64,000 nt of DNA from positions 1 through 64,000 of the forward strand of contig JANQOK010000017.1 of assembly GCA_028289645.1 (NCBI GenBank). The letters are read 5' to 3'. Below the pieces are notes generated by a model. That model saw only the letters and a program-made list of their open reading frames with translations. It was not told where the DNA came from and ran no database searches. Positions 1-64,000 of this stretch are shown piece after piece; positions within the stretch are counted from its first letter, which is position 1; each line of letters starts with the position of its first letter. Source of the DNA: Anderseniella sp. (lineage in GTDB: Bacteria > Pseudomonadota > Alphaproteobacteria > Rhizobiales > Aestuariivirgaceae). Position numbers and translations under genes: made by a program.

Positions 1-659
1 CTCCCATAAATTCTCTAGAGTTAGGTTTGCCCCCCGGAATTTTTCCCCTGCAAACCGGGACTTTAGGAGGACGGCGTGTAAAACCAAATCACACGCATAT
101 TGTTTTCCAACCTAAAAGTGGAGAAATCAACCAACAGATGGGCGTCCGGTGCACTATTTTGAAAAGTGTGACATATTTGCCACAGTCTATCTTAGGGGCC
201 AAATCGGGCTGTGACAGACCCGCAGATGCCGGCGCAGCGATTCCACTGCCAGCTCAGCACCCGCAAGATCGATCTGGAAAAACCATTATTTACCTTGTAG
301 GACACTGAAAAATATAGCGTTTAACTGATTTTCCTGTTTCGAGATGCGTGGCTCAAATATTAGTTTGTGTACGGCTGAAATGTGTTGTGCTGCCACGAAT
401 TGTCCGGTGATCTGGTACAAGTGCGCTTGTTCGGAAGATTTCTCGGGTTGCGACGCATTGTGGATGAATCGGTGTGGATAGGTGGCTTTAATGTGTTGTG
501 ACCGGGAATCAGTGCTGATTTCATTGGCGCAAAGTCGGGCAAAGACCAATTAGCGATTGATTCCCGCTGGTGACCGCCTACAAAAACGGTTGTTGGGACG
601 CTTGCGCTTTGTCGATCCGGACGACATGCCGGACCATGCAGTTAGTGAGAGGAATACCC

Positions 660-2087
660 ATGGCGAAGAACGTCAGGCCCGTGCGGTTGCTGCCATGGTT
701 GGTTGTGCCTGCTGCGATGATAGTTACAGGTGCAGCCAACGCAACAGGCGAGACATCAAGCACCGCAGCGCAAAATGTGGCCCAGAATGATATTGCGCCG
801 CCAGCTGCGCCCACCGTCAACAAAACGTCGGGACGCTCGGTGCGGCCTTCAATTACCGGAACCTGGCCGGAAGAAAGCGGCAACAGACTAACGGTGGAAA
901 TCGCCGGCAAAATCTATGAATTGGGCAAGGACGGTGAACTGAGCAGCGACGGCAGCGGCAACTGGACCCTCAACCTCGGCAAGGATCTCAGCGACAACAC
1001 CTACGATGTTGTGGCTATCGTGACCGACAAGGCGGGAAACAGTTCCGCGGATCGCGATTTTGGAGAGGTGGTCGTGGACACGGCCGCCCCTGCCGTACCG
1101 ACAGTCAACACGCTGCTTACCCGACAGCGTAAACCGGTCATAACGGGCGCTTGGCCATCCAGCGAGGCTGAAACATTAAGTATTTCAGTGGCTTCCAGAA
1201 CGTATGTGGCCGGCGCCGGAGATGGCCTGGTAACCGACGGCAACAACTGGACTCTGCGTATCAGCGAGAAACTGGACGATGGCACCTACAATGTCTCGGC
1301 CAAGGCGATCAGTTCCGACGGCAGTGTCGCTGTGGATGCAAGCGAGGACGAACTTACGGTGGATGCAACACCTCCCGCCGTGCCGACAGTCAACAGCTAC
1401 AGGTCCGAACACCCGCGGCCGCTGCTGTACGGAACCTATCCGGAGTCGGATGCCGCCACCATGGCCGTGACCTTCCAGGGCGTAACCTATGCCATGGGCG
1501 GATCTGACCTGCTTTCATCGGATGGCAATGGCAACTGGTCTGTGCTTACGCCCGATGACTTGCCACCTGGACGCTATGACGTGAAAGTCGTGGTCGCCGA
1601 CAAAGCCGGCAATCAGAGGTCCGACACAACAACAGACGAAATTGAGATCGTGGCGCCGGGACAGGCAGAGCCGACGAAACCGGCGGCAGACGCGGCAACC
1701 GTGTCTGCTGAACAATGCCAGCGCCAGCTGGACAGTATCCAGGCTGAACAGAAAATTGAATTCTCTCCGGGAAATGCACGGATAACCGCCAAAACCGCAA
1801 GCTTGCTCAACCGGCTCAGTGTGGCGATCAAAGAGTGCGGGAACCTGAAAATCGAGATTGGCGGGCACACCGACTGGCAGGGCCCGGGAGGCTACAATCA
1901 GGCCTTAAGCGAACGGCGTGCCAACGCAGTCCGTGAAGCGCTGCTTGCCCGAGGCGTCAGTACAGACAATATATCAGCTGTCGGGTATGGTGAAAGCCAG
2001 CCAATTGCCAGCAACAGGACCAGAAGCGGTCGGGCTGCCAACCGGCGCACGGAGTTCAAGGTCTTAACCGAGGGAGTTGAACAATGA
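660..2087 (+). CDS. OmpA-family outer membrane protein with three N-terminal Ig-like repeats
   Basis: Translation has a signal-like N-terminus (MAKNVRPVRLLPWLVVPAAMIVTGAANA), three repeated modules (APTVN...P.ITG.WP...LTV...Y...DG...NWTL...L.DGTYDV.A...D.AGN) and a C-terminal OmpA domain (IEIGGHTDWQGPGGYNQALSERRANAVREALLARGV...VGYGESQPIASN...NRRTEF). Start moved from 570 to ATG 660. Confidence 0.85.
   Translation: MAKNVRPVRLLPWLVVPAAMIVTGAANATGETSSTAAQNVAQNDIAPPAAPTVNKTSGRSVRPSITGTWPEESGNRLTVEIAGKIYELGKDGELSSDGSGNWTLNLGKDLSDNTYDVVAIVTDKAGNSSADRDFGEVVVDTAAPAVPTVNTLLTRQRKPVITGAWPSSEAETLSISVASRTYVAGAGDGLVTDGNNWTLRISEKLDDGTYNVSAKAISSDGSVAVDASEDELTVDATPPAVPTVNSYRSEHPRPLLYGTYPESDAATMAVTFQGVTYAMGGSDLLSSDGNGNWSVLTPDDLPPGRYDVKVVVADKAGNQRSDTTTDEIEIVAPGQAEPTKPAADAATVSAEQCQRQLDSIQAEQKIEFSPGNARITAKTASLLNRLSVAIKECGNLKIEIGGHTDWQGPGGYNQALSERRANAVREALLARGVSTDNISAVGYGESQPIASNRTRSGRAANRRTEFKVLTEGVEQ
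800..1655 (+). repeat. Three tandem Ig-like protein repeats (about 95 aa each) within the OmpA-family protein
   Basis: Recurring 'APTVN...P.I.GTWP...NW...DL..G.YDV...V.DKAGN' in three successive blocks of the translation. Confidence 0.7.
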
Positions 2088-2209
2088 ATGCCTGGAACTT
2101 CAGCGATGCAGTGATCGTCGCTAACCAAAACTGGCACTGGCTCGCAGCGGCGCTGGTGCTTGGGCTTATTGTCGGCTGGGTAACGTGCCGCAGCGCAAGC
2201 GCCCACTAA
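2084..2209 (+). CDS. 41-aa single-TM small protein, ATGA-overlapping with the OmpA-family gene
   Basis: ATG overlaps the preceding TGA; translation MNAWNFSDAVIVANQNWHWLAAALVLGLIVGWVTCRSASAH*. Below the ORF-track length cutoff. Confidence 0.55.
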   Translation: MNAWNFSDAVIVANQNWHWLAAALVLGLIVGWVTCRSASAH

Positions 2210-2298
2210 AAAATTGGAAAAATTGAGTTTTTTGGATTTCAACACTCCAGCCGCAACTCATGCCGCTGTAGAGCAACAGAACCAAAGGGAAATGGACA

Positions 2299-2955
2299 AT
2301 GCCGCAACTCACACTTGAACTACTGCTCCTGATGTTGCTCGCTTTTCTGATCGGTTGCATCCTGGGGTGCCTGTTCCGCACGATTTTCGCAACCGACGAC
2401 AGGCCCGCGGCGACGACGGCAAAGCCCGGCAGTGGCAAACCGCGGGCCGCTGCTGCAGATGCGTCCAAGACTGCAGCTGAAGCCGAGGCCGAAACCAAGG
2501 CTGAAAGCAAACCCGCACCGGCGGCGGACTCAAAAGCAGACCCGGCACCCAAAGCGAAGCCAGCAGCGCCCAAGCCGGCAGCCAAGGCCGCTGCGGAGCC
2601 GGTTTCCACAGGCAAGCCGGTTCGCCCGAAAGGACTGCCCAGCGCTCGAGACGGCAAGCCGGACAAGTTGCAGATGATTTCCGGAGTTGGTCCGAAACTG
2701 GAAAAAACACTGCACGGCCTGGGCTACTTTCACTTTGACCAGATTGCCGCGTGGGGCAAGGACCAGGTCGACTGGGTGGACGACCACCTGCGCTACAAGG
2801 GCCGGATCGAGCGCGACGAGTGGATTGCCCAGGCCAAGTTGCTTGCCGCCGACGACATGGAGCAATTCAATAAGCTTTATGGTTCAGGCGGGTCGGCAAA
2901 GACCAGGCCGGGCAGCAAGAAAACTGCTGCACGAACAGCGAAGAAAAAGAAATAA
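2299..2955 (+). CDS. Membrane-anchored protein with Ala/Lys/Pro-rich linker and C-terminal helix-hairpin-helix-type (ISGVGP) domain
   Basis: N-terminal TM (LTLELLLLMLLAFLIGCILGCLF), low-complexity linker, C-terminal KLQMISGVGPKLEKTLHGLGYFHFDQIAAW...YKGRIERDEWIAQAKLLA. Confidence 0.75.
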   Translation: MPQLTLELLLLMLLAFLIGCILGCLFRTIFATDDRPAATTAKPGSGKPRAAAADASKTAAEAEAETKAESKPAPAADSKADPAPKAKPAAPKPAAKAAAEPVSTGKPVRPKGLPSARDGKPDKLQMISGVGPKLEKTLHGLGYFHFDQIAAWGKDQVDWVDDHLRYKGRIERDEWIAQAKLLAADDMEQFNKLYGSGGSAKTRPGSKKTAARTAKKKK

Positions 2956-2973
2956 CCGGTATTTCAAGCACTT

Positions 2974-3006
2974 GACGGTTCTGGAGTGCTGTACCTCAGA
3001 ACCGTC
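2974..3006. terminator. Likely bidirectional terminator hairpin between convergent genes
   Basis: GACGGTTCTG...CAGAACCGTC perfect 10-bp stem, located between two converging stop codons; no strong T-tract. Confidence 0.5.
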
Positions 3007-3015
3007 CTTGTGTTA

Positions 3016-5184
3016 TCAGCAATCGGAAATCAGCGAGGCGATAGTCTTCTTGCCTTCGCCGCAGCCTGATGCCGGCGAGGACGCGGCACTTCCGCGCCCG
3101 CCTTTGCCGCCCCGATTGATGTCGTGCAGCATGGTGTATTTCCGGTGACCCAGCCGGGTGCGATACACGTGCACATTCTGCATCACTTTCTGCACGTACT
3201 TCCGGGTCTCCGTGATCGGGATCGACTCAATCCAGTCGATCGTATCAACCTGACCCTTGCGCGGATCGCCATAGGCCTTCAGCCACTTGATGGTGTTTCC
3301 GGGGCCGGCATTGTAACTGGTGAAACCCATGATGTAGGACCCTTTGAACTCACGGATGAGATCGCCCAGGTAAGCCTCTCCCATGGACACATTCAGTGCG
3401 GGCTTTGATGTCAGATGGCCGGTTTTGTAGCCGCGCAGCTTGTACTGCTTCGCTATCAGCCGGCCCGTGCCCGGCATGATCTGCATCAGGCCCCTGGCGC
3501 CGGCGTGACTGCCGGCGACCGCATTGAACTCGCTTTCCTGCCGCGACAGGCCAAGAATGACCGCGCGCTCGACCTTGCTGTTTATGGTTTTCCAGGCCGG
3601 CATGGCGTTTACCGGATAGGCCCAGTTATCGACGTCAAGTCCGAGGCTGCCAAATGCCTTGGCCAGCCTGACTGCCGGAAAATGCCCGGCATGGGTATGA
3701 AGATGGTCGATTGCAGCCGCTGCTTCATCACGTGACTTGATGGCCCGGGCGATCGGAAACAGAAACGGCAGGATCTGATTCTTGCCGCCGGCCCGCGCCA
3801 GCAGATGCGCAGCGCGGAAGATCTCTACAGACCGGACGCTTTTCTTGGCGCTAGCCGTCGCGTTGCCGGTGACGATGTTGAGCGGCTTTTTTCCATGCCC
3901 CAGTTTGCCAAGTGCCAACTGGCCATAGAACAGTGTGGGCGAGGCGGCAGCCATGCGATAGGCCACCTCGGCGCGGGCGTTTTCACCTTTCGCAGCCCGC
4001 GCACGGCCAAGCCAGTACCAGCCCCTGGACCCGTCCGTACGAGTGGTCGCAGCTTCGGTCATGCGCTTGAAATGCACCGCTGCCTTCCGCGGATTCGAAA
4101 GTTTGCGAAGCGCATACCATCCGGCCAGGAATTCACCCTCGATGAACTGCTTGCCCGACGAATAGCCATGCGCAGCCATCATCTTGTAGATGCCGGGCCA
4201 GTATTTCTTGTATTTTGGGCCTGCCAGATGACGTGCGGCCAGGCGCTTTTCAACGAACCACTGTGCCGGATTGATCTGTGCCTTATGTGAAGCGGGCGCG
4301 CGCTTCAGCATGTTGAAGGCGGCCGTATGCTTGCCCTTGCGCCGCAGCCAGCGCGCATAGGCATATATCATCGGCGGATGGTTGCGGAACTTGGCCGGCA
4401 GCTTCTTGTAGTGAGCAGGACCGGTTTTTTTGCGCCGGATCAGTGCCTGGGCTGTCCGCGCTGCCCGGGCATGGGCCTTGGAGACAAAACGTGCTGCCCG
4501 GATAGCCGCGTTGGTCTCTTGCGCCATGACCAGCGCCCACATACGTGCCTTGTGATCGGAAGTGCTCAGCAAATGTTTGAAATCGTTGGCTATCTGTTTT
4601 TCCAGATGCGCTGCCAACTTCGGGTTTGACCACGCCTTGCGGATGAATTCAGTCGCAGTGGCCTTGTCACCGCGTGCCAGTGCCAACCGGGCGTACGCCA
4701 CCTCGCCCTGAGGCGAAATCGGCGAAAAACGATTGTAATGGCGTGCAACGGCATCAATTGGAGTGGTTTTTCGGGCCAGTATGGCCTGCGCCATCCGCGT
4801 CAGTGGTTTGGTTGCGGGCCAATCCGGGTTCGCGAGCACGAAGTTCATGATCCTGTCGGCACCGGCATCCGTCGGGTTTTTCCGGATGTAAAGCCACTCG
4901 ACAGCCTTCAATGTCGCCTGGTCCTGCGATTTGGAGGCAAGATCAAATGCCTTGCGCCAGTCTTTTCCCACGGCGGCCTTCAGCGCCCTGACCGATATGG
5001 CGTCGTTGCGGGCCGGCGAGCGTGTGTTGCTGCTGGCCAGAAGCTCCGGGATGCCGGATGTATCTGAAACGCCTGACGAACGCGCTTGCGCAACACCGGC
5101 AACGCTGCCGGCAATCGCCAAGCCCAGAACACTGGCAACTGCCGCCCGCCTGAGCGTTGAAAACCTTATGACTTTTCTGTTCAT
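3016..5184 (-). CDS. Lytic murein transglycosylase (Slt family)
   Basis: SLT catalytic motif GLSRQESEFNAVAGSHAGARGLMQIMPGTGR and C-terminal SYNAGPGNTIKWL; helical N-terminal region; signal peptide from MNRKVIRFS. Confidence 0.9.
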   Translation of the reverse strand: MNRKVIRFSTLRRAAVASVLGLAIAGSVAGVAQARSSGVSDTSGIPELLASSNTRSPARNDAISVRALKAAVGKDWRKAFDLASKSQDQATLKAVEWLYIRKNPTDAGADRIMNFVLANPDWPATKPLTRMAQAILARKTTPIDAVARHYNRFSPISPQGEVAYARLALARGDKATATEFIRKAWSNPKLAAHLEKQIANDFKHLLSTSDHKARMWALVMAQETNAAIRAARFVSKAHARAARTAQALIRRKKTGPAHYKKLPAKFRNHPPMIYAYARWLRRKGKHTAAFNMLKRAPASHKAQINPAQWFVEKRLAARHLAGPKYKKYWPGIYKMMAAHGYSSGKQFIEGEFLAGWYALRKLSNPRKAAVHFKRMTEAATTRTDGSRGWYWLGRARAAKGENARAEVAYRMAAASPTLFYGQLALGKLGHGKKPLNIVTGNATASAKKSVRSVEIFRAAHLLARAGGKNQILPFLFPIARAIKSRDEAAAAIDHLHTHAGHFPAVRLAKAFGSLGLDVDNWAYPVNAMPAWKTINSKVERAVILGLSRQESEFNAVAGSHAGARGLMQIMPGTGRLIAKQYKLRGYKTGHLTSKPALNVSMGEAYLGDLIREFKGSYIMGFTSYNAGPGNTIKWLKAYGDPRKGQVDTIDWIESIPITETRKYVQKVMQNVHVYRTRLGHRKYTMLHDINRGGKGGRGSAASSPASGCGEGKKTIASLISDC

Positions 5185-5593
5185 GCCGTCCTCGCGCCGC
5201 CGCCTGGAAACCGGACCCAAATACATTGATTCTGCAGTCCGCCGGCACAGTTTTCGATCAAAGCCATGTGCGCTCACGTTTTTGACTGCTTTGAACAGGT
5301 TAAAACCGGCTGAGTCTGCACACCTGCCAACAATACCAACTAACATTGCTCATCCTGCTCTGTTAAGCGGCGCGCATGTACTTGGCGGGTTCACGACTAA
5401 CCACAGATTGAGGCTGCGATGTGGCCGAAACTTGCAGGGCGGAGGCCGAGTGAAGCTTTCGGTTGCCGCACCGCAGCAGCGGGTCTATGGTGCCGCGCTC
5501 ACGATGAGGACATTGCGCCGCTCCGATCATGTACGCGTAACGATGTCCGCAGTGAGTAGCGCAGTAAAGTTTACGAATTGTTGAGGTTTCGAA

Positions 5594-6484
5594 ATGGACG
5601 CACGCTTTCACGGCTCTTTTCCCGCGCTGATTACACCGTTCAAGGACGGTAAAGTGGATGAAGCGGCATTTCGCAAACTCATCGAGTGGCACATCGCGGA
5701 AGGCACTCACGGTATTGTACCCGTCGGTACAACCGGTGAATCTCCGACGCTGAGCCATGAAGAACACAAGCGCGTCGTCGAGATCGCCGTTGAAACGGCT
5801 GCCGGCCGGATTCCGGTCATAGCCGGCGCCGGATCCAATTCAACCGCCGAGGCAGTCGATTTTGCCGTGCATGCCAATCAGGCAGGTGCGGATGCCGCGC
5901 TCTCCGTGGTGCCGTATTACAACAAACCGACCCAGGAAGGCCTGTACGAGCATTTCGCAGCAGTGGCCAGGGCTGTGCCGGACCTGCCGGTGTTTGTATA
6001 CAACGTGCCGGGACGGACCATCGCCGAGATTTCAGTCGAGACACTGGCGCGCCTGAACAGGGATTTTGCCAATATCGTCGGCACCAAGGACGCAACGGCG
6101 GACCTGGCCCGGCCGTCGCTGCAGCGCCTGGCGTCGGGAGAAAAGTTCATTCAACTGTCTGGAGAAGACGGAACCGCGCTGGCGTTCAACGCACATGGTG
6201 GCACCGGATGCATTTCTGTGACGGCAAACGTGGCGCCGCGGCTGTGTGCGGAGTTCCAGGAGGCGACGCTTGCGGGCGACTATGCCAAGGCGCTGACCAT
6301 CCAGGACCGGCTGATGCCGCTGCATTCGGCGTTGTTTTGCGAGACCAGTCCGTCACCGGTCAAATATGCCGTGAGCTTGCTCGGCCACGCGCTGGAAGAC
6401 GCGCGCTTGCCAATTATGCCGGCGACCGAAGGCGCGCGCCAGCAGGTAAAGGCCGCCATGGTTCACGCGGGACTGTTGAACTGA
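5594..6484 (+). CDS. dapA: 4-hydroxy-tetrahydrodipicolinate synthase
   Basis: [55 protein letters not shown]. Confidence 0.97.
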
Positions 6485-6506
6485 GCGCGGGAACGGGTGC
6501 CGGAAC

Positions 6507-6995
6507 ATGTCTTCCAAAAGTGGTGGTGCGAAACGGCGCTCGGGCAATCCTGTCATAGCTGACAACCGGCGCGCCCGGTTTGACTTTGAGCTGATGGACA
6601 AGCTCGAGGTCGGTGTCATGTTGACCGGCACCGAAGTCAAGTCGCTGCGCGCCTCCAAGGCGACAATTGCCGAAAGCTATATCCAGGTGAAGAATGGCGA
6701 ACTGTGGTGGGTGAATGCCCATATTCCTGAGTACAACCAGGGCAACCGCTTCAATCACGAACCCCGCCGGATCCGCAAATTGCTGGCCCATGCCCGCGAG
6801 ATCGCCCGGCTCGGCCAGGCGGTTGACCGGGAAGGATTGACCATCGTGCCGCTGAAAATCTACTTCAATGAGCGTGGCCGGGTGAAACTGGAAATCGCGC
6901 TTGCCAAGGGCAAGAAAGTGCACGACAAGCGACAGGCGGAGAAGAAGCGTGACTGGCAACGCGACAAGGCGCGCCTGATGCGTGAACGAGGTTAG
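6507..6995 (+). CDS. smpB: SsrA-binding protein SmpB
   Basis: [73 protein letters not shown]. Confidence 0.98.
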
Positions 6996-7058
6996 GGTCG
7001 GGAGCTCAAACGCACCCCGCCGCCACAGTGCAATACGGGTTTTCCACGGAGACAGAAA

Positions 7059-8330
7059 ATGATCACCCAGAAAGCAGGTCTTCTGGACCAGGTACGCGAC
7101 CGCTTTGCCCATGTGGAGGCTTGTCCGTTTCAGGGGTCCAGAGTGTTTTTTGAGAACGCCGGCGGCGCGCTGACATTGAAAACCGTGGTCGATACATCGG
7201 CCAGATTTGCCGCCATTCCTGACAATCAGGGGCGCGACAATCCAGCCTCGCATCAGCTCGTTGACATCATCAACGCGTCCAGGGACAGGATGCGGATCAT
7301 GTTCAATGCGGCAGGTGGCCAGTTTTTTGTCGGCGAGAGCGGCACCGAACTGTTGTTCCGGCTTATTCGCACCGCCATAGTGGGCGCGGCGCAGGGCGGG
7401 ACCGTGCTCGGAACCACGCTTGAACATCCGGCTTCGCGCAGTGCGGCAACGAAATGGGCAGACGAAACCGGCAGGCCCTATGTTGCCGTCGCCCACGACA
7501 ATGCGACCGGTACTGTTACGGCCGACGACTATGCCGCATACGTCACGCCTGATGTCCGGGTCGCCACGATCATTCACACCTCTCCGGTTACCGGCATGTC
7601 GGTTGACGTGGCAGCGGTCTCAGCGGCCATACGGGCCGTGGCGCCTGATTGCTTCGTCATTGTGGATGGCATTCAGCATGCCAGCCATGGTCACATCGAC
7701 ATCGATGCCTGTGATGTGGATGGCTACGTGATATCGCCCTACAAGGTGTTTTCACGGCATGGTTACGGTGTCGCTTGGACTTCAGACCGGCTGACGGCTC
7801 TGCCGCGTGAAGGCCTGATTGGCGGTCCGGCGGAGAACTGGGAGCTGGGCACACGCGATACCGGTGCCTATGCGACATTTTCAGATGTGGTGGATTACTT
7901 CAGCTGGCTGGGCAGCCAGTTCACCGACAGTGACGATCCGCGGGACCGCATCGAGGCGGCCGCTGCGGCAATCCACGATCACGAGATGGTGCTGACCAAC
8001 GCCATGCTGAACGGCACCGGCAATCTCAAAGGCCTGGCCGAAATGCCGGGTGTGACGGTCATCGGCGGGGTGGACAATCCGGCCCGTGAAGGCCTGGTGT
8101 CTTTCAGCGTTGACGGTGTCGATGCCGTAGCGCTTGTCGATGTTCTCAACAGCCAGGGTATCCGCACTCATGTCAGGAAGGCCGACCATTATTCCGGCAA
8201 CATCCTCACGCCGCTGGGGCTGGCCGCCTGTGTGAGAGTTTCGCTTTGCCATTACAACAGCGAACAGGAGGTGGCGCAGTTTCTGGCTGCCATGGCGGAC
8301 GTGGTTGGCGGTCAAAACAAGGCGCCCTAG
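7059..8330 (+). CDS. Class V aminotransferase / cysteine desulfurase-like PLP enzyme
   Basis: Type I PLP fold pattern; VDGIQHASHGHIDIDACDVDGYVISPYKVFSRHGYGVAW with candidate PLP lysine. Confidence 0.8.
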   Translation: MITQKAGLLDQVRDRFAHVEACPFQGSRVFFENAGGALTLKTVVDTSARFAAIPDNQGRDNPASHQLVDIINASRDRMRIMFNAAGGQFFVGESGTELLFRLIRTAIVGAAQGGTVLGTTLEHPASRSAATKWADETGRPYVAVAHDNATGTVTADDYAAYVTPDVRVATIIHTSPVTGMSVDVAAVSAAIRAVAPDCFVIVDGIQHASHGHIDIDACDVDGYVISPYKVFSRHGYGVAWTSDRLTALPREGLIGGPAENWELGTRDTGAYATFSDVVDYFSWLGSQFTDSDDPRDRIEAAAAAIHDHEMVLTNAMLNGTGNLKGLAEMPGVTVIGGVDNPAREGLVSFSVDGVDAVALVDVLNSQGIRTHVRKADHYSGNILTPLGLAACVRVSLCHYNSEQEVAQFLAAMADVVGGQNKAP

Positions 8331-8476
8331 CCGAAGCCGGCCGTTGGATGCCGGCCGGACAGCCCAACCGGCAGCCGCGAACATCGACTGCCGGCAAACC
8401 GTACTGTGAGACTACGGTCGCCGGCAGCAGACGTCATCGGTGCTGTAAAGGCTGTGATTGGTTCAACGGTTATGGT

Positions 8477-9418
8477 TCACGGGATGACAACCGGCGGCGG
8501 AACAACCGGGAGGGTGCCGTTATAGCAGGGTGCCAGAGAGGCTACATTGGGTGTGTCCAGTGTCGCGCCACGGCGGTCCTGGTCCATCTTTGACGGGGCT
8601 CCCCAATTGTAGCTCAGGCCCGCCATGATGGTATGATCCATGGTATCATTGTCAGAGGCGTTGGCGAACTCGTTGCCAAGGCAACCGTCCCGGTAGGTTC
8701 CGCGATAGGCGAGGAATAGCGGCATGTCTCCAACCAGTGGCGCTTGCTCCCAAAGCGTGTCGAAACGTGCACCCCACTGATAGACATCGTAGTTCGCGGA
8801 ATCACCGCTTTCGAACCGCAGGTTGGAGTACAGCCCTTCGACCTGGATACGGGTGTCAACGCCCATGAACCAGCGGCCGGCACCCCGGGCGAAGAAGCCA
8901 TCTCCGGTCAGTTCGCCTTCCTGGTCGACAAAGGCTCCCTGGGCATAGAAGGTGAGATCGTCCACATAAAGTTGAGCTTCACCACCGACGAAGCGCAGAT
9001 TGGTTCGATATCCCGGATCGGTGTCATTGTGGCTTGAGGCCGCGACCCCGCCAAACACACCAAACAGGCCTTGCGAGGGATCCCGCCAGCTGAAGTGGCC
9101 GGTTCCCTGGAAGCCCCAGCGTTGCCCGGAAACGGCATTGTTGTTGAACGCGCGATCATTCCACTCGACATCCACATCACTCTGCAGCGTCAGGTTGCCG
9201 CCGAGCGGCAAGTTCAATCGGGCATTGTGGCCGGATGCGAGCGCGGTATCGTCGCCGGTGCCGCCGCCGTCAATGATCTGAACGCCGTTCCAGCTTTCGC
9301 TCACGCCGCCGATGATGAGGCCGATTTCATTGTAGCGGTCCTGTGCGGTTGCAGTGCCTGCTGCCAGAACCGCTGTAATTGCCGTGCTGCCAAGTATTGT
9401 TTTTACGAACTTACTCAT
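8477..9418 (-). CDS. Predicted outer-membrane beta-barrel / porin-like protein
   Basis: Signal peptide MSKFVKTILGSTAITAVLAAGTATAQ; alternating hydrophobic/aromatic strands rich in Gly/Asn/Asp. Confidence 0.55.
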   Translation of the reverse strand: MSKFVKTILGSTAITAVLAAGTATAQDRYNEIGLIIGGVSESWNGVQIIDGGGTGDDTALASGHNARLNLPLGGNLTLQSDVDVEWNDRAFNNNAVSGQRWGFQGTGHFSWRDPSQGLFGVFGGVAASSHNDTDPGYRTNLRFVGGEAQLYVDDLTFYAQGAFVDQEGELTGDGFFARGAGRWFMGVDTRIQVEGLYSNLRFESGDSANYDVYQWGARFDTLWEQAPLVGDMPLFLAYRGTYRDGCLGNEFANASDNDTMDHTIMAGLSYNWGAPSKMDQDRRGATLDTPNVASLAPCYNGTLPVVPPPVVIP

Positions 9419-9662
9419 GGGTGTCCCGTTTACTGTCGCTATTGCCTGAGGGGTGACTAACTTGAAGTGCGCCGGAAGAGTGCACGTTTATGGTTAATCT
9501 GCCGTAAATGCCGCGGTGAATTGCGGTTTTACGAAGCGGCACGGCGGCGACTCCGGGCAGGTGGCGAGACCAGTATTGTTCGTCGCTGAAAGAAGGTAAT
9601 AAGGTCTCAAACCAGTACCGGTCTGCGATTGGTCATCCCCGTCAACCTGAGGAGCATTCCTT

Positions 9663-10058
9663 ATGCCGCTACCGTCACATCACATGATCGAGGCTGCGCC
9701 GCAGCCGGTCGCACCGTTTTCCCATGCCTGCGAGGTGGATGGCTGGGTGTTCCTGACCGGACAGATGCCGACAATGCCGGGGGCACCGGATGAACCACTG
9801 CCGGATGGCATTGAGGCGCAGACCAGGCGGGTCATGGATAACCTCATCATTGTGCTGCAGGGCATGGGGCTTGGGCTTGAGAATGTCGCGCAAGTAAGGG
9901 TCTTCATTACTGATTTCGAACGCGATTATGCCGCCATGAACGAAGTCTATTTGGGTTATTTTGCAGAAGGGAAGCTGCCTGCCAGGACCTGTGTCGGTGT
10001 GACCGGCCTTGCTGTAGGTGCTCTGGTCGAGATCGACATGGTGGCACGGCGGCCTTAG
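9663..10058 (+). CDS. RidA family protein
   Basis: PFSHACEVDGWVFLTGQMP, QTRRVMDNLIIVLQGMGLGLENVAQVRVFITDFERDYAAMNEVY, LPARTCVGVTGLAVGALVEIDMVA. Confidence 0.93.
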   Translation: MPLPSHHMIEAAPQPVAPFSHACEVDGWVFLTGQMPTMPGAPDEPLPDGIEAQTRRVMDNLIIVLQGMGLGLENVAQVRVFITDFERDYAAMNEVYLGYFAEGKLPARTCVGVTGLAVGALVEIDMVARRP

Positions 10059-10100
10059 TGCGGGTTGCGGCCGGACGGGCTGCGCCGGCCGGCGCCGTCT

Positions 10101-10694
10101 TTATGACGGTGTGCTGATGCGGTTTCGCAAGTCGTCCAGGATGGTAGACGACTGCAGGCACTGGGCCAGACCGGGTTTGCAAATGAAATGCAAGTCCCGC
10201 GTACCTGACCGCGCCGAAATCGATGTCAGCGCAAGCTCGCCATAAGGGCCGCCGTCGAGCCGGATGAGACAGTCTATCTCGTTGTTCCGGACCATCTCGA
10301 CATCGGTGGTGCGGATCGTGTCCCGGACATACGGTTTCAGGCTGTCGTCATGATTGGGCCAGTTTGCCGGCAGCATCGCAAGTGCCCTGGAACAGATTCC
10401 GACACGGAACTTGCGGCTGTTGATGTCAGGCGCGATTGCCTCGGTCGCCTCCGTCAAGTCGTCAAAGACCCTGGAAATGCGTGGCAGGTAGGCTTCACCC
10501 TGTGCCGTCAGCAGCAGTCCGCGTGGCAATCTGCGGAACAAGGCCACGCCCAGCGAGGCTTCAAGCTTCTTGACCTGCTGGCTAACAGCGCCTGCCGTAA
10601 CCCCCAGTTCGCTGGCCGCGGTCGTAAAGCTCAAATGCCGGGCTGCGGCTTCAAATGCACGCAGAGTATTCAATGAAGGTAGTCTGTAGGTCAT
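10101..10694 (-). CDS. Short LysR-family transcriptional regulator (GcvA-like), apparently truncated effector domain
   Basis: HTH: LPSLNTLRAFEAAARHLSFTTAASELGVTAGAVSQQVKKLEASLGVALFRRLPRGLLLT; only 197 aa from ATG at 10694. Confidence 0.85.
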   Translation of the reverse strand: MTYRLPSLNTLRAFEAAARHLSFTTAASELGVTAGAVSQQVKKLEASLGVALFRRLPRGLLLTAQGEAYLPRISRVFDDLTEATEAIAPDINSRKFRVGICSRALAMLPANWPNHDDSLKPYVRDTIRTTDVEMVRNNEIDCLIRLDGGPYGELALTSISARSGTRDLHFICKPGLAQCLQSSTILDDLRNRISTPS

Positions 10695-10872
10695 GAGTTT
10701 CTCCTGTCCCAGACATACATGAAAATCGCTGCCCTTAGCCCCAGTAATTCTATGCCTGCGCAGCAGCCTATCTGAGTTGTGCGATTGATGGTCCGACCAA
10801 TAGCTTTTGCCCGGCACACGAAAGCCTACCGGCCTCGGTAACAGAGGCGGGCCAAAGACAAGGTGGTAGAAC

Positions 10873-11352
10873 ATGACCCGGAACAGTCCCAGCTCTCAGC
10901 TCTACGATGCAATAAAGGAACGCGGCAGAGCGTATCTGGTGGTGTTTCGGGAACTGGTGAAACGTTACGGTGAGGCTGAAGCCATGAGTGTCATGCGTGC
11001 TGCAAGCTATGAACATGGCCGCATGATTGGAAAGCCGCTGGCCGTCTATGCGCCACGTGACTTTGCCGGCATGGCGGAAGGCTATGCTAAGGCACCGGAT
11101 GGCGGAGCGACATTTTCACCCGACATCAGACAGTTGACTGACACCTGCCTTGAAGTCCGGATGATGACCTGCCCGATAAAAGATTCATGGACGGAGGCAG
11201 GGTGCAGCGACGAAGAGATCTGCACTCTGCTGCACTGCGCGTCTGCGCTCGATGAAGGCACTTTCGACGCGGCCGGCTTCGATTACGAAATCGAACTCTG
11301 GTCGCCGGGCAAACAGGGCTGCTGCCTGACGAAAATAACCGAGAAGTCATAA
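10873..11352 (+). CDS. L-2-amino-thiazoline-4-carboxylic acid hydrolase-like protein
   Basis: Family-like pattern YGEAEAMSVMRAASYEHGR...CPIKDSWTEAGCSDEEICTLLHCASALDEGTFDAAGFDYEIELWSPGKQGCCLTKI. Confidence 0.6.
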   Translation: MTRNSPSSQLYDAIKERGRAYLVVFRELVKRYGEAEAMSVMRAASYEHGRMIGKPLAVYAPRDFAGMAEGYAKAPDGGATFSPDIRQLTDTCLEVRMMTCPIKDSWTEAGCSDEEICTLLHCASALDEGTFDAAGFDYEIELWSPGKQGCCLTKITEKS

Positions 11353-11370
11353 ACCCAGGCCCGGTTGTGA

Positions 11371-11976
11371 TCAGATCTCGGCGAACTCCTCGAAGTTATC
11401 ATTCGGCTGGCCCGGGCCATTGTCGCGCTGATTGTCCTTGTTGCCGGATGGCGTTCTGCCAATCTTGCCCTGCAGGGACTTCAGATCCACAAACTGATCA
11501 GCCTGGCGGCGCAGCTCATCGGCAATCATGGGCGGGCGAATGGCCATTGAGGAAATCACCGTGACCCGGCAGCCCTTGGACTGGGCGGCTTCGACCAGCG
11601 AGCGAAAATCACCGTCACCTGAAAAAAGGACGATGTGATCTAGAGATGAGCACAGTTGCATGATGTCGACGGCAATCTCGATGTCCATATTGCCCTTGAC
11701 CTTGCGCCGGCCGGCGGCATCTGTGTATTCCTTCGCAGGTTTGGTCACGACCATGAAACCGTTGTAGTCCAGCCAGTCAATGAGCGGGCGGATCGGCGAG
11801 TAGTCTGCATCGTCAAGAAGAGCCGTGTAATAGATTGCCCGGGTCAACCGGGTGCCGTCTTCGAACATCTTCAGCATGCTCTTGTAGTCAATATCAAAGC
11901 CCAACGCCTTTGCGGTTGCGTACAGGTTGGAGCCGTCAATGAAAAGGGCCGTGCGTTCGTCTTTATAAAGGCGCAT
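11371..11976 (-). CDS. NYN domain protein (LabA/DUF88-like PIN-fold predicted RNase)
   Basis: ERTALFIDGSNLYATAKALGFDIDYKSML, KGNMDIEIAVDIMQLCSSLDHIVLFSGDGDFRSLVEAAQSKGCRVTVIS. Confidence 0.9.
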   Translation of the reverse strand: MRLYKDERTALFIDGSNLYATAKALGFDIDYKSMLKMFEDGTRLTRAIYYTALLDDADYSPIRPLIDWLDYNGFMVVTKPAKEYTDAAGRRKVKGNMDIEIAVDIMQLCSSLDHIVLFSGDGDFRSLVEAAQSKGCRVTVISSMAIRPPMIADELRRQADQFVDLKSLQGKIGRTPSGNKDNQRDNGPGQPNDNFEEFAEI

Positions 11977-12097
11977 TCGAAATCTCCTGAAAATCAAAAC
12001 GAACTGATAAAATTGCCAATTGGAATAAGGGCTTCAAATCAATGGCGAGTGTGTGCCACAAGATCACCATCGTTGCAATCGGGAACGGCACGCGGGC

Positions 12098-12622
12098 ATG
12101 ATTCTGATCGGATTGGGCAGCAATATGACGGGGCCGTGGGGCTCGCCGCGAACCTGTGTGGGCCGGGCCCTTGTGGCGCTCGACGAGCCCCCCCTGAAAC
12201 TGCTGAAAGCGTCGACGCTGATAGAAACCACACCGTTCGGCAAGCAGGATCAGCCGAGCTACGTCAACGCCGTGGCGCGGATTGAAACCCGGCTGCGCGC
12301 ACCGGACCTGCTGAAGGCACTGCGCACCATCGAACGTGCTGCCGGGCGCGAACGGCGTGAGCGCTGGGGTGAGCGGACGCTCGATCTCGATATTCTGGAC
12401 TACAACGGCGCGGTTGTGGAGGAGGGGGTCGAACAGTCTTCCGACGCCGAGCTGGTGCTGCCGCATCCTGCCATTGCAGAGCGTGAGTTTGTGCTGGCCC
12501 CGATTGCCGAAATCGCGCCACGCTGGAAGCATCCGCTCACTGGCCGCACTGCCAGGTCGATGCTGAGCGAACTGAACCCGGACAAAGGTGGAACCATCAT
12601 CCGCAACGGACCTGTGTCGTGA
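12098..12622 (+). CDS. folK: 2-amino-4-hydroxy-6-hydroxymethyldihydropteridine diphosphokinase
   Basis: MILIGLGSNMTGPWGSP, QPSYVNAVARIETRL, RERRERWGERTLDLDILDYNG, LVLPHPAIAEREFVLAPIAEIAP. Confidence 0.95.
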   Translation: MILIGLGSNMTGPWGSPRTCVGRALVALDEPPLKLLKASTLIETTPFGKQDQPSYVNAVARIETRLRAPDLLKALRTIERAAGRERRERWGERTLDLDILDYNGAVVEEGVEQSSDAELVLPHPAIAEREFVLAPIAEIAPRWKHPLTGRTARSMLSELNPDKGGTIIRNGPVS

Positions 12623-13200
12623 ACACCCAGACGCATCTGCTCCTTGCATCGGCGCTGCTGGCCAGGCGCGGCGAGAAGGCCCGCAACATCGCCGTCGTTG
12701 TCGGTGCGTTTCTGCCGGATGTGCCGGTGTTCGCGCTGTTCGGCATCGCCAGCGCCATGGGGTACTCCAGCCAGGACGTTTTCGGTGACCTCTATTTCCG
12801 TGATGAAATGCGCAACCTCATGGGTGCGTTCAATTCGTTTTTCGTCGCCGCTGTCATTGCCGGCGCTGGATGGTTTTTTCGTGAGCGATGGTGGGGCTGG
12901 CCGCTGGTGTTTTTCGCGGCGGCCATGACAGTACATGCTGCCACCGACCTGCCGGTGCATGTCGATGACGGGCACCGGCACTTCTGGCCATTCAGCAGTT
13001 TTGTTTTCAATTCGCCGTTTTCCTATTGGGACCGGGCCCACAACGGTGGAACCGTTTCGTTGATCGAGGCGGTGCTGGGGATTGTCTGTGCGGTTGTGTT
13101 GTGGCGGCGGTTTCCCGTCATGTGGATCAGGGTTTTGTGCGCATCGGCAATTGCGGCCTACATTGCGGTTCCCGCCTACTGGATATGGATGTTTGGATAG
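12619..13200 (+). CDS. Integral membrane protein (YdjM/metal-dependent-hydrolase-like)
   Basis: Begins at GTG overlapping the folK stop; THLLLASALLARRG...VVVGAFLPDVPVFALFG, HAATDLPVHVDDGHRHFWPFSSFVFNSPFSYWDR. Confidence 0.6.
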   Translation: MNTQTHLLLASALLARRGEKARNIAVVVGAFLPDVPVFALFGIASAMGYSSQDVFGDLYFRDEMRNLMGAFNSFFVAAVIAGAGWFFRERWWGWPLVFFAAAMTVHAATDLPVHVDDGHRHFWPFSSFVFNSPFSYWDRAHNGGTVSLIEAVLGIVCAVVLWRRFPVMWIRVLCASAIAAYIAVPAYWIWMFG

Positions 13201-13794
13201 ATGCTAGCCCTGTTTTTTGAAGTGCTGCCCAGGCCCGGTCATGAAGAGCACTATTTCCGCCACGTGGGCATGCTCAAGCCGGTGCTGGAACATCACACGG
13301 GCATGACCTGGCTGGACCGGTTCAAGTCGCTGACCCGGGAACGGGTGATCCTGTCGCATCAGTTGTGGGCTGACGATGCCGCCATAGTGAAGTGGCGGGA
13401 AGACCGCCAGCATCAGGGCTCGCAATCGGCGGGCCGCAACAAGCATTTTGAGGACTACCGAATCCGGATCGCCGAATTGTTTGCCAGGGTGGAGCAGGGC
13501 GGACCCCTCGACCGTTTTGAGTTGGGCGCGGACGCGACCGGCGGCTATATCGTTGCCGGTCACAGCACGGGCAGGCCGCTGGATGGGTTTGATGAGAGTT
13601 TTGCCAGCGTCAACATTGCCGATGCCTATGTGAGCCTGGTACCGGCCAGCAGCGCCGAAGCTGCCGTCCAACTACTGGAAAAGCTGCGTCATGATCAAGA
13701 CATGAGCTGGGCTTTTGCTGCTCGAATGACGCGGGATTACGGCATGTTTGAAAGAGACCAGGCTCCACAGGACTATCCGCCGGTCGAGCGCTGA
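13201..13794 (+). CDS. Antibiotic biosynthesis monooxygenase (ABM) domain protein
   Basis: FFEVLPRPGHEEHYFRHVGMLKPVLEHHTGMTWLDRFKSLTRERVILSHQLWADDAAIVKWREDRQHQGSQSAGRNKHFEDYRIRIAEL. Confidence 0.7.
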   Translation: MLALFFEVLPRPGHEEHYFRHVGMLKPVLEHHTGMTWLDRFKSLTRERVILSHQLWADDAAIVKWREDRQHQGSQSAGRNKHFEDYRIRIAELFARVEQGGPLDRFELGADATGGYIVAGHSTGRPLDGFDESFASVNIADAYVSLVPASSAEAAVQLLEKLRHDQDMSWAFAARMTRDYGMFERDQAPQDYPPVER

Positions 13795-14984
13795 GCGGTC
13801 TGCAGCGCCGACAGTTTGCCCGCCGCCAGCATCAGCGCCGCTCCCAACCCGCCGATGCAAACCGCCATTGCCAGCATCAGGTCGTAGCCGCCGGCCTGCC
13901 AGGCCAGCGACCCGATGGTCGGGCCGACTGCAAAACCGCTGATGTACACCAAGGCCGTCATGCCGGAGATCACGCCGAAATTGGCCCGGCCCAACAGTTC
14001 GGCAGTCAAGACCGGGCGCATGATGCTTGTTACGCCATTGCCCACACCCTGCAGGCAAACAAAGCTTACAAGCAGTATCGGCAACGCCGCCGCGCCCATC
14101 AGGCTCAATGCCGCGCCGGACATTGCAAGCTGGCAGGAGATGGCAATTGCGAGGCTGGGGACGCGGTGTTCAATTCCCATGATCAGCATGCGGCCGACGA
14201 CCTGCATCGGCCCGATCATCGAGATGGCCAGAACCGCGGTTTCCCCGGCAAACCCGCGCTCACCTAGCAGGGGGATGGTGTGGGTGATCATGATGCCGGT
14301 GTTCATCGAGATCATGGCCAGGCCCAGCGCCAGCGCCCAGAATGCAGGTTTCCGGGCGATGCGAAGCGGCTCGCTGGCATTGCGGCTCGCCGGTTCAGAT
14401 GCCGACCCGCCGAGCTGTTCTGCCCGGTTTGCCGCTGCCCACACCAGTGGCACGGCAACCACGATTATGACCGCGGCAAACACCAGCACAGCGCCGCGCC
14501 AGCCCAGGGCGCTCGACAGGAAAAATGCGGAAGGGAACGAGACCGTGCCGGCCAGGCCGGCTACCAGGGAGACGATGGTTATGCCGCGCCTGGCCCGGTC
14601 ACCGAGTGTGCGTGTCAGTATGGCAAAGCAGGGCTCGTAAAGACAGCCGGCCAGTGTCACGCCAATGCCAAACCAGACGAAATAGAACTGCCACAGCTGG
14701 GTGACCTGGGTCAGCAGCACCAGCAGCAGCGCACCCAGGACGGCACTGCCGCAGAACACTCGGGTTCCCAGGCCCCGGTCGATAAGCCTGCCGGCAACCG
14801 GAGCCATGAGGGCAGACGTCATGACCGCAAGCGTGAAGGCGCCTGTCAGGCCGGTTTTGGACCATCCGAATTCCTGTTCCCATTGCACCAGCAAGGCCGG
14901 AAACGAGTAGTACAGTGTGGCCCACAGGATGGTCTCGGCGACCGCCAGTGGCCAGACAAGTTTATGGAATTGTGAAGACTGCAT
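13773..14984 (-). CDS. MFS transporter
   Basis: About 12 hydrophobic helices; GRLIDRGLGTRVFCGSAVLGALLL, LTRTLGDRARRGITIVSLVAGLAGTVSFP. Start placed at MQSSQFHKL (14984); the track allows 15020. Confidence 0.85.
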   Translation of the reverse strand: MQSSQFHKLVWPLAVAETILWATLYYSFPALLVQWEQEFGWSKTGLTGAFTLAVMTSALMAPVAGRLIDRGLGTRVFCGSAVLGALLLVLLTQVTQLWQFYFVWFGIGVTLAGCLYEPCFAILTRTLGDRARRGITIVSLVAGLAGTVSFPSAFFLSSALGWRGAVLVFAAVIIVVAVPLVWAAANRAEQLGGSASEPASRNASEPLRIARKPAFWALALGLAMISMNTGIMITHTIPLLGERGFAGETAVLAISMIGPMQVVGRMLIMGIEHRVPSLAIAISCQLAMSGAALSLMGAAALPILLVSFVCLQGVGNGVTSIMRPVLTAELLGRANFGVISGMTALVYISGFAVGPTIGSLAWQAGGYDLMLAMAVCIGGLGAALMLAAGKLSALQTAQRSTGG

Positions 14985-15099
14985 CGGGAGCGAACTTAGT
15001 GCGTTGTGCGGCAAGCGCACACTTGCTTTCTTGCATTTGTGTGGCTAAAAGCCCAGTTAAGTATCACCTGACACCCAAATTCGTAAGGATCCAAGCTTC

Positions 15100-15516
15100 A
15101 TGGCACGCGTTACCGTTGAAGACTGCATCGAAAAACTGCCGAACCGGTTTGAGCTGGTTCTCATGTCCGCCCATCGCGCGCGCATGATCTCGCAGGGAGC
15201 GCCGCTGACGCTCGACCGGGACAATGACAAGAACCCGGTTGTCGCGCTGCGCGAGATCGGTGACTCGACCATCGACGTGGAAGACCTGCGTGAAGACTAT
15301 GTTCATTCCATGCAGAAGCATGTTGAAGTGGACGAGCCGGAAGAGAGCGCCGTACCGCTGCTGCTGGCTGGAAACGAACCTGACCAGGCCGAACCGGCTC
15401 CAACCGAGCAGGATGGCCAGGACGGCTACGACCGCATGAGCGAAGATGATCTGCTGCGCGGGCTGGAAGGCCTGCCGCCCGCGGAAAGCCCGGGCTCGCA
15501 GCGGTCCGGCTACTGA
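15100..15516 (+). CDS. rpoZ: DNA-directed RNA polymerase subunit omega
   Basis: [53 protein letters not shown]. Confidence 0.97.
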
Positions 15517-15549
15517 CGGACAGGCTTGCAACAGGTTACCGGCTTTTCG

Positions 15550-15586
15550 ACCGGAGCAATCCAGTATTGCTCCGGTTGTTTTGTTT
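15550..15586 (+). terminator. Intrinsic terminator downstream of rpoZ
   Basis: ACCGGAGCAAT-ccagt-ATTGCTCCGGT followed by TGTTTTGTTT: 11-bp perfect stem, 5-nt loop, T-rich tail. Confidence 0.85.
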
Positions 15587-15645
15587 CCGGGCCCTGAATG
15601 TGTCTGCTACACTGCCACAATTGGGAATTTGAACGGGCCCTGAGC

Positions 15646-17817
15646 ATGATGCGGCAATACGAGTTGGTGGAACGGGTCACAAGTTATGACCCCGACGCAA
15701 ATGAAGCCATGCTCAACAAGGCCTACGTCTATGCCATGAAGGCACACGGCCACCAGGTCCGGGCGTCCGGCGATCCGTACTTCACTCATCCGCTGGAGGT
15801 CGCGGCCATCCTCACCGAGATGAAACTCGATGACGCCACCATTGCGGCCGCCCTGCTGCATGATGTTGTGGAAGATACCGAGGCCACGCACTCGGAAGTC
15901 GAGCAGTTGTTTGGCAGCGAGATATCCGACCTCGTCGAAGGCCTCACCAAGATCAAACGGCTCGACCTGATTTCCAAGGAGGCGGCGCAGGCAGAAAATC
16001 TGCGCAAACTCCTGTTGGCCATGTCGCGCGACGCCCGCGTATTGCTTGTGAAGCTTGCCGACCGTCTGCACAACATGCGCACCCTGCATCATGTGAAGCC
16101 GGACAAGCGCGCCCGCATCGCCAAGGAAACCATGGATATCTATGCGCCGCTGGCAGGCCGCATGGGTATGCATACAATGCGTGAAGAACTGGACGACATC
16201 GCCTTCAGGGCGCTGTATCCGGAAGCTCGCGACGGGATCATCAAGCGGCTTGAGGCACTGCGGGCCGAGTCGGGGGACATTCTGACCAATATCGAGGAGC
16301 GGCTCACCGAACAACTGGCACAGAACGGTATCGATGCGCATGTCTCGGGGCGGGAGAAAAAACCCTACTCGATCTGGCGCAAGATGCAGCGCAAGCATCT
16401 GTCACTCGGGCAGCTGTCCGACATTTTCGGGTTTCGGATCATCGTGGCCAGTGAAGTCGAATGCTACAAGGCGCTGGGTGTCGCGCATATGGCGTGGCGG
16501 GTCGTGCCGGGCAGGTTCAAGGATTACATCTCCAATCCCAAACAGAACGACTACCGTTCAATTCACACCACGGTTATCGGCCCGCACCGCAAACGTGTCG
16601 AACTGCAGATCAGAACCCAGGCAATGGATGACATAGCCGAACGCGGCGTCGCTGCGCACAGCTTTTACAAGGATGCGGCGGATCCGATGGCGGCGGAACG
16701 CGGGGTCAGGCTGCCGCATGGAGACTCCAACTCTTTCAGATGGTTGCGATCGCTTGTTGAAACCCTCGCGGAAGGCGACAATCCCGGCGAGTTTCTCGAA
16801 AGCACGCGGCTTGAACTATTTGCCGACCAGGTGTTCTGTTTCACGCCCAAAGGCGCACTGATCGCGTTGCCCAAGGGTGCCAACGCCATTGATTTTGCCT
16901 ATGCCGTGCACACAGACATTGGCAACTCGTGCGTGGGTTGCCGGATCAATGGCCGGCACGCACCACTGATGACCGAACTCGCCAACGGCGACGAAGTGGA
17001 TATCATCAGATCGCAGGCCCAGACACCGCCCGCGGCCTGGGAGAAAGTGGTTCATACAGGCAAGGCACGCGCCGCCATCAGACGGGCGACCAGAATTGCG
17101 GTACGCACACAATATGCCGGTCTGGGGAGAGAGATAATTGAACGTCATCTGGCGCGTTCCGATGCAACCTACAATCAGAAGCTGTTTGCCGAAGCTGTGC
17201 GAAAACTAGGTATTTCGTCTGCTGAAGACGGCCTGGCGGCGGTTGGGCGCGGAGAACTGGCGGCCCGCGACGTGATGAATGCGCTGGGCTTTGAAGCCGA
17301 GCGGGAAGTGCCCAAGCGTGACATCCGGAAGTCGCGAGCCATTCAGAAGGAAGGCGGTGCGAATTCCATACCGGTCCGCGGTGTCAACCAGAACCTGCCG
17401 CTGAACATTCACGCCGCAACCGGTGCCGTTCCCGGTGAACGGATTGTGGGTATTCTGAAACCGGGTGAAGGCATTACCGTCTATCCGATCTTTTCCGCTG
17501 CCCTGCAGAAGTTCGACGATGAACCCGACCGCTGGATTGACCTGGCCTGGGACGAAGAATCAGCGACCAGCCTGTATCCGGCCCGGTTGCAGGTTGTGCT
17601 GCACAACGAGGTCGGTGCGTTGGGACAACTTACTCAAACTGTCGCTGAAGGCGGCGCCAACATCGAAAACCTGCAGATGACCGACAGGGCGCGCGACTTC
17701 TATAACATTGACCTGACAGTTGAGGTCGAAGATGTCAGGCATCTCAATCAAATCATGAACGAACTTGGCCGAAAGCCATTGATTTCTTCGGTGGTTCGCG
17801 CCACAGGTTCTGACTGA
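15646..17817 (+). CDS. Bifunctional (p)ppGpp synthetase/hydrolase (Rel/SpoT, RSH)
   Basis: HD domain (HPLEVAAILTEMKLDDATIAAALLHDVVEDTEAT), synthetase (SDIFGFRIIV, NDYRSIHTTV), TGS (QVFCFTPKGALIALPKGANAIDFAYAVHTDIGN), ACT. Confidence 0.96.
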   Translation: MMRQYELVERVTSYDPDANEAMLNKAYVYAMKAHGHQVRASGDPYFTHPLEVAAILTEMKLDDATIAAALLHDVVEDTEATHSEVEQLFGSEISDLVEGLTKIKRLDLISKEAAQAENLRKLLLAMSRDARVLLVKLADRLHNMRTLHHVKPDKRARIAKETMDIYAPLAGRMGMHTMREELDDIAFRALYPEARDGIIKRLEALRAESGDILTNIEERLTEQLAQNGIDAHVSGREKKPYSIWRKMQRKHLSLGQLSDIFGFRIIVASEVECYKALGVAHMAWRVVPGRFKDYISNPKQNDYRSIHTTVIGPHRKRVELQIRTQAMDDIAERGVAAHSFYKDAADPMAAERGVRLPHGDSNSFRWLRSLVETLAEGDNPGEFLESTRLELFADQVFCFTPKGALIALPKGANAIDFAYAVHTDIGNSCVGCRINGRHAPLMTELANGDEVDIIRSQAQTPPAAWEKVVHTGKARAAIRRATRIAVRTQYAGLGREIIERHLARSDATYNQKLFAEAVRKLGISSAEDGLAAVGRGELAARDVMNALGFEAEREVPKRDIRKSRAIQKEGGANSIPVRGVNQNLPLNIHAATGAVPGERIVGILKPGEGITVYPIFSAALQKFDDEPDRWIDLAWDEESATSLYPARLQVVLHNEVGALGQLTQTVAEGGANIENLQMTDRARDFYNIDLTVEVEDVRHLNQIMNELGRKPLISSVVRATGSD

Positions 17818-17886
17818 CAATTGCCGCATTTCAGGCTCAACTATCCAGGCTAGGTTCCGAATGCCTATTCTGGCTTCAAAGAAACG

Positions 17887-18486
17887 GTGACTTTGATGCT
17901 TACACAAGATCAGGTGCTTGACGAGTTTCGTGCTGCCGGTGCGCTTCTGGAAGGACACTTCATCCTGTCGTCCGGTCTGCACAGTCCGCGTTATCTGCAG
18001 TGTGCCCGTGTTCTCATGAATGCCCGGCGCGCCGACCGCCTGTGCGCCACGCTTGCGCAGAAGATTGACGCTGCGGGGTTTGGCGAATTTGATATGGTCG
18101 TGTCGCCAGCCATGGGCGGCGTGGTGGTTGGATATGAAATGGGCCGACAATTAAATGTTCCGGCAATATTTTGTGAACGGGTCGATGGTAATCTGGTGTT
18201 TCGTAGAGGATTTGAAATCGAGCCGGGAACGCGATGCGTCATGGTTGAGGATATTGTCACAACGGGACTTTCGTCGCGCGAATGCATTGCCGCTATCGCG
18301 CAGGTAGGCGGTGAGACGGCAGGGGCTGCCTGTCTGATCGACCGGTCGGGCGGCAAGGCCGATGTGGGGGTTCCGCTGGTGTCGCTTGCCCAGCTCGAGG
18401 TGCCGACGTTCGAGGCGGACAAGCTGCCGCCTGAGCTGGCGGCAATGCAGGCCGTGAAACCGGGGAGCCGTGGTCTGAAGGCGTAG
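17887..18486 (+). CDS. pyrE: Orotate phosphoribosyltransferase
   Basis: [61 protein letters not shown]. Confidence 0.95.
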
Positions 18487-18496
18487 ATCAGTGCGA

Positions 18497-18560
18497 ATTC
18501 CGTTCCGGTTGAGTGGAATTCATGTTCCTGGTTGCCTGCAAAGTGTTAGAGCAGCTATTG
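18497..18560 (+). repeat. Putative dispersed intergenic repeat, copy 1
   Basis: TTCCGGTTGAGTGGAATTCATGTTCCTGGTTGCCTGCAAAGTGTTAGAGCAGCT aligns ungapped with reverse complement of 38881-38960. Confidence 0.5.
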
Positions 18561-18630
18561 CGGATTCGGCGGGAACCGGTGTTGCTCTGGAGCGTCTTCG
18601 CGATGCGAACATGTCGGGTGTGTTTGAAGT

Positions 18631-19260
18631 ATGATTTTGAAACGGCGCAAATCGATCGGTCTGTTCAGAAAGGTCAGGAATTTCTTCTGGCCCGAGATCG
18701 GCTTCCAGCGAACGGCGAAGTACATTTCCCACAAGGTCAACAGGATTTCCGGATCGCCGCACGCGATCGCCCTGGGGTTTGCCGCTGGTGCCTTTGCGTC
18801 GTTCACGCCGCTGATCGGGTTTCACTTCGTGGTTGCCGCCCTGATCGCCTGGGCGGTGGGAGGCAATCTGCTGGCGTCCGCCATCGGTACGTCGGTCGGC
18901 AACCCGCTGACATTTCCGTTTATCTGGTTCATCACCCACAACACCGGCAGTTATCTACTGGGGCAGGAGGGGCGCGAGGAAATTTCCATCTCTGCGCCCG
19001 AAGCCGGCATGAAGTTGTTGTTCACCGACCCGGTGCAGTTTTTCTCGGAGCTTTGGGCAGGGCTGGAGCCGGTTTTTTTCCCTATGTGTGTCGGCGCCAT
19101 TCCGCTCGGCCTGTCGTGCGGCATTGCCGCCTACCTGCTGTTGAAACCCGCCGTTGGCAGATACAAGGAGCGCCGCCGCAAACTGCGTGAGAAGCGGATG
19201 GCCGAACTGCGCAGACGGCGCGACGCCCAGACCGCCCCGGGCCAGGGTGCAGGCACATGA
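18631..19260 (+). CDS. DUF2062 domain-containing membrane protein
   Basis: [59 protein letters not shown]. Confidence 0.9.
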
Positions 19261-19664
19261 TCCTCGGCGTCGGCAACGACATGATCGATATCCGGCGTAT
19301 CGAAACCACCCTGGAAAAGTTCGGTGACAGATTTGTCGCCCGCGTTTTTACCGATATTGAAAAAGCCAAGTCTGACCGCCGCGCCCAGCGGGCGGCATCC
19401 TATGCCAAACGGTTTGCAGCCAAGGAAGCGTGTTCCAAGGCGCTGGGAACAGGATTCCGCAAAGGCGTGTACTGGCGCGATCTCGGTGTCGTCAACCTGC
19501 CCAGTGGCCGTCCAACCATGGTTCTGACGGGCGGCGCCGCACAACATCTGGAAACCCTTGTACCAGAGGGGCATACACCCGATATCCATCTGACAATCAC
19601 GGATGATTTTCCCTATGCCCAGGCCATCGTGATAATTTCCTGCGTGCCGGTCGGTGCAAACTGA
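19257..19664 (+). CDS. acpS: Holo-[acyl-carrier-protein] synthase
   Basis: [68 protein letters not shown]. Confidence 0.96.
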
Positions 19665-19894
19665 GGTGCAGGAGCGGTTCACCTGCAACTGAACGTGCGC
19701 AAGATGTCGTAAAGCCATGCCGGCAACCGGGATTGTGCCCATGGAACGCAAAATTCACAAAGTCCGCTGATCCGGAGAATTCAACGGCAGTTGCAATTTC
19801 GCCAATAAGCTGCGACATGACTGTCAAAACAGGGCGACGAACAGAATCGGGCGTGCGAGTGTCCGGGCTGAAAGTAACGTAAAGAGGCGAGCAA

Positions 19895-20686
19895 ATGTCT
19901 TCCGAAGTGGAGCGGTCACGCAAGAAATCAGAAGACAGTGGTTGGGAAACCGTCAAGGTCATCATACAGGCGCTGCTGATCGCCTTTGTGGTGCGTATGT
20001 TCTTTTTCCAACCGTTCAATATCCCGTCTGAATCCATGATACCGACCTTGCGGGTTGGGGATTATCTTTTCGTCAACAAGCTGTCTTACGGCTATTCGAA
20101 GTACTCGTTCAATTTCGCCTTCGGACTGTTTGGCAACAATCTGTTCAAGTTTGGTCCGATGCCCATAGAGGGCAGGGTGTTTGCCGACACGCCTGAGCGT
20201 GGCGATGTCGTTGTTTTCAAGCTGCCGGTTGACAACGAGACCGATTACATCAAACGGGTGGTCGGCCTGCCGGGAGACAAGATCCAGATGATCGACGGCG
20301 CGCTTCACATCAATGGCGAAGCGGTCAAGCGCAAGCAGGTCAAGGATTTCATCGATCCGGACAGGATCAGCGGGCGCCGCGCAAAACAATATATTGAAAC
20401 ACTGCCGAACGGTGTGAGCTATTCGACGCTGGACATTTATGATGGTGAGGCCGACAACACACAGGTCTTCACCGTGCCCGCCGATCACTATTTCATGCTG
20501 GGCGACAATCGCGACAATTCCCAGGATTCGCGCTTTCTCGACAAGGTCGGTTTTGTCCCGTACGAAAACCTGGTCGGCAAATCGACTGTGCTGTTCTTCT
20601 CGCATGGGCCTGACGGTGCTTTCTGGGAAGTCTGGAAATGGCCCACGAACATCCGTTGGAGCCGGATCTTCAACTCTGTCGAATGA
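19895..20686 (+). CDS. lepB: Signal peptidase I
   Basis: FFFQPFNIPSESMIPTLRVGDYLFVNKLSYG, GDVVVFKLP...YIKRVVGLPGDKI, YFMLGDNRDNSQDSR. Confidence 0.97.
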   Translation: MSSEVERSRKKSEDSGWETVKVIIQALLIAFVVRMFFFQPFNIPSESMIPTLRVGDYLFVNKLSYGYSKYSFNFAFGLFGNNLFKFGPMPIEGRVFADTPERGDVVVFKLPVDNETDYIKRVVGLPGDKIQMIDGALHINGEAVKRKQVKDFIDPDRISGRRAKQYIETLPNGVSYSTLDIYDGEADNTQVFTVPADHYFMLGDNRDNSQDSRFLDKVGFVPYENLVGKSTVLFFSHGPDGAFWEVWKWPTNIRWSRIFNSVE

Positions 20687-21387
20687 CCAAGGGTAGCGAT
20701 CTGCGGCGCAACCAGGCAGTGACGGCTCTTGTGGGGCGGCTTGGCCATGTGTTCCGGGATGAGCAATTGCTCGAACAGGCCCTGACCCACGCCAGCGGCG
20801 CGAAATCCAAAATAGCAGGCAGCAATGAGCGGCTCGAGTTTCTGGGTGACAGGGTGCTCGGGCTGGTCGTTGCGCAGATTCTGTATGAGCAGCACGACGA
20901 CGTGCCGGAAGGCGATCTCGCCCGAATGCTCAATATGCTTGTGCGCCGCCAGACGTGTGCAAAAGTTGGCGAAGCACTTGGCATTCCCGACGCGCTGGTG
21001 CTGGCGGGCAAGGGTGAAAAGCGGACAGTTGTGACCGACAATATCGTCGGCAATGCATGTGAGGCATTGATTGCGGCGGTCTACCTTGACGGTGGTCTTG
21101 AGGCTGCCCGGACAGTCATCTCACAACACTGGGCCGGGTTTCTCAAGCAGGCGCCCGATATGCGCAAGGATGCAAAGTCATCGTTGCAGGAATGGGCTGC
21201 CGCACGATCATTGCCGGCGCCGTCTTATGAGACCATTGACACCACCGGTCCGGACCACGCACCGCAGTTCACGGTGGAACTGACAGTTGAGGACCGCAAG
21301 CCGGCGCGGGGCATGTCCTCCACAAGGCGAACAGCTGAACAGGTGGCAGCAACCGAGTTCTTGCGCCGCGAAGGGATCTGGAAATGA
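20683..21387 (+). CDS. rnc: Ribonuclease III
   Basis: NERLEFLGDRVLGLVVAQ, VGNACEALIAAVYLDGG, DAKSSLQEWAAARSLP; ATGA overlap with lepB. Confidence 0.97.
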   Translation: MTKGSDLRRNQAVTALVGRLGHVFRDEQLLEQALTHASGAKSKIAGSNERLEFLGDRVLGLVVAQILYEQHDDVPEGDLARMLNMLVRRQTCAKVGEALGIPDALVLAGKGEKRTVVTDNIVGNACEALIAAVYLDGGLEAARTVISQHWAGFLKQAPDMRKDAKSSLQEWAAARSLPAPSYETIDTTGPDHAPQFTVELTVEDRKPARGMSSTRRTAEQVAATEFLRREGIWK

Positions 21388-22319
21388 GCAGGGAAGCGAC
21401 CGGGAAAGACGTGCAGGTTGCTGAAGCAGACGCGACCAGATGCGGCTTCGTTGCCCTGATTGGAGCGCCGAACGCCGGAAAATCAACCCTGCTGAACCAA
21501 CTTGTCGGTTCCAAGGTCTCGATTGTCACCCACAAGGTGCAGACGACCCGGGCCCGTATCCGGGCGATTGCGCTGGAAGGGGCGTCGCAGATCATCTTTG
21601 TTGATACACCGGGTATATTTTCGCCCAAGCGAAAGCTCGATGAGGAAATGGTTCATGCCGCCTGGGCGGGCGCGGCGGATGCTGATGCGACCGTGTTGCT
21701 GATCGGTGCCAGGGACGGTCTGAACGACGATAATCTGCGTATTATCGATGGTCTTGAAGCAGCGGGGGCCAAGGCCATACTGGCCATTAACAAGATTGAC
21801 CTGGTACCGCATGAGAGCCTGTTGCAACTGGCAGCGGATCTGAATGCGCGTTACCCGTTTACCGATACGTTTATGATATCGGCGTTGAAGGGCCACGGAG
21901 TTTCGGATCTGCGGACCGCGCTGGCCGGGCGCATGCCGCCGGGGCCCTGGCTCTACCCGGAAGACCAAATCGCAGACGTGCCGTTGCGCATGCTGGCATC
22001 GGAGATTACCAGGGAGAAACTGTACCTGCGGCTGCACGATGAACTGCCCTATGCGTCCACCGTGGAAACGGAAAAATGGACCGAGAAGAAAGATGGTTCA
22101 GTTCGGATCGAGCAGGTGATCTATGTGCAGCGTGACAGCCAGAAGAAGATCGTGCTGGGCAAGAACGGCCAGACGATCAAGAAAATTGGTCAGGCAGCGC
22201 GCGAGGAAATCAGCGACACTATCGGCCAGAAGGCCCACCTCTTCCTGTTCGTGAAGGTTCGCGAGAAGTGGGCTGATGACCCTGAAAGGCTGCGCATGAT
22301 GGGCCTGGAACCCCGTTGA
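21384..22319 (+). CDS. era: GTPase Era
   Basis: GFVALIGAPNAGKSTLLNQLVGSKVSIVTHKVQTTR, DTPGIFSP, NKIDLV, C-terminal KH region. Confidence 0.97.
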   Translation: MSREATGKDVQVAEADATRCGFVALIGAPNAGKSTLLNQLVGSKVSIVTHKVQTTRARIRAIALEGASQIIFVDTPGIFSPKRKLDEEMVHAAWAGAADADATVLLIGARDGLNDDNLRIIDGLEAAGAKAILAINKIDLVPHESLLQLAADLNARYPFTDTFMISALKGHGVSDLRTALAGRMPPGPWLYPEDQIADVPLRMLASEITREKLYLRLHDELPYASTVETEKWTEKKDGSVRIEQVIYVQRDSQKKIVLGKNGQTIKKIGQAAREEISDTIGQKAHLFLFVKVREKWADDPERLRMMGLEPR

Positions 22320-22410
22320 TCGTTTGCCAGCCAGTGTTTGCCTGATTCAAGTTGCTAACTTAAACTTCTGTTTTTGCTTAGTTTTGTTCGAAACGTGAAA
22401 GGCTCCGGCC

Positions 22411-23133
22411 ATGGAGTGGCAAGGCGACGGCCTCATCCTGAATACCCGAAAGCACGGTGAAAATTCGGCAATCATCGATGTGCTGACCCGCGAGAAAGGC
22501 CGCCATATGGGGCTGGTCAGAGGTGGCCGGTCGCGAACCATGCGTCCCGTTCTGCAGGCCGGAAACCTCGTGCATGTGGTTTGGCGGGCTCGCCTTGAAG
22601 ACCATCTGGGTGCGTTTACCGTCGATCCGCACCGGATGATAGTCGCCGGCATCATCGACGATGTTCATCGCCTGGCCGGCCTGACCACAATCACCACGCT
22701 GGCCAGCCTGCTGCCGGAGCGGGAACCTCATCCACGAATCTACGATGCCTCGCTGCTGCTGATCGAGCATTTGCAGGATGATGCCATCTGGCCGGCGGTT
22801 CTGGTGAAATGGGAAATGGGACTGCTGGATGAACTCGGCTTCGGGCTGGATCTCACAAAGTGTGCGGTCAGTGGCGAAACGGCGCAACTGACCCATGTGT
22901 CGCCGCGCACGGGCAGGGCGGTCTGCGCGCGTGAGGCAGAGCCGTGGAAAGACAAGCTGCTGGCGCTGCCGTCGTTTGTGGCCGGTTCATCCGGCAGCGC
23001 CTCAAACGCGGAGATTGTGCAGGGATTGAAGCTTACGGGACATTTCCTGGCCCGGCACGTCTTTGAACCACGTGGCGTATCGGCACCTGAACAGCGCCGA
23101 CGCATCCTGCGCTGGCTCGATCAGGAGGATTGA
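22411..23133 (+). CDS. recO: DNA repair protein RecO
   Basis: MEWQGDGLILNTRKHGENSAIIDVLTREKGRHMGLVRGG; syntenic after era. Confidence 0.93.
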   Translation: MEWQGDGLILNTRKHGENSAIIDVLTREKGRHMGLVRGGRSRTMRPVLQAGNLVHVVWRARLEDHLGAFTVDPHRMIVAGIIDDVHRLAGLTTITTLASLLPEREPHPRIYDASLLLIEHLQDDAIWPAVLVKWEMGLLDELGFGLDLTKCAVSGETAQLTHVSPRTGRAVCAREAEPWKDKLLALPSFVAGSSGSASNAEIVQGLKLTGHFLARHVFEPRGVSAPEQRRRILRWLDQED

Positions 23134-23271
23134 CCAATAACAGGGACAGGGAGCAACCTCGCCTGATCGGCGGTTGTACCGGCGGCCGCTTCGCGCAATA
23201 CGCCTCATTGCTGAAAACTGATCCGATGGTACAACGGCCTCGTTGATTTGCTTTGCAGGGAGTTAGAACTG

Positions 23272-23676
23272 ATGCTTGGACGCCTAAACCATGTAGCCAT
23301 TGCCGTTCCGGATCTGGAAGCCGGATGCCGGGTCTATAAATCCATGCTCGGCGCTACCGTGTCCGAACCGCAGGCCGAACCTGATCACGGCGTCACCGTG
23401 GTGTTTGTCGAGCTGCCCAACACCAAGGTCGAGTTGCTGGAGCCGCTGGGCGAGAACTCGCCTATTCAGGCGTTTCTGGACAAAAGCCCGGCCGGCGGCA
23501 TTCATCACGTGTGCTACGAGGTGGATGACATCATTGCGGCGCGTGATCATTTGAAACAGGAAGGCGCGCGTGTGCTGGGTGACGGTGAGCCAAAGACCGG
23601 CGCGCATGGCAAGCCGGTGCTGTTTCTGCATCCGAAGGATTTTTGCGGTACGCTGGTCGAGCTGGAGCAGGCCTGA
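23272..23676 (+). CDS. mce: Methylmalonyl-CoA epimerase
   Basis: MLGRLNHVAIAVPDLEAG, VVFVELPNTKVELLEPLGENSPIQAFLDKSPAGGIHHVCYEVDDI, PVLFLHPKDFCGTLVELEQA. Confidence 0.93.
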   Translation: MLGRLNHVAIAVPDLEAGCRVYKSMLGATVSEPQAEPDHGVTVVFVELPNTKVELLEPLGENSPIQAFLDKSPAGGIHHVCYEVDDIIAARDHLKQEGARVLGDGEPKTGAHGKPVLFLHPKDFCGTLVELEQA

Positions 23677-23957
23677 TGATCGTCGATTTCCTCACCGGCT
23701 TTGCGGTTTACTTCATCATCTGGTGGCTGGTGTTGTTTACCGTACTGCCGTTCGGCGTGAAGTCTGCGCACGAGGAAGGAACCGTCGTCGAACAGGGCCA
23801 TGAACCGGCTGCCCCCTTGCGGCCGCGCCTCTTCAACAAGTTCGTTCTGACAACTGTTATTGCCCTGTTTGCCTATGGCTTCTATTACTGGCTGGTCTAC
23901 TACAGCGGTATTACGCTGGACGATTTCCCGTTCATGCCCGACCTGCCAAAGGTCTAG
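23676..23957 (+). CDS. DUF1467 family membrane protein
   Basis: MIVDFLTGFAVYFIIWWLVLFTVLPFGVKSAHEEGTVVEQGHEPAAPLRPRLFNKFVLTT; syntenic between mce and proS. Confidence 0.85.
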   Translation: MIVDFLTGFAVYFIIWWLVLFTVLPFGVKSAHEEGTVVEQGHEPAAPLRPRLFNKFVLTTVIALFAYGFYYWLVYYSGITLDDFPFMPDLPKV

Positions 23958-24029
23958 GCCTTTCAACGTTACAACGAGACAAAAAAAGACAGGGCCTTGC
24001 CCTGCCAATTACAAAACTCAGTTACAATA

Positions 24030-24112
24030 CTCAGCGCGCTTCGCGTTACATCGCCCGGCAACGGGCGTTTCCTCCCCAGACCTGAGCCCGGCGGTTGCAT
24101 TTGCTGCAACTC
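24030..24112. other. Intergenic region with clustered short hairpins upstream of proS
   Basis: CGCCCG-GCAA-CGGGCG (24052-24067) and GTTGCA-TTTGC-TGCAAC (24094-24110), preceded by a cagggc-ctt-gccctg hairpin near 23990. Confidence 0.4.
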
Positions 24113-24301
24113 TGGTTAGGGAGATGACACAAACTTGTGAACTTGTCCAGTCACTTTGTCGCACCTTTGCGAAAAGTGAATGCCGGTGCCGGTTTGCCGG
24201 CCTGAGTTGTCCTTTGTAAAATCTAGATTGATGCACTATGAACAGCAGTTCTTTGCGTGGGAGATGCAGCTGCGCAACACTTTTGTTTTCAGGGCATTCA
24301 G

Positions 24302-25624
24302 ATGAGACTTAGCAAATATTTCCTTCCCATCCTTCGCGACGATCCCAAGGAAGCGGAGATTGTCTCCCATCGCCTGATGCTGCGAGCGGGCATGATCCGG
24401 CAGGAAAGTGCCGGTATCTATTCGTGGCTGCCACTGGGCTACAAGGTGCTGCGCAACATCGAGCGCATTGTGCGCGAAGAACAGAACCGGGCCGGCGCCA
24501 TCGAGGTCCTGATGCCGACCATCCAGTCCGCTGACCTGTGGCGCAAGTCGGGCCGGTATGACGACTATGGCAAGGAGATGCTGCGCATTACCGACCGCCA
24601 TGACCGCGACATGCTGTTCGGCCCCACCAATGAGGAGATGATTACAGACATCTTCCGCGCCGGGGTGCAGTCCTACAAGGATGTACCGCGCAACCTGTAT
24701 CATATCCAGTGGAAGTTCCGGGATGAGGTGCGCCCCCGCTTCGGCATCATGCGCGGCCGCGAGTTCCTGATGAAGGATGCCTACTCATTTGATCTGTCGG
24801 TCGAAGCGGGCCGCCACTCCTACAACAAGATGTTCGTGTCATATCTGCGCACTTTTGCCCGCATGGGGCTGAAGGCCATACCAATGCGGGCCGAAACCGG
24901 GCCGATAGGCGGCGATATGAGCCATGAGTTTCTGATTCTGGCCGACACAGGAGAGTCGGAAGTGTTCTTCGACAGTGCATTTCATGATTTCGACTGGTCA
25001 GCCTTTGATATCGACTACGACAATGTTGAGGCGGTCGCAGACGTGGTCGACGAGTTCACCTCGAAATATGCGGCAACCGACGACATGCATGACGTCGCAG
25101 CTTATGAAAAACTGCCCGAAGACCGGCGGATCAGCGGCCGCGGCATCGAGGTTGGCCACATCTTCTTTTTCGGCGACAAGTACGCCAAGCCTCTTGGCTG
25201 CCAGGTGCAGGGACCTGACGGCAAGCCAGTGACCATTCAGTCGGGTTCATACGGGGTCGGTGTCTCGCGCCTTGTCGGCGGCATCATCGAGGCCAGCCAT
25301 GACGAAAACGGCATCATCTGGCCGGAGGCGGTTGCGCCGTTCCGCATCGGGTTGATCAACCTGAAGTCCGGTGACGCTGAAACCGACGCGGCCTGCAACA
25401 AGCTCTACGACCTGTTTCAGGGGCAGGGCAATGAAGTGCTGTACGATGACACTGACAACCGCGCCGGCGGCAAATTTGCTGCCATGGACCTGATTGGCAT
25501 CCCGTGGCAGGTCATCATCGGACCTCGCGGTCTCAAGCAGGGCAACGCCGAACTGAAGAATCGCGCTACTGGTGAACGTGAAGAGATTTCCATTGATGCG
25601 CTGGCTGCGCGTTTTACCAACTGA
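24302..25624 (+). CDS. proS: Proline--tRNA ligase (short alphaproteobacterial form)
   Basis: [72 protein letters not shown]. Confidence 0.97.
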
Positions 25625-25644
25625 TCGACAAGATGGATTGACTT

Positions 25645-26913
25645 ATGGCTCAGACCGACACCGCGCCGTTTTCCGCTCATGAGCGCATGATCGCATTCCG
25701 CTATTTGCGGGCCCGCCGCAAGGAAGGGTTCATCTCGGTCATCGCCGGGTTTTCGTTCCTGGGCATTCTGCTCGGCGTGGCAACTCTCATCATCGTCATG
25801 GCGGTCATGAACGGGTTTCGCACCGAACTATTGAACAAGGTGCTCGGGTTCAACGGCCATTCCATGGTGTATTCGTCAACTGGCGCTCCGATACCGGATT
25901 TCAGGGCCAGAGCTGCCATCCTGTCCAACACGCCGGGCGTGGTCCGGGCCATGCCGTTCGTCGAAGGCCAGGCCATGGCGTCGTCCAGGCGCACCTCGAC
26001 TGGCGTCCTGGTGCGTGGGCTGGAACTGGAGAACCTGGTCAAGCTTTCCAGCGTCGTGAACGACAAGCTGCGCGGGTCGCTGGACAAGTTCGATGAGCGC
26101 AACGGGGTCGCCGTCGGTTACAGGCTGGCCTGGAAACACGGCCTCAGCGTCGGTGACCAGATCACCCTGGTGTCGCCGGAAGGGCCGACCACGATCTTTG
26201 GCTCGGCGCCGCGCATCAGATCGTTCCCCGTGGTTGCCACCTTCGAGATCGGCATGTCGGAGTATGATGGCTCGGTGATCTACATGCCAATGAGCGAGGC
26301 GCAGGACTTTTTCGCCCAGGAAGACGGTGCCAGCGCCATCGAGGTGATGGTGGAAGACCCCGACAAGATCGAGGAGGTGATCCCTGCCATGAAGCAGAGC
26401 GCCGGCCAGGATCTGCAGTTCGTCACCTGGAAAACCTCGAACAAGACGTTCTTCAACGCGCTGCAGGTGGAACGCAATGTGATGTTCGTGATCCTGACGC
26501 TGATCATATTGGTGGCCGCCCTGAACATCATTTCCGGCCTGATCATGCTGGTTAAGGACAAAGGCAAGGATATTGCCATCCTGCGCACCATGGGTGCGAC
26601 GCGCGGTTCCATTCAGCGCATTTTCTTCATGACCGGAGCTGCCATCGGGATCGCAGGCACCATGGCAGGCATCGTCGTGGGTGTGGCGGTGTGCCTGAAC
26701 ATAGAAAACATCAGGCAGGGCCTGTCGTGGCTGTCAGGCACGCAACTGTTTCCGCCGGAATTGTACTATCTGTCACGCATGCCCGCGGAGATGAATGTCA
26801 ATGAAACCATCATGATCGCCCTGATGGCGATGGGGCTGGCATTCCTCGCGACCATCTATCCGGCGCGGCGTGCAGCCAAGCTCGATCCGGTAGAGGCGCT
26901 TCGCTATGAATAA
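25645..26913 (+). CDS. Lipoprotein-releasing ABC transporter permease (LolC/E family)
   Basis: [46 protein letters not shown]-terminal FtsX-like TM helices. Confidence 0.95.
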
Positions 26914-27613
26914 TTTGGCACACGGCGGCGCAACACCGGCATTGCGCCTCGACGCGATCGCGCGGACATATACCCAGGGCCCGCGCACGATCGACATCTT
27001 CAAGGACCTGTCGCTGGAGGTTTATCCGGGCGAAGTGGTGGCGCTGGTCGGGGAGTCCGGCACCGGGAAATCGTCACTGCTGCACATTGCCGGCCTGCTG
27101 GAGAAACCGACTGCGGGAGACGTGCTTGTGGCCGGGCAAAACTGCACCCAGCTGGAAGATGGCGCGGCTACCCGTGTGCGGCGGTTGGGCATCGGTTTTG
27201 TGTACCAGTTCCATCATCTGCTGCCTGAATTCAACGCCATCGAAAACGTCATCATGCCGCAACTGATCGCCGGCAAATCGCGTGACCAGGCCCATGCCCG
27301 GGCCACCGAACTGCTGACCAAACTCGGGCTGAGCAGCCGTGTCACGCACCGCCCGGCCGAACTGTCAGGTGGAGAGCAGCAGCGGGTTGCCATCGCACGG
27401 GCGCTGGCCAACCAGCCGCTGCTATTGCTTGCCGATGAACCGACGGGTAACCTCGATCCGGAAACGGCAGGGCGGGTGCACGGGGAGTTCCTCTCGCTGA
27501 TACAGGAAGAGGGACTGGCAGCACTCATCGCAACCCACAATATTGAGCTGGCGCACCAGATGCACCGGGTTGTTCAGTTGCAGGGGGGGCAGTTAGCGGA
27601 GATCACCCGATGA
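26906..27613 (+). CDS. lolD: Lipoprotein-releasing ABC transporter ATP-binding protein
   Basis: [58 protein letters not shown]. Confidence 0.96.
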
Positions 27614-28632
27614 AGGCAGTTTTTCATCACAATCAGCTTGCGCACTTTCCGAAACGGTATCTGCAGCGCGGCCATATTGTCGATTTTCCGGAACAACCTG
27701 AACGGGCGAAGCGACTGCTGAAGGGCGTCAGGGCTGCCGGATGCGGCATGCATGCAGCGCGGGCACATGGCGATGCGCACATTCTTTCGGTCCATACCGG
27801 ACGCTACCTGAAATTTCTGGCCAATGCATACCGGCGCTGGAACCGGCCGAAAGGCAAGGCATTTGAAGAGGTGATGGCCAGCATTCGCCCGGTTGAGAGG
27901 CCGGCACGGTATCCAACCGACATCCTCGGCCAGGCCGGCTGGCATCAGCAGGACTTTTCCTGTCCGATTACCGAACAGACCTGGATGTCGATACGGGCCT
28001 CGGCCGACACGGCCCTGTCGGCTGCCGAACTGATCGTCGAAGGCGAAAAGTCAGCGTACGCGTTGTGTCGGCCACCGGGCCATCATGCCTATGCTGACCG
28101 GGCTGGCGGATTCTGCTATCTGAACAACACCGCCATCGCCGCACAGTTCATGCGCCGGCAATGGGACCGGGTTGCCATACTGGATATCGATGTTCATCAC
28201 GGCAACGGCACCCAGGGCATCTTCTATGACCGCTCCGACGTGCTCACCGTTTCCATCCATGCAGACCCGCGCAAATACTACCCGTTTTACTACGGTTATG
28301 AGAGCCAGCGCGGCAAGGGTGCCGGCAATGGCTACAACATCAATATTCCGGTGCCGGTGAAGTCGGACGATGAAGTCTGGATGGGCGCGCTTGAACTGGC
28401 GCTGAGCGAGATCAGTGACGCCGCGCCCGGCGCGCTGGTTGTCGCGCTTGGCCTGGATGCGCACGAGGCTGACCCGCTGAATGGCGGGGCGGTCACAACC
28501 CCCGGCTTTGCCCGCATGGCCAGCGCAATTGCCAAGTTGAGCCTGCCGACCCTGATCGTACAGGAGGGCGGTTATCTGACCGATGACCTGGAAAACAACC
28601 TCGCCAGCTTCCTGAAAGGTTTCGGTGGGTAG
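27610..28632 (+). CDS. Histone deacetylase family (acetoin utilization/acetylpolyamine amidohydrolase-like) protein
   Basis: [73 protein letters not shown]. Confidence 0.93.
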
Positions 28633-28684
28633 ACCGACCATGCCGGTGTAATTTCCAGGCACGGCGGACTAGACTTCGCCGGCC

Positions 28685-31600
28685 ATGACTGATTCACCTT
28701 CCGCCAGCTTCATTCATCTCAGAACCCATTCGGCATATTCGCTGTCGGAAGGAGCGCTGAAGATCAAGACACTGGCCAAGCTTGCGACCGCGCAGGCGAT
28801 GCCGGCGCTGGCAATAACAGATAGTGGTAACCTGTTTGGAGCCCTGGAATTCGCGGAAGCCATGACCGCAGCCGGCATTCAGCCGATTATCGGCTGCACG
28901 CTGCTGGTCGACAGCGAGGACGGCCCCTCCGGTCCGACACATGCCAGGAATTCACTTGACCTGTCGCGCCTGGTCCTGCTGGCCAAGGACGAGGCCGGGT
29001 ACCGCAATCTCCTGAAACTGTCGAGCAGAGCCTACCTGGATGCGCCTGAAGCAGAGCTGCCGCATGTGGGGTTGTCGGCGGTCGAAGAGTTCAGTGACGG
29101 CCTGATCTGCATGACAGGCGGCCCGGGCGGCTTGATCAACAAGCCACTGGTGGAAAACCGGCACGCCGTCGCCAAATCCCGCATCGAGCGGCTGAGGGAG
29201 ACGTTTGGCGACAGGCTTTACGTGGAGCTGCAGCGCCATGGCATGGACGAGGAGCGCGCGGCTGAGCCCGGGCTGGTGGACCTGGCCTATGAGCTTGAAC
29301 TGCCATTGGTTGCCAGCAATCAGCCCTATTTTGCCGAAGCGGATGACTTTGCGGCGCATGATGCGTTGATCTGCATTGCCGAAGGAGAGGTGGTTGCCAA
29401 TGAAAACCGCCGCCAGCTGACACCCGAGCACTACTTCAAGTCGCAGGCCGAAATGGTGACGCTGTTTGCCGACCTCCCGGAAGCAATTGACAACACAGTT
29501 GAGATCGCGCGGCGCTGTTCGTGGTATCCGCGCGCGATTGATCCGATCCTGCCCAAGTTCACTTCAGGTGAAGACAGCCGCGACGAGGCCGAAGAATTGT
29601 GTATCCAGTCCCGAGAAGGCCTGGCCGCACGGCTTGATGCCCTGGGGCTGGCGGACGGTTTCTCGCGCGAGGATTATGAAAAACGGCTTGAATACGAGCT
29701 TGGCGTCATCACCGGTATGGACTTCCCGGGCTACTTCCTGATCGTTGCCGATTTTATCAAGTGGGCGAAATTGCAGGGTATTCCGGTCGGGCCCGGGCGC
29801 GGGTCGGGTGCCGGTTCGGTGGTGGCGTGGGCACTGACCATCACCGACCTTGATCCGTTGCGCTTCAATCTGGTGTTTGAGCGGTTCCTGAATCCGGAAC
29901 GGGTGTCGATGCCGGACTTCGATATCGATTTCTGCCAGGACCGCCGTGATGAAGTGATTGCCTATGTGCAGAACAAGTACGGCGCCGGCCAGGTGGCCCA
30001 GATCATCACTTTTGGAAAGCTGCAGGCCAGGGCGGTGTGCCGAGACGTGGGCCGCGTGCTGCAGATGCCCTACGGCCAGGTCGACCGGTTGTGCAAGCTG
30101 ATACCGAACAACCCGGCCAACCCGGTGACCCTGCAACAGGCGATCGATGTTGAACCGAGGCTCGACGAAGAACGCCGCCAGGATGAAACCACGGCGACAA
30201 TGCTTGAGATCGCGCTCAAGCTGGAAGGGCTGTATCGTCATGCCTCCACCCACGCAGCCGGCGTGGTGATCGGTGACCGGCCGCTGGAAGAGCTGGTGCC
30301 GCTGTACCGTGATCCGCGCTCGCCGATGCCGGTCACCCAGTTCAACATGAAGCTGGTTGAAAAAGCCGGTCTGGTGAAATTCGACTTTCTGGGGCTGAAA
30401 ACGCTTACGGTGCTGGAAAAGGGCGTCGGCCTGCTGGCCCAACGTGGCATCGAAGTGGACTTCGCCGCATTGCCGCTGGATGACACCGCGACATATGACA
30501 TGTTGAAACGGGCTGAAACCGTTGGCGTGTTCCAGCTGGAAAGCTCCGGCATGCGCGACCTGATCCGCAAGGCCGAACCGGGCAACATCGAGGACATCAT
30601 CGCTCTGGTGGCGTTGTATCGCCCGGGGCCCATGGAGAACATTCCGAAATACATCGCCTCGAAGAAGGGCGAGGAAGCTCCTGAATTCCTTCATGAAAAG
30701 CTGACACACGTGGTTGAGGACACGTACGGCATCATCATCTATCAGGAGCAGGTGCTGCAGATTGCCCAGGTTCTGGCTGGGTATTCCCTCGGTGAGGCCG
30801 ACCTGCTGCGGCGTGCCATGGGCAAGAAGATCCAGGCCGAGATGGACGCGCAAAAGGCGCGGTTTGTGTCAGGCTCGGTTGAAAACGGGGTTGACCAGGG
30901 CCAGGCGGAACAGATTTTCGAACTGGTCAACAAGTTCGCCGGTTATGGTTTCAACAAGGCCCATTCTGCCGCTTACGGGGTCGTTGCCTACCAGACGGCC
31001 TGGCTCAAGGCCAATCACCCGGTTGAGTTCCTGGCCGCATCGATGTCGCTGGACCGAGGCAACACGGACAAGCTCCTGGTGTTCAAGCGCGAAGCCGACC
31101 GGATGAAGGTGGTCGTCAATCCGCCGAGCATCAACAAGTCAGGCGTCGACTTCACGGTTGAGGATGGAGCCATCCAGTACGCACTGGCGGCGCTGAAGAA
31201 TGTGGGTGAGCAGGCGGTAGAGCACATAATCGCGGTGCGTGAAGAGGGTGGTCCGTTCAAATCCCTGGGTGACTTTGCCAGGCGGATCGATCCACGCATG
31301 ATGAACAAGCGGGCGCTGGAATCGATTTCCAGGTCTGGCGGCTTTGACGAACTCAACCCGAACCGGGCGCAGGTGGTCAAAGGCGTCGAGGCAATCCTGG
31401 CGATGGCAAACCGGACCTCGGCCGAAGCCGAGATCGGCCAGGACGATTTCTTTGGAGGCGGTGGCGATCACGGCGCCGAAGAACTGCCGCTGCAGGCGGT
31501 CGAACCATGGTTGCCGATGGACCAGCTTGCTGAGGAGTTCGAGGCGGTCGGGTTCTACCTGTCGGGTCATCCGCTGGATGAATATCTCGCCATCCTGCCG

Positions 31601-32131
31601 AAGCTGGGCGCGGACAGCTGGGAAGGGTTTCGCGCCAAGGCGCTGAAAGGGGCCTCGGCTGCACGGCTCACAGGCACGGTAACCTACAAGCAGGAGCGTC
31701 GTGCGAAGTCCGGCAACAAATTTGCCTTCATTGGGTTCTCCGATCCGACCGGGCAATACGAATGCGTATGCTTTTCTGAAACGCTGAACGCGTGCCGTGA
31801 CCTGCTGGAGGCGGGAAAGCCGCTGATGGTGCGGGTTGAGGCGGATGTCGAAGGTGAAGACGTCAAGCTCAGGCTGCAGGGCGTGGACCTGCTGGATGAA
31901 CGGGCCGACAGGGTCGAGCAGGGGCTGGAGATCTTCCTGGATGACACCAGGCCGCTGGCACTGGTCCAGTCCCGGCTAACCAATGGCGGCAATTCATCGG
32001 TGATTTTGAACCTGCGCCTGCCGGATGAGCTGGAAGTGCGCTTCCGGCTGGGCGAGAAGTTTACCGTGAACCCGAAGATCAAGGCGGCCATCAAGGCCGT
32101 GCCTGGCGTTGTGGACGTGCAGGATTTGTGA
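28685..32131 (+). CDS. dnaE: DNA polymerase III subunit alpha
   Basis: PHP domain ([19 protein letters not shown]), [71 protein letters not shown]. Confidence 0.98.
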   Translation: [1148 protein letters not shown]

Positions 32132-32156
32132 CGGCCGGAACTGGAGCGTCTGACAC

Positions 32157-34865
32157 ATGGAAGAGCTGTTCTGGATCGCGCTTGTTGTCATAGGCATTTT
32201 TGCGCTGCCGATCATTCTGGCGGTCGTCGCCATGAACAAGGCCGAAAGAGTGTCGCGCGAACTGTTCAAGTTGCGCAACGAGATAGACATTCTGCGCATG
32301 TCGGCGGCTCAGCCTGCGGCGCCCGAGGCGGCGCCGGAGGTTGTCGAGCCTCCTGCCGCCGGTGAACCGGAAGCCGACCCGGCGCCTGCAGAGGACTTCG
32401 CCGCCGCAACCACAAAGGCGGCGGGCAATGCGAATGAGATCGCTCACGAGGGGGATCAACCGGCTGCAAAGGCCGCGCGGTCCACTCTTGAGGAAAATCT
32501 CGCGGGCACCTGGTTCATCTGGATCGGGGCCGTAGCCATTGGCCTGGCCGGCCTGTTCCTGGTGAAGTACATGTCGGACGCCGGACTGCTTGGTCCCGGA
32601 ACCCGCGTTGTTCTCGGGCTCGTGTGCGGTATCGCACTTGCCGCCGCCGGTGAATGGCTGAGGCGCAAGCCGTCGCAGCAGCGATTCGCGGCGTTGAAGC
32701 CCGATTATGTTCCCCAGGCACTGACCGCTGGCGGACTGGCGAGCGTGTTTGCCAGCATATATGCCGCCAATGCCCTTTACGGTTTCATTGGGCCAACCCT
32801 GACATTTGTCGGGCTGGCCGGCACTGCCCTGGCTGCCTTTGCCCTGTCAGTGGTGCAGGGGCCGCTGGTTGCGATTGTCGGCCTGCTGGGAGGTTTTGTC
32901 CTGCCGGTTCTGATCGGCAGCGCGGATCCGTTTGCGCCGGGCCTGTTTGCCTATCTCGGTCTGTTGTTTGCAGCCGTGTGCGCCGTCATGCGATGGCGCT
33001 CTGCGCTGTGGCTGGCGGTGTCTGCAACCGTGCTGGCGAGCTCATGGGTTGTGTTGTGGGCCAATGCCTTTTTCGCGGCTGGCGATGGACTGACGCTCGG
33101 CCTGTTCTCAGCTCTCATCGGCACCGGTTTTGCATTTGCAGGTGCCGCGGTATCGCGCGATGATCAGCCTGCTTTGTGGCACTCTCCCTTGTGGCCGAAA
33201 CAGCCGTTGCAGGCCGCATCCGCCATTGCCGGCGTGGCGGCCTTGTTGCTGTTGCTGGTCGTGCTGGTGCGCGACGGTTACGGCAACGGCGCGCTGATCG
33301 GGTTGGGCCTGTTCGCGGCAGCGGCCTGCCTGGCCGCCATGCGGGCGCAGCGGTTCGACTTTCTTGTGCTGATTGCCGGTCTGGCAGTGCTGCTGGGGTT
33401 TGCCGGATGGGGCGGCCGGTTGCATGTGGAAGGCTGGATCGATGGTTGGCTGGTGCCAGGCCAGAACGCCTGGGGGCCGGAGCCGGCAGCAGAGGCCGGC
33501 GCCTACCTGAAGTACAGCGGTTTATTCGGCGGAGCTGCGCTGGCAGCCGGATATGTGTTGTTGTGGCGGTCGGTGCGGCCATGGGTATGGGCTACGTTCG
33601 GGTCACTGGTTCCCATCGGCCTGATGATTGCAGCATATGCGACCTTGCGCTCGCTGGAACCCAGCCAGAAATGGGCCTTTGCCGCCCTGGCGCTTGCGGC
33701 AGTGTTTGTGTTCCTGGGTTCGCGGTTGCGTGGTGTGGCAGCCGACAAAGAACCGCGTCTGGCGCTCGGCATCTATGCCATGGCGGCATGCGCCAGTATT
33801 GCCATGGCTCTGAGCTTCGTGCTGCGTGATGCATGGCTCTCGGCTTCCCTGGCGGCCCTGCTGGCCGCGACCGGCTACATCTCCAGATCGCTGAACCTGC
33901 CGCAGTTGCGCTGGCCCGCTATGCTTATTGCGCTGGCGGTGCTGGCTCGCCTCGGGCTCAACCTGCACGTGCTGGATTATGCCGACAATCACTGGCTGGG
34001 CCGGTACTGGGTGATCTACGGCTACGGCCTGCCGCTGGTCATGTTTCATCTGGCGTGGGGGCAGTTTGGCCGCAATGAAACCCGCGACCTGTTGTCGAAA
34101 GTGCTTGAAGGCGGCCGCATCGCGCTCGTGACCATGTTCGTGTCTGCGCTGATCCGGGTAGTGGTCGCAGGCTCGCTGGGCTCTGAACGCCTCGGCCTGC
34201 TGGAAGCCGGCCTGCACATCACTAGCTGGCTGGTCAGTGCGGCAGCGTGCTGGTGGCGCTGGTCCAAACATGGTGGCTTTATCGACCTGTGGGCCGGCCG
34301 GATTCTCACCGTACTGGCGTGCGGTTTTCTCATCGTCGGGCCGCTGCTTGGCCTGAACCCGTTGTTTGACCGGCAGATAGTCGGCAACTGGCCGCTCGCC
34401 AACGCGCTGACGCCTGCCTACTTGCTGCCGGGCCTGTTGCTGGCCTTCATCGGCTACGTGCTTCGACATCATTCGACGCAGAAACTGTGGCGCGCACTGT
34501 GGCCGCCGGCAAGCCTTGGTCTTGTCCTTGTGTGGCTGTCCATGGAGATACGCCGCTTCTTCCATGCGCCGGATGATCTTGACGCAACTCTGATGTCCAC
34601 TGCGGAGAATTACAGCTATTCCGCCGTGTGGCTCCTGTTCGCCCTGGCGTTGCTGGCTGGCGGCATTGCGGCACGTGTGGCGCAGCTGCGCTATGCGTCG
34701 CTGGCCGTGCTGGTGCTGGTGGTCCTGAAAGTGTTCCTCATTGACCTGTCAGATCTTGAAGGGCTGTTGCGGGTCGCTTCATTCCTGGGATTGGGGCTGT
34801 GCCTGGTTGGCATCGGCTTCATCTATCAGCGCTTCGTGCACCGGCCTCAGGAGGAGGCGGCCTGA
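32157..34865 (+). CDS. DUF2339 domain-containing large membrane protein
   Basis: ENLAGTWFIWIGAVAIGLAGLFLVKYMSDAGLLGPGTRVVLGL and more than 20 hydrophobic helices. Confidence 0.8.
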   Translation: MEELFWIALVVIGIFALPIILAVVAMNKAERVSRELFKLRNEIDILRMSAAQPAAPEAAPEVVEPPAAGEPEADPAPAEDFAAATTKAAGNANEIAHEGDQPAAKAARSTLEENLAGTWFIWIGAVAIGLAGLFLVKYMSDAGLLGPGTRVVLGLVCGIALAAAGEWLRRKPSQQRFAALKPDYVPQALTAGGLASVFASIYAANALYGFIGPTLTFVGLAGTALAAFALSVVQGPLVAIVGLLGGFVLPVLIGSADPFAPGLFAYLGLLFAAVCAVMRWRSALWLAVSATVLASSWVVLWANAFFAAGDGLTLGLFSALIGTGFAFAGAAVSRDDQPALWHSPLWPKQPLQAASAIAGVAALLLLLVVLVRDGYGNGALIGLGLFAAAACLAAMRAQRFDFLVLIAGLAVLLGFAGWGGRLHVEGWIDGWLVPGQNAWGPEPAAEAGAYLKYSGLFGGAALAAGYVLLWRSVRPWVWATFGSLVPIGLMIAAYATLRSLEPSQKWAFAALALAAVFVFLGSRLRGVAADKEPRLALGIYAMAACASIAMALSFVLRDAWLSASLAALLAATGYISRSLNLPQLRWPAMLIALAVLARLGLNLHVLDYADNHWLGRYWVIYGYGLPLVMFHLAWGQFGRNETRDLLSKVLEGGRIALVTMFVSALIRVVVAGSLGSERLGLLEAGLHITSWLVSAAACWWRWSKHGGFIDLWAGRILTVLACGFLIVGPLLGLNPLFDRQIVGNWPLANALTPAYLLPGLLLAFIGYVLRHHSTQKLWRALWPPASLGLVLVWLSMEIRRFFHAPDDLDATLMSTAENYSYSAVWLLFALALLAGGIAARVAQLRYASLAVLVLVVLKVFLIDLSDLEGLLRVASFLGLGLCLVGIGFIYQRFVHRPQEEAA

Positions 34866-34871
34866 ACCTGG

Positions 34872-35036
34872 CTATTTGAAACCTGCGGTCAGCAGAATGA
34901 ACAAAAACATCACGGCGACGCCGGCCACGGCCAGTTTCCAGGCGTCCTGGCGGCGCTTGAGACCGGGCAGGCCGAGCGGCTTGATAAACTGGATCAGGGC
35001 CAGTGCAGCCATGAAGAGTGCGATGAGCTTTGTCAT
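34872..35036 (-). CDS. 54-aa small membrane protein
   Basis: MTKLIALFMAALALIQFIKPLGLPGLKRRQDAWKLAVAGVAVMFLFILLTAGFK; two hydrophobic helices; internal start in track ORF 34872..35204. Confidence 0.6.
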   Translation of the reverse strand: MTKLIALFMAALALIQFIKPLGLPGLKRRQDAWKLAVAGVAVMFLFILLTAGFK

Positions 35037-35266
35037 GGCCTGCACCTTATAGGCGCACCTGATGTTCGCAAGGGCTTGCATCGCACGCCGATGCACCCTA
35101 TAAGCCGCCCGTTCGCATGCGGGATGGTCCTGCAGCGAGTAATTCACACGTGTCAGAGCGGTCTGCCTCATGCGGGATGTCCCGCCACATAGAGGCAGCA
35201 CCATCCGGTGCCGGTCATGCGGTCACTTTCTGTCACGGAGGAACAACCGGAAAAGGAACATGGCAC

Positions 35267-36331
35267 ATGGCTTTGCCTGAATACTCTATGCGTCAGCTGC
35301 TTGAAGCTGGCGTCCACTTCGGACACCAAACGCACCGCTGGAACCCCAAGATGGGGTCTTACATCTATGGCGCGCGCAACGGCATTCACGTGATGGATCT
35401 GTCACAGACCGTGCCGCTTCTGCACCAGGCCCTGCTGGCTGTGCGCGACACGGTAGCAGGCGGTGGCCGGCTGCTGTTTGTCGGCACCAAGCGCCAGGCG
35501 CAGGAACAGATCGCCGATGCGGCGCGGCGCTCAGCGCAGTACTTCATCAATTCCCGCTGGCTCGGCGGCACGATGACCAACTGGAAGACCATTTCCAACT
35601 CGATCAAGCGCCTGCGCGAACTGGAGGAATTGTTTGACGGCGGCGCGCAAGGGTTTACCAAGCGCGAGCAGCTGACGCTGACCCGCGAGCGTGACAAGCT
35701 GGAACTGGCTCTCGGCGGTATCAAGGACATGGGCGGTGTGCCGAACATCCTGTTTGTGATCGACACCAACAAGGAGGCCATCGCCATCAAGGAAGCCAAC
35801 CGTCTCGGTATTCCGGTGATTGCGGTGCTGGATTCCAACAGTGATCCTGCCGGCATCGATTTCCCGATCCCCGGCAACGATGACGCCGGCCGTGCCATCG
35901 CCCTGTACTGTGACCTGGTGGCGCGTGCAGCCATTGACGGTATCTCGGAAAGTGCAGCCGGTGCCGGTATCGATCTCGGTGCTGCCGAAGAACCTGCCGT
36001 TGAAGCGGCTGTGGCCGAACCGGCACCTGCCGCCGAAGCTGCGCCCGCTGAACCTGCACCGGCGGCCGAACCCGCACCTGCTGAAGCGGCTCCTGCTGAT
36101 GCGGAGCCGGTTGCCGCTGCCGCTGCGGAAGTGGCCGACGACCTGTCACGCATTTCCGGCGTCGGTCCGGTTCTCAGCGGCAAACTGTCTGACCTGGGTT
36201 ACACAACCTTGACGCAGATAGCCAACCTGACCCCTGAACAGGCGGCTGAGATTGATGAGAAGCTCAATTTCAAGGGTCGGATCGATCGTGAAGACTGGAT
36301 CGGCCAGGCCAAAGCGCTGCTGGCCGGCTGA
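35267..36331 (+). CDS. rpsB: 30S ribosomal protein S2 with long Ala/Pro/Glu-rich C-terminal extension ending in a helix-hairpin-helix-type domain
   Basis: [45 protein letters not shown]; extension ([26 protein letters not shown]) then [63 protein letters not shown]. Confidence 0.97.
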
Positions 36332-36429
36332 CAATGCATTGAGCGGCGGCCGCATGTTGTGATGTGGCCGTCACAATCGCTGTTTTTGGCTTCATATGGA
36401 GCTGTAACGAATTATTGAAAGGTATTGTC

Positions 36430-37359
36430 ATGGCACAGATTACTGCTGCGATGGTGAAAGAACTGCGCGAAGCGACCGGCGCAGGCATGATGGATTGCAA
36501 GAATGCACTGACCGAATCTGACGGTGACATGGAAGCGGCCATTGACTGGCTGCGCGCCAAGGGGCTGTCCAAGGCAGCCAAGAAGGCGTCGCGGGTTGCG
36601 GCGGAAGGCCTGGTCGGTGTCAGCGTTGACGGCACTGTCGGTGCGGCTGTCGAGGTCAATTCCGAGACCGATTTCGTTGCTCGCAATCCGGAATTCCAGA
36701 GCATGGTCACCGCCATCTCGTCCCTGGCACCTGCGGCAGGAGGCGATGTCGACAAGCTGAACGGCGCAGAATTTCCAGGTGCCGGAAAATCCGTTGCCGA
36801 CAAGGTCACCGAACTGGTCGGCACGATTGGCGAAAACATGACGCTGCGCCGTACTGCTTCAGTGAGCGTCGGCAAAGGGGTCGTCGCATCCTACGTCCAC
36901 AACCAGGTGGCTCCCGGCGTCGGCAAGATCGGCGTGCTGGTGGCCATTGAAACCGATGCCGACAAGGCTGCTGCAGAGGCGTTCGGCAAACAGGTCGCCA
37001 TGCACGTGGCCGCGGCCGCACCGCTGGCGCTGACGCCCGAGGAAATCAGCTCGGACATCGTCGAGCGTGAACGTGCGGTGTTCACCGAGCAGGCCCGCGA
37101 AAGCGGCAAGCCGGACAATATCGTCGAGAAGATGGTCGAAGGCAGGATCCGCAAGTTCTACGAAGAGTCAGTGTTGCTGAGCCAGGCCTTCGTGATCAAT
37201 CCCGACCTGTCCGTCGCCAAAGCGGCCGAAGAGGCCGGCAAGGACGCAGGCGCTGACATGAAGATTGCCGGGTTCGTGCGCCTGCAGCTTGGTGAAGGCA
37301 TTGAAAAGGAAGCCGACGACTTCGCGGCGGAAGTTGCCAAGGCGGCCGGCGGCGCCTGA
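36430..37359 (+). CDS. tsf: Elongation factor Ts
   Basis: [46 protein letters not shown]. Confidence 0.98.
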
Positions 37360-37410
37360 TGTGCATTCAGATCGTGCTATGGCGCGAATCGGCAATTTAA
37401 AAGAAAACAG

Positions 37411-37439
37411 ACGGAGCTTGCGCAAGCAGGCTCCGTTTT
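37411..37439 (+). terminator. Intrinsic terminator between tsf and pyrH
   Basis: ACGGAGC-ttgcgcaagcag-GCTCCGTTTT: 7-bp stem with T-tract. Confidence 0.75.
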
Positions 37440-37457
37440 GCTTGAGGAGGCTGCTCA

Positions 37458-38183
37458 ATGGGTACTGACCCAAGACCTGCATTATCAAGAGTCCTGCTCA
37501 AAGTGTCGGGCGAGGCGTTAATGGGCGCCAAGGAGTTCGGTATTGACCTCGACATGGCGGGCCGTGTCGCTGACGAGGTAGTGCAGGCGGTCAAGAATGG
37601 CGTCCAGGTGGCGCTGGTGATCGGCGGAGGCAACATTTTCCGCGGGGTAGCCGGAGCGGCGTCGGGTATGGATCGCGCCAACGCGGACCAGATGGGCATG
37701 CTGGCCACGGTGATGAATGCCCTGGCGATGCAAGATGTGCTGATTTCGAAGGGCGTCGATGCCCGGGCCATGTCAGCCATTCACATGCCGACGGTGTGTG
37801 AAAGCTTCACAAGAGCCAGGGCGCTGTCGCACCTCAACAAGGGCAAGGTGGTGTTGTGCGCGGCTGGCACCGGCAACCCGTTTTTCACCACCGACACCGC
37901 GGCGGCCCTGCGGGCAGCCGAACTCAAATGTGATGCGTTTTTCAAGGGAACAAGCGTCGATGGCATCTATTCGGCCGATCCCAAGACCGACAAAAACGCC
38001 GAGCGATTTGAAACTTTGAGCTATGATGAGATGCTGGCCCGCAATCTGCGCGTGATGGATGGTGCCGCCATAGCCCTTGCGCGTGACAATGCAATTCCGG
38101 TATTCGTGTTCTCCATTCGCCAGAGTGGAGAGTTCAACAAGGTGTTGAATGGTGACGGCACCTACACCGAGGTGACAGTTTGA
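37458..38183 (+). CDS. pyrH: UMP kinase
   Basis: [71 protein letters not shown]. Confidence 0.98.
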
Positions 38184-38246
38184 ACCGCGTGTTTTGCCTG
38201 ATCGAAACACCAGGGTTTGCCAATTCGATTGTAAAGAGATTGAACC

Positions 38247-38807
38247 ATGAGCGCCACGATTGACTTGAAAGACCTGCGCCGTCGCATGGACGGTGCCGTT
38301 GAAGCCATGAAGACCGAGTTTTCGGGTCTGCGGACCGGCAGAGCGTCTGCGGCGTTGCTGGAGCCGGTGATGGTGGACGCATATGGCTCGGCCATGCCGT
38401 TGAACCAGGTCGGAACGGTGTCCGTGCCTGAACCGCGCATGTTGTCGGTCCAGGTATGGGACGAGACCCTGGCGCCTGCCGTGGACAAGGCAATCCGCAA
38501 TTCCGGCCTTGGCCTTAATCCAATGGCCGAGGGTGCCGTAATTCGCATACCGGTGCCTGAACTTACCGAGGACCGCAGGCGTGAGCTGACCAAGGTTGCT
38601 CATTCATACGCTGAAAAAGCCCGTGTTGCGGTGCGCAATGTCCGTCGTGACGGCATGGACACGTTGAAACAAATGGAAAAGGACGGTGACATTTCGGAAG
38701 ACGAACACCGTCAGCAGTCCGATCAGGTCCAGTCCCTGACGGATGAGGTCATCAAGACAGTTGATGAGTTGCTGAATCACAAAGACGCTGAGATCATGCA
38801 GGTCTAA
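38247..38807 (+). CDS. frr: Ribosome recycling factor
   Basis: [54 protein letters not shown]. Confidence 0.98.
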
Positions 38808-38880
38808 GGTGTCGCAATGCGAGTTCCGCGCTTGCTTGAAGCCGGCACGGTGGGAAAGATTTTGAGTGGCACGGCTTCAT

Positions 38881-38960
38881 GAAACGATGAAGTTGGTCTA
38901 ACACTTTGAAAGCGATCAGGATCATGGAGTTTATTGATCCGGACAAAACCATCCTGATCC
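38881..38960 (-). repeat. Putative dispersed intergenic repeat, copy 2
   Basis: Contains rc CAAAGTGTTAGA and inverted repeat GATCAGGAT (38914-38922) / ATCCTGATC (38951-38959); aligns ungapped with 18500-18555. Confidence 0.5.
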
Positions 38961-38973
38961 AGGGGCAGATTGA

Positions 38974-39771
38974 GTGAAGACTTTGATGCAGGAAAAAGCC
39001 GTGCTGGACCATGTGGTTACGCCGGGCCCGGCAAGGCAGGAGCCAGCCGCGGCGTCTGATCCGCGTCATGTTGCAATCATCATGGACGGAAACGGGCGCT
39101 GGGCCACTCAGCGTTCATTGCCGCGCACCGAGGGTCACCGTCATGGCGTGGAAGCCGTTCGGCGGCTGGTGCGTGCAGCGATTGAGCTGGGCACCGAATA
39201 CCTGACGGTGTTCTCGTTTTCGTCCGAGAACTGGCGCCGTCCGAAAGCTGAGATCACCTACCTTTTCTCGCTGCTTCGACGGTTTATCCGGCAGGATGTG
39301 GCAGAACTGCATTCGGCAGGCGTGCGGATTCGCGTTATTGGGGAACGCGACGGGCTCGACGACGACATAGTCGGAATGATCGATGAATGCGAGAAGCTTA
39401 CGGCGTTGAACAACAAGCTCAATCTTGTCGTGGCATTCAACTATGGCGGGCGCACGGAAATCGCACGCACCGCCAGGGCTATGGCTGAAAAAGTGGCGCG
39501 CGGGGAACTGGCTCCCGAAGATATCGACGAAGCCTGTTTTGCCGCCCACATGTATGTGCCTGATGTGCCCGAACCTGACATGCTGATCCGCACCAGCGGT
39601 GAAAAACGCGTTTCAAATTACCTGTTGTGGCAAATGGCCTATACCGAGCTGGTGTTCGTTGACGAGCATTGGCCCGACTTTGACGCCGAAACCTACAAGC
39701 GCGCCCTTGCCGAGTTCTCCCAGCGTCAGCGCCGTTACGGCGGATGTGTCAATGCAGCCGCGCTGGCTTGA
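38974..39771 (+). CDS. uppS: Isoprenyl transferase (undecaprenyl diphosphate synthase)
   Basis: HVAIIMDGNGRWATQRSLPRTEGHRHGVEAVRRLVRAAIELGTEYLTVFSFSSENWRRP. Confidence 0.97.
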   Translation: MKTLMQEKAVLDHVVTPGPARQEPAAASDPRHVAIIMDGNGRWATQRSLPRTEGHRHGVEAVRRLVRAAIELGTEYLTVFSFSSENWRRPKAEITYLFSLLRRFIRQDVAELHSAGVRIRVIGERDGLDDDIVGMIDECEKLTALNNKLNLVVAFNYGGRTEIARTARAMAEKVARGELAPEDIDEACFAAHMYVPDVPEPDMLIRTSGEKRVSNYLLWQMAYTELVFVDEHWPDFDAETYKRALAEFSQRQRRYGGCVNAAALA

Positions 39772-39807
39772 CACTGATCGGTGCTCCGGCACCCGGCAAC
39801 TGCGCCG

Positions 39808-40662
39808 ATGAACAAATCTGCCGACAAACCCGCCGCACGCTTCTTGACACGAGAACTGGCCGTGCGGGTTGCGGCGGCGCTGGTACTGATCCCGATTGCA
39901 TTGCTCGACGTCTGGGCTGGAAGTGTCTGGTTTGAACTGGGCATAGCGATGATCGCCGCTGTCATGGCGGCCGAATGGTGCCGGATAGTGCACCGCGGAT
40001 CGCAGTTTCAATTTGCTCTGCATGCGCTGGCGGCTATTGGGGCCGTGCTCGTCGTGTCTCGTGCCGGACTTGTCACCGCGCTTCAGGTCATCGCTGCGTG
40101 TTGGGCGATGAGCCTGATCGCGGAAGTGATGCGCACCCGATCCGGGTCACGCTGGGCCTGGTGGGGGATTCCCTATATTGCCTTGCCCGGGCTGGCATTG
40201 ATTTTGATCCGGCAATCACCAGAATACGGCTTGTTTGCGGTATTTTGGCTGTTTGCCGTGGTCTGGAGCGCCGACACACTGGCCTATGTTTTCGGAAGAC
40301 TGATTGGCGGGCCGAAGCTGGCGCCGGCAATTTCCCCCAACAAGACCTGGGCTGGCATGGTTGGCGCCATTGTCGGCGGCATTGTCGCCAGCGCCGTGAT
40401 GGGGTGGTACGCTGCGCTGCCCGCAGTGTGGCCATTGTTGGTGTTGGGCGGCGTACTTGCCGTTCTGGAACAGCTTGGGGATCTGTTTGAATCTGCTGCC
40501 AAGCGGCGTTTCGGCTTTAAGGATTCCGGTCGGATCATACCGGGCCATGGCGGTGTGCTGGACAGGGTGGACGGATTGATATTTGCCAGCGTCGCTGCCG
40601 CGGCGTTTGGATATGTCCGTAGTGGTCAGGAAGCCGTGGCCAGCGGGCTTGTGGTCTGGTAA
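39808..40662 (+). CDS. cdsA: Phosphatidate cytidylyltransferase
   Basis: VVWSADTLAYVFGRLIGGPKLAPAISPNKTWAGMVGAIVGG, GDLFESAAKRRFGFKDSGRIIPGHGGVLDRVDGLIFA. Confidence 0.96.
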   Translation: MNKSADKPAARFLTRELAVRVAAALVLIPIALLDVWAGSVWFELGIAMIAAVMAAEWCRIVHRGSQFQFALHALAAIGAVLVVSRAGLVTALQVIAACWAMSLIAEVMRTRSGSRWAWWGIPYIALPGLALILIRQSPEYGLFAVFWLFAVVWSADTLAYVFGRLIGGPKLAPAISPNKTWAGMVGAIVGGIVASAVMGWYAALPAVWPLLVLGGVLAVLEQLGDLFESAAKRRFGFKDSGRIIPGHGGVLDRVDGLIFASVAAAAFGYVRSGQEAVASGLVVW

Positions 40663-40717
40663 GCAGTCTGCACATTGCCAGTCTTTTCACATAGAACCGG
40701 GACAAGAGTTTCAACGA

Positions 40718-41905
40718 ATGAGCAGTTCATCCGCGAGCAAGACATTGAGCATTCTGGGATCTTCCGGATCGATCGGGCAGTCAACTGTCGACATTATCCG
40801 GCATCATCCGGACAAGTTTGGTGTTGAAGCCCTTGTATCCAATCGCAATATCGCGCAACTGGCAGCAGACGCACGTGAACTGAACGCGAAACTGGCTGTG
40901 ACGGCAGATGAAGCACTGCTCGGCGATTTGCAAGATGCGTTGGCTGGATCCGGAATCGAGGCAGCCGCCGGCGAAACGGCCGTTATCGAGGCGGCGGCGC
41001 GCCCGGTTGACATGGTCATGGGGGCGATTGTCGGGGCAAGCGGCCTGAAACCGACCTTGTCCGCGGTGGAGCAGGGTACCACCATTGCCCTGGCCAACAA
41101 GGAATGCCTGGTTTCAGGCGCGGAAGTGTTTACCAATGCTGCCGCAGCGCATAATGCAACAGTCATTCCTGTGGACAGTGAGCATTCGGCGCTGTTTCAG
41201 TGTTTCGAAGAACACAACACCGACGGTGTTGACCGGCTGACGCTAACGGCGTCAGGTGGCCCGTTCCGCACCTGGTCAATGGAACAACTGGAAACCGCCA
41301 CGCTGCAATCGGCGCTGAAGCACCCTAACTGGTCGATGGGGCAGAAGATAACGATCGACAGCTCAACCTTGATGAACAAAGGGCTGGAATTCATTGAAGC
41401 ATTTCATCTTTTTCCGGTTGCCCTTGAAAAGATAGATGTCGTCGTGCATCCCCAGTCGATCATCCATTCCTATGTCTCTTATGTGGACGGTTCGGTTATC
41501 GCACAGCTTGGCATGCCGGACATGCGGACGCCTATTGCCTACGCGATGGCCCATCCAGAGCGCATTTCGGCGCCGGTCGAGCGGCTCGATCTGGCGCAGA
41601 TCGGCAGCCTGACATTCGAGCCGGTAGGCAATGACCGGTTTCCTGCAATCGACCTGGCGCGCTCGGCGCTGGAAAGGGGAGGCAATGCGACAACCATCCT
41701 GAATGCCGCCAATGAGATTGCCGTTGCAGCATTTTTGCAGGAAAACCTGCGTTTTCTTGATATAACCCGGCTGGTGGCTGATACAATCGACCAGGCTGAA
41801 CGCGAAAACATGATTGTGTCGATGTCTTCACTTGACGATGTATGGCAAGCGGATTCATATGCGCGCAACAAGGCAGGTGAATTGGCAGGCCGCTTGCACT
41901 GTTAG
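40718..41905 (+). CDS. dxr: 1-deoxy-D-xylulose-5-phosphate reductoisomerase
   Basis: KTLSILGSSGSIGQSTVDIIRHHPDKF, IALANKECLVSGAEVF, VDSEHSALFQCF. Confidence 0.97.
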   Translation: MSSSSASKTLSILGSSGSIGQSTVDIIRHHPDKFGVEALVSNRNIAQLAADARELNAKLAVTADEALLGDLQDALAGSGIEAAAGETAVIEAAARPVDMVMGAIVGASGLKPTLSAVEQGTTIALANKECLVSGAEVFTNAAAAHNATVIPVDSEHSALFQCFEEHNTDGVDRLTLTASGGPFRTWSMEQLETATLQSALKHPNWSMGQKITIDSSTLMNKGLEFIEAFHLFPVALEKIDVVVHPQSIIHSYVSYVDGSVIAQLGMPDMRTPIAYAMAHPERISAPVERLDLAQIGSLTFEPVGNDRFPAIDLARSALERGGNATTILNAANEIAVAAFLQENLRFLDITRLVADTIDQAERENMIVSMSSLDDVWQADSYARNKAGELAGRLHC

Positions 41906-42073
41906 CCTGCGTTGAGCATGGTTGGCACAGGTGCAGACGGCCCTGCGAACACGGCTTTGAGGAAACAGGCGTGTGGAGCCCGGTTCTGAGCTGCTTGGAA
42001 CCCGATGTTGCTCTTAAGTATTGCCGTAACAACACGATGAGCGCGAATGCGCCGGATTAACGGAGATTGATTG

Positions 42074-43189
42074 ATGGATTTCGGTGCGTTTTTGACCGGT
42101 TCTGTATTTGAGGTCGGCCTGGCAATTGTCGCCTTCATCGGGGTCTTGTCGGTTATCGTGTTCGTGCACGAGTACGGGCATTTCAAGACCGCGCGCCTGT
42201 GCGGAGTGAAGGTCGAGACCTTTTCCATTGGTTTTGGCCGGTCGATAGGCGGATTTGTAGACCGGTACGGAACGTACTGGAAAATCGGCTGGCTGCCGTT
42301 GGGCGGCTACGTGAAATTTGCCGGCGATGCAAACGCCGCCTCGATGCCGTCAGACCAGGCGTTGGCGGAAGCCAAGCCCGGAGATTTTCACTCTGCAGCG
42401 CTATGGCGCAGGGCGTTGATCGTGGTGGCCGGTCCCATGGCTAACTTTGTGCTCGCCATTGTTGTTTTTGCGCTGATGTTCATGCTGGCCGGTGTTCCCA
42501 TAACCCAGCCCAAAGTGGCGACCGTCGTGGAAAATTCGGCGGCCGCGAAGGCCGGCTTCCTGCCCGGCGATATGATTACCGAGATCGATGGACGCAAAAT
42601 CGAATCGTTTACCGACGTTCAGCGTATCGTTTCCGTCTCTGCGGGGACGGTTATGGTGTTCAAAATTGATCGCGACGGGCGATCCATGGAACTTACCGCC
42701 ACTCCGGATTCCAAAGAAATTGTCGATCCGTCCGGCAACAAGATCCGAATCGGTCTTTTGGGTGTGTCGCGGGGAGCTGATCAGGTCGAGCGGGTGGAGA
42801 AGCTGGGGTTTGTCGCCTCGGTCAGCCGGGCCGTGGATGAAACCTGGTTCATTATCACGCGATCCCTGGGCTATTTGAAGTCCGTGATTGTCGGCAATGA
42901 GCCACCAGACCAGCTGTCGGGGCCTATAAAAATCGCCCAAATTGCGGGCGAGGCGGCCTCCATCAGCGTATTTGCACTGGTGCAGTTGGTGGCCCTGTTG
43001 TCGGTGTCTATAGGTTTGATTAACCTTTTCCCCATTCCGATGCTGGATGGCGGACATCTTATGTATTATTTTTTCGAAGCGGTGAGGGGCAAGCCGTTGG
43101 GCGCGCAAGCGCAGGAATTTGGATATAAGGTGGGATTCGCGCTGGTTATTGCATTAATGGTCTTCGCGACGTGGAATGACTTGACCTGA
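42074..43189 (+). CDS. rseP: RIP metalloprotease RseP
   Basis: FVHEYGHFKTARLCGVKVETFSIGFGRSI, PDZ domain GFLPGDMITEIDGRKIESF, LFPIPMLDGGHLMYYFFEAVRG. Confidence 0.96.
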   Translation: MDFGAFLTGSVFEVGLAIVAFIGVLSVIVFVHEYGHFKTARLCGVKVETFSIGFGRSIGGFVDRYGTYWKIGWLPLGGYVKFAGDANAASMPSDQALAEAKPGDFHSAALWRRALIVVAGPMANFVLAIVVFALMFMLAGVPITQPKVATVVENSAAAKAGFLPGDMITEIDGRKIESFTDVQRIVSVSAGTVMVFKIDRDGRSMELTATPDSKEIVDPSGNKIRIGLLGVSRGADQVERVEKLGFVASVSRAVDETWFIITRSLGYLKSVIVGNEPPDQLSGPIKIAQIAGEAASISVFALVQLVALLSVSIGLINLFPIPMLDGGHLMYYFFEAVRGKPLGAQAQEFGYKVGFALVIALMVFATWNDLT

Positions 43190-43359
43190 TTGTGAATTGG
43201 TTGGTCCGAAAAAGATCCGAATTTCGCCGTAAAGCCATGAAAAAAAACAGGGACGCAGGCTTCTAAAACGTTGCAAATCAGCGTAGAACATCAGTAAGCT
43301 TCTGGCAGCGAGTGGGTAGTTGGGTCAGACGCACTTTTTTGGGGTGAGATAGCTCGTTC

Positions 43360-45726
43360 ATGGGCAATTCGTTAGTAAAAACGGCCAAGCTGATGCTGGC
43401 AATGGGGGTTGTGTTGCCGGCTACTTTGCAGTTGGTGACGCCGCAAACGGTGTTTGCGCAGGCCATTACCGGCATCATCGTTGAAGGCAACGCACGCGTA
43501 GAACCCGACACGATTCGTGCCTATATGCAGTTCAATGCCGGCGAGCAGGTGACTGACGCACAGATTGACGCGTCCGTGAAAGCCCTGTTCCAGACCGGCT
43601 TCTTCTCCGATGTCCGGATGTTCCGCCGCGGCTCCGCGGTTGTGGTGCAGGTTGACGAAAATCCGCTGGTGAATGAGGTCAAGATCCAGGGCAACGACGA
43701 ACTGGACGACAAGAAGCTGAAAGCCGAAATCAGGCTTAAGGAACGCACGATTTACACCAGGGCGCGCGCACAGCAGGACGTTCAGCGTATGCAGACCCTG
43801 TACCGCAGGTCGGGCTATTTCAACGCGGTGGTGACGCCGCGCCTGGAACCGCTCGGGCAGAACCGGGTCAATCTGATATATGTTGTCAGCGAAGGGTCCG
43901 AAACTGGTATCGAGAGCATTCAGTTCCAGGGCAACAATGCGTTCTCCGACAGCCAGCTTGCCTCGGTGATAACCACGTCTGAGTCGGCGTGGTGGAAGTT
44001 CTTTTCAACCACCGACACCTATGACCCGGACCGGTTGAATTTCGACAAGGAACTGCTGCGCCGCCATTATCTCAAGAATGGATTTGCCGATGTGGAGATC
44101 GTGTCTGCAGATGCTCAGTTGCTGGCGGACGGAAGCAACTTTGCTGTTTCGTTCCTGATCAACGAAGGGCCCCAGTACACGATCAGCAATGTCTCGGTTA
44201 ATACCGGCAACACATCGATCGATCCGCGCGCCCTGCAGGATGCAGTGGTGGAAACCACAGGCGATGTCTACGATGCCAGCAAGACCGACAAATCGGTAGA
44301 ACAGATGACGCTGGAAGCCGGCAAGGCCGGCTTTGCGTTTGCCCGTGCCCGTCCCAAGATCGAACGGGATACCGCCAGCCGACAACTCAGCATCACCTAC
44401 AACCTCGAAGAAGGCCCGCGTGTCTACGTCGAGCGGATTGATATTGTAGGCAATGTGCGGACGCTGGACGAGGTCATCCGCCGCGAACTCAATATTGTTG
44501 AAGGCGATGCCTACAACCGCATCCTGATCGACCGGGCGCGCCGCCGTCTCACGGGGCTGGATTTCTTTGAGAAGATCGATATACGCCAGGAAGAGGGCAG
44601 TGCGCCTGACCTGGCCGTGGTGGTGATCGACGTGGTCGAGAAATCTACCGGCACGATCAATTTCTCGGCCGGTTACTCGACCACGGAGCAGGCGATCGGC
44701 TCGATTTCGGTGAGTGAGCGCAACCTGCTCGGTACCGGCAACCAGGCCAGCCTGTCCACATCGCTTAGCTTCAAGCGCCAGTCGGTGAACGCCAGTTACA
44801 CTGATCCGTATTTCCTAGATCGTGATATCTCGGCCGGTGTCGATGTGTTCGGCAGCCGCACCGATATCGAAGACGAATCATCATTCACCACCCAGCAGGT
44901 CGGTGGAGCGCTGCGGCTTGGCACGCGGCTGGATGACTACAACTCGATCTTCGGCAAATACTCGTTGACCTATCGTGATATCGATGTCGGCGATGTGGAA
45001 GAGGCATCACGAGCGATCCGGGAATCTGAAGGCACCGACATCATCTCCAAGGTCGGCCTGACCTATGTGTACTCTGATCTCGACCATCCAAGCCGCCCGA
45101 CCTCCGGTTTCCGCGGCAAGGTCAATGTTGAAGTTGCAGGCCTCGGCGGCGATGTGGAATGGGGCAAGATCGATGCATCCGCACACTACTTCATGCCGCT
45201 GCTGTTTGATGGCGTGGTACTGAAGGTTGAAGGCAATGCCGGACATATCGAGCCATTCCCTGGTGGCGACAAGGTTCCGATCCTCGACCGCTTCTTCAAG
45301 GGTGGCGATTCGCTGCGTGGTTTTGCACGCTCCGGCATCGGACCGCGGCAGCGCAACGAGTTTGATGGTGAATTCGACTCTCTCGGCGCCGAAACCTATG
45401 CCATTGGTACCGTGGAAGTGACTTTCCCGCTTGGCCTGCCGGAATCGTTTGGTCTTGAAGGATCTGTATTCTCTGATTTTGGTACCGCTTTCGGGGCGCC
45501 AGAGAGTACTGATGATCCAGGATGCCTGGGGCCTGGCGATGATCCTGCCGGCGATGGTGACTGTGAAGTCGTTGGCAAGGGTATTGCATTCCGTGCCGCG
45601 ATTGGCGCTGGTGTCATCTGGGCATCGCCATTCGGTCCGCTGCGTCTTGATGTGGCGTATCCGATCCTGAAGGAAAGCTTCGACGAGACCGAACTGGTTC
45701 GCTTCTCGGTCGGTACGCGCTTCTAG
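43360..45726 (+). CDS. bamA: Outer membrane protein assembly factor BamA
   Basis: POTRA repeats (ITGIIVEGNARVEPDTIRAYM...), barrel with FKGGDSLRGFARSGIGPR and C-terminal VRFSVGTRF. Confidence 0.97.
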   Translation: MGNSLVKTAKLMLAMGVVLPATLQLVTPQTVFAQAITGIIVEGNARVEPDTIRAYMQFNAGEQVTDAQIDASVKALFQTGFFSDVRMFRRGSAVVVQVDENPLVNEVKIQGNDELDDKKLKAEIRLKERTIYTRARAQQDVQRMQTLYRRSGYFNAVVTPRLEPLGQNRVNLIYVVSEGSETGIESIQFQGNNAFSDSQLASVITTSESAWWKFFSTTDTYDPDRLNFDKELLRRHYLKNGFADVEIVSADAQLLADGSNFAVSFLINEGPQYTISNVSVNTGNTSIDPRALQDAVVETTGDVYDASKTDKSVEQMTLEAGKAGFAFARARPKIERDTASRQLSITYNLEEGPRVYVERIDIVGNVRTLDEVIRRELNIVEGDAYNRILIDRARRRLTGLDFFEKIDIRQEEGSAPDLAVVVIDVVEKSTGTINFSAGYSTTEQAIGSISVSERNLLGTGNQASLSTSLSFKRQSVNASYTDPYFLDRDISAGVDVFGSRTDIEDESSFTTQQVGGALRLGTRLDDYNSIFGKYSLTYRDIDVGDVEEASRAIRESEGTDIISKVGLTYVYSDLDHPSRPTSGFRGKVNVEVAGLGGDVEWGKIDASAHYFMPLLFDGVVLKVEGNAGHIEPFPGGDKVPILDRFFKGGDSLRGFARSGIGPRQRNEFDGEFDSLGAETYAIGTVEVTFPLGLPESFGLEGSVFSDFGTAFGAPESTDDPGCLGPGDDPAGDGDCEVVGKGIAFRAAIGAGVIWASPFGPLRLDVAYPILKESFDETELVRFSVGTRF

Positions 45727-45782
45727 GGGGCGCTTTGCGAGATTGATTCAGCTTGTACCTGCAAGCTGCTGTAACTAATAAT

Positions 45783-45820
45783 CAAAGGCGGCTCCACACC
45801 GTGGCGCCGCCTTTGTTGTG
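45783..45820 (+). terminator. Hairpin downstream of bamA
   Basis: CAAAGGCGGC...GCCGCCTTTG perfect 10-bp stem followed by TTGTGG. Confidence 0.6.
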
Positions 45821-45841
45821 GTCAACTTGTTGGGGCAAATC

Positions 45842-46303
45842 ATGTCAGACACTAAAACACTCAGGAGCGCGGATATCGCGCGCATCATGCAGCTATTGCC
45901 GCATCGCTACCCGTTTCTGCTGGTGGACCGGATTATCGACATGGACGGTGACCAGTCGTGCACCGGCATCAAGAACGTCACCATCAATGAGCCGTTTTTT
46001 CAGGGGCATTTTCCCGCCCGGCCGGTCATGCCGGGTGTGCTGCTCATCGAGGCGATGGCGCAGACTGCCGGCGCGTTGGCGCTGGACCACATGGGGGTCG
46101 AAGCCGCAGGTCAACTGGTGTTCTTCATGACCATCGACAACGCCAAGTTCCGCAAACCCGTGGGACCCGGAGATGTTGTGCATTTCCATGTTCAGCAGAC
46201 CCAGAAGCGCGGTCCGGTGTACAAGTTTTCGTGCGAAGCGAAGGTGGATGGCGTCAAGGTCGCCCAGGCGGACATAGGCGCGATGCTGGCCAGCGAAAGC
46301 TGA
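45842..46303 (+). CDS. fabZ: 3-hydroxyacyl-[acyl-carrier-protein] dehydratase FabZ
   Basis: [56 protein letters not shown]. Confidence 0.97.
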
Positions 46304-46321
46304 CCAGCCTCTTCAATTTCC

Positions 46322-47623
46322 TCAGTCCTCGCGCTCGGTCACCGGCAGGTAACGGCGCTCGGTCGGGCCGGTGTAGAGCTGGCGCGGACGGCCGATGCGC
46401 TGGGTCGGATCCTCGATCATTTCCTTCCACTGGGCGATCCAGCCCACAGTACGCGCCACCGAGAACAGCACTGTAAACATGGAGGTCGGAAAGCCGAGCG
46501 CGCGCAGGGTTATGCCTGAATAAAAATCGATATTCGGGTACAGTTTCTTCTCGATGAAGTACTCATCCTCTAGCGCGATCTTTTCCAGTTCACGGGCGAC
46601 ATCGAGCAATGGATCATCGGTGATGCCGAGCTCATCGAGCACTTCGTGCGCTGTTTTCTGCATGATCTTGGCGCGCGGGTCGTAATTCTTGTAAACCCGG
46701 TGCCCGAAGCCCATCAGACGGAACGGGTCACTCTTGTCTTTGGCGCGGTCGATGAACTCCGGTATCCGGTCGACGGAACCGATCTCGCTCAACATCTCCA
46801 GGGCGGCCTCGTTGGCGCCGCCATGTGCCGGACCCCACAGGCAGGCGATGCCGGCGGCGATGCAGGCAAACGGATTGGCGCCTGATGAACCGGCCAGGCG
46901 CACGGTTGAGGTCGATGCATTTTGCTCGTGATCGGCATGAAGAATGAAGATGCGGTCCATGGCGCGGGCCAGAACCGGGTTCACCTTGTACTCCTCACAC
47001 GGCACCGCGAAGCACATGCGCAGGAAGTTGGAGGCAAAATCCAGATCATTGCGGGGGTAAACGAACGGCTGGCCGATGTGATACTTAAACGCCATTGCCG
47101 CAATGGTGGGGATTTTGGCGATCATCCGACGAGCCGCAATTTCACGTTGAGACGGATCGGCGATATCCGTTGAATCGTGGTAGAATGCCGACAGCGCACC
47201 GACAACACCGACCATGATCGCCATTGGGTGGGCGTCGCGGCGGAACCCGGCAAAGAACCGGTTCATCTGTTCGTGTATCATGGTGTGATAGGTGATCGCG
47301 GTCTCAAATTCCTTGCGCTGGGCCGCATTCGGCAGATTTCCGTACAGCAGCAAGTAGCAGGTTTCGATAAAGTCGCCGTGTTCGGCCAGTTCGTCGATCG
47401 GATAGCCGCGGTACAGCAGCAGGCCGGCATCGCCGTCAATATAGGTGATGGTGGATTCGCAGCTTGCGGTGGACGTAAAGCCGGGATCAAGAGTGAAGGC
47501 GCCGGTGCTGCCGTACAGTTTGGACACATCGATGACCTCTGGTCCGATGCTGCCCTTGTGGACGGCGAGTTCATAATCTTTGCCATCGAAGCTGAGTTTG
47601 GCGGTGCGGTTTGTTTCCGTCAT
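46322..47623 (-). CDS. gltA: Citrate synthase
   Basis: [58 protein letters not shown]. Confidence 0.98.
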
Positions 47624-47912
47624 TTTTTATTTCCTCTCGCAAGCGGATGAATTCACGGCTGCCGAAGCTCCCGAACCGGGTATCAGCCGCCAGATCAGAT
47701 TCCGGTCAGGTGCAGCCACCTGTCTGGAACTACTTTGATCGCTTGTAGGGTGTCATGAGCAACTGAAGTGTGTTGAAGAAACACAAATCGCTCTAGCGGG
47801 AGATTGTGACAGTTTGCCCTCAGGTTGTCTGCTTCACAGTTTCCGCCCAGTCACCTTGTCTGCGCTTAACACTGGCGTGTCGTGCAGTAATCTGCAATTT
47901 GCAGCGTTACAA

Positions 47913-47944
47913 TGCAATGCGCAATTTGTTTACCTTGCATTGCA
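47913..47944. terminator. Hairpin just downstream of gltX
   Basis: TGCAATGC-16 nt-GCATTGCA perfect 8-bp stem ending about 17 bp from the gltX stop; no clear T-tract. Confidence 0.35.
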
Positions 47945-47960
47945 GCAATTTTCAAGGTCG

Positions 47961-49385
47961 TCAGGGTTGCACGTCGCGCAGGCGGCCGAGGGCCTCATCG
48001 CGCCCCAGCACCGCCAGGACATCGAAAATGGGTGGAGACTGGGTGCTCCCGGTCAAGGCGGCGCGCAATGGCTGGGCGACCTTGCCCAGCTTCAGGTCCT
48101 GCTCCGAAGCATAATCACGAACAGCCTGTTCCAGTGATTCGACCGTCCAGCCGGACTGCGCCTCCAGCACGGGCAGGAGGCCGGCCAGGACGTCACGTCC
48201 GCCCCCGTCCAGTAGTCCGGCGGCCTTTTCTTCCATCGCCAGAGGTCGCTTGGCGAACAGGAACTGTGACGAGGTCTGCAACTCAACGAGTGTCTTGGCG
48301 CGTTCCTTCAGCCCCGGCATGGCCGTGATCAGCATGTCCCTGTTACCGGGTTCCGCCAGTGCCGACAGCATGTCCTGGCCGCCGTCCATGTGCGGCAGAA
48401 CCTGCATTAGCGCATCCAGCAATTCGTCGTCCGGAGTGTCGCGCATGTACAGACCGTTCAGGTTTTCAAGCTTGGCGAAATCGAATCGGGCTGCCGACTT
48501 GCCGATCCCGTCCAATGTGAACCAGTCGATCATCTGCTCGGTTGAAAACACCTCGTCATCACCATGACTCCACCCGAGCCGGGCCAGGTAATTGCGCATC
48601 GCCTGCGGCAGGTAGCCCATGTCGCGATAGGCTTCCACGCCGAGGGCACCGTGGCGCTTCGAGAGCTTGGCGCCGTCGGCGCCATGGATCAGGGGAATAT
48701 GTGCCATCACCGGCACATCCCAGCCCATGGCGCGGTAGATCTGGCTCTGGCGGGCGGCGTTGGTCAGGTGATCGACACCGCGCACGATGTGAGTGATACC
48801 CATGTCATGGTCGTCAACGACGACCGACAGGTTGTAGGTCGGGTTGCCATCGGAGCGCAGAATGATCAGGTCGTCGAGTTGGTCATTGGCAAACGTGACG
48901 TCTCCCTGCACCTGGTCTGCGACTATTGTCTCGCCCTGCTGCGGCGCCTTGAACCGAACTACCGGTTTAATTCCCGCGGGCGCATCACTGACCGGCCGGT
49001 CGCGCCAGCGTCCGTCATAACGCGGCGGGCGGCCTTCCGCATTGGCCTGCTCGCGCATCGCGGTGAGTTCCTCCGGTGAGCAATAGCAGTGATAGGCGTG
49101 ACCTGTATCCAGCAGGTGCTGCACCACTTCGCGATGGCGCTCGACACGCGAGAACTGCGACACCGCTTCGCCGTCCCAGTCCAGGCCAAGCCAGGTCAGG
49201 CCATCGGTAATGGCCTGAATGGCACCGTCGGTGGACCGTTCCCGGTCGGTGTCTTCGATGCGCAGCAGCATCTTGCCACCGTTCGCCCGGGCGAAAAGCC
49301 AGTTGAACAGGGCTGTGCGGGCGCCGCCGATGTGCAGATAACCGGTTGGCGATGGGGCAAATCTTGTTACGACAGGCGCACTCAT
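47961..49385 (-). CDS. gltX: Glutamate--tRNA ligase
   Basis: [85 protein letters not shown]. Confidence 0.98.
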
Positions 49386-49502
49386 GGCCAGCCTCCAAAT
49401 AATCCGTATAGTGAAGTGATGCTCTCAAATCGCGTTGTCGCCCATTTAGCATAGCGTATTGGAGTTTGTAAGGCCCGACAAAGGGCACTGGGGCTTAAGA
49501 TC

Positions 49503-51791
49503 ATGGATTGGTTTGCCGCACATGCCGGCCGCTCGCAGCCCGCCCGCAAGGGTGACGGCGACGGTGACGCTGGAATGGCAGTACCGACCGCTGCTCTGGC
49601 TGCGCGAGACCGACAGGACAGCCGAGCAGCGCATCTTCAACTGCAACAAGGGCGCGCCATCGTGTGGGCGCCGGTCAGTATCGTATGCGGGTTGATGATG
49701 TATTTCGCCTTGCCGGTCGAACCCCCGGTGTTCCTGACTATCGCAATGCTGCTGCTGGCGGTTGGTCTGGTATCTGCGGCGATTGCCGGGCGGGCAGGTG
49801 CAGTGGCGGTGCTGGCAAGTCTCGCTGTGGCGGGTTTTGCGCTCGGGCAGTGGGGGACGTTTGCAGCGGGCACGAAAGTTCTACCTGCCTCCACCGGCAA
49901 GGTGACCGTCAGCGGCTGGATTGATGAGTTGGGACCTGCGAACGGCAAACGCCGGCGCATGGTTGTCGCCGTAGGCGCGATTGACGAAGTTCGGCCGCAA
50001 TACTGGCCCGGCAAGGCCCGCCTGTCTGTGTCTACGGATCATCTGGGCGCCTTTGCGCGCGGTGATCATGTGACGTTTCAGGCATGGCTTTATCCGCCGC
50101 TGACCCCTGCTATCCCGGGCGGCTGGAACTATGGCAGGGTCGGATGGTTTGACGGGATCGGAGCCGGTGGCCGGGTGGCGTCGGCGGTGGCGAGATCGCA
50201 GGCAAAACCGGACCTGCAGCGCTGGTCGGACCAGGTGGCGGGTCTCAGGACACGAATTGCTGACCGTATCCGGGCGCAACTCCCGCGCCGGGAAGCAGGC
50301 TTTGCGGTAGCGCTGATCACCGGTGAACGCAGCGGCCTCGACAAAAACATGCGTGAGGCGCTGCAACTGTCGGGCCTGGCTCACATACTGGCCATATCCG
50401 GCCTGCATATGAGCCTGGTCGCCGGCGGCGTGTTTTGGCTGGTGCGTGCACTGCTGGCGCTGTGGCCGATGCTGGCGCTGAATTATCCAATCAAGAAAAT
50501 GGCCGCCGTAGCGGCACTCGCGGCTGCCGCTTTCTACCTGCTGATATCGGGGCAGGCGATTGCCACGCAACGCGCCTTCATCATGTTGTCGGTGATGTTC
50601 CTGGCTGTGGTGATGGGCCGTTCCGCCATATCGATGCGCAACCTTGCGATTGCCGCCGTCATCGTCCTGCTGATTGCACCGCATGCTGTGTTGACGCCAA
50701 GCTTTCAGATGTCCTTTCTGGCCGTGATGGGACTGATTGCCGGCTATGAATGTCTCGGTGGTTGGCAATCGAGGTTTCGCGCCGGCCTGGCGACCAGGTC
50801 GCCATATTTGAGAGCCGCGACCCTGCTTCTTTTAATGCTCATCGGGTTGTCCACAACCACTATCATTGCCAGTGCGTTCACGACGCTGCCGGCGGCGTTT
50901 CACTTCAACCGGTTTGCGTCCTGGGCGCTGCCGGCCAACCTGCTGGCCATGCCTGTGGTCACCTTCCTGGTGATGCCGGCAGCGGTGGCCAGTGTCTGCC
51001 TGATGCCGCTGGGGCTGGAACACTGGCCGCTACAGTTGATGGCATTGGGGCTGGAGGCGGTGCAGGCGATCGCGGTCATGGTGTCCGGCTGGCCCGGGGC
51101 AACCAAGGTTGCCGGAGCAATGGTGCCGCAACTGGCATTTCTGTCCGGCATGGCTTTGTGTTTCCTGGCGTTGTGGCGGGGCAGTTTGCGCTGGGCCGGG
51201 GGCGGGCTGGCCGTGGCGGCGGGGTTCGCCGCCATTGCGCTTGGGCCGAGACCGGACATCCTCATTGAACGCACGGCGGCGACGATGGCTGCCCGCATGC
51301 ACCACGGTGAGTTGGTGCCAGTTTATGCCCGGCGCGGCAGGTTTGCGGTTGACCGCTGGTTGCTAGCCGACGGAGACAGTGCTGATCTGGCGCAGGCTGC
51401 CGAACGTGCGGGCTGGACGTGCGGTGACGATGTATGCAGTGGGCAGGTGAAGGGCAAGAGCATTTTGTGGCTGGGACGAAAAGCAACGCCACCATCGAAC
51501 TGCAGGAGCGCAGATATCGTCGTTTCCGCCAATCCGTTGCGCCGCAGATGCGGGTATCCGGCACCGGGGCAGCTTCATATCGACAGGTTCGATGTGTGGC
51601 GCCATGGCGCCCACGCCGTCAGCATCAGTGCTGATGGCAAAATGGAAGTGACTACCGCACTTGGAGTTTCAGGCTCCCGTGCTTGGGTGCATGAGCCGGT
51701 GGCACGACGCAAGATACTGCTGGTTGATCCGGGCCCATGGACCGAAAAGCCCGGCGCCGGATCAATACCAAAGACGCAAGCGAGTCAGTAA
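49503..51791 (+). CDS. ComEC/Rec2 family competence membrane protein
   Basis: [52 protein letters not shown]; multiple TM segments. Confidence 0.92.
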
Positions 51792-52501
51792 CGGCGTATC
51801 AGCCCGGCCAGGGTGCCTTGCACCTGAACCTGATCGGGGCCGAAAATCCGGGTCTCGTACGATGGATTTGCGGCTTCCAGCGCGATGGAATCTCCCTTGC
51901 GCCACAGGCGCTTGAGGGTGGCTTCCTCATCCTCCACCAAAGCCACCACGATCTCGCCATTCCGTGCCGTGTCGGCCTTGCGGATCAGCACGGTATCACC
52001 GTCCAGAATACCGGCTTCGATCATTGAATCGCCTTTGACCTCGAGTGCGAAATGCTCGCCCGGGCGCAGCATGTCGGGAGGTACCGGCACATTGGTGGTG
52101 TGATCCTGAATGGCGGCAATCGGCACACCGGCGGCGATGCGGCCCATCATCGGCACGTCGATTGTCACAGGTGCAGGTGCAGCCGGGGCAGGGGCTTTTT
52201 CCTCGGCCATGCCGCGCGAGCCCTGGATAACGCTGGGGTTGAACGGCTTACGCTCCGGTTTGCCCATGACCGCAGGGCCAGCGGAGGCATCAGGCATCTT
52301 CAGCACTTCCAGCGCCCTGGCACGATGCGGCAGGCGGCGGATGAAGCCGCGTTCCTCCAGCGCCGTGATCAGCCTGTGAATGCCGGACTTGGACCGCAAA
52401 TCAAGCGCTTCCTTCATTTCCTCAAACGATGGCGGCACACCGGTTTCCTTCAACCGGTCGTGGATCAGCATGAGCAGTTCGTGTTGCTTGGCGGTCAGCA
52501 T
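51785..52501 (-). CDS. lexA: Transcriptional repressor LexA
   Basis: [100 protein letters not shown]. Confidence 0.97.
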
Positions 52502-52588
52502 CAGGTGTTTTCCTTGCCGTTTGTCAGCCGGCTGCAACCGATAGTTGCGCCAGCTGGAATCAGAACAAATGCGAAACCTTTATGACAT

Positions 52589-52603
52589 GTTCTCTCTATG
52601 TTC
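52589..52603 (-). promoter_or_regulatory. LexA (SOS) box upstream of lexA
   Basis: GTTC-TCTCTAT-GTTC, matching the alphaproteobacterial GTTC-N7-GTTC consensus, about 88 bp upstream of lexA. Confidence 0.85.
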
Positions 52604-52753
52604 GGCAAGGGGTTGGAAGAGAAATGTCTAATATCTCGGCCTTTTTCCGACTTTTCCGGATATCGTGTGCAGCTGCCAGCTTGGAGCATAGCGTGGTTAC
52701 ATGGCCACTGATGAGCGCGGCCGTTGACTGAATCTGTGCACAACCGTTGACGT

Positions 52754-52894
52754 TCAGTCGGTCGGAATCGGTCCGTCCAGCGGATGTTGCGGCACGTCCG
52801 GATAGGTCTCAAAGAATTCTGTGTGGATTGCCGTCAGATCGGGCGTGTCGGCCAATGCGCCAACAGCGGTGCGGGTTATGTGTTTGACTGTCAT
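52754..52894 (-). CDS. 46-aa small protein of unknown function
   Basis: MTVKHITRTAVGALADTPDLTAIHTEFFETYPDVPQHPLDGPIPTD* with upstream GGAG (ttGGAGtgagagaATG). Confidence 0.4.
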   Translation of the reverse strand: MTVKHITRTAVGALADTPDLTAIHTEFFETYPDVPQHPLDGPIPTD

Positions 52895-53213
52895 TCTCTC
52901 ACTCCAACAAGTAGATGAATGTGCTGACGTCAAACGCTAGGGTACCAGATTGCACCGCTCAATAGTGTTAACGGGCACGTAATTGTCCGCGCATCTGCTG
53001 TTAATGTTAAGTATTTATGTGAATCGGCGGGCCGTTGCCCGGGAAGCTACGGTGTTGGTGCTATCGATAAACTGCCACCGAATTTCCAGGCAGCCGTCAA
53101 CGCAACTGCTGCCATAAATCTTACGCAACGTAAAATTATAATTTACGCAAGGGAAGTTATTGAGTTAGGCTAACCCCGTAATTGATGCGCCAAAATTACT
53201 ACGGGGTAGGGGA

Positions 53214-54275
53214 ATGAGAAAAAACATCAGTATCGTAGCATTGTTTCTTACAGCCAGCTGTTCGACACATCCATTGCCGGATCAGCAATGGACCAGAGAC
53301 CATACAAGAGACATCATCCAAAAAATCAGGTGTGAAACCAAGGATGCGCTAAAACAACAGTTGGTTGCACTCCTTATTGATCCCGCTTCGTCCACTGCGA
53401 TCCTCAGAAGCGGCAAAGACTTGGCGCGAGACGACTTTGATATCGGTGAACTGGTTCCGAGCGACTTCAGTATTGAAAACTATGTTTTTGTAGACCGGTT
53501 TTTGAAATCGCGTATAGGCCTGAGTTTCCTTTTCACTATCACGGAAACCAACAACGGATCGGGCAAAGCAACCTTCAAGTTCCCGTTTTCAAACGGAACC
53601 TTTTCTCTTGGGGTATCAGCGGGCAATGATCGGGGAAGAAAATCCACCAGAGATATAAAGATCCAAGAGACTTTTCTTTCAATTAGTCAAACGGACTGCA
53701 CTCTTCCTTACGACGTAAGGCCGAACTTTATCTATCCAATTACAGGCAAAATTGGCATCGATGAAGTCATAGACACCTACATTGGCTTGCAGTTCGACAT
53801 AGACTTTCCGGATCGCAAAAGGTCCGAGATGAGAGCTGAAGAGTTCAAAACACTAGAGGCCAAACGGGGTTCCGTAGGAACTTTTTCCGACAAAATTGAA
53901 TTCACGACCAAGTTTTTGAGTTTGATTGAACCCAAAATCGAACTTAGCCCTGTGGCCGACACGTTCAAACTGGCTGAAGCAACAGGGAAGTTTGATGACA
54001 GCAGGACTGACGTTCATGAGTTAACTATCATCATTCAAGGCCCGAAACAAAAGGGTACGATAGAGGTCAAACTGACTCTGGACGCTAACGGCAATATAAT
54101 AACCAAAATTCCCAAAACGGCCAAGTTTGACAGGAGCCGTTCGGGAGTTCGCAGGCCAAACACCTTCTCTATTTCGCCTGAGGCAAATCAGTCAGGTCGT
54201 GAAGAACTGTTGAGAGAACAGAACTTCCAACAACAACTTGGCATACAGCGAGAAATTAGAGAAAAGGTGCAGTGA
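53214..54275 (+). CDS. Hypothetical lipoprotein
   Basis: Lipobox-like N-terminus MRKNISIVALFLTASCSTHPLPD; 353-aa continuous ORF in a locally AT-rich region; no family recognised. Confidence 0.75.
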   Translation: MRKNISIVALFLTASCSTHPLPDQQWTRDHTRDIIQKIRCETKDALKQQLVALLIDPASSTAILRSGKDLARDDFDIGELVPSDFSIENYVFVDRFLKSRIGLSFLFTITETNNGSGKATFKFPFSNGTFSLGVSAGNDRGRKSTRDIKIQETFLSISQTDCTLPYDVRPNFIYPITGKIGIDEVIDTYIGLQFDIDFPDRKRSEMRAEEFKTLEAKRGSVGTFSDKIEFTTKFLSLIEPKIELSPVADTFKLAEATGKFDDSRTDVHELTIIIQGPKQKGTIEVKLTLDANGNIITKIPKTAKFDRSRSGVRRPNTFSISPEANQSGREELLREQNFQQQLGIQREIREKVQ

Positions 54276-54375
54276 AACAGTAGCCAGCATCCAGATTTTC
54301 ATGGGTTAGAAAGGATGTGGTTGCAGAGCAGAGAAATGCTGGCCAGGAGGAATATGTCAGAACGGGGCAAGCTTA

Positions 54376-55581
54376 CTAAAAATCCAGCAGCAACACCTGA
54401 ACTTGTTCACCAGCCTGCGCGGCCGGCGCATGGGGGGCTCGGATCACCAGGCAGTCGGCCTCGGCGAACACGCGCTGCATGGAGCTATCCTGCTTAGGAA
54501 ACGGGGTTGCGATCAGCTGACCCTTATCGCCGCGCTGCAGTGTGGCGCGGATATAGTCCTGGCGCTGGTCGTTGGGTTTCATGCCGGACGCCAGAACAGC
54601 GGAGACCGGATCAAACGAGCGCGCATCACCGGTCATCCTTGCGATCAGCGGCAGGATGAACAGCCTTGTGCAGACCATGGCCGAGACCGGATTGCCGGGC
54701 AGGCCGATGACACGCTGGTCGCCGCGCCGGCCGAACATCAACGGTTTGCCGGGGCGCATGGCGATTTTCCAGAAGCCGATCTTGATGCCGGACTTCTGCA
54801 TGGCCGCCTGGACCAGGTCATGATCGCCAACCGAGGCCCCGCCGATCGTGATCAGGATGTCGGCGCTGGCGGCCCTCTCTATGGCTTTTTCGATGCGGGT
54901 CGCCTTGTCCGGCACGAGGCCGAGGTCCACCGGCTCGCCGCCGAAGCGGCTGACCATGGCGGCAATGGCGAGCGCGTTGGATGAGATGATCTGATCATCT
55001 CGGGGGTTGCTGCCGGGTTCAACCAACTCATCGCCTGTGGCCAGCAGGGCGACAGAGGGACGGCGCACAACCTGCACCCGGTTGTGGTTCATGGCGGCCG
55101 CCAGGCCGATCTGGCGGGCGCCGAGCAGGGTTTGCCGGGGCAGCAGGGTTTCACCCTTTCTGAAGTCCATCCCGGCAGGGCGAACAAAGCTGCCCAATGT
55201 TGCCGTCTCCAGCACGGTCACCGAGTCCTTGCCATCAGTTTCGGTGTCTTCCTGGATGACAACAGTGTCCGCCCCTTTCGGCAACGGTGCGCCGGTGAAA
55301 ATGCGCACTGCCTTGCCCTTGCCAACGCGGCCGGAAAAGCCGTGCCCGGCGGGTGCTTCGCCGATCACCTTCAAAGTGGCGGGAACGTCTGCAATATCGG
55401 CAGCGCGCACCGCATAGCCATCCATGGCAGAAGCGGCAAACGGTGGCTGCGCGCGCTGCGCCTTCAACGGCCCGGCCAAGACCCGGCCGCTGGCATTGGA
55501 CAGCGGCACATCCTCTGCGTCGAGCGGTTTGACGCCTTTCAGGATCTGCGCCAGTGCGTCATCGACCGGAACCAGGCTCAT
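54376..55581 (-). CDS. moeA: Molybdopterin molybdenumtransferase
   Basis: [63 protein letters not shown]. Confidence 0.97.
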
Positions 55582-56069
55582 GATTTGGCATCTGCCTTGA
55601 AGTGGCCAGACTTGCCGCCCTGTTTCTCAATCAGCCTGACGTCGGAAATGACGATAACGCGGTCTACCGCCTTGACCATGTCATAGACGGTGAGGCAGGC
55701 GACAGAAACTGCGGTCAACGCTTCCATCTCGACACCGGTCTTGCCTTCGACCTTGACGCTTGCGGTGACGTCGATGGCCTGGTCGGGCTCGTTGATGTCC
55801 AGATCGACGGTGATCTTGGAGATCGCCAGCGGGTGACACAGCGGGACTAGTTCATGGGTGCGCTTGGCAGCCATGATGCCGGCAATGCGCGCGGTGGCGA
55901 TCACGTCACCCTTCTTGGCCATGCCGGATTTGATCAGTTGCAGTGTTTCAGGCTGCATGGAGACGCGGCCGGCAGCAACGGCAATGCGGGTGGTCACCTG
56001 CTTTTCCGACACATCGACCATGTGGGCGTTGCCGGCGTCGTCCAGGTGGGTGAGCTTGCCGGCGTTCAT
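55578..56069 (-). CDS. moaC: Cyclic pyranopterin monophosphate synthase
   Basis: [76 protein letters not shown]. Confidence 0.97.
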
Positions 56070-56893
56070 GCGCTTGCCCGCAAGCCGTCCGGCCTGGTGA
56101 GGATGGCGCGGGCGGCTTCTGCCACATCGGACTGCCGCATCAGGCTTTCGCCGATCAGAAAGGCGTACACGTTTGCCTGCTCCATCCGGGCCAGATCGGC
56201 CGGTACGAACAGGCCGCTTTCGCCGACGATCAGCCGGTCCTCCGGCACCATGGGCGCCAGCCGTTCGGTGGTTTCCAGGCTGGTTTCAAACGTTTTCAGG
56301 TTGCGGTTGTTGATGCCGATCATGCGGGTCTTCAGCTTCAGGGCACGCTCCAATTCGGCCTCGTCATGGACTTCAGCCAGCACGTCCATGCCCAGTTCAA
56401 AGGCGGTGTTTTCCAGATCTGCACACAAGGTGTCGTCGATCATCGCCAGGATCAGCAGAATGCAGTCCGCACCCCAGGCACGGGCCTCCAGCACCTGGTA
56501 CGGATCAAGCATGAAATCCTTGCGCAGCGCGGGCAGGGAGGTTTGCGAGCGGGCCTGCATGAGGAATTCCGGCGCGCCCTGGAACGACGGCGTGTCGGTC
56601 AGCACCGACAGGCAGGCGGCGCCGCCTTGCTCATATGCTTTGGCCAGGCTCGGCGGATCGAAGTCTTCCCGGATCAGGCCTTTCGACGGGCTGGCTTTCT
56701 TGATTTCGGCAATCAGCGCCCAGTCGCCATTGGCACGCTTGTTTTCCAGCGCTTTAAGGAATCCGCGCGGTGCGCTGTTGGCACGGTTCAGGCTGGCATT
56801 GGTTACCAGGCTGGCCTCGGACACGGACGCCTTGGCAGCGGCAACCTCCTGGCGCTTGTAGGCAGCGATCTTGTCGAGGATGGTGCCGGTCAT
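56066..56893 (-). CDS. trpC: Indole-3-glycerol phosphate synthase
   Basis: [79 protein letters not shown]. Confidence 0.97.
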
Positions 56894-57903
56894 GCGTTTG
56901 ATACCTCCACCAGCTTGTCGAGCACTTTCATGGCGGCACCTGAATCAATGGCCTGTTCAGCCTGAGCGGTACCGTCCTTCAGGTCTTTCGCCCGGCCGGC
57001 GACCAGCAGTGCCGCGCCTGCTGTCATGGCGGCGGCGTCGCGGAAGGCATTGCGGTCTCCGGTCAGCACGCCGCGCAAGGCTTCAGCATTTTGCTCGGCA
57101 TCGCCGCCTTTCAGTTCGTCGAGCGTGCGCCGGGTGACACCGGCATCTTCCGGTTCGATCTCGAACGTGGTGACTTTGCCGCCTTTAAGTTCGGCCACCC
57201 AGGTGGTGCCGGTCGGGGTGATCTCGTCTAAACCGCCTTCGCCGTGGGTTACCCAGACCGCCTGTGAACCGAGCTTATTCATGACGTGAGCCAGTGGTTC
57301 CACCCATTGTTTCGCATAGACGCCGATGACCTGACGGTTGACGCTGGCCGGGTTCGACATCGGGCCCAGCAGATTGAATACCGTGCGGGTTGCTAGTTCC
57401 ACCCGTGACGGGCCGACATGGCGTACGGCGGCGTGGTGTGCAGGGGCAAACATGAAGCCGCAACCGGCTTCTGCAATGCAGCGTGAGATCACGTCCGGCT
57501 TGGCTTCGATGTTGACGCCGAGCGCGGCGAGCGTGTCGGCGGCGCCGGACTTTGATGACAGGGCGCGGTTGCCATGTTTGGCGACAGGCAGACCGGCGCC
57601 TGCGGTAACCAGGGCTGAACATGTCGACACGTTGTAGGAGCCGGATGCATCGCCGCCGGTGCCGACAATGTCGATGGCATCTTCGGGCGCCGTCACCGGC
57701 AACATCTTTTCGCGCATGGTCATCACGGCGCCAGTGATCTCGTCAACCGTCTCGCCGCGCACCCGCAGGCCCATCAGCACGGCGCCGATCTGCGACGGCG
57801 TGGCATTGCCGGACATGATGATGTCGAAAGCGGTGCGTGCCTCGTCCAGCGACAGCGGCTTGGCGTCGGCAATCTTTGCAATCATCGGTTTCAGGTCAGC
57901 CAT
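56890..57903 (-). CDS. trpD: Anthranilate phosphoribosyltransferase
   Basis: [55 protein letters not shown]. Confidence 0.97.
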
Positions 57904-57907
57904 GGTC

Positions 57908-58498
57908 TCAAGCCGTTTCAACTTCTTTGTAGGCGTTTGCCAGTTTCAGGAAGTTACGCAATATCGCATGGCCGTGTTCCGATGCAATGCTTTCGGGGTG
58001 AAACTGGACGCCGTGGACATTCAGCTCCCGATGCTGCAGGCCCATGACAATGTCACCGGTGGATGCCGTTACTTCGAGACAGGCCGGCAGCGAACAGCGC
58101 TCGACCACCAGTGAGTGGTACCGGGTGGCCCGGAAGGTCTCCGGCAGCCCTTTGAACAGGCCCTTGCCAGTGTTTGTGACGTCGGACAGTTTGCCGTGCA
58201 TAAGCTGCTGGGCGCGTATCACCGTGCCACCGAACGCCTGGCCGATGGCCTGATGGCCGAGGCACACACCCATCAGCGGCACCTTGCCGGCAGCCTTCTC
58301 AACCAGGTTCAGGCAGATGCCGGCTTTGTTCGGCGTGCACGGCCCGGGCGACAGCACAATGGCTTCAGGTGCCATGGCGATTGCCTCGTCGGCGGTAATG
58401 GCGTCGTTGCGCACAACCTCGGTCTCAGCACCAAGGTCGCCGAGAAAGTGATACAGGTTCCAGGTGAAGCTGTCGTAATTGTCGATGAGCAGGATCAT
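57908..58498 (-). CDS. trpG: Anthranilate synthase component II (glutamine amidotransferase)
   Basis: [89 protein letters not shown]. Confidence 0.96.
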
Positions 58499-58504
58499 GG
58501 CTGT

Positions 58505-60025
58505 CTATTGCCCCCTCGATGCGCGGCCGGCAAAGCGGACCGCCTCTTCAGCTGCCCTGAACAGGGCCTTGGCCTTGTTGATGCACTCGTCCTGTTCGGC
58601 CTGTGGCACGCTGTCGGCCACGACACCGGCACCGGCCTGCACGAACATCTTGCCGTCCTTGACCAGGGCGGTGCGCAACACAATGCAGGTGTCGGTCTCT
58701 CCGGTGGCTGAAAAATACCCGACGCAGCCGGCATAGATGCCGCGCTTGGTGCTTTCCAACTCGTCGATAATCTCCATGGCACGCACTTTCGGTGCGCCCG
58801 ATACGGTGCCGGCCGGAAAGCCGGCACTCAATGCATCGATGGCGTCATACCTGTCGTCCAGTTCGCCTTCAACGTTGGACGAGATGTGCATGACCTGGCT
58901 GTAGTATTCCATAATGAACTGGTCGGTGACCTTGACCGAGCCGATCTTGGCCACTCGTCCGACGTCATTGCGGCCCAGGTCCAGCAACATCAGGTGTTCA
59001 GCCAGTTCCTTGGGATCTGCCAGCAGCTCTTCGGCCAGTGCGCGGTCTTCCGCTGGTGTCGCACCGCGTGGTCTGGTTCCGGCGAGCGGGCGGATCTCCA
59101 CCTTGCCGTCGCGCACCCTGACCAGGATTTCCGGACTGGAGCCGGTGACGGCAAAGCGATCGAACTCGAGATGGTACAGGAACGGCGATGGATTGACCCG
59201 GCGCAGGGCCCGGTACAGCGAGAACGCCGGCAGGGTGAACTCGGTTTCGAAGCGCTGTGACAGGACCACCTGGAAGACATCGCCGGCGGCGACATATTCC
59301 TTGGCCTTCAACACCATCTCCTTGTAGTCCTCAGGGGTGGTGTCCGAAATCGGCTCACCGATCGGGGCCGCGTCCGGGTCTTCATAGCTGTGCAGTTCCA
59401 AAGGCCGGTCAAAGGCATCGACGACTGCGTCGAGCCGGTCGCAGGCCCGTGCGTAGGCCGCCTTGGCTGAGACATCCGCGTCCGGGAACACCGGGGTGAT
59501 GACGGTGACCTCGTCCTTCACAGCGTCGAAAATGGCCATGATGGTCGGGCGGATCATAATGCCGTCGGGCACACCGAGCACGTCCTCATTGGGTGCCGGC
59601 AGTTTTTCCATCTGCCGCACCATGTCGTAACCCATGTAGCCGAACAGGCCGGCGGCCATCGGCGGCAGGTCGGCCGGCACGTCGAAATGATTGGCTGCCA
59701 GCAGGTTACGCAGCGACTGCAGCGGCGGCGCCTCATCGGCAACGAACGGGCGGTCCGGATCGATCAGTGCCCGCGTATTGATTTCAGCAGTTTCTCCGGT
59801 CACCCGCCAGATCAGGTCAGGCTTCATGCCGATCATCGAATAGCGGCCGCGCACGGCGCCGCCTTCCACCGATTCCAGCAGGAACCGGTAAGGTGCATTT
59901 CGGGTCAGCTTCATGAATGCGGACACCGGGGTCTCCAGGTCCGCCACCAGCCGCGTATACACGACCTGCGCCTTGCCGGCCTGATAGCAGGTGTTGAAGC
60001 TGTCGCTGTCAGGAGCGATCTGCAT
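58505..60025 (-). CDS. trpE: Anthranilate synthase component I
   Basis: YKEMVLKAKEYVAAGDVFQVVLSQRFETEF, RPLAGTRPRGATPAEDRALAEELLADPKELAEHLMLLDLGRNDVGRV, PAGTVSGAPKVRAMEIIDELE. Confidence 0.97.
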   Translation of the reverse strand: MQIAPDSDSFNTCYQAGKAQVVYTRLVADLETPVSAFMKLTRNAPYRFLLESVEGGAVRGRYSMIGMKPDLIWRVTGETAEINTRALIDPDRPFVADEAPPLQSLRNLLAANHFDVPADLPPMAAGLFGYMGYDMVRQMEKLPAPNEDVLGVPDGIMIRPTIMAIFDAVKDEVTVITPVFPDADVSAKAAYARACDRLDAVVDAFDRPLELHSYEDPDAAPIGEPISDTTPEDYKEMVLKAKEYVAAGDVFQVVLSQRFETEFTLPAFSLYRALRRVNPSPFLYHLEFDRFAVTGSSPEILVRVRDGKVEIRPLAGTRPRGATPAEDRALAEELLADPKELAEHLMLLDLGRNDVGRVAKIGSVKVTDQFIMEYYSQVMHISSNVEGELDDRYDAIDALSAGFPAGTVSGAPKVRAMEIIDELESTKRGIYAGCVGYFSATGETDTCIVLRTALVKDGKMFVQAGAGVVADSVPQAEQDECINKAKALFRAAEEAVRFAGRASRGQ

Positions 60026-60049
60026 CGGGTGAACTTTCCATCTAAGGCA

Positions 60050-60115
60050 TTTGCGAAATGGGTTTAGAGCAGGTTTGGCGAATGATGTGAAGCCGTTTCG
60101 GATTTGGAACGAGGT
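60050..60115 (+). repeat. Putative dispersed intergenic repeat, copy 3 (partial)
   Basis: GCGAAATGGGTTTAGAGCAGGTTTGGCGAATGATGTGAAGCCGT resembles rc of the 38873-38915 segment (TTCAAAGTGTTAGACCAACTTCATCGTTTCATGAAGCCGT). Confidence 0.35.
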
Positions 60116-60419
60116 TTTTGGGTGGGAGTGGAAGAAAGTTCGAACTGAATTGGATCAACGCCTGCCATCGGCCATCGCCTCAATTGGAGGTAAAGGTGTC
60201 TTTGGCCTGGGATGTATTCACGATCAATCGCAAGTCTTCGCCCAGCAATACCGCTGCTTATGTGTGGAGTGGGAGCGATCGGATTGAAATTCTAGAAGCT
60301 GGATGCTGCTCGGCAGCAGCAATTGAATGCCCGGTTACAAGACATTGCCAAGCGAGTTCTATTCGTGATCAAACGCAGCCCGTGATATGACAAACGCAAC
60401 TCAGCCCCATGTGCCTGAA

Positions 60420-61922
60420 TCAAACTTGCTTCAAAGCTGCCGCAACATCTATCAGCCCCGGACCAGTCGCGCCGTCGCGTCCCGATCCGGCAGGCATGCC
60501 GCCATTGTTCTCGTTGCTTGCAGGGTTGGCCGCTCCATTGAGGACGTCACGGGAAGTTTGATTTAGGACTGCCTTGATGTCGTTCGCATTAAGCCCCGGG
60601 TTTTTCTGCAGCATCAGTGCGATTGCTCCGGCCATCTGCGGCGCCGCAGCCGATGTGCCGCTAATCACAGCCCAACCATCGTTAGTCGCCGTACTGTCAT
60701 TGTTCTGGCGGTCGATCTCGCAATTTGGCTGGAGTGGCAGCATAATATAATGCGCACCGTTGTTGGCCAGTCCCACCAGTCCGCATGCGTCCGGCACGTC
60801 GCGACCGGGATAGATTTTCGAAGAAAAGGCGCTGGCATAGTCCGACGCTCTCATCGCGCCGTTCTGCGCCACGTAGACTCCGCCGGCTGAGATTACGTCA
60901 GGCATCATGCCGGGAAAAGCAACATGACCGTTTCCGGCCGAAAATACGACGATGGTGCCGCTTGCGGCAATCGCCTTAATCTCCGCCTCCAGCGCCTTGA
61001 GGGAATTTGGAAGCGTAGAAAGGTGTGTGTTGCTGGTTCGCTCACCTCGAATGTTTGTGGGGCACATATCGTAACCAAGGCTCACCGAAATCACCTGCGG
61101 ATTGTGTTGCATGGCCGTTTGAACGCCTTCAAGGATGGTCGCGCCGTTGGCTGGGAAACTTTCGTTGTCCAACTTCACACCTGTGAAAGCCACGTCCGGC
61201 GCCATTGCCAGCAGGTTTGCAGATTCCGCAGTGCCATGGCCGTTCCCGTCGAGGTTGGACTCGGTGGCACCGGGTGCCAACACCGTATTGGTCTGATAAC
61301 CGCGAGCGCTAAAGTAGGCGTGATCCATTGCGAAACCGCTATCGATCATTGCAACTCGGACGCCCTTGCCAGTGATGCCATCGCGGTGTGCAAGGTCAGC
61401 ATTGAGCAACATCGTTACGTCACCCGGTACCCGAAGGTGATGGTAACCCACGGAAGGTGGCATCGCTGAAGTTGATCCCGGAAACAGTGAATTCATGTAA
61501 ATGTGCGGCCATTGGATGTAGGCGTCGTCAATTATCGCCGCCAGTTCATCGTTTGGACGCCAGGGAGCATCCTGTTCGGGGAAATAGAATGCGTTTGCCT
61601 GCCGTTTTTCGCCCTCGTGAAACGGAAGACGGTGACGTTTCAACTCGGTACCGAAAACGGTTTCATACACCTTCTTCGAACATCGGGCTGTTATTGAGAA
61701 CTGTCCTGAGCCGGTGACCTCGAAGCCCATTTCCGTGAGTTTCGTGATGGTCACAGCAACATGTTCGGGATCTGGCCGCATTTGCTCTAAGGTAGCTTCT
61801 GTGATCGCACCGGAGAAGGCAACAGGCCCCTTGTTGTTACCGCCACCCGGTAATGTAACGGCTATCCGGACGGTGTCTGAGGTCTTACGGCGGGTATATG
61901 TTTTCTCTTTGGATGTGGACAA
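60420..61922 (-). CDS. S8 (subtilisin-like) serine peptidase with N-terminal kumamolisin-like prodomain, no signal peptide
   Basis: Catalytic motifs VAMIDSGFAMDH (Asp), LDGNGHGTAES (His), VVFSAGNGH (oxyanion Asn), ISGTSAAAPQMAGAIALML (Ser). Prodomain HVAVTITKLTEMGFEVTGSGQFSITARCSKKVYETVFGTELKRH. TTG start preceded by GAGGAG. Confidence 0.88.
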   Translation of the reverse strand: MSTSKEKTYTRRKTSDTVRIAVTLPGGGNNKGPVAFSGAITEATLEQMRPDPEHVAVTITKLTEMGFEVTGSGQFSITARCSKKVYETVFGTELKRHRLPFHEGEKRQANAFYFPEQDAPWRPNDELAAIIDDAYIQWPHIYMNSLFPGSTSAMPPSVGYHHLRVPGDVTMLLNADLAHRDGITGKGVRVAMIDSGFAMDHAYFSARGYQTNTVLAPGATESNLDGNGHGTAESANLLAMAPDVAFTGVKLDNESFPANGATILEGVQTAMQHNPQVISVSLGYDMCPTNIRGERTSNTHLSTLPNSLKALEAEIKAIAASGTIVVFSAGNGHVAFPGMMPDVISAGGVYVAQNGAMRASDYASAFSSKIYPGRDVPDACGLVGLANNGAHYIMLPLQPNCEIDRQNNDSTATNDGWAVISGTSAAAPQMAGAIALMLQKNPGLNANDIKAVLNQTSRDVLNGAANPASNENNGGMPAGSGRDGATGPGLIDVAAALKQV

Positions 61923-62026
61923 TGTTCACTCCTCAAACTTGTGTCAGATTAGCAACATCCAAAAGTGTTGTTGGAAATTTTCTCTAGTTTACCTTACGTT
62001 AATAAAGCGAAATGTCAAATGCTGGA

Positions 62027-62341
62027 TTAGAAATGGCGGGCGGGTGGTGTGATCGAGACGTGTTCGATATATGGTGCCAGTTCCGACGGAATTTTTATAA
62101 TAGGTTTGTCGAACGGTGCGCTTGCGCCGATGGTCTCAGAAATTCGAGGAAGCGGGTCGGGCAATTTGCGCATGCAGCTTTGGAAAACCTCATCAAAATC
62201 TTCCGGTTTGGCCACAAAAGAAAGCGTCACACGACCGCACCCGGTCTTCTCTAGTCCGCGCGCGACAAAAAAATCGACTATTTTGCTGCGCATCTCCTCT
62301 GTCTGACCTAGTTCGCTGAGGCTGAGAGAGAATCTGATCAT
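62027..62341 (-). CDS. 104-aa protein resembling a stand-alone prodomain of the adjacent S8 peptidase
   Basis: GLEKTGCGRVTLSFVAKPEDFDEVF aligns ungapped with prodomain GFEVTGSGQFSITARCSKKVYETVF; SELAPYIEHVSITPP parallels DELAAIIDDAYIQWP. Same strand, directly upstream of the peptidase; AAGGA upstream of ATG. Confidence 0.65.
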   Translation of the reverse strand: MIRFSLSLSELGQTEEMRSKIVDFFVARGLEKTGCGRVTLSFVAKPEDFDEVFQSCMRKLPDPLPRISETIGASAPFDKPIIKIPSELAPYIEHVSITPPARHF

Positions 62342-62664
62342 TGCTCAATCCTTCAACCGGTTGGAAATCAACAGTGTAGCGCGTTTTCATCGGGGTTTCA
62401 CACCGGTGCGTCACTATCATGTCACTGACCCGACGACCTCAGCGTTCAACGAATTTCCCATTGCTGTCATCTCGCAGCACCACAGATCCAAGAAACTTGA
62501 CGTTTGTCCAATCTTAGTTAACTTTGGGCAATTGGGAACATTTAGGTTAAAGGGTACGGCCATGATAACAAGCAAATATAGCAATTAGTAAATTTATGTT
62601 CATCTGAGAGTCGAATTCTTGGATTGGTTGCATCATTCGATAAATACCGGAGAAACTGCGGGAC

Positions 62665-64000
62665 GTGGCAGGAAAAGAAAATCTGAATTTTCTTAAAAAC
62701 AGAGCGTTGCGTCTGCTTGAAGATGTTCTGATCACCTTTGGCGCAACTGACAGCACGAACTATTTTTCCGATACTCCAATCCGAGTAACCGTTTGGCGTT
62801 CTTTTGCTGCAGATCCGAGATGCCAGCATCGACTATTGATTGAGACGAACAATCGAATACGGGGAAACAGTGCGCTCACTTTGCTTCGAACAATAATTGA
62901 AGAGTACCGAGCATCTTTTGCCGCTGGCTCAAAAACCAGGTTTTCCGAACCAAAACTGGTGGCGTTGGGCAACATAGTTGTCGTAACTGCGGATATGGAC
63001 GCAATGATCCGCGCGATACTTCCAAGTACGGTCTGGTTCTCTCAACTGGATCCGGAAAAAGTCCAGGGATGGATTTCCGATCTGGGATATGTACCGGAAA
63101 CCAGAAACATTTTTGAGCTTAGAGAGTTTCTGACGAATTCTGATCAAATAGCCCTATGGCGATTTCTGGCGGCATGGGTCGCTATCAGGAATGCTGATGC
63201 CGAAGCCCATAAAGCAGCTACGAAGTCGGGCAAGCCAAGTCAGAGTGTCCGGTGGCGCGTTTTAGGAGATACCTGTTCTGCGCTTTTGAAGGTCGCGGCG
63301 CACGATCTGCAAAATTCAATCGACCCGTACGAGCAAAAAGCCGCCCATCGCGCTGTCAAACGCTTCTTCAAGAAACTGCTGAACGATTACATTGATGAGA
63401 TTAAGCGTTTTGCTGAGATCCAAAGCAGTTCTAAAGACAAACAGCCTGCTATCTGGTCAATTGACCTGAACCGGACTGGAGATTTGGCATGTATGAAATC
63501 GCGTAAGACCGTAAAGATTGACGCGGCTGAGAACGTTTTTCAGATTTCAACCAAAGGTATTAACTGGGCGATACTCGATAGTGGTGTCGACGCTACTCAC
63601 AAGGCGTTCTTGAAACCCGGTACCGATCTCAACGGAGAAACAAGCCCAGCTCAATCCAGAGTTAAAGCTACGTACGATTTCACTCGCTTGCTGAATTTTT
63701 TCGAAGGGGATTACAGGAAGATAGTACCTGAAGAACAGTTGATCGAGGCCAAGAAACTGCATCCGAACGAGACTGAAAACAATGCCGTTCTGCTATTTCT
63801 TTATACAACGGGGTTTGTCGAACGCAACGATCAGTTGTCCAGGAAAAACTTTTCTCACGCATTGCAAGATGAGGCAACTCTGACAAACGTCCGCAATTAT
63901 GTGGAAGACGTCAAAAGGCGTCTTACAAACGGTGATTACCTTGACTGGTATTTATTGGAGCCGTTTTTGCGAATTCCCCATTGTCCGTCACATTATGTGC
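62665..64000 (+). CDS. S8-family peptidase-like protein with long N-terminal region (partial; runs off the window, not in the ORF track)
   Basis: Open frame with no stop from GTG 62665 to 64000 (VAGKENLNFLKNRALRLLEDVL...); catalytic-Asp motif KGINWAILDSGVDATHKAF at about 63556-63612; GGAG 12 nt upstream of GTG. Confidence 0.75.
   Translation, partial: MAGKENLNFLKNRALRLLEDVLITFGATDSTNYFSDTPIRVTVWRSFAADPRCQHRLLIETNNRIRGNSALTLLRTIIEEYRASFAAGSKTRFSEPKLVALGNIVVVTADMDAMIRAILPSTVWFSQLDPEKVQGWISDLGYVPETRNIFELREFLTNSDQIALWRFLAAWVAIRNADAEAHKAATKSGKPSQSVRWRVLGDTCSALLKVAAHDLQNSIDPYEQKAAHRAVKRFFKKLLNDYIDEIKRFAEIQSSSKDKQPAIWSIDLNRTGDLACMKSRKTVKIDAAENVFQISTKGINWAILDSGVDATHKAFLKPGTDLNGETSPAQSRVKATYDFTRLLNFFEGDYRKIVPEEQLIEAKKLHPNETENNAVLLFLYTTGFVERNDQLSRKNFSHALQDEATLTNVRNYVEDVKRRLTNGDYLDWYLLEPFLRIPHCPSHYV

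Follow-up and report, generated by a model that had tools for sequence, protein, structure and literature searches.

A free-standing paralogue of a subtilase prodomain encoded beside a bacterial S8 peptidase, most likely an inhibitor in trans

The small gene, its partner subtilase and their surroundings

The window analysed here, a 64,000-nucleotide stretch of an Anderseniella sp. contig, carries near its end two neighbouring genes on the minus strand that are transcribed in the same direction. The upstream gene, P0001 (62027–62341, read from 62341 to 62027), was defined from its open reading frame (ORF) and translation, its homologues and a prodomain hidden Markov model (HMM), and encodes a prodomain-like protein of 104 aa. 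Its ATG start codon is preceded, 7 nt to the 5' side, by GAAGGA, a plausible ribosome-binding site. An overlapping upstream ORF of 75 aa (62193–62420) was considered as a frameshifted N-terminus of P0001 and rejected, because the orthologues at two related loci (L012 and L013) start at the predicted start and no added N-terminal piece is needed. The spacer to the next gene, P0002, is 104 nt long (61923–62026, minus strand); a terminator-like site was looked for there and none was found. We infer that P0001 and P0002 are co-transcribed.

P0002 (60420–61922, minus strand, read from 61922 to 60420) encodes an S8 (subtilase) peptidase of 500 aa, as identified by Pfam Peptidase_S8 (PF00082, E 1.6e-26) and by its orthologues, and starts with TTG preceded by GAGGAG. 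About 160 residues precede the catalytic domain, and within them lies the peptidase's own prodomain, whose part homologous to P0001 was delimited by hhalign at approximately residues 40–158 (61449–61805, minus strand). Asp194 in DSG (codon 61341–61343), His229 in GHGT (61236–61238) and Ser424 in GTSAA (60651–60653), all on the minus strand, are invariant in two alignments; they correspond to the catalytic residues of the S8 family, and the catalytic triad is intact. Neither P0001 nor P0002, when the N-termini were read from sequence, has an apparent signal peptide, and the protease would therefore be intracellular. A full-length structure model of P0002 reached a pLDDT of 37 and was not used.

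Searches of Pfam, NCBIfam and PADLOC, including the PADLOC defence models, gave no match to P0001; a direct scan of genome contigs found no relative, and comparison with 150 related genomes returned chance-level matches only. Relatives of P0001 were instead reached through a search with the peptidase. For P0002, the PADLOC models gave only a generic weak subtilase match (E 1.4e-8). Peptidases of the P0002 type were not found in viral contigs and phages, and few whole genomes encode one: 1 of 399 in the phylum, 1 of 385 in the class and 3 of 398 among relatives, each count including the window's own genome.

The sibling genome G001, whose TrpE is 96% identical, is collinear with the window only up to 60119; at about 65980–66077, past the window's end on the same contig (L029), part of the trpE 5' end is present again in degraded form. 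For these two reasons, the pair is probably part of an acquired island, about 5.9 kb long, which would span approximately 60120 to 66077 and be inserted upstream of trpE. The GC content of 62665–64000 is 0.47, against 0.58 for the window.

This low-GC part holds a divergent operon on the plus strand (62665–64000 in the window, continuing to about 65948; L008:2666-5949) that encodes a second subtilase, of 711 aa, and an MBL-fold protein. PADLOC models matched the operon as subtilase (3e-43), LmuA (1e-53), Avs1a (7e-29) and RTasMBL (1e-27). Nuclease-protease pairs have been described with trypsin-like and caspase proteases, in a main text that names neither subtilase nor subtilisin (PMC12799240), and the divergent operon looks like a subtilase version of such pairs. 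Since the other pairs of small gene and S8 gene lie in different surroundings, this operon probably does not belong to the system. The 711-aa peptidase was considered as a target of P0001 and rejected, since the prodomain HMM gave no match to it and pairs of small gene and S8 gene also exist at loci that lack it.

Relationship of P0001 to the subtilase prodomain

A preliminary description of this DNA, made from the sequence alone, had aligned P0001 by hand with the prodomain of the adjacent peptidase and reported an ungapped stretch of about 25 residues. We found this stretch between residues 29–53 of P0001 and 66–90 of P0002. BLASTP matched the two proteins weakly, with 7 of 31 residues identical and an E-value of 0.051 as a single comparison, and the hand alignment alone could thus be due to chance. 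Profile methods gave a firmer result. An HMM built from seven S8 prodomains alone and searched against the 2383 ORFs of all loci recovered P0001 at E 5.4e-4 and 17.0 bits, whereas 3500 shuffled small proteins scored 7.0 bits at most; the other ORFs at E < 1 were exclusively S8 prodomains or small ORFs adjoining them. In the reverse direction, an HMM of the small proteins recovered S8 prodomains (E 2e-13 to 8e-4), and every other match had an E-value of 0.8 or more.

Profile-profile comparison with hhalign, the check that the preliminary description had proposed, aligned seven small proteins with seven prodomains at 98.8% probability (E 5e-16, 113 columns). Three of these small ORFs (L015, L017 and L018) had been selected visually, in part because they look like prodomains, and the unbiased figures are therefore those for four small orthologues (96.7%) and for the three closest (94.8%); a reversed control gave 0.6%. 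Together, the prodomain HMM and the profile-profile comparison establish P0001 as a homologue of the N-terminal prodomain of the neighbouring subtilase. Profile searches of the PDB with the small proteins or the prodomains recovered no solved propeptide, only chance matches such as troponin C and MurA.

The type of prodomain probably differs from that first proposed. An inhibitor of the I9 type had been suggested, but Pfam Inhibitor_I9 (PF05922) matched neither P0001, at E-values up to 10, nor any other member scanned. Pro-kuma_activ (PF09286) gave weak matches to three of nine prodomain and small-protein fragments, with a best E-value of 4.2e-4, and one full S8 peptidase scored 12.9 bits, below the curated cut-off of 23.5; P0001 itself had no match to this family. 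The S8 group thus likely carries, to judge from these matches, an activation domain of the S53 (pro-kumamolisin) type rather than an I9 prodomain. In contrast to the PF09286 arrangement, the domain would here be attached to an S8 and not an S53 catalytic domain, and would also occur as a free protein.

Structure prediction agreed with the profile evidence. The AlphaFold2 model of P0001, for which four sequences were used, has a mean pLDDT of 73 and a pTM of 0.63. Its elements follow the order βαββαβ (E2-8, H15-27, E31-35, E39-44, H46-53, E92-98), with a low-confidence loop at residues 68–80, and the protein is predicted to adopt a prodomain fold whose best match among solved structures is a subtilisin prodomain. 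Neither outcome that the preliminary description had named as refuting, an unrelated predicted fold or a lack of any profile match to S8/S53 prodomains, occurred. Foldseek against 350,542 PDB chains placed the subtilisin prodomain 3cnq_P first (probability 0.97, E 0.063). Other subtilisin prosegments took ranks 4 and 8, the top ten including 1spb_P and 1scj_B, and rank 10 went to POIA1, a stand-alone inhibitor, in complex with subtilisin (1v5i_B). In a library of viral models, ranks 1 and 3 were giant-virus proteins named 'Subtilase family serine protease', aligned over 105–108 columns with TMq of 0.60 and 0.57. The E-values are weak, at best 0.063 in the PDB and 0.016 in the viral library, and both of these independent libraries rank subtilase prodomains or subtilases first.

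Recurrence and age of the gene pair

A small gene and an S8 gene with a homologous prodomain adjoin in seven loci, which span Alpha- and Gammaproteobacteria, Actinomycetota and Cyanobacteriota. The peptidase search yielded three close loci, L012 (81% identity), L013 (80%) and L014 (56%), and further relatives, two of which are in the same order and several on plasmids. The small gene lies upstream of the S8 gene in the window, L012, L013, L014, L017 (Nonomuraea) and L018 (a Calothrix plasmid), and downstream of it in L015 (G267). At L012 and L013, the small proteins occupy the same position beside the peptidase and are 47% and 52% identical to P0001 over the whole protein. The small ORFs of L017 and L018 each resemble the prodomain of their own neighbour, and that of L018 is annotated as hypothetical protein WP_035159825.1. 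By eye, a tyrosinase-like gene and a gene for a membrane protein resembling DUF2182 precede the pair at L012 (2156-6503), and an apparent fragment of the same type of membrane protein precedes it at L013 (4232-6488).

No small gene was detected near related S8 genes in Rhizobium (L019, L022), Paenibacillus (L020), Mesorhizobium (L021) or G390 (L016), and the small gene is therefore not obligatory for this S8 family. In the two Rhizobium leguminosarum plasmids (L019:2038-8299 and L022), the related S8 gene is embedded in a conserved gene series that includes folE, adenylosuccinate synthetase, purB, queE and IMP dehydrogenase, which suggests a purine-like natural-product cluster. On the Paenibacillus amylolyticus plasmid (L020:3866-4831), the annotated peptidase relative has 321 aa, lacks a prodomain and starts almost directly with the catalytic domain.

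These arrangements bear on whether P0001 could serve as a folding chaperone in trans, a role that the preliminary description had named together with inhibition. S8 prodomains act as folding chaperones as well as inhibitors (PMC10580911), and the mostly 5' position of the small gene would let its product be made first; P0001 might then help P0002, or a subtilase devoid of a prodomain, to fold, with any inhibition being incidental. However, the partner peptidase retains its full prodomain in every pair seen, so that a second chaperone is not obviously needed, and no small gene was detected at up to 4 kb from the sole prodomain-less relative, that of Paenibacillus. We consider a chaperone role fairly unlikely, yet a serious alternative.

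The preliminary description had also called P0001 a copy of the prodomain, and of this the homology stands, while a recent duplication of the P0002 prodomain does not. In the core, P0001 is 19% identical to the P0002 prodomain as opposed to 45–55% to its L012 and L013 counterparts, and in the tree a clade apart from the prodomains (support 98/98) unites the four proteobacterial small proteins. Because P0001 falls with small proteins from other genomes rather than with its neighbour's prodomain, the split predates these species. The Calothrix and Nonomuraea small proteins retain, in the core, roughly 50% identity to the prodomains of their own neighbours, and the tree does not resolve where they belong.

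Compared between the same loci, the small proteins are 44–52% identical and the peptidases 79–81%. Differences between the small genes reach 0.64–0.66 at third codon positions, versus 0.22–0.38 at positions 1 and 2; these figures were used alone because dN/dS is saturated at synonymous sites. By these comparisons, the small proteins are diverging faster than the peptidases while still being under coding constraint. A bare prodomain adjoining a protease that already has one might be what is left of a protease gene that arose by tandem duplication and then lost its catalytic part. Yet the free-standing gene recurs in seven loci and four major lineages, upstream as well as downstream, its codon positions show constraint at the protein level, and the proteobacterial small proteins form their own clade, all of which makes such a fossil highly improbable. 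Most likely, P0001 is a prodomain paralogue of long standing that evolves on its own and acts in trans as an inhibitor of the protease with which it is paired.

Proposed inhibition in trans and comparison with known systems

The C-terminus of P0001 bears on this proposed function. The hexapeptide PPARHF (62030–62047, minus strand), proposed from its conservation to be a product-like tail at P6–P1, is the best-conserved hexapeptide of the protein, with 5 of 6 residues identical among the window, L012 and L013 as against 35 of 104 overall (p 0.016). In the model, the last strand ends at residue 98, leaving exactly these six residues. The subtilisin BPN' propeptide has a pattern of a small Ala at P4 and an aromatic residue at P1. 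The tails of L012 and L013 are extended by 7 and 4 residues, respectively, and the last residue of the L018 protein is Pro, so a product-like end is not universal. With the tails in register, the helix-capping Glu69 and Asp71 of the BPN' propeptide (PMC6993865) seemingly correspond to Ser/Thr here.

Propeptide C-terminal tails sit in the subtilase cleft in a product-like manner and affect potency (PMC10580911). Because PPARHF is conserved and propeptide tails dock in this way, we rank inhibition in trans first, and give a probability of roughly 0.6 that P0001 binds the mature catalytic domain of P0002 and inhibits it. In this mechanism, the peptidase's own prodomain would serve folding and first inhibition, and the PPARHF tail of P0001 would dock in the active-site cleft in the manner of a product, as a cleaved prodomain does. 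A peptidase's own prodomain is normally cleaved and degraded after folding, and a separate prodomain would therefore supply inhibitor independently of the amount of zymogen. P0001 might thereby shield the cytoplasm from early or stray P0002 activity.

Two other readings were considered. As a regulatory or targeting subunit, P0001 would bind the zymogen or the mature enzyme for substrate recruitment, tethering or signalling rather than for blocking; the faster divergence of the small proteins would fit partner- or substrate-specific roles, and helix 2 is joined to the last strand by a long, variable loop with low model confidence. Given that the best-conserved part is the C-terminal tail, which fits docking at the active site, and that P0001 has no extra domain, we regard this role as unlikely. 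Alternatively, P0001 could be a substrate or competing peptide, that is, a precursor cut by the protease whose prodomain similarity reflects recognition. Prodomains are themselves degraded by their own proteases, and the L012 and L013 proteins carry residues beyond the conserved ARHF, as if trimmable. The similarity nonetheless covers the whole prodomain fold, and the protein lacks a signal or leader peptide as well as a short hypervariable core, which makes this reading very unlikely.

Antitoxin-like control by P0001, as the preliminary description had put forward, would require a toxic protease and found no support. In a related and fairly doubtful scenario, the pair would be a mobile protease-inhibitor module in which the separate prodomain keeps an intracellular subtilase in check and loss or degradation of the inhibitor, for example upon infection, frees proteolysis, so that it acts as a toxin-antitoxin system or a gated defence effector. 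In this genome, the pair shares its probable island with the 711-aa subtilase and its MBL-fold, nuclease-like partner.

Among the closest known systems are free-standing, prodomain-like proteins that inhibit subtilases, described chiefly in fungi, plants and apicomplexan parasites. Stand-alone propeptide-like inhibitors include POIA1, Pbi2 (the yeast peptidase B inhibitor), Arabidopsis SPI-1, TgMIC5 and Plasmodium SUB1-ProM, the last of which is encoded beside subtilase genes and has a fold closest to the SUB1 propeptide (PMC6993865). The characterised inhibitors listed there are eukaryotic, and the I9 trio is without significant sequence similarity (PMC6993865). P0001 resembles the I9 stand-alone inhibitors as a small free protein with a prodomain fold, here a predicted one, and, like SUB1-ProM, it is encoded next to a subtilase. 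It differs from these inhibitors in being bacterial, in its detectable sequence homology to the neighbour's prodomain and in having no Inhibitor_I9 match.

Spi, the SpeB inhibitor of Streptococcus pyogenes, resembles the SpeB prosegment. The genes of Spi and of the staphostatins are transcriptionally coupled to their protease genes, and these inhibitors are thought to block prematurely active protease in the cytoplasm (PMC3462683). P0001 shares with them the pairing of a small, in our case putative, inhibitor gene with a bacterial protease gene, whereas their targets are secreted cysteine proteases (C10, C47) and the folds are unrelated. The Bacillus intracellular subtilisin Isp1 has a dedicated protein inhibitor, IPI (BsuPI) (PMC3901451). 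An intracellular S8 protease with a dedicated inhibitor is likewise what we infer for P0002 and P0001; IPI, by contrast, has an Ig-like fold and not that of a prodomain, and the Isp1 propeptide is short, at 18 residues.

A bacterial stand-alone subtilase prodomain was not described in any paper found in the literature searched, which lies mostly outside subscription journals. Such a bacterial family would show how inhibitors arise through the splitting-off and duplication of prodomains, would assign a function to small hypothetical genes undescribed in the family libraries searched, and would offer, in P0001 and P0002, a simple bacterial system for comparing prodomain control in cis and in trans. 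Collectively, our analysis suggests that P0001 most likely works like POIA1, Pbi2, SUB1-ProM and Spi, as a bacterial variant that is new to the literature searched.

Follow-up and report, generated by a model that had tools for sequence, protein, structure and literature searches.

A subtilisin-type protease gene with a metallo-beta-lactamase-fold partner in Anderseniella sp., probably a subtilisin version of recently described antiviral protease-nuclease pairs

The protease gene and its genomic setting

The window, the whole stretch of DNA analyzed here, covers bases 1-64000 of contig C17 (446,726 bp), and the contig reads on beyond its edge. A plus-strand frame starting with GTG at 62665 was described in a preliminary description as open to the window edge, and direct reading confirms that it is stop-free through 64000 (445 codons). 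Since it runs past the sequence end, ordinary ORF lists omit it; it appears only when open ends are allowed. In the contig, the coding part ends at 64797 and is followed by a stop codon (64798-64800), giving a protein of 711 aa in full. The GTG start is backed by the homologue L019, which has an ATG at an equal distance from the common ALRLLEDVLITFGA motif.

The full protein matches Peptidase_S8 (Pfam, E=1.6e-36). The catalytic Asp that had been placed near residue 305 is Asp305. The preliminary description had also left the His and Ser motifs to be sought past 64000, naming an early stop without them as the outcome that would speak against a protease; both are present, HGTHVAG with His451 (base 64015) and GTSMAAP with Ser652, and with Asp305 and the oxyanion Asn565 (in AAGN) they complete the S8 motif set. 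The truncated frame is a genuine bacterial subtilisin-type protease of peptidase family S8. It is no chance frame, since Alphaproteobacteria, Actinomycetota, and Planctomycetota have homologues of full or nearly full length. There is apparently no signal peptide, and the protease is apparently cytoplasmic. Its earlier designation as a second S8 peptidase holds as well, as another S8 gene lies close by (Table 1).

Table 1. Features of the protease locus (window coordinates; domain boundaries within the protease are transferred from L019 and approximate)
Feature	Position	Strand	Basis or remark
trpE 5' direct repeats, degraded	59846-59911, 60075-60101; copies at contig 65972-66037, 66051-66077 (past window)		bracket the S8-MBL stretch
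Second S8 peptidase, 500 aa	60420-61922	-	Pfam E=1.6e-26; in putative island; region before S8 domain unrecognised
104-aa protein	62027-62341	-	no Pfam match; in putative island; strand opposite to main gene
S8 (subtilisin-type) peptidase gene, window part	62665-64000	+	open frame, Pfam, homologues
I9-like prodomain (most likely), strand-helix-two strands-helix, residues ~53-121	62821-63027	+	L019 model, VIA-align to 3afg, 3whi, 2z2z
Predicted helical insertion inside prodomain, residues ~122-262	63028-63450	+	L019 model, helices 114-251
Predicted last prodomain strand(s), IWSIDLNR region, residues ~263-275	63451-63489	+	L019 model, strands 254-265; conserved NR motif
Catalytic Asp305 (WAILDSGVD)	63577-63579	+	invariant in subfamily alignments
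Predicted helical insertion between Asp305 and His451 (window part), residues ~341-446	63685-64000	+	spacing 146; L019 model, helices 329-430

Directly 3' of the protease, past the window, lies a gene for a metallo-beta-lactamase (MBL) fold protein of 375 aa (contig 64821-65948). Its best start is the ATG at 64821, 20 bp past the protease stop and preceded by AGGAAGG; nothing is encoded between the two genes. Upstream, the protease is flanked by a small ORF, the second S8 gene, and trpE, while GNAT, methyltransferase, HMG-CoA reductase, UbiA, and PPDK genes follow beyond the MBL. The HMG-CoA reductase, UbiA prenyltransferase, and PPDK/PEP-utiliser-type genes are consecutive (L002:12152-16892, contig 68152-72892) and possibly form an unusual isoprenoid-related cluster.

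The flanking DNA has a GC content of about 60%, the protease-MBL pair one of 46-56%. In a congeneric sister species (G947) the protease is missing; its DNA matches the window at 87% identity as far as position 60119, just upstream of trpE, and is unrelated thereafter. The 5' region of trpE recurs in degraded form directly after the MBL gene (66 nt at 85%, 27 nt at 93%), and we read these repeats as the probable footprint of an insertion or recombination at trpE. The stretch bounded by trpE sequence measures about 5.9 kb and holds both S8 genes, the small ORF, and the MBL gene. Because of its low GC content, its absence from the sister genome, and the trpE sequence at both ends, it looks like an acquired island. 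A search for a plasmid source of the repeat downstream of the MBL gene found none. A phage origin was rejected: scans of viral contigs gave no MBL relative, and the S8 query matched generic subtilases only.

The protease N-terminus and the Asp-His insertion

The preliminary description reported an N-terminal region of about 300 aa that belonged to no recognised domain. Such a region does precede Asp305, and it has no sequence family: there is no match above cut-off in Pfam and none at all in NCBIfam or PADLOC. It is recognisable by structure, since a model of L019 (52% identical; 18 sequences in the alignment; pTM 0.87, mean pLDDT 79), used as a proxy for the window protein, aligns with the propeptides of pro-subtilisins. 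The N-terminus of this model consists of a strand (55-61), a helix (67-81), strands (89-100), a helix (102-112), a long helical part (114-251), and strands (254-265), which is the strand-helix-strand-strand-helix-strand order of an I9-type fold N-terminal to S8, with a large insertion. In VIA-align, unautoprocessed pro-subtilisins align from residue 30-53 on, propeptide included, over 376 (3afg, Z 40.9), 337 (3whi, Z 37.5), and 344 residues (2z2z, Z 35.9), whereas mature subtilisins align over about 267. The subtilisin fold itself is evident from the Z-scores of 35-41 to subtilisins. The most likely identity of the N-terminus, based on this model, is an I9-type prodomain whose second helix is separated from its last strand by a helical insertion of about 140 aa. 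Pfam sees no I9 prodomain in the window protein, and the match is a structural one obtained with L019 alone. A sub-threshold Pfam match of the first 300 aa to GlutR_dimer (E 0.025-0.18) was set aside in favor of the structural match to prodomains.

A second insertion separates the Asp and His motifs. The large insert announced for this place is real, as Asp305 and His451 are 146 residues apart; it comprises about 106 aa and is helical in the L019 model. Its description as unusual is right only in part. The spacing is far above that of 81 other S8 rows (median 38), but a large spacing is common to the whole subfamily, where it ranges from 95 to 150. Nor is such an insertion unique to the subfamily, as some Streptomyces S8 proteins have a spacing of 175-181.

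The MBL partner

The MBL neighbour is the best clue to the function of the protease. The S8 search delivered 17 genes of the subfamily (window, L011-L016, L019-L022, L187, L218-L222), and 16 of them have an MBL gene directly downstream. Beside other S8 relatives none was found in 84 cases, with flanks checked that were in part short. The pairing spans three phyla. The exception is the close relative L019, which has no MBL gene downstream; a search of the rest of its genome found none either. The S8 gene of L016 is broken in two frames, and the MBL gene of L221 was detected by tblastn alone. L017 and L018 were rejected as members and set apart as a sister subfamily because an alpha/beta-hydrolase gene lies downstream and the large insertion is missing. 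In this sister subfamily (L017, L018, L028), S8 genes without a large Asp-His insertion pair with the hydrolase gene; therefore, the partner effectors of S8 proteases may not all be of one kind.

The MBL protein contains the metal-binding motifs SHxDxDH, GDA, and HHGS (at 67, 247, and 279). It matches the NCBIfam model of Avs1a at 1.1e-40, which is under the curated cut-off of that model, and its three best-scoring PADLOC families are LmuA (1.1e-53), Avs1a (6.7e-29), and RTasMBL. We searched 398 genomes of the phylum with a profile of S8-paired MBLs, and plasmids by tblastn. Both recovered MBLs of known protease-nuclease systems, located beside trypsin-HamA and a helicase (L190), a trypsin-STAND protein (L192; PADLOC Avs1a 2.9e-194), trypsin ABC-three-component proteins (L195, L202, L203, L205), caspases (L191, L196-L198, L206), or a second S8 type in rhizobia (L194, L199-L201). 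Judged by these matches, the MBL is homologous to the HamM, Avs1a, and CanC pro-nucleases. In a maximum-likelihood tree of the MBLs the class of the partner protease changes five times, the minimum, against a mean of 16.8 after shuffling. Partner class clusters on the tree, with weak support (38/83) for the clade of S8-paired MBLs.

Two further arrangements were seen in these searches. In rhizobial plasmids, the gene of the second S8 type, which is distantly related, and that of an MBL from the same superfamily overlap; the overlap is about 4 bp in L194, L199, and L200 and 1 bp in L201, and Shedu or caspase genes are close by in two of these four cases. At L189, a patatin gene lies directly upstream of a related MBL gene; up to the end of the contig no protease was seen.

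A trypsin-like or caspase partner converts the pro-nucleases HamM and CanC into DNases; the cut sites of HamM were mapped to two inserted loops, and Avs1a is cut in a comparable loop during infection (PMC12799240, Tuck et al., Science 2025). The MBL studied here carries two loop insertions as well. The distance from HxxxDH to NxSS is 154 residues versus 55 in Escherichia coli YcaI (ComEC type) and ranges from 115 to 208 among protease-paired MBLs. In an AlphaFold2 model of the L022 homologue (pTM 0.75, from 3 sequences only), the loops correspond to low-confidence or disordered stretches (111-144 and 223-237). MBLs with trypsin or caspase partners have a conserved Ile or Gly cut residue in their loops, while among the S8-paired MBLs (n=16) no cut residue conserved in both loops was found, and none is evident in loop 1; an Ala near loop 2 (Ala219) is conserved in 15 of them. 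Loop 2 of the Anderseniella MBL is short, with 30 residues versus 48-76 in most S8-paired MBLs.

A putative defence pair and its known counterparts

We consider it rather probable that protease and MBL form a subtilisin-activated pro-nuclease defence pair. The first gene (62665-64797) would encode a cytoplasmic-looking protease held inactive by its own I9-like prodomain, with the two helical insertions as plausible sensor or partner-binding parts, and the second (64821-65948) a HamM/Avs1a/CanC-type pro-nuclease with two additional active-site loops. Upon an infection signal the protease would cut these loops, and the cut MBL would degrade DNA and stop the phage, probably along with the cell. 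We read the pair as defence because of the nearly constant pairing, the homology to gated MBLs, the loops, the best fold match (ComEC), the clustering on the tree, the island or plasmid setting, and the defence-type neighbours of related loci. The failure to find a conserved cut residue, the short loop 2, L019 without an MBL, the weak clade, and the lack of a sensor gene among the flanking genes of the window locus speak against it.

The neighbours bear on a different division of labor, in which the protease chiefly activates another nearby effector and the MBL acts as an additional effector or as a regulator. Plasmids carry many of the related loci, and the neighbourhood of these loci includes patatin, Tle1-like lipase, TIR, FRG, cyclase-E2, caspase, or Shedu genes. 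Lipase genes are found near eight of the 17 pairs (patatin in L012, L015, L022, and L187; Tle1-like in L013, L021, and L220; LCAT-like in L014), TIR with cyclase and E2 near L011, and FRG near L014 and L016. A patatin or Tle1-like phospholipase, TIR, or FRG protein could thus be the main target, and the alpha/beta-hydrolase partner of the sister subfamily fits this as well. We regard it as unlikely, since these neighbours vary and are missing at the window locus, L020, L218, and L219, while the MBL is almost always present.

Less likely still is that the MBL is a non-nuclease metal-dependent hydrolase working with the protease, for instance a phosphodiesterase on nucleotides or lipid head groups. 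The best fold match of the MBL is the MBL domain of ComEC (9ic4, Z 21.6), nearly equaled by the phosphorylcholine esterase Pce (Z 20.5), and the nuclease role of S8-paired MBLs is a prediction. However, the closest characterised relatives, HamM and CanC, are DNases once activated (PMC12799240), and the PADLOC scores are best for LmuA, Avs1a, and RTasMBL. A plain intracellular protease whose insertions are specific to its lineage and whose MBL neighbour is functionally meaningless would agree with the long inserts of Streptomyces proteins and with L019, but is very improbable given a pairing kept across three phyla (16/17 vs 0/84) and the island and plasmid setting.

The pair is thus probably a subtilisin version of the recently described antiviral protease-nuclease pairs. 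In 2025, trypsin-like proteases and caspases were reported to activate pro-nucleases by proteolysis (PMC12799240); if our reading of a subtilisin-activated pro-nuclease is true, this mechanism also recruits subtilisins. This step is partly anticipated because the same paper mentions proteases of 'other diverse families', with S8 unnamed in its main text. We found no description of S8 and MBL pairs in the literature; the supplement of that paper, which was outside our scope, may list S8 partners. The system would be compact, with two genes and a sensor that can be searched for within the protease itself, and an inhibitory prodomain, a classical device of secreted enzymes, could act as an intracellular immune switch. 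More tentatively, subtilisins might be a third protease class that switches on gated MBL nucleases with the sensor inside the protease, the helical insertions sensing the trigger and releasing the prodomain; we hold this fuller version to be somewhat doubtful.

Among known systems, IetAS (S8 peptidase IetS and ATPase IetA) likewise ties an S8 peptidase to phage defence, but similarity to IetS is weak (30.4 bits versus a cut-off of 900) and the partner here is an MBL instead of an ATPase. Pro-subtilisins (Tk-subtilisin, Tk-SP, subtilisin E) share the I9 prodomain and S8 catalytic fold (Z 36-41 on the L019 model) and differ by lacking the predicted insertions in the prodomain and between Asp and His; the protease here, unlike them, apparently has no signal peptide. 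HamMAB (nuclease-protease Hachiman), AVAST type 1 (Avs1a/Avs1b), and the Lamassu and DRT variants have a homologous MBL nuclease beside a protease. Their protease is a trypsin domain fused to HamA, STAND, or LmuA, and their MBL gene lies upstream, whereas here the protease is S8 and the MBL gene lies downstream. No helicase, STAND, SMC, or RT gene was seen among the flanking genes, nor were HamA with HamB or an SMC-type LmuB. Canu (caspase-nuclease, KaeCanABC; PMC12799240) also has a stand-alone protease gene upstream of a homologous two-loop MBL pro-nuclease; its protease CanA is a caspase, however, and its middle gene CanB has no counterpart here. Canu, HamMAB, and Avs1 are defined by caspase, trypsin fusion, and sensor genes; a search for these at the locus found none, and it therefore belongs to none of them. 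By analogy, the pair may work as these three systems do.
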